A DNA stretch of 11,513 bases from an uncultured Eubacterium sp. GTDB lineage: Bacteria; Bacillota_A; Clostridia; Lachnospirales; Lachnospiraceae. Shown one piece after another: positions 1 through 11,513 of this stretch (positions within the stretch are counted from its first letter, which is position 1; the number at the start of each line of letters is the position of its first letter). The position numbers and the translations under genes were made by a program. The stretch is from positions 1 to 11,513 of the forward strand of contig CANTHI010000058.1 in NCBI GenBank assembly GCA_947653505.1. Direction: 5' to 3'. Under the pieces are notes generated by a model that saw nothing but the letters and a program-made list of their open reading frames with translations, was not told where the DNA came from and made no database searches.

Positions 1-78
1 CGTTGATTCAATATTTGATGTTGATACAATAAAGGCAATTCGGGGCGATATGGAAAGTTTGCTTCGCAAAAACCGGAT

Positions 79-107
79 TTGCTTTCTCACAACACTTATG
101 TTAAAAT
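79..107 (+). promoter_or_regulatory. Sigma-A-type promoter with extended -10
   Basis: TTGCTT at 79-84 and TAAAAT at 102-107 are separated by exactly 17 bases. A TG at 99-100, one base before the -10, makes an extended -10. Transcription would start near 113-115, giving a leader of about 130 bases before the PAS-GGDEF-EAL gene. This is a motif match only. Confidence 0.55.
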
Positions 108-121
108 CTCCTTGTAGCAGA

Positions 122-160
122 CCGGACACACATGCTAAGATCTCTTTAGCAACAGTCCGG
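122..160 (+). promoter_or_regulatory. Nested hairpin in the leader of the c-di-GMP gene
   Basis: CCGGAC (122-127) pairs perfectly with GTCCGG (155-160). Inside it TGCTAA (133-138) pairs perfectly with TTAGCA (146-151) around a 7-base loop, with an asymmetric internal loop of 5 and 3 bases between the helices. It begins about 8 bases after the predicted transcription start and lies about 80 bases upstream of the start codon. No U-run follows the 3' arm, so it is unlikely to be a terminator. It could be a transcript-stabilising 5' hairpin, part of a riboswitch or other cis-acting RNA, or an operator. I do not recognise a known riboswitch class. Confidence 0.5.
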
Positions 161-243
161 ACAGACGGGACGGCTATATTTTTACAAAATCAGACATTTT
201 ACCAGATGTGGATTATGGAATCAAACAGGAACAGGAGGATTCT

Positions 244-1905
244 ATGGATCAGCGATTAACAGAACTGGACTGCAGGTTATTTGATACATTAACAGAATGT
301 TCGGATCGCGTTTTTTTCTATTATGCAGATTTGAAAAGCAATGTGGCAAGATGGTCGAAGTATGCGGTGGAATACTTTGGTCTTCCGGGTGAGATCCTGT
401 CTCCGGCGACGATATGGGATGCAAAAGTCCATCCGGATGATTTTGCGCATTTTCAGAAAACGTTTATCGATATGGCTACGCATGTAACGCCTTATCACAA
501 CTGTGAATACCGGGTGACGACGGCGGATGGTACGTATGTCTGGGTACACTGCCTCGGTTATATGAATTATGATGAACAGGGCCAGCCGGCGTTTTTCGCG
601 GGCTATGTTATGAATATGGGTACGATCAACAAAGTGGATCAGGTGACAGGGCTATGGACTGGCTATGGGTTTCGCAGTGATGTATCCAGAATGCTGGAGC
701 GGGGACAGCAGGGAGCAGCCATGCTGTTTGACATCAGCAATTTTAAGCAGATTAATGCCAATTATGGATATCAGTTTGGGGATAAAGTATTAAGGGCGAT
801 TGGTGCGGAGCTGGAAAAAATCCAGGGAAATAAAGTACATGCCTACCGGATGGACGGCGCGCAGTTTGCCGTCTGTATGGAGGGGACGCCAAAAGAGCTG
901 GCAGGCTGTGAAAAAGTGCTTGTGCAGAAGCTGGAAAAAATGGTGATTGACGGGATTTTAATTCATCTGGATTATTTTATTGGCGCGGTAGTCTTTCCAA
1001 AAGACGGGACGCAGGTGGATCAGGTACAGAGCAATCTGTTTTATTCCCTGTCTTACGCAAAACAGTTAAACTCCACGGATATGATATTTTTCAGCAAAGA
1101 GATGCATGAAAAACGAAGCCGCAGGATCCGTTTAAATGAAGCTTTGATGCGCAGCATTGATGATGGGTTCAAAGGCTTTCGCCTGGTACTGCAGCCGGTT
1201 ATCGATGCGAAGACCGGCAGGCTGCATTCGGCAGAGGTTTTACTGCGCTGGAGCTGCGAGGAGTTTCCGGACGCGGGGCCGGTGGATTTTGTACCGATTC
1301 TGGAAGAGACCCATAAAATCATTCCGGTTGGAAAATGGATCATTGACCGGGCGCTTTCTTATGTGGCCGAATGGAACCGCCTGCACAAAGAGGCAAAGCT
1401 GCCGCATATTAATATTAATTTTTCTTATATCCAGCTTATGGATCCTGCGCTTAAGGATTACGTTGTCGGGAAGCTGGACGAGTATTATCTGGCGCATGAT
1501 ACACTGGTTGCCGAGCTTACGGAAAGCTGCAGGATTGAATATAACGAACGTCTGGGAGAGATTCTGCAGAGCTATCATGATGCCGGGATTTTAATCGCGC
1601 TGGATGATTTTGGGACGGGATACGCTTCGCTGACCGTGCTAAAGGACATTCCGGCGGATATCGTAAAGCTGGATTATACGATGATCCGTACTGTGGCGGA
1701 CCGTCCAAAAGACCGTATGCTGGTGGAGTTTATTATTACATACTGTACGAAGATGCAGATTGATGTATGTACGGAAGGTGTGGAGACCGAGCGGACGCTG
1801 GGTATTGTCAGGGATGCGGGGACGACGTTTATACAGGGATATTATTACGACAGGCCGTTGGAAGCCGGTGATTTTTATCAGAAATATATTTGTGGATATG
1901 CATAG
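244..1905 (+). CDS. PAS-GGDEF(degenerate)-EAL protein, probable c-di-GMP phosphodiesterase
   Basis: Probable cytoplasmic signalling protein that hydrolyses cyclic di-GMP. ATG 244 is chosen over an upstream in-frame GTG at 208 because AGGAGG (233-238) sits 5 bases before it; the product is 553 residues. Order: a PAS_3-type sensor fold (about 15-125, with a DGTYVWVH strand), a GGDEF fold (about 130-285) and an EAL domain (about 300-550). The GGDEF signature reads DGAQF (204-208), lacking the metal-binding and catalytic acidic pair, so cyclase activity is unlikely. The EAL domain keeps ExLxR (E331), the Asn in the NINFS strand, the Glu of ELTES, DDFGTG (454-459), the Lys of VKLD, TEGVET (E511) and the QGY Gln, so it should be active. 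No membrane segment or signal peptide is visible, so the PAS domain presumably senses a cytoplasmic cue or binds partners. The gene has its own promoter and a structured leader. Confidence 0.93.
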   Translation: MDQRLTELDCRLFDTLTECSDRVFFYYADLKSNVARWSKYAVEYFGLPGEILSPATIWDAKVHPDDFAHFQKTFIDMATHVTPYHNCEYRVTTADGTYVWVHCLGYMNYDEQGQPAFFAGYVMNMGTINKVDQVTGLWTGYGFRSDVSRMLERGQQGAAMLFDISNFKQINANYGYQFGDKVLRAIGAELEKIQGNKVHAYRMDGAQFAVCMEGTPKELAGCEKVLVQKLEKMVIDGILIHLDYFIGAVVFPKDGTQVDQVQSNLFYSLSYAKQLNSTDMIFFSKEMHEKRSRRIRLNEALMRSIDDGFKGFRLVLQPVIDAKTGRLHSAEVLLRWSCEEFPDAGPVDFVPILEETHKIIPVGKWIIDRALSYVAEWNRLHKEAKLPHININFSYIQLMDPALKDYVVGKLDEYYLAHDTLVAELTESCRIEYNERLGEILQSYHDAGILIALDDFGTGYASLTVLKDIPADIVKLDYTMIRTVADRPKDRMLVEFIITYCTKMQIDVCTEGVETERTLGIVRDAGTTFIQGYYYDRPLEAGDFYQKYICGYA

Positions 1906-1956
1906 GTATGTACAGATTTTGTATAGAAAAGTATCGGAGAATCAGGAGGAAATGCA

Positions 1957-2184
1957 ATGCCGGATTTAAATATCGCCCGGATTAATGAATTGTATCATAA
2001 GTCAAAGGCAGAAGGACTGACGGAGGAAGAGAAAAAGGAGCAGCAGCTGCTACGCCAGCAGTATGTCGCCGCCATCCGTGGCAGTATCCGCAGCCAGCTG
2101 AATCAGATCGATCTGGAGATGGAAGACGGTACGATCGTAAATCTTGGTGAAAAATATGCGGGGAAAAAGAAGACGAAGGATTAG
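1957..2184 (+). CDS. DUF896 / UPF0291 (YnzC-like) small protein
   Basis: A 75-residue cytoplasmic protein of the DUF896 (UPF0291) family, typified by Bacillus subtilis YnzC. Visible hallmarks are the N-terminal ARINEL and the LTEEEKKEQQLLRQQY helix pair, then an R-x(3)-R segment and DGTIVNLGEKYAG. The N-terminal half should form a two-helix hairpin; the C-terminus is basic (KKKTKD) and probably flexible. Molecular function is not established for the family; YnzC lies in the SOS-controlled yneA operon of B. subtilis, but no LexA-type box was recognised here. AGGAGGA (1944-1950) lies 6 bases before the ATG. It follows the EAL gene by 51 bases and precedes the folate gene by 46, so co-transcription with one or both is plausible. 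Confidence 0.9.
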   Translation: MPDLNIARINELYHKSKAEGLTEEEKKEQQLLRQQYVAAIRGSIRSQLNQIDLEMEDGTIVNLGEKYAGKKKTKD

Positions 2185-2230
2185 GGGATAAGAATACCGG
2201 ACAGAAACAGGCCGGAGGATGAAGGAAGAC

Positions 2231-2818
2231 ATGATCAGGAAGAAAGAACTGGAAGAAGAAAGAAACCGGATTCGCAGCCGGTTTCAAAAGATGCGGGCCG
2301 GTATGCCGGCCGCGCTTGTTCAGCAGCGGTCACTGGAAATATCCGCACTGGTACTGGACTGGGAGGTGTACCAGCAGGCCGGAAGAATCTTTTTTTATTA
2401 TCCGCTTGGTACAGAAGTGTCCCTGGTTCCGGTGATGAAGCATGCGCTGCAGAGTGGAAAGCGGATTGCGTTTCCAAAAGTAAACGGGGATCTTATGGAT
2501 TTTTATGAGATCACAGATCTGGATGAGCTAAAGGAAGGCAGCTTCCATGTTATGGAGCCGGAAAGCAGGGAGCGGATCGTATCAGACAAAAATCCGGAGC
2601 TTTGTTTTGTACCGGGAATTGTTTTTGACCGTATGGGCGGCAGATTTGGGTATGGAAAGGGATATTATGACAGGTATTTTCAGGAGAAAGGCAGCGTAAA
2701 GCTGACCGGCTGCGCTTATGATTTTCAGATCACTGACCGGCTGCCTGTCACCTGTCAGGATGTGCGGATGGATTATCTGCTGGGTGAGAAGGGCATTGTA
2801 CGGGCAGCGGTACGGTAG
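2231..2818 (+). CDS. 5-formyltetrahydrofolate cyclo-ligase (MTHFS)
   Basis: Catalyses ATP-dependent conversion of 5-formyltetrahydrofolate to 5,10-methenyltetrahydrofolate, returning the storage form to the one-carbon pool; cytoplasmic. The family signature is clear: FYYPLGTEV near residues 54-62, the RIAFPKV strand, PGIVFDRMGGRFGYGKGYYDRYF near residues 128-150 (GYGKGYYDR at 140-148, the phosphate/ATP-binding loop), and a basic N-terminal helix. The length of 195 residues fits the usual 180-200. The frame has an earlier ATG at 2219, but that codon touches the GGAGG at 2214-2218 and has no spacing. ATG 2231 has both GGAGG 12 bases upstream and AAGGA 4 bases upstream, so I prefer it. The choice changes only four residues. 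Confidence 0.93.
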   Translation: MIRKKELEEERNRIRSRFQKMRAGMPAALVQQRSLEISALVLDWEVYQQAGRIFFYYPLGTEVSLVPVMKHALQSGKRIAFPKVNGDLMDFYEITDLDELKEGSFHVMEPESRERIVSDKNPELCFVPGIVFDRMGGRFGYGKGYYDRYFQEKGSVKLTGCAYDFQITDRLPVTCQDVRMDYLLGEKGIVRAAVR

Positions 2819-2853
2819 TAAAATCATTTTTGCGTGTTCTGCTCCGCTTTTAT

Positions 2854-2920
2854 GCTATAGAAAATTTGCTATAGAAAATTTGCTATAGAAAGTATGCTAT
2901 AGAAAGTATGATATAGAAAG
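2854..2920 (+). repeat. 14-bp tandem repeat upstream of miaB
   Basis: Five head-to-tail units fill the miaB spacer. Units 1-2 (2854-2881) are identical copies of GCTATAGAAAATTT, units 3-4 (2882-2909) are identical copies of GCTATAGAAAGTAT, and a partial fifth (2910-2920, GATATAGAAAG) runs into the GGGG purine stretch before miaB. The pairwise pattern suggests stepwise duplication by slippage. A near-identical single copy, GTATAGAAAAGTAT, occurs in the same orientation at 1921-1934, before the DUF896 gene. Several units read TGCTATAGA, resembling an extended -10, but I found no matching -35 at proper spacing. Confidence 0.9.
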
Positions 2921-2937
2921 GGGAAAAGTCAGAAAGG

Positions 2938-4416
2938 ATGTATCATGAAATAGATTTAGACAACATAGATATCAGTGCGGCTCCGCCCACAAAAGAGCCT
3001 GACCGCCAGCATTACTTTATGGCACAATGCCGGCGATGGGTACAGGAGTTTGGACAGAAATATGGCCGCCGCCCGTGTTTTTTTATTCAGACTTTTGGCT
3101 GTCAGATGAATGCCAGGGATTCGGAAAAGCTTGCCGGGATTTTAAAGCTTTGCGGATTTTTGGAGGCGACAGATGAGCAGGCGGACTTTGTCCTTTATAA
3201 TACGTGTACGGTCCGTGAACATGCCAATAACAGGGTGTATGGAAGACTTGGGTATCTCCACAACCTGAAAAAGAAAAATCCAAAGATGCGGATTGCGTTG
3301 TGCGGATGTATGATGCAGGAAGCCGCGGTTGTCGAAAAGTTAAAAAAGAGCTACCGGTTTGTGAATCTGGTGTTTGGCACACATAATCTTTATAAATTCG
3401 CGGAGCTTCTGGCGGAGTCTCTGAAAAAGGACAGCATGATCGTGGATATATGGGAACGGTCTGATCAGATTGTCGAAGAGCTTCCGTCCGAACGGAAATA
3501 TCCGTTCAAATCAGGGGTCAATATTATGTACGGCTGCAATAATTTTTGCAGCTATTGTATCGTGCCTTATGTGCGGGGCAGGGAAAAAAGCCGTGAGCCA
3601 AAGGATATTTTGCAGGAAATTGAACGGCTGGCTGCGGATGGGGTTATTGAAATCATGCTGCTTGGACAAAACGTCAATTCGTATGGGCAGACGCTGGAAC
3701 CGAAGGTGACTTTTGCGCAGCTGCTGCAGGAGGTGGAAAACATCGACGGCATTGAGCGCATCCGGTTTATGACTTCCCATCCGAAAGATTTGTCGGACGA
3801 GCTGATCTCGGTTATGGCGCATTCCAAAAAAATCTGCCGTCACCTGCATCTGCCGCTGCAGTCCGGAAGTACCCGCATCTTACAGGCCATGAACCGCCAT
3901 TACAGCAGGGAGACGTATGTAAGGCTGGTGGAAAAGGTGCGCGAAGCGATACCGGAGATTGCCATTACGACGGACATCATTGTAGGATTTCCGGGGGAGA
4001 CGGAGGAAGATTTTCAGGAAACGATGGAAGTGGCAGAGATGGCCGGATTTGATTCTGTGTTTACGTTTATTTACTCCAGACGCAGCGGGACGCCGGCAGC
4101 AGAATTGAGCGGGCAGGTGCCGGAGGAGGTCGTGAAGGAACGCTTTGACCGGCTGCTGAAAAAAGTGCAGGAGATTACGGCAAAGAAAGCGGAGCAGCTG
4201 ACGGGCAGTATCCAGAAGGTGCTTGTGGAAGGCGTCAATGATCATGACCCGACGCTTGTCACCGGAAAACTGGATACGAACGCAACGGTTCATTTGAAAG
4301 GCACCGCACAGCTGACCGGAAAGATTGTGTCCGTACGGCTGGATGAGTGTCGTGGATTTTATTATTATGGTACGCAGGTAAACCGGACCAGTCAGGTAAA
4401 TCAGCTAAAAGCATGA
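2938..4416 (+). CDS. miaB: tRNA-2-methylthio-N6-dimethylallyladenosine synthase MiaB
   Basis: Radical-SAM methylthiotransferase that adds the 2-methylthio group to i6A37 of tRNAs reading UNN codons. Order: a short N-terminal extension (1-47); an UPF0004/MTTase domain whose auxiliary cluster cysteines are C55 (TFGCQMNARDS), C90 (NTCTVRE) and C124 (CGCMMQE); a radical-SAM domain with CNNFCSYC (C200, C204, C207); and a C-terminal TRAM domain (about 420-485) for RNA binding. TFGCQMNARDS and NTCTVREHANNR favour MiaB over MtaB or RimO. At 492 residues it exceeds the usual 440-475 because of the N-terminal extension, which I recall as typical of clostridial MiaB. The start is moderately sure: AAAGG abuts the ATG and the stronger GGGG stretch lies about 14 bases away. 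The 14-bp tandem repeat immediately upstream may affect expression. Confidence 0.95.
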   Translation: MYHEIDLDNIDISAAPPTKEPDRQHYFMAQCRRWVQEFGQKYGRRPCFFIQTFGCQMNARDSEKLAGILKLCGFLEATDEQADFVLYNTCTVREHANNRVYGRLGYLHNLKKKNPKMRIALCGCMMQEAAVVEKLKKSYRFVNLVFGTHNLYKFAELLAESLKKDSMIVDIWERSDQIVEELPSERKYPFKSGVNIMYGCNNFCSYCIVPYVRGREKSREPKDILQEIERLAADGVIEIMLLGQNVNSYGQTLEPKVTFAQLLQEVENIDGIERIRFMTSHPKDLSDELISVMAHSKKICRHLHLPLQSGSTRILQAMNRHYSRETYVRLVEKVREAIPEIAITTDIIVGFPGETEEDFQETMEVAEMAGFDSVFTFIYSRRSGTPAAELSGQVPEEVVKERFDRLLKKVQEITAKKAEQLTGSIQKVLVEGVNDHDPTLVTGKLDTNATVHLKGTAQLTGKIVSVRLDECRGFYYYGTQVNRTSQVNQLKA

Positions 4417-4432
4417 TAAGGACAAAATCAAC

Positions 4433-4822
4433 ATGGAGAACAGAGCAAAACGGGTAACAAAAGCAGATGTGATCCTGATCAGTCTGTTGCTTCTGGCCGG
4501 AGCCGCCGGACTTTTTGCTGTCCGCGTATTTGTACAAAAGGGCGGGACAACGGTGCAGATTTTGTCCGATGGAAAACTTTATGGGACTTACGGGCTCGGG
4601 CAGGACCAGTGTATTCCGATACGCAAAGACGGGAAAGTGATCAATACGCTTGAAATCGCGCAGCAGAAGGCGAAAATGATACAGGCAGACTGTCCGGACC
4701 AGCTGTGTGTCCATCAGAAAGCCATATCCAGACAGGGAGAAACGATTGTCTGCCTGCCCCACAAAATTGTTGTTCAGATAGAGGGTGGAAAGGATGCGGG
4801 ACTCGACTCCATGTCGCAGTGA
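4433..4822 (+). CDS. Membrane-anchored NusG domain II-containing protein
   Basis: A 129-residue protein of the NusG_II family (PF07009), which is not the transcription factor NusG. Residues about 12-33 form a single hydrophobic helix preceded by a basic N-terminus (ENRAKRVTK), giving an N-in, C-out anchor. The outside part is a small beta-rich domain ending in the family signature CPDQLCVHQ, about 15 residues, then GETIVCLPHKIVV. Three cysteines are conserved here (two in CPDQLC, one in VCLP), which could form a disulfide or bind a ligand. The start is 16 bases after miaB, with AAGGA about 11 bases before the ATG. The stop is 15 bases before the next gene, whose ribosome binding site begins at this gene's stop codon, so the two are translationally close. 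Function is not established. Partnership with the downstream membrane protein is inferred from the linkage. Confidence 0.85.
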   Translation: MENRAKRVTKADVILISLLLLAGAAGLFAVRVFVQKGGTTVQILSDGKLYGTYGLGQDQCIPIRKDGKVINTLEIAQQKAKMIQADCPDQLCVHQKAISRQGETIVCLPHKIVVQIEGGKDAGLDSMSQ

Positions 4823-4837
4823 GAGGAGCTTGCCAAT

Positions 4838-5329
4838 ATGAAAAAAACAGCATATCTGGGTCTGTTTCTGGCTCTTGCGCTCATATGCAGCTATGTCGAG
4901 TCGCTGATTCCGTTTTCCTTTGGCATACCGGGTGTCAGACTCGGACTGGCCAATATTGTCGTGATTCTGATGTTATATCAGATGGGAATCCGGGCCGCGC
5001 TGACCATTTCCGTGCTGCGGATTCTGCTGGCTGGACTGCTGTTTGGGAATCTGTTCAGCATTTTGTACAGTCTGGCAGGAGGCCTGCTCAGCTTTGGATG
5101 TATGGTAATGCTAAAGCAGACAGGAAGATTCCGGATTCTTTCGATTAGCGCAGCCGGAGGCATTACCCACAATCTGGGACAGATTCTGGTAGCGGTACTG
5201 ATCGTGGAAAACAGGAACCTGTTTTATTATGCTCCGGTATTAGTATTATCCGGAGTTGCGACAGGCATCGTAATCGGGATTACGGCGCAGGAGATACTGC
5301 TGCGTCTGCCAAAAGGAAAGTTTTTATAG
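4838..5329 (+). CDS. Gx transporter / heptaprenyl diphosphate synthase component I-like membrane protein
   Basis: A 163-residue integral membrane protein matching the Hpre_diP_synt_I (PF07456, 'Gx transporter') family. It has five to six hydrophobic stretches: about 4-24, 36-50, 54-75, 76-95, 105-125 and 130-153. Family-type features are the ESLIPF segment after helix 1, GVRLGLANIVVIL, and an internal SAAGGITHNLGQI. The size and fold resemble the substrate-binding S components of ECF vitamin transporters, so transport of a small molecule is as plausible as a role in polyprenyl synthesis; no catalytic motif of a prenyltransferase is visible. GAGGAG (4823-4828) lies 9 bases before the ATG. Its close pairing with the NusG-II protein is seen in other Firmicutes, and I recall the pair near flavin-based extracellular electron-transfer genes, but no such genes are in this window. 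Its last codons are part of the repeat at 5315-5428. Confidence 0.82.
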   Translation: MKKTAYLGLFLALALICSYVESLIPFSFGIPGVRLGLANIVVILMLYQMGIRAALTISVLRILLAGLLFGNLFSILYSLAGGLLSFGCMVMLKQTGRFRILSISAAGGITHNLGQILVAVLIVENRNLFYYAPVLVLSGVATGIVIGITAQEILLRLPKGKFL

Positions 5330-5428
5330 CGTGATCTTTAAGATAAAATAAGATAAAACAGGAAGTTTTTTGCATATGATCTTTAAGATAAAAAGAAAGG
5401 TTTTTGCAGCATGATATCTTATATAAAA
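5315..5428 (+). repeat. Three imperfect tandem copies spanning a gene end, spacer and the ruvA start
   Basis: The unit is roughly GGAAAGTTTTT, a short variable stretch, then GATCTTTAAGATAAAA. The 16-mer GATCTTTAAGATAAAA is exact at 5333-5348 and 5378-5393 (offset 45). A degenerate third copy, GATATCTTATATAAAA, is at 5413-5428 (offset 35). Each is preceded by a GGAAAG- or GAAAGG-like purine block and a T-run (5315-5325, 5361-5371, 5395-5405). Copy 1 contains the last codons and stop of the upstream gene; copy 3 contains the ruvA ribosome binding site and start codon. ATCTTtAAGAT is also a short inverted repeat. Confidence 0.75.
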
Positions 5429-6019
5429 GGAAAGCTGGCAGATATTCTGCCGGATAGTATTGTGATTGATGTGTCCGGTATCGGCTGGCAGGTGTTTGTG
5501 CCCGGACAGGTGCTGGACCATCTGCCTGCGATGGGTGAGCCGGTAAAAATACATACGTGGCTGCAGGTGCGGGAAGATGCGCTGACGCTGTTCGGTTTTC
5601 TGACAAAAGACGATCTGGGTGTTTTCAAGCTGCTGATCGGGGTAAGCGGCGTCGGACCGAAAAACGCGCTGGCCATCCTATCGGTGATGACTACGGATGA
5701 TCTGCGGTTTGCGATACTTGGGGATGATGCAAAAGCGATTGCGAAGACACCGGGTGTCGGGATCAAAACAGCCCAGCGTCTGATTCTGGAGTTAAAAGAT
5801 AAAATCAGTCTGGAGGACGCGTTTGAGCAGAAGATGGCGCATGTACAGGATGCGCAGACCGATGCCTCCGGCGCAAAAGCAGAAGCGGTGATGGCGCTGA
5901 CGGCGCTTGGCTATTCTCCCCAGGAGGCATGGAAAGCGCTGGGCGGCATTGAGGCTGCCGATGAAATGGAAGTCGAAGCGCTGTTAAAGCTGGCATTAAA
6001 AAATATGTCTATGATATAA
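5411..6019 (+). CDS. ruvA: Holliday junction branch migration complex subunit RuvA
   Basis: Tetrameric protein that binds Holliday junctions and loads RuvB rings for branch migration in recombinational repair. Domain I (1-62) is the OB fold beginning MISYIKGKL and including DVSGIGWQVFVP. Domain II carries two helix-hairpin-helix motifs, GVSGVGPKNALAIL and TPGVGIKTAQRLILELKDK. After a linker (about 137-155), domain III (about 156-202) has the RuvB-binding EAVMALTALGYSPQEAWKAL. The length of 202 residues is normal. GAAAGG (5395-5400) lies 10 bases before the ATG. It is followed by ruvB, the usual pair; ruvC is absent from the window, as expected in Firmicutes that use RecU. Both ends of the gene lie in small tandem duplications. 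Confidence 0.97.
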   Translation: MISYIKGKLADILPDSIVIDVSGIGWQVFVPGQVLDHLPAMGEPVKIHTWLQVREDALTLFGFLTKDDLGVFKLLIGVSGVGPKNALAILSVMTTDDLRFAILGDDAKAIAKTPGVGIKTAQRLILELKDKISLEDAFEQKMAHVQDAQTDASGAKAEAVMALTALGYSPQEAWKALGGIEAADEMEVEALLKLALKNMSMI

Positions 6020-6036
6020 AAATGTCTGTGAGATAA
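6005..6036 (+). repeat. Duplicated 3' end of ruvA
   Basis: The last 15 bases of ruvA including its stop (6005-6019, ATGTCTATGATATAA) recur 17 bases later as ATGTCTGTGAGATAA (6022-6036), matching at 13 of 15 positions. The second copy lies in the ruvA-ruvB spacer and also ends in TAA. It looks like an old tandem duplication of the gene end. Confidence 0.7.
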
Positions 6037-6078
6037 ATAAGCAGTTATGGATTTTGCTTGGAAAGGCAGGTTCCCCAT

Positions 6079-7071
6079 ATGGAAAAACGGGTGATTTCCA
6101 CCCAGATTCAGGAAGAAGATCTTGTTGTGGAAAAAAGTCTCCGCCCGCAGACCTTAGATGAATATATCGGGCAGGAGAAGGCAAAACAGAATCTGAAAGT
6201 ATATATTGAAGCGGCAAAGCAGCGGGGGGAAGCGCTGGATCATGTTCTTTTTTTCGGCCCGCCGGGACTGGGCAAGACGACGTTATCCGGTATTATCGCA
6301 AATGAGATGGGTACGCATATGAAGATTACTTCCGGTCCTGCGATCGCAAAGCCGGGAGAGATGGCTGCGATTTTAAGCGGGCTGCAGGAAGGGGATATTT
6401 TATTTGTGGACGAAATCCACCGGCTGAACCGTCAGGTGGAAGAGGTATTATATCCGGCGATGGAAGATTACGCGATTGATATTATGATTGGAAAAGGTGC
6501 GACGGCACGCTCGATTCGTCTGGACCTGCCGCATTTTACGCTGGTAGGCGCGACAACGAGAGCCGGACTGCTGTCGGCGCCGCTGCGTGACCGGTTCGGA
6601 GTGATTCACCATCTGGAATTTTATACGGTAGACGAGCTGCGGACGATTATCCGGCATTCCGCCGCAAAGCTGGAGGTAGAGATTGATCCGGAGGGCGCCT
6701 ATGAACTGGCGCGCCGTTCCAGAGGCACGCCGCGTCTGGCAAACCGGCTGTTAAAACGGGTCAGGGATTTTGCGCAGGTGAAATACGACGGGGAGATTAC
6801 AAAGGAAGTAGCGGCATTTTCCCTGGACCTGCTGGAAGTGGACAAAATGGGACTGGACCAGAACGACCGTACGATACTGCTGACGATTATCCAGAAGTTT
6901 GGCGGCGGCCCGGTCGGGCTTGACACGCTTGCGGCTGCCATCGGGGAGGATTCCGGCACGATCGAGGACGTTTACGAGCCTTTTTTAGTGCAGAACGGGC
7001 TGATCAGCCGCACACCCAAAGGCCGCGTGGCGACTGATTGTGCTTACCATCACTTTGGAATTGTAAAATAA
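6079..7071 (+). CDS. ruvB: Holliday junction branch migration DNA helicase RuvB
   Basis: AAA+ motor that, as hexamers flanking RuvA, drives branch migration using ATP. Walker A is GPPGLGKT (60-67), Walker B is VDEIH (D111, E112), sensor 1 is GATTRAG (157-163) and the arginine-finger region is LRDRFG (169-174). The lid domain has [18 protein letters not shown], and the C-terminal winged helix contains [36 protein letters not shown] and TPKGRVAT. The full length of 330 residues is normal. The frame could start at TTG 6058, but ATG 6079 matches the usual family N-terminus ([29 protein letters not shown] region). AAAGG (6062-6066) lies 12 bases upstream of ATG 6079, a slightly long spacing. It follows ruvA by 59 bases and probably shares its transcript. 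Confidence 0.97.
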
Positions 7072-7074
7072 TGG

Positions 7075-7103
7075 TTGTTTTTCCTGAAAGAACTCTGTAT
7101 AAT
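7075..7103 (+). promoter_or_regulatory. Sigma-A-type promoter of the ZapA-domain gene
   Basis: TTGTTT (7075-7080) and a perfect TATAAT (7098-7103) are separated by exactly 17 bases. The -35 begins 4 bases after the ruvB stop. The predicted start near 7109-7111 gives a leader of only about 15 bases, so the message would begin almost at the GGAGG (7112-7116). This suggests that the ZapA-domain gene, and perhaps the U32 gene, are transcribed independently of ruvAB. Confidence 0.7.
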
Positions 7104-7124
7104 GGATAGACGGAGGATAAAACA

Positions 7125-9398
7125 ATGGCTGCTAAAAAAAGTACGGATGTAATGATTGCAGGGAAAGTATATACGTTAAGCGGTTATGAGGAAGAAGGAT
7201 ATCTGCAGCACGTTGCATCTTATATTAATACGAAGATTTCAGAGATTACAGAGCGTGATGAATACCGCAGGATTCCAAACGATATGAAGTCCATTCTGAT
7301 TCAGCTGAATATAGCAGATGATTTCTTTAAGGCAAAAAAACAGTTTGAGACTGCGGAGGAAAATTATAAAAAGGCAGAAAAAGACCTGTTTGAGTTAAAG
7401 CATGAGCTGGTAGATACCCAGATGAAGGTCGAGGAGCTGCTCGAAAAATTAAATCGGGAACGGCAGGAACGCAATCAGAAGTCCGGCCGTGAGAGCCAGC
7501 TGGAGGAAAGCTACAAGAGACTGGAAGAAAGATACCAGATGCTGGCAGGCAATGCAAAAGTGGCAGAGGAACGTAACCGCCAGTTTGAAGAAATGCTCCG
7601 CCTGACCCAGCAGGAGAAACGTGAAGTTGAAGCAGTCAACAAAGAACTGCGGCTGAATAAGGAAAAGCTGGAAGCGACGCTGGCAGACGCGCTGCTCGGC
7701 GCTGCGTCTTCTGCGACAGCGGGGGAGGACCGTACGCCGGCAGGAAAAAAAAATTCGGAAGCGAAAGGGCGTACAAAGCAGCGGATGCCCTTGACACAGG
7801 AGCCGGAAGAGCTTCTGACTCCTGTAGAGCTTCCAAAAGACGAGGTCATACAGCTGCGGGACGCGATTCAGGAGACAATGGCTGAGCTTGCCGGAGAGGC
7901 AGATTCCGTGGAAGATCATGCGCCATCTGGCATGGCAGCAGCAAAAGAGGATACTGTCGTAAAAACATCAGCAGCATCCGGAAAGGACAGCTTTTACAAA
8001 GATGCAGCAGCATCTGGCCGGAAAGGAGCCGCTGATGAGAACGCTGTAGTTACCGGAAAAGGGCCTGTGGGGGATGCCGGGGCATCTGAGCTGGAAAGAC
8101 TGGAAACAGCAGGTACTGAAACGAATGATGCTGGATCAGCGGGTACTGGAACGAATGATTTTGGAATAGGGGACACTGAAACGAATAGTTCCGGAACAGC
8201 GGATACTAAAACAAATGGTTCCGGAACAGCGGATACTGAAACGAATAGTTCCGGAGCAGTGGACACTGAGACGAATGGTTCTGGAACAGCTGGCTCTGGA
8301 ACAGAAGGTTCTGAAACAGCGGATTCTGGAACAGTGGACACTGAAACGAATGGTGAAACAACAGGCACTGAAATAAATGCTTCCGGTGCAGCGGGTTGTG
8401 GAACTAATGGTTCTGAGATAGCAGATACTGAAACAGAAGGCATGGAAACAGAAGATGCTGAAACGAAAGATATTGAAACAAAAAATGTTGAAATAAAAAA
8501 CATAGAAACAAAGGATATAGAAACAAAGGACATTGAAACAAAAAATATTGGAAAAGAAAGTTTCGCGCAGGGAGCTTTTCAGAATGCACACTCCCAGGCG
8601 GCAGACTCTGTAGAAAATACTATCCGGCCAGCCGGAGTGGAAACAAGCCAGACACCGGCAGCAACCGCCCCGGCAGCCGGAAATGTAAAGGGTTCTGAAA
8701 CAGCTGCAGATAATACTTTCCAAACGGCTGAAACTGCAAAGGATGCTGCTGCAACAGAAACCGAAGCTTCCCAAACCGTACAGGCAGAAGATGTGCCAGC
8801 AGCCGGAACAGAAACCGGAACTTCCAAAACCGCAGAGACCGGAGCAGGGGCTGCGTCTGCAGCGGCAGAAGACTCCCTACAGGATTCAGCCGCAGAATCA
8901 GAGCCGCAGACAGCTGCTTTTGAACAAAACACGGAACAATCAGAAAGCGGAGCTGCGCAGACAGCTAATCCGCAGGAAGAGTTTTCCGATACAGCGTTGG
9001 AGACTCCGGAGGAAGCTGACGGGCGGGAACCGGATCCGCTGCGGGGGCTGTTTGCTTCGTCGAAAAATTCCATTGTGCTGACGCCGGGACTTTCGGAGGA
9101 GGAGCTGGCAGAACTGCTGGGACCGATCAGGGAACCGCAGCGTACGATGCCGGAGCTTTCCAAAGAAGAGCTGGAGGAGCTGCTGGCGCCAGCGGCCAGA
9201 CATGAGCTTACGGATGAAGGCCCCGTGCCGGAGCCGGATGACGACGATGAATTTATCTCATCGGTGATGTCCGAGGTAGACGATGATGACGATCCGGAGA
9301 TCAAAGCGCTCGCAAAGCAGATCGCGGAGCTGGAGCGTCAGGAGCATGTGGAAAAGTATAAGAAAAAGTCAAAAAAAGGAAAAAAACGCAAGCGTTAA
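7125..9398 (+). CDS. zapA: ZapA-domain cell division protein with a very long repetitive disordered tail
   Basis: Residues 1 to about 95 match ZapA, which crosslinks FtsZ filaments at mid-cell: VMIAGKVYTLSGYEEEGYLQHVASYINTKI, then a helix with IQLNIADDFFKAK. Residues about 70-195 are a charged coiled coil (EELLEKLNRERQERNQ and similar), a common clostridial extension. From about 195 to the end the protein is low complexity. Residues 329-475 are about 29 tandem pentapeptides of pattern x-[DGNS]-x-[EG]-[TAI]; 480-640 are rich in A, T, E, S and Q; a 14-residue amphipathic motif occurs twice (654-667, 676-689); two Asp runs (DDDDEF and DDDDD) follow; and the last 14 residues hold 11 Lys/Arg. The total of 757 residues compares with about 90 for ordinary ZapA. 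GGAGG (7112-7116) is 8 bases before the ATG. No signal peptide or membrane helix is visible. FtsZ binding is inferred from the family; the tail's role is unknown. Confidence 0.85.
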   Translation: MAAKKSTDVMIAGKVYTLSGYEEEGYLQHVASYINTKISEITERDEYRRIPNDMKSILIQLNIADDFFKAKKQFETAEENYKKAEKDLFELKHELVDTQMKVEELLEKLNRERQERNQKSGRESQLEESYKRLEERYQMLAGNAKVAEERNRQFEEMLRLTQQEKREVEAVNKELRLNKEKLEATLADALLGAASSATAGEDRTPAGKKNSEAKGRTKQRMPLTQEPEELLTPVELPKDEVIQLRDAIQETMAELAGEADSVEDHAPSGMAAAKEDTVVKTSAASGKDSFYKDAAASGRKGAADENAVVTGKGPVGDAGASELERLETAGTETNDAGSAGTGTNDFGIGDTETNSSGTADTKTNGSGTADTETNSSGAVDTETNGSGTAGSGTEGSETADSGTVDTETNGETTGTEINASGAAGCGTNGSEIADTETEGMETEDAETKDIETKNVEIKNIETKDIETKDIETKNIGKESFAQGAFQNAHSQAADSVENTIRPAGVETSQTPAATAPAAGNVKGSETAADNTFQTAETAKDAAATETEASQTVQAEDVPAAGTETGTSKTAETGAGAASAAAEDSLQDSAAESEPQTAAFEQNTEQSESGAAQTANPQEEFSDTALETPEEADGREPDPLRGLFASSKNSIVLTPGLSEEELAELLGPIREPQRTMPELSKEELEELLAPAARHELTDEGPVPEPDDDDEFISSVMSEVDDDDDPEIKALAKQIAELERQEHVEKYKKKSKKGKKRKR
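8109..8549 (+). repeat. In-frame 15-bp (30-bp higher-order) minisatellite in the ZapA-domain gene
   Basis: It encodes about 29 pentapeptides (residues 329-475) such as ADTET/NSSGT in the first two thirds and KDIET/KNIET in the last third. A 30-bp higher-order unit is clearest at 8188-8207 and 8218-8237, which share an exact 20-mer (GTTCCGGAACAGCGGATACT) at offset 30. One unit is four residues long (NGET), about residues 409-412. Every other unit is a multiple of three bases, so changes in copy number keep the frame. Confidence 0.92.
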
Positions 9399-9413
9399 AC
9401 GCAGCGCGTGATC

Positions 9414-9452
9414 AGAAAAAGGGGATGGAGCCAATCTGTCCCTATTTTGATT
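9414..9452 (+). terminator. Weak terminator-like imperfect hairpin after the ZapA-domain gene
   Basis: GAAAAAGGGGA (9415-9425) faces TCCCTATTTT (9439-9448). GGGA/TCCC and AAAA/TTTT can pair around a mismatch and a G-T pair, with a 13-base loop. The U-rich stretch is the 3' arm itself rather than a clean U-tail, so efficiency would be low. It is the only candidate in the 128-base spacer before the U32 gene. Confidence 0.25.
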
Positions 9453-9460
9453 CTGTGGCA

Positions 9461-9520
9461 GAAAGCAGGAAAGAAGGAAAAAAGGAAAAAAATAGAAGCT
9501 TCGAAAGCAGGGGAAAAGGA
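9461..9520 (+). repeat. Duplicated ribosome-binding-site segment before the U32 gene
   Basis: GAAAGCAGG occurs at 9461-9469 and 9503-9511 (offset 42), each followed shortly by an A-rich stretch and an AAGGA-type Shine-Dalgarno motif (9473-9477 and 9516-9520). Only the second is placed correctly for the start at 9527. The spacer from about 9459 to 9526 is almost all purine. Its AAAAAAGGAAAAAAA stretch (9478-9492) also matches the 3' end of the upstream gene. Confidence 0.55.
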
Positions 9521-9526
9521 TAAAAG

Positions 9527-11513
9527 ATGGCAGATAACACTTCAAAACAAAAAGAGCCTGGGCTGATGGCTTTAAAAGGTTCTGAAAAAGCCCCAGAGCT
9601 GCTGGCGCCTGCAGGTTCTCCTGAGATCTGCAGGGCGGTGATTGCAGCAGGCGCGGATGCGGTATATGCTGGCGGCAGCCAGTTTGGCGCAAGGGCATAT
9701 GCAAAAAATTTTACACAGGAAGAGCTGCTGGGGGCGATTGATCTGGTGCATATGCATGGAAAAAAGCTGTATTTAACCGTGAATACGCTGTTAAAGCAGT
9801 CAGAGATCAGTGGTTTATATGAGTATCTGCTGCCGTATTATCTGCAGGGACTCGATGCGGTGATTGTACAGGATTTTGGTGTGATGCGGCTGATTCAGGA
9901 CTGGTTTGCAGATCTGCCGGTGCATGTCAGCACGCAGATGTCGGTTGCCAGTGCATATGGTTTCTCTTATTTGCAAAGACTTGGAGTGTCGCGGATTGTA
10001 CCAGCCAGAGAGCTTTCGCTGGAAGAAATACAGACGATTCGCAGCCAGACAGACCTTGAGATCGAATGCTTTGTACACGGGGCACTCTGCTACTGCTATT
10101 CCGGACAGTGTCTGCTCAGCAGTATGCTTGGCGGCAGGAGCGGCAATCGCGGACGCTGCGCACAGCCGTGCCGCCTGCCTTATACGGTGCTGGACGCTGA
10201 AAAAAATCCGGTTGAAAAAAACGGTTATCCGCTCAGTCCGAAAGACTTATGTACGATTGACCAGATTCCGCAGCTGATTCAGGCTGGCATTACTTCGTTT
10301 AAAATCGAAGGCCGGATGAAATCAGCCGGATATGCCGCTGGTGTTACGGCAGTCTATCGTCGTTATATCGACCAGTATCTGGAAAAAGGTATGGTAAACG
10401 TGAGTCCTCAGGACTATGAACGTCTGCTGCAGACCGGAAACCGGAGCGGATTTACCGACGGCTATTATACAAAGCATAATGGTCCGCAGATGATCGCAAA
10501 AAACCGCCCGGGCTATGAAAAAAGTGAGCTGGCAGATACAGGGCTTTTTCCGGAAAAAAAGATCCCCGTACAGGCCGCGGCCAGCCTGCACACAGGTGAA
10601 CCGGCAGAGCTTACGGTGTCTGCAGGCGGACATAGCGTATGTGTCCGGTACGGGCTTGTACAGGCCGCAAAAAAGCAGCCGCTGGACAGGGATACGGTTC
10701 TGACGCAGCTGTCTAAAACCGGAAATACGCCGTTTGAAATAGAACAGATAACCATACAGATGCAGGACAAAGTATTTCTGCCAAAACAGATGCTTAACCA
10801 GCTCCGCCGCGAGGCGCTGGAGCAGCTGGAAACACAGATGCTGAAAAAATGCCGCAGAACGGCACCAGTTCCGGTACCGGCCAGCCCGTGCCAGCAGATG
10901 GATATCCAGAGCGGTTTTTCCGGTACAGAGCCTTATTTTACCGCCGTAGTGGAAGAGGAAGCGCAGCTTGACGCCGTACTGGAGCAGGATTTTATAAGCC
11001 GCGTTTATCTGGACGGTCAGATATACAGACATGCGCATGTTCCCGCACAATTAAAAGAACATGCCGGCCGTGTTCATGCAGCGGGCAAACAGGCATATCT
11101 CGTACTGCCTCCGGTGTTCCGCAGCCGGACGGCTCAGTTCTATGCGAAACATTGGACAGAGATTTGCAGTATCGTGGACGGTTATCTGGTCAGAACGATG
11201 GACGAGCTGGGATTTTTGCAACAGATGCACACAGACCAGCGGCGCTGCACACTGGATCACAGCCTGTATACGTATTCGGATGAGGCAAAAGCAGGCTTTT
11301 ACCGTCTGGGATGGAGCTATGATACCATTCCGCTGGAACTGAATAAAAAAGAGCTGCGGGCACGGAACAATGAGACAGGCGAGCTGATTATTTACGGTTA
11401 TCTGCCGTTAATGACAAGCGCTCAGTGCATTGCAAAGACGATCGGACGCTGTACCGGCACAAACGGAATGTACTATTTAAAAGACCGTTATGCGAAGGAA
11501 TTTGCAGTGCGCC
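9527..11513 (+). CDS. U32 family protein (RlhA/TrhP-type RNA hydroxylation), 3' end outside window
   Basis: The first 662 codons are open and run off the window. The U32 signature ECFVHGALCYCYSGQCLLSS lies at 180-199, followed by C211 and C215 in CAQPCR; these cysteines are candidates for an iron-sulfur site. The N-terminal half begins PELLAPAGS, with DAVYAGG and VSTQMSV as in other U32 proteins. After SFKIEGRMKS (about 264-273), a longer C-terminal part fits the DUF3656-containing U32 proteins related to E. coli RlhA (YdcP). Proteins so annotated as 'peptidases' include RlhA, which hydroxylates a 23S rRNA cytidine, and TrhP, which makes 5-hydroxyuridine in tRNA, so RNA hydroxylation is likelier than proteolysis. 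The exact substrate cannot be told from the sequence. ATG 9527 is chosen because AAAAGGA (9514-9520) is 6 bases upstream; an internal ATG at 9566 lacks such a site. Confidence 0.88.
   Translation, partial: MADNTSKQKEPGLMALKGSEKAPELLAPAGSPEICRAVIAAGADAVYAGGSQFGARAYAKNFTQEELLGAIDLVHMHGKKLYLTVNTLLKQSEISGLYEYLLPYYLQGLDAVIVQDFGVMRLIQDWFADLPVHVSTQMSVASAYGFSYLQRLGVSRIVPARELSLEEIQTIRSQTDLEIECFVHGALCYCYSGQCLLSSMLGGRSGNRGRCAQPCRLPYTVLDAEKNPVEKNGYPLSPKDLCTIDQIPQLIQAGITSFKIEGRMKSAGYAAGVTAVYRRYIDQYLEKGMVNVSPQDYERLLQTGNRSGFTDGYYTKHNGPQMIAKNRPGYEKSELADTGLFPEKKIPVQAAASLHTGEPAELTVSAGGHSVCVRYGLVQAAKKQPLDRDTVLTQLSKTGNTPFEIEQITIQMQDKVFLPKQMLNQLRREALEQLETQMLKKCRRTAPVPVPASPCQQMDIQSGFSGTEPYFTAVVEEEAQLDAVLEQDFISRVYLDGQIYRHAHVPAQLKEHAGRVHAAGKQAYLVLPPVFRSRTAQFYAKHWTEICSIVDGYLVRTMDELGFLQQMHTDQRRCTLDHSLYTYSDEAKAGFYRLGWSYDTIPLELNKKELRARNNETGELIIYGYLPLMTSAQCIAKTIGRCTGTNGMYYLKDRYAKEFAVR

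Follow-up and report, generated by a model that had tools for sequence, protein, structure and literature searches.

In most accounts ZapA figures as a small, interchangeable staple of FtsZ. The zapA gene described here, from an uncultured Eubacterium sp. (Lachnospiraceae), encodes 757 residues, and raises the question of what kind of protein this is and what its additional length could do at the division site. The gene lies in a window of 11,513 nucleotides, by which we mean the whole stretch of DNA that was analyzed (Table 1). Its original prediction, from the letters of the DNA, was of a ZapA head followed in a single frame by a low-complexity repeat tail of more than 500 residues.

The open frame, its ZapA head and its neighbors

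This description was borne out by the open reading frame list of the window, in which the 757 codons of zapA contain no internal stop; a repeat scan places two tandem arrays in the tail. In the product, a ZapA head leads into a helix of about 145 residues, which is followed by about 560 residues without a predicted fold save for short islands. Of 2000 first-order Markov copies of the 562-codon tail, none was open (22.6 stops expected), and stops number 16 and 37 in the other two forward frames. These random copies, together with the full-length relatives described below, led to the rejection of both a frame open by chance and a join of two genes. On the minus strand, opposite the low-complexity tail, a serine-rich open frame of 241 codons (8579-9304) is probably a shadow of the composition of the coding strand.

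The N-terminus scores 67.4 bits (E 1.4e-18) with the Pfam ZapA profile PF05164, against a gathering cut-off of 23.8. With the NCBIfam ZapA equivalog PRK14126 the window protein, which alone was scored, reaches 30.5 bits against a cut-off of 80, and is therefore not filed under that equivalog. AlphaFold2 models were made of monomers, for the head and coil and for the full length. The head and coil model contains two strands, one helix and then a helix of 145 residues (mean pLDDT 89.8), and comparison of this predicted structure finds the head fold and following helix of the solved ZapAs. Foldseek places 3hnw and 2mmv first, at E <0.001, followed by other ZapAs including 1w2e and 4p1m; the full-length model aligns with 1t3u, 1w2e, 3hnw, 4p1m and the FtsZ-bound ZapA 9isk. 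Both the Pfam profile and the fold thus identify the window protein as a ZapA, as had been proposed for its N-terminus; its architecture is new. Its 757 residues lie far outside the range of about 90-150 that is usual, rather than defining, for ZapA. The coiled coil had been called normal; a coil is indeed present, but the predicted 145-residue helix is longer than entire solved ZapA chains (86-138 residues). In agreement with the claim that no ZapA of such architecture had been described, none appeared among the papers listed by searches of the open-licence literature in PMC.

The gene order ruvA-ruvB-zapA-U32 is kept in all eight loci compared (L001-L004, L007, L078, L080 and L083). Two proteins with precomputed Pfam domains (P0015 and P0016) join RuvB with ZapA, or ZapA with U32, that is, genome neighbors; these joins are either real fusions or missed stops. 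The window also contains miaB (2938-4416) and genes for a NusG domain II protein, a heptaprenyl diphosphate synthase component I-like protein and a PAS-GGDEF-EAL protein (208-1905) that is likely a cyclic-di-GMP enzyme. Short repeats were seen between the formyltetrahydrofolate cyclo-ligase gene and miaB (2851-2920; a 14-bp unit, TATGCTATAGAAAG, in five copies) and before and across the start of ruvA (5349-5434; a 35-bp unit in 2.5 copies). An Rfam scan of the window gave no match.

The gene had also been credited with its own promoter. Signals were counted as regular-expression matches on related sequences. TTGTTT-17-TATAAT is found in 8 of 13 upstream regions of the genus (window included) versus 2 of 12 outside it, and is also seen in L007; a hairpin similar to the one after zapA is found in 6 of 13 downstream regions of the genus (in 2 of the 13 no DNA was left) versus 0 of 12 outside. 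The promoter-like site is thus conserved, but a consensus promoter scan, which found 3 sites against 3.4 expected, did not list it, and it is conservation that speaks for it. Perhaps zapA has a transcript of its own, which these sequence signals support without proving it.

Table 1. Coordinates of zapA, its parts and its neighbors within the window.
Feature	Position	Strand	Basis or remark
ruvA	5411..6019	+	Neighbor; TIGR00084, 212.8 bits
ruvB	6058..7071	+	Upstream neighbor of zapA; profile search
Promoter-like site TTGTTT-17-TATAAT, between ruvB and zapA	7075..7103	+	Conservation
Whole zapA gene, 757 codons and stop	7125..9398	+	ATG start; layout common to L001-L004 and others
ZapA domain, residues 8-97 (head and start of long helix)	7146..7415	+	PF05164 and structure matches
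Long helix, residues 52-195, coiled coil ending in conserved LADALLG	7278..7709	+	AlphaFold2, pLDDT mostly 82-97; alignment
Hypervariable acidic linker, residues 197-654 apart from island 2	7713..9086	+	pLDDT mostly <50; not alignable
Island 2, predicted helix, residues 238-258	7836..7898	+	AlphaFold2; related stretch in relatives
30-bp tandem array (10-residue units) in linker	8105..8332	+	Repeat scan
Tandem array of 30- and 15-bp units (5- and 10-residue) in linker	8423..8547	+	Repeat scan
Island 3, LS-x-EEL-x-ELL-x-P twice, residues 655-691	9087..9197	+	Motif count; weak predicted helices
C-terminal block, residues 709-757: acidic stretch, helix 724-756, lysine-rich end	9249..9395	+	Conservation and AlphaFold2
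Terminator-like hairpin after zapA	9421..9443	+	Hairpin scan
U32 peptidase family gene	9527..11512	+	Downstream neighbor of zapA; PF01136; runs past window edge

Linker, islands and C-terminal block

Structure prediction agrees with the disorder expected for the tail, as 453 of the 757 residues in the full-length model have a pLDDT <50. The tail is not uniform, a point that the original prediction had missed: it carries helical islands and a conserved C-terminal block. Past the long helix, order is predicted only at residues 238-258, 658-665, 680-687, 713-717 and 724-756, and the stretches folded by AlphaFold2 are those kept by relatives. When the full model was compared by fold, the islands of the tail yielded only low-Z rows to unrelated chains, and nothing is excluded by this outcome.

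The linker ranges from 319 to 529 residues in five genomes, and is not alignable between relatives. Its repeats in the window are threonine-rich and multiples of three bases, and repeat copy number differs among the near-identical P0003, P0004 and P0005 (574, 562 and 550 aa). All 18 long proteins have an acidic tail (net charge -34 to -84) in which aromatic residues are scarce (1-19 F/W/Y per tail), and in their last 20 residues the net charge is +4 to +10.

A stretch resembling island 2 (LS-K-EEV...LR...ETMAEL) was counted by eye in 11 of 16 long aligned rows, at varying positions. The LS-x-EEL-x-ELL-x-P motif of island 3 is present in one to five copies in 16 of the 18 long proteins, and absent from the other two. 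Two members of the genus, L082 and L073, have lengthened the coil rather than the linker, and LS-EEL is retained in both. The C-terminal helix is likewise retained in L082, while L073 hits a contig end before that point. The lysine-rich C-terminal end is absent in L082 and L072.

The last 50 residues of the full-length model, which cover the C-terminal block, have pLDDT values of 77-93, and an alignment of the block from 14 sequences contains seven invariant columns. Amphipathicity of the C-terminal helix is weak, being matched by 131 of 2000 shuffles for the window protein and by 59-266 for three relatives. In P0007, the first half of the block (SS-x-L-K-EVS-x-x-DDPELLE) is duplicated just ahead of it, at residues ~330-390, as if it were a separable motif.

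For the analysis of selection, ten pairs from five genomes were compared. Pairwise identity is 97-100% in the head, 82-96% in the coil and 74-90% in the C-terminal block. The dN/dS of the block is 0.06-0.08 in 7 of the 10 pairs and the other 3 are saturated at synonymous sites, these ratios being rough because synonymous change is high in all pairs. In a tblastn comparison with L007, the block has 82% identity and the U32 neighbor 69%. Judged from these alignments, the C-terminal block is under apparent purifying selection while the linker varies freely. The anatomy of the protein is that of a head, a long helix, a free acidic linker and conserved short elements at the end.

Long ZapA proteins in the genus, family and order

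Genus membership follows the grouping used in the analysis. In the genus of Eubacterium plexicaudatum, exactly one ZapA match was found per genome (13/13). The ten complete copies measure 364-824 aa, and L081 (608 aa) and L073 (405 aa) are copies that reach a contig end. The open frames in L001, L002, L003 and L004 have 759, 673, 824 and 620 aa, and a search of 5.8 billion proteins returned 13 clusters of 420-733 aa with a matching layout. The full-length copies in other genomes and these clusters settle that the window gene is not an assembly join. In E. plexicaudatum ASF492 (L007, 6001-7693), zapA stops at 217 aa and the tail goes on in other frames; miaB, ruvA, ruvB and U32 beside it occupy one frame each. 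The break is either a real loss of the tail, which may then be dispensable, or an error of assembly in the repeats. When the C-terminal block was searched in 299 family genomes at E 0.001, it was matched in two, both members of the genus, with no match to anything else.

In the family sample, ZapA was matched in 367 of 397 genomes. The median open frame is 149 aa among the 150 family matches listed, and the longest outside the genus is 299 aa among 147 matches listed; ordinary Lachnospiraceae ZapAs at 23 loci (L005, L006, L008-L028) have 114-179 aa. Short low-complexity tails with a basic end are found in L074, L075 and L077 (287, 200 and 227 aa), and the short form L076 (173 aa) has a coil end resembling that of the genus. 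We infer that these four, which look like steps toward the giant form, may stand for intermediates. Two ZapA matches each were seen in G154, G310 and G362, and in G523 two lie close by on one strand (contig C40, 13503-14397).

The order sample consists of 122 rows from 121 genomes, with 24 rows of at least 250 aa, one of them false. Twenty of the 24 were read (G450, G479, G489 and G411 were left out); G471, a candidate long ZapA, turned out to be a spurious hit within a peptidase and was set aside. Elsewhere in the order, 19 ZapAs of 237-514 aa (L084-L102) have long extensions. In 17 of the 19 the extension contains at most 3.9% proline plus glycine, which indicates mostly coiled coil and not disorder; L099 and L100, with 8-9%, fit the coiled-coil label poorly. 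By eye, no conserved C-terminal block was seen among the 19. The idea of a single kind of long ZapA across the order was rejected, as those 19 outside the genus are mostly coiled coil. A search for long ZapAs, which had been proposed as a check, thus places the giant disordered form throughout the genus, but long ZapAs as such are not unique to it, given the coiled-coil proteins elsewhere in the order. Lengthening of ZapA is recurrent in the order, with the disordered form with a conserved end seen in this genus only.

Possible role of the tail at the division site

The known partner of ZapA is conserved: FtsZ is found in 13/13 genus genomes, each time with the N-terminus LEITTTE, the ZapA-binding N-terminal motif, in which the L in place of the E. 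coli F at position 2 presumably still binds ZapA. Taken with the head fold, this makes an E. coli-like ZapA role likely here. E. coli ZapA is described as a tetramer of dog-bone shape that bridges filaments through FtsZ binding by its heads (PMC6213154; PMC12754632). The linker and peptide of FtsZ in the genus have 92-108 residues. A more basic FtsZ in the genus would match the acidic ZapA tail. The last 28 residues of FtsZ have a mean charge of +4.8 in the 13 genus genomes versus +3.1 in 26 others (1 of 27 was dropped, having no anchor motif), a comparison in which one clade counts as one event; for the whole FtsZ tail the net charge is 6.2 in the genus versus 6.0 in the others.

SepF, the usual other anchor beside FtsA, is present in 13/13 genus genomes. 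The FtsA model exceeds its cut-off in none of the 13 but has weaker matches in all, and the best match in each lies in an open frame of 853-1367 aa. In L148 (817-4122), a single open frame contains both a dephospho-CoA kinase and a domain with an FtsA-like actin fold (TIGR01174, 88 bits; cut-off 175.85). EzrA has weak matches in 9/13 genomes, with one over the cut-off only by summing pieces. C. difficile is without ftsA, and both sepF and zapA are essential to it (PMC12548448); in bacteria of this kind, therefore, more can depend on ZapA. The C. difficile ZapA has also been reported to be phosphorylated (PMC8730811).

The best explanation, to which we give about an even chance, is that this ZapA is the only FtsZ cross-linker of the genus and carries long acidic tethers whose ends bind a putative partner. 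Since a freely varying linker flanked on both sides by conserved ends resembles a tether, the tail is taken as an arm with a docking end. By analogy with known ZapA, the head would bind FtsZ filaments and the helices would form dimers or antiparallel tetramers, from which each subunit would extend a flexible arm. The C-terminal block, and probably the LS-EEL motifs too, would dock on one or more partners, candidates being the membrane, the nucleoid and a protein of the divisome. In this way the arm could bring partners together around the ring across tens of nanometres, in the manner in which the disordered linker of FtsZ presents its C-terminal peptide. Counted against the tether are the search of 299 family genomes at E 0.001, in which the C-terminal block hit nothing beyond this ZapA and so pointed to no partner, the lack of clear amphipathicity in the C-terminal helix, the loss of LS-EEL in 2 of 18 proteins, the lengthened coils of L082 and L073, the missing lysine-rich end in L082 and L072, and the broken frame of ASF492. 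More tentatively, and with clearly lower probability, the ZapA of the genus may be a one-protein adaptor doing the job of separate proteins elsewhere, either as a ZapB-MatP-like link to the chromosome or, in genomes whose FtsA matches all stay under the standard cut-off, as an additional anchor to the membrane or the divisome.

Other readings are less probable. It is unlikely that the tail is an entropic bristle that only spaces bundled FtsZ filaments or excludes molecules, its ends merely preventing aggregation or degradation. An acidic, weakly hydrophobic and aromatic-poor tail with a free sequence would suit this, but a pure bristle has no need for a conserved C-terminal block with a dN/dS of 0.06-0.08 and a confident helix; the block and the islands favor a tether or scaffold instead. 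We rate equally low a neutral expansion, in which in-frame gains and losses of repeats go on in a linker that accepts any sequence, and the length serves no purpose. The copy number differences between P0003, P0004 and P0005, the unconserved linker length and the broken frame in ASF492 are consistent with such a process, but all ten complete genus copies have at least 364 aa, the acidic charge is kept, and purifying selection acts on the far end.

Still more doubtful is a tail by which ZapA and FtsZ are made to phase-separate at the division site. Under crowding, E. coli ZapA enters condensates of FtsZ and SlmA, though in the same study ZapA favored FtsZ polymers (PMC9974302); a lysine-rich end beside an acidic linker could attract like molecules, but the high net negative charge and the few aromatics argue against self-driven separation. 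As to the roles originally offered for the tail, the islands and the conserved block speak for a scaffold, or for a tether, more than for a pure bristle, and a condensate is not favored.

Slightly below this we place an anchor proper, in which the C-terminal helix, together with the lysine-rich end, attaches to DNA or anionic lipid, replacing the missing standard FtsA or doing alone the job of E. coli ZapB and MatP. The positive charge of the last 20 residues in the 18 long proteins, the absence of an above-cut-off FtsA match from the genus and the essential zapA and sepF of ftsA-less C. difficile (PMC12548448) agree with such a function; the weak amphipathicity of the helix, the presence of SepF in 13/13 genomes and of a divergent FtsA-like protein, and the missing basic end of L082 and L072 do not. 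Finally, two genes joined by an assembly or sequencing error, for which the several frames of L007 might be cited, are barely credible given the fused layout open in L001-L004 and others, the 13 protein clusters, and purifying selection on the far end in the same frame.

The original observation is thereby confirmed and its interpretation partly supported: the find is solid and unusual, the mechanism is one that we infer, and long ZapAs of another sort exist. A giant ZapA throughout a genus would be a natural experiment on long disordered arms in the Z-ring, in which the tail, the linker length and the C-terminal block offer clear cuts to separate the ideas of a tether, a bristle and a condensate. 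The length of clostridial ZapA evolves more freely than its name suggests, through coiled coil in several lineages and through disorder here.

Among known systems, the ZapAs of E. coli (4p1m), P. aeruginosa (1t3u/1w2e) and G. stearothermophilus (2mmv) resemble the window protein in the fold of the head and the start of the coiled coil, and ZapA occurs as one copy per genome, likewise in this genus. Their solved chains have 86-107 residues, in contrast to 757 here, of which the predicted helix takes up 145 and the tail about 560. The closest solved relative is 3hnw, a 'basic coiled-coil protein of unknown function' from Eubacterium eligens (40% identity over 120 columns; TM-score 0.84 by target length); unlike the window protein, 3hnw and the ordinary Lachnospiraceae ZapAs have no tail. 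The long ZapAs elsewhere in the order (L084-L102) share the head and a long extension, but differ in that the extension is mostly coiled coil and, by eye, a conserved C-terminal block was not seen. The ZapB-MatP layer of E. coli, which ties ZapA to another structure (PMC6213154), is a possible functional parallel, though ZapB and MatP are separate proteins and nucleoid binding by the ZapA tail of the window is only putative. The C-terminal linker and peptide of FtsZ resemble the tail only in how they work: in both, a folded head is followed by a variable disordered linker and a short conserved binding end. The FtsZ linker is not homologous, and that of the giant ZapA is acidic and several times longer.
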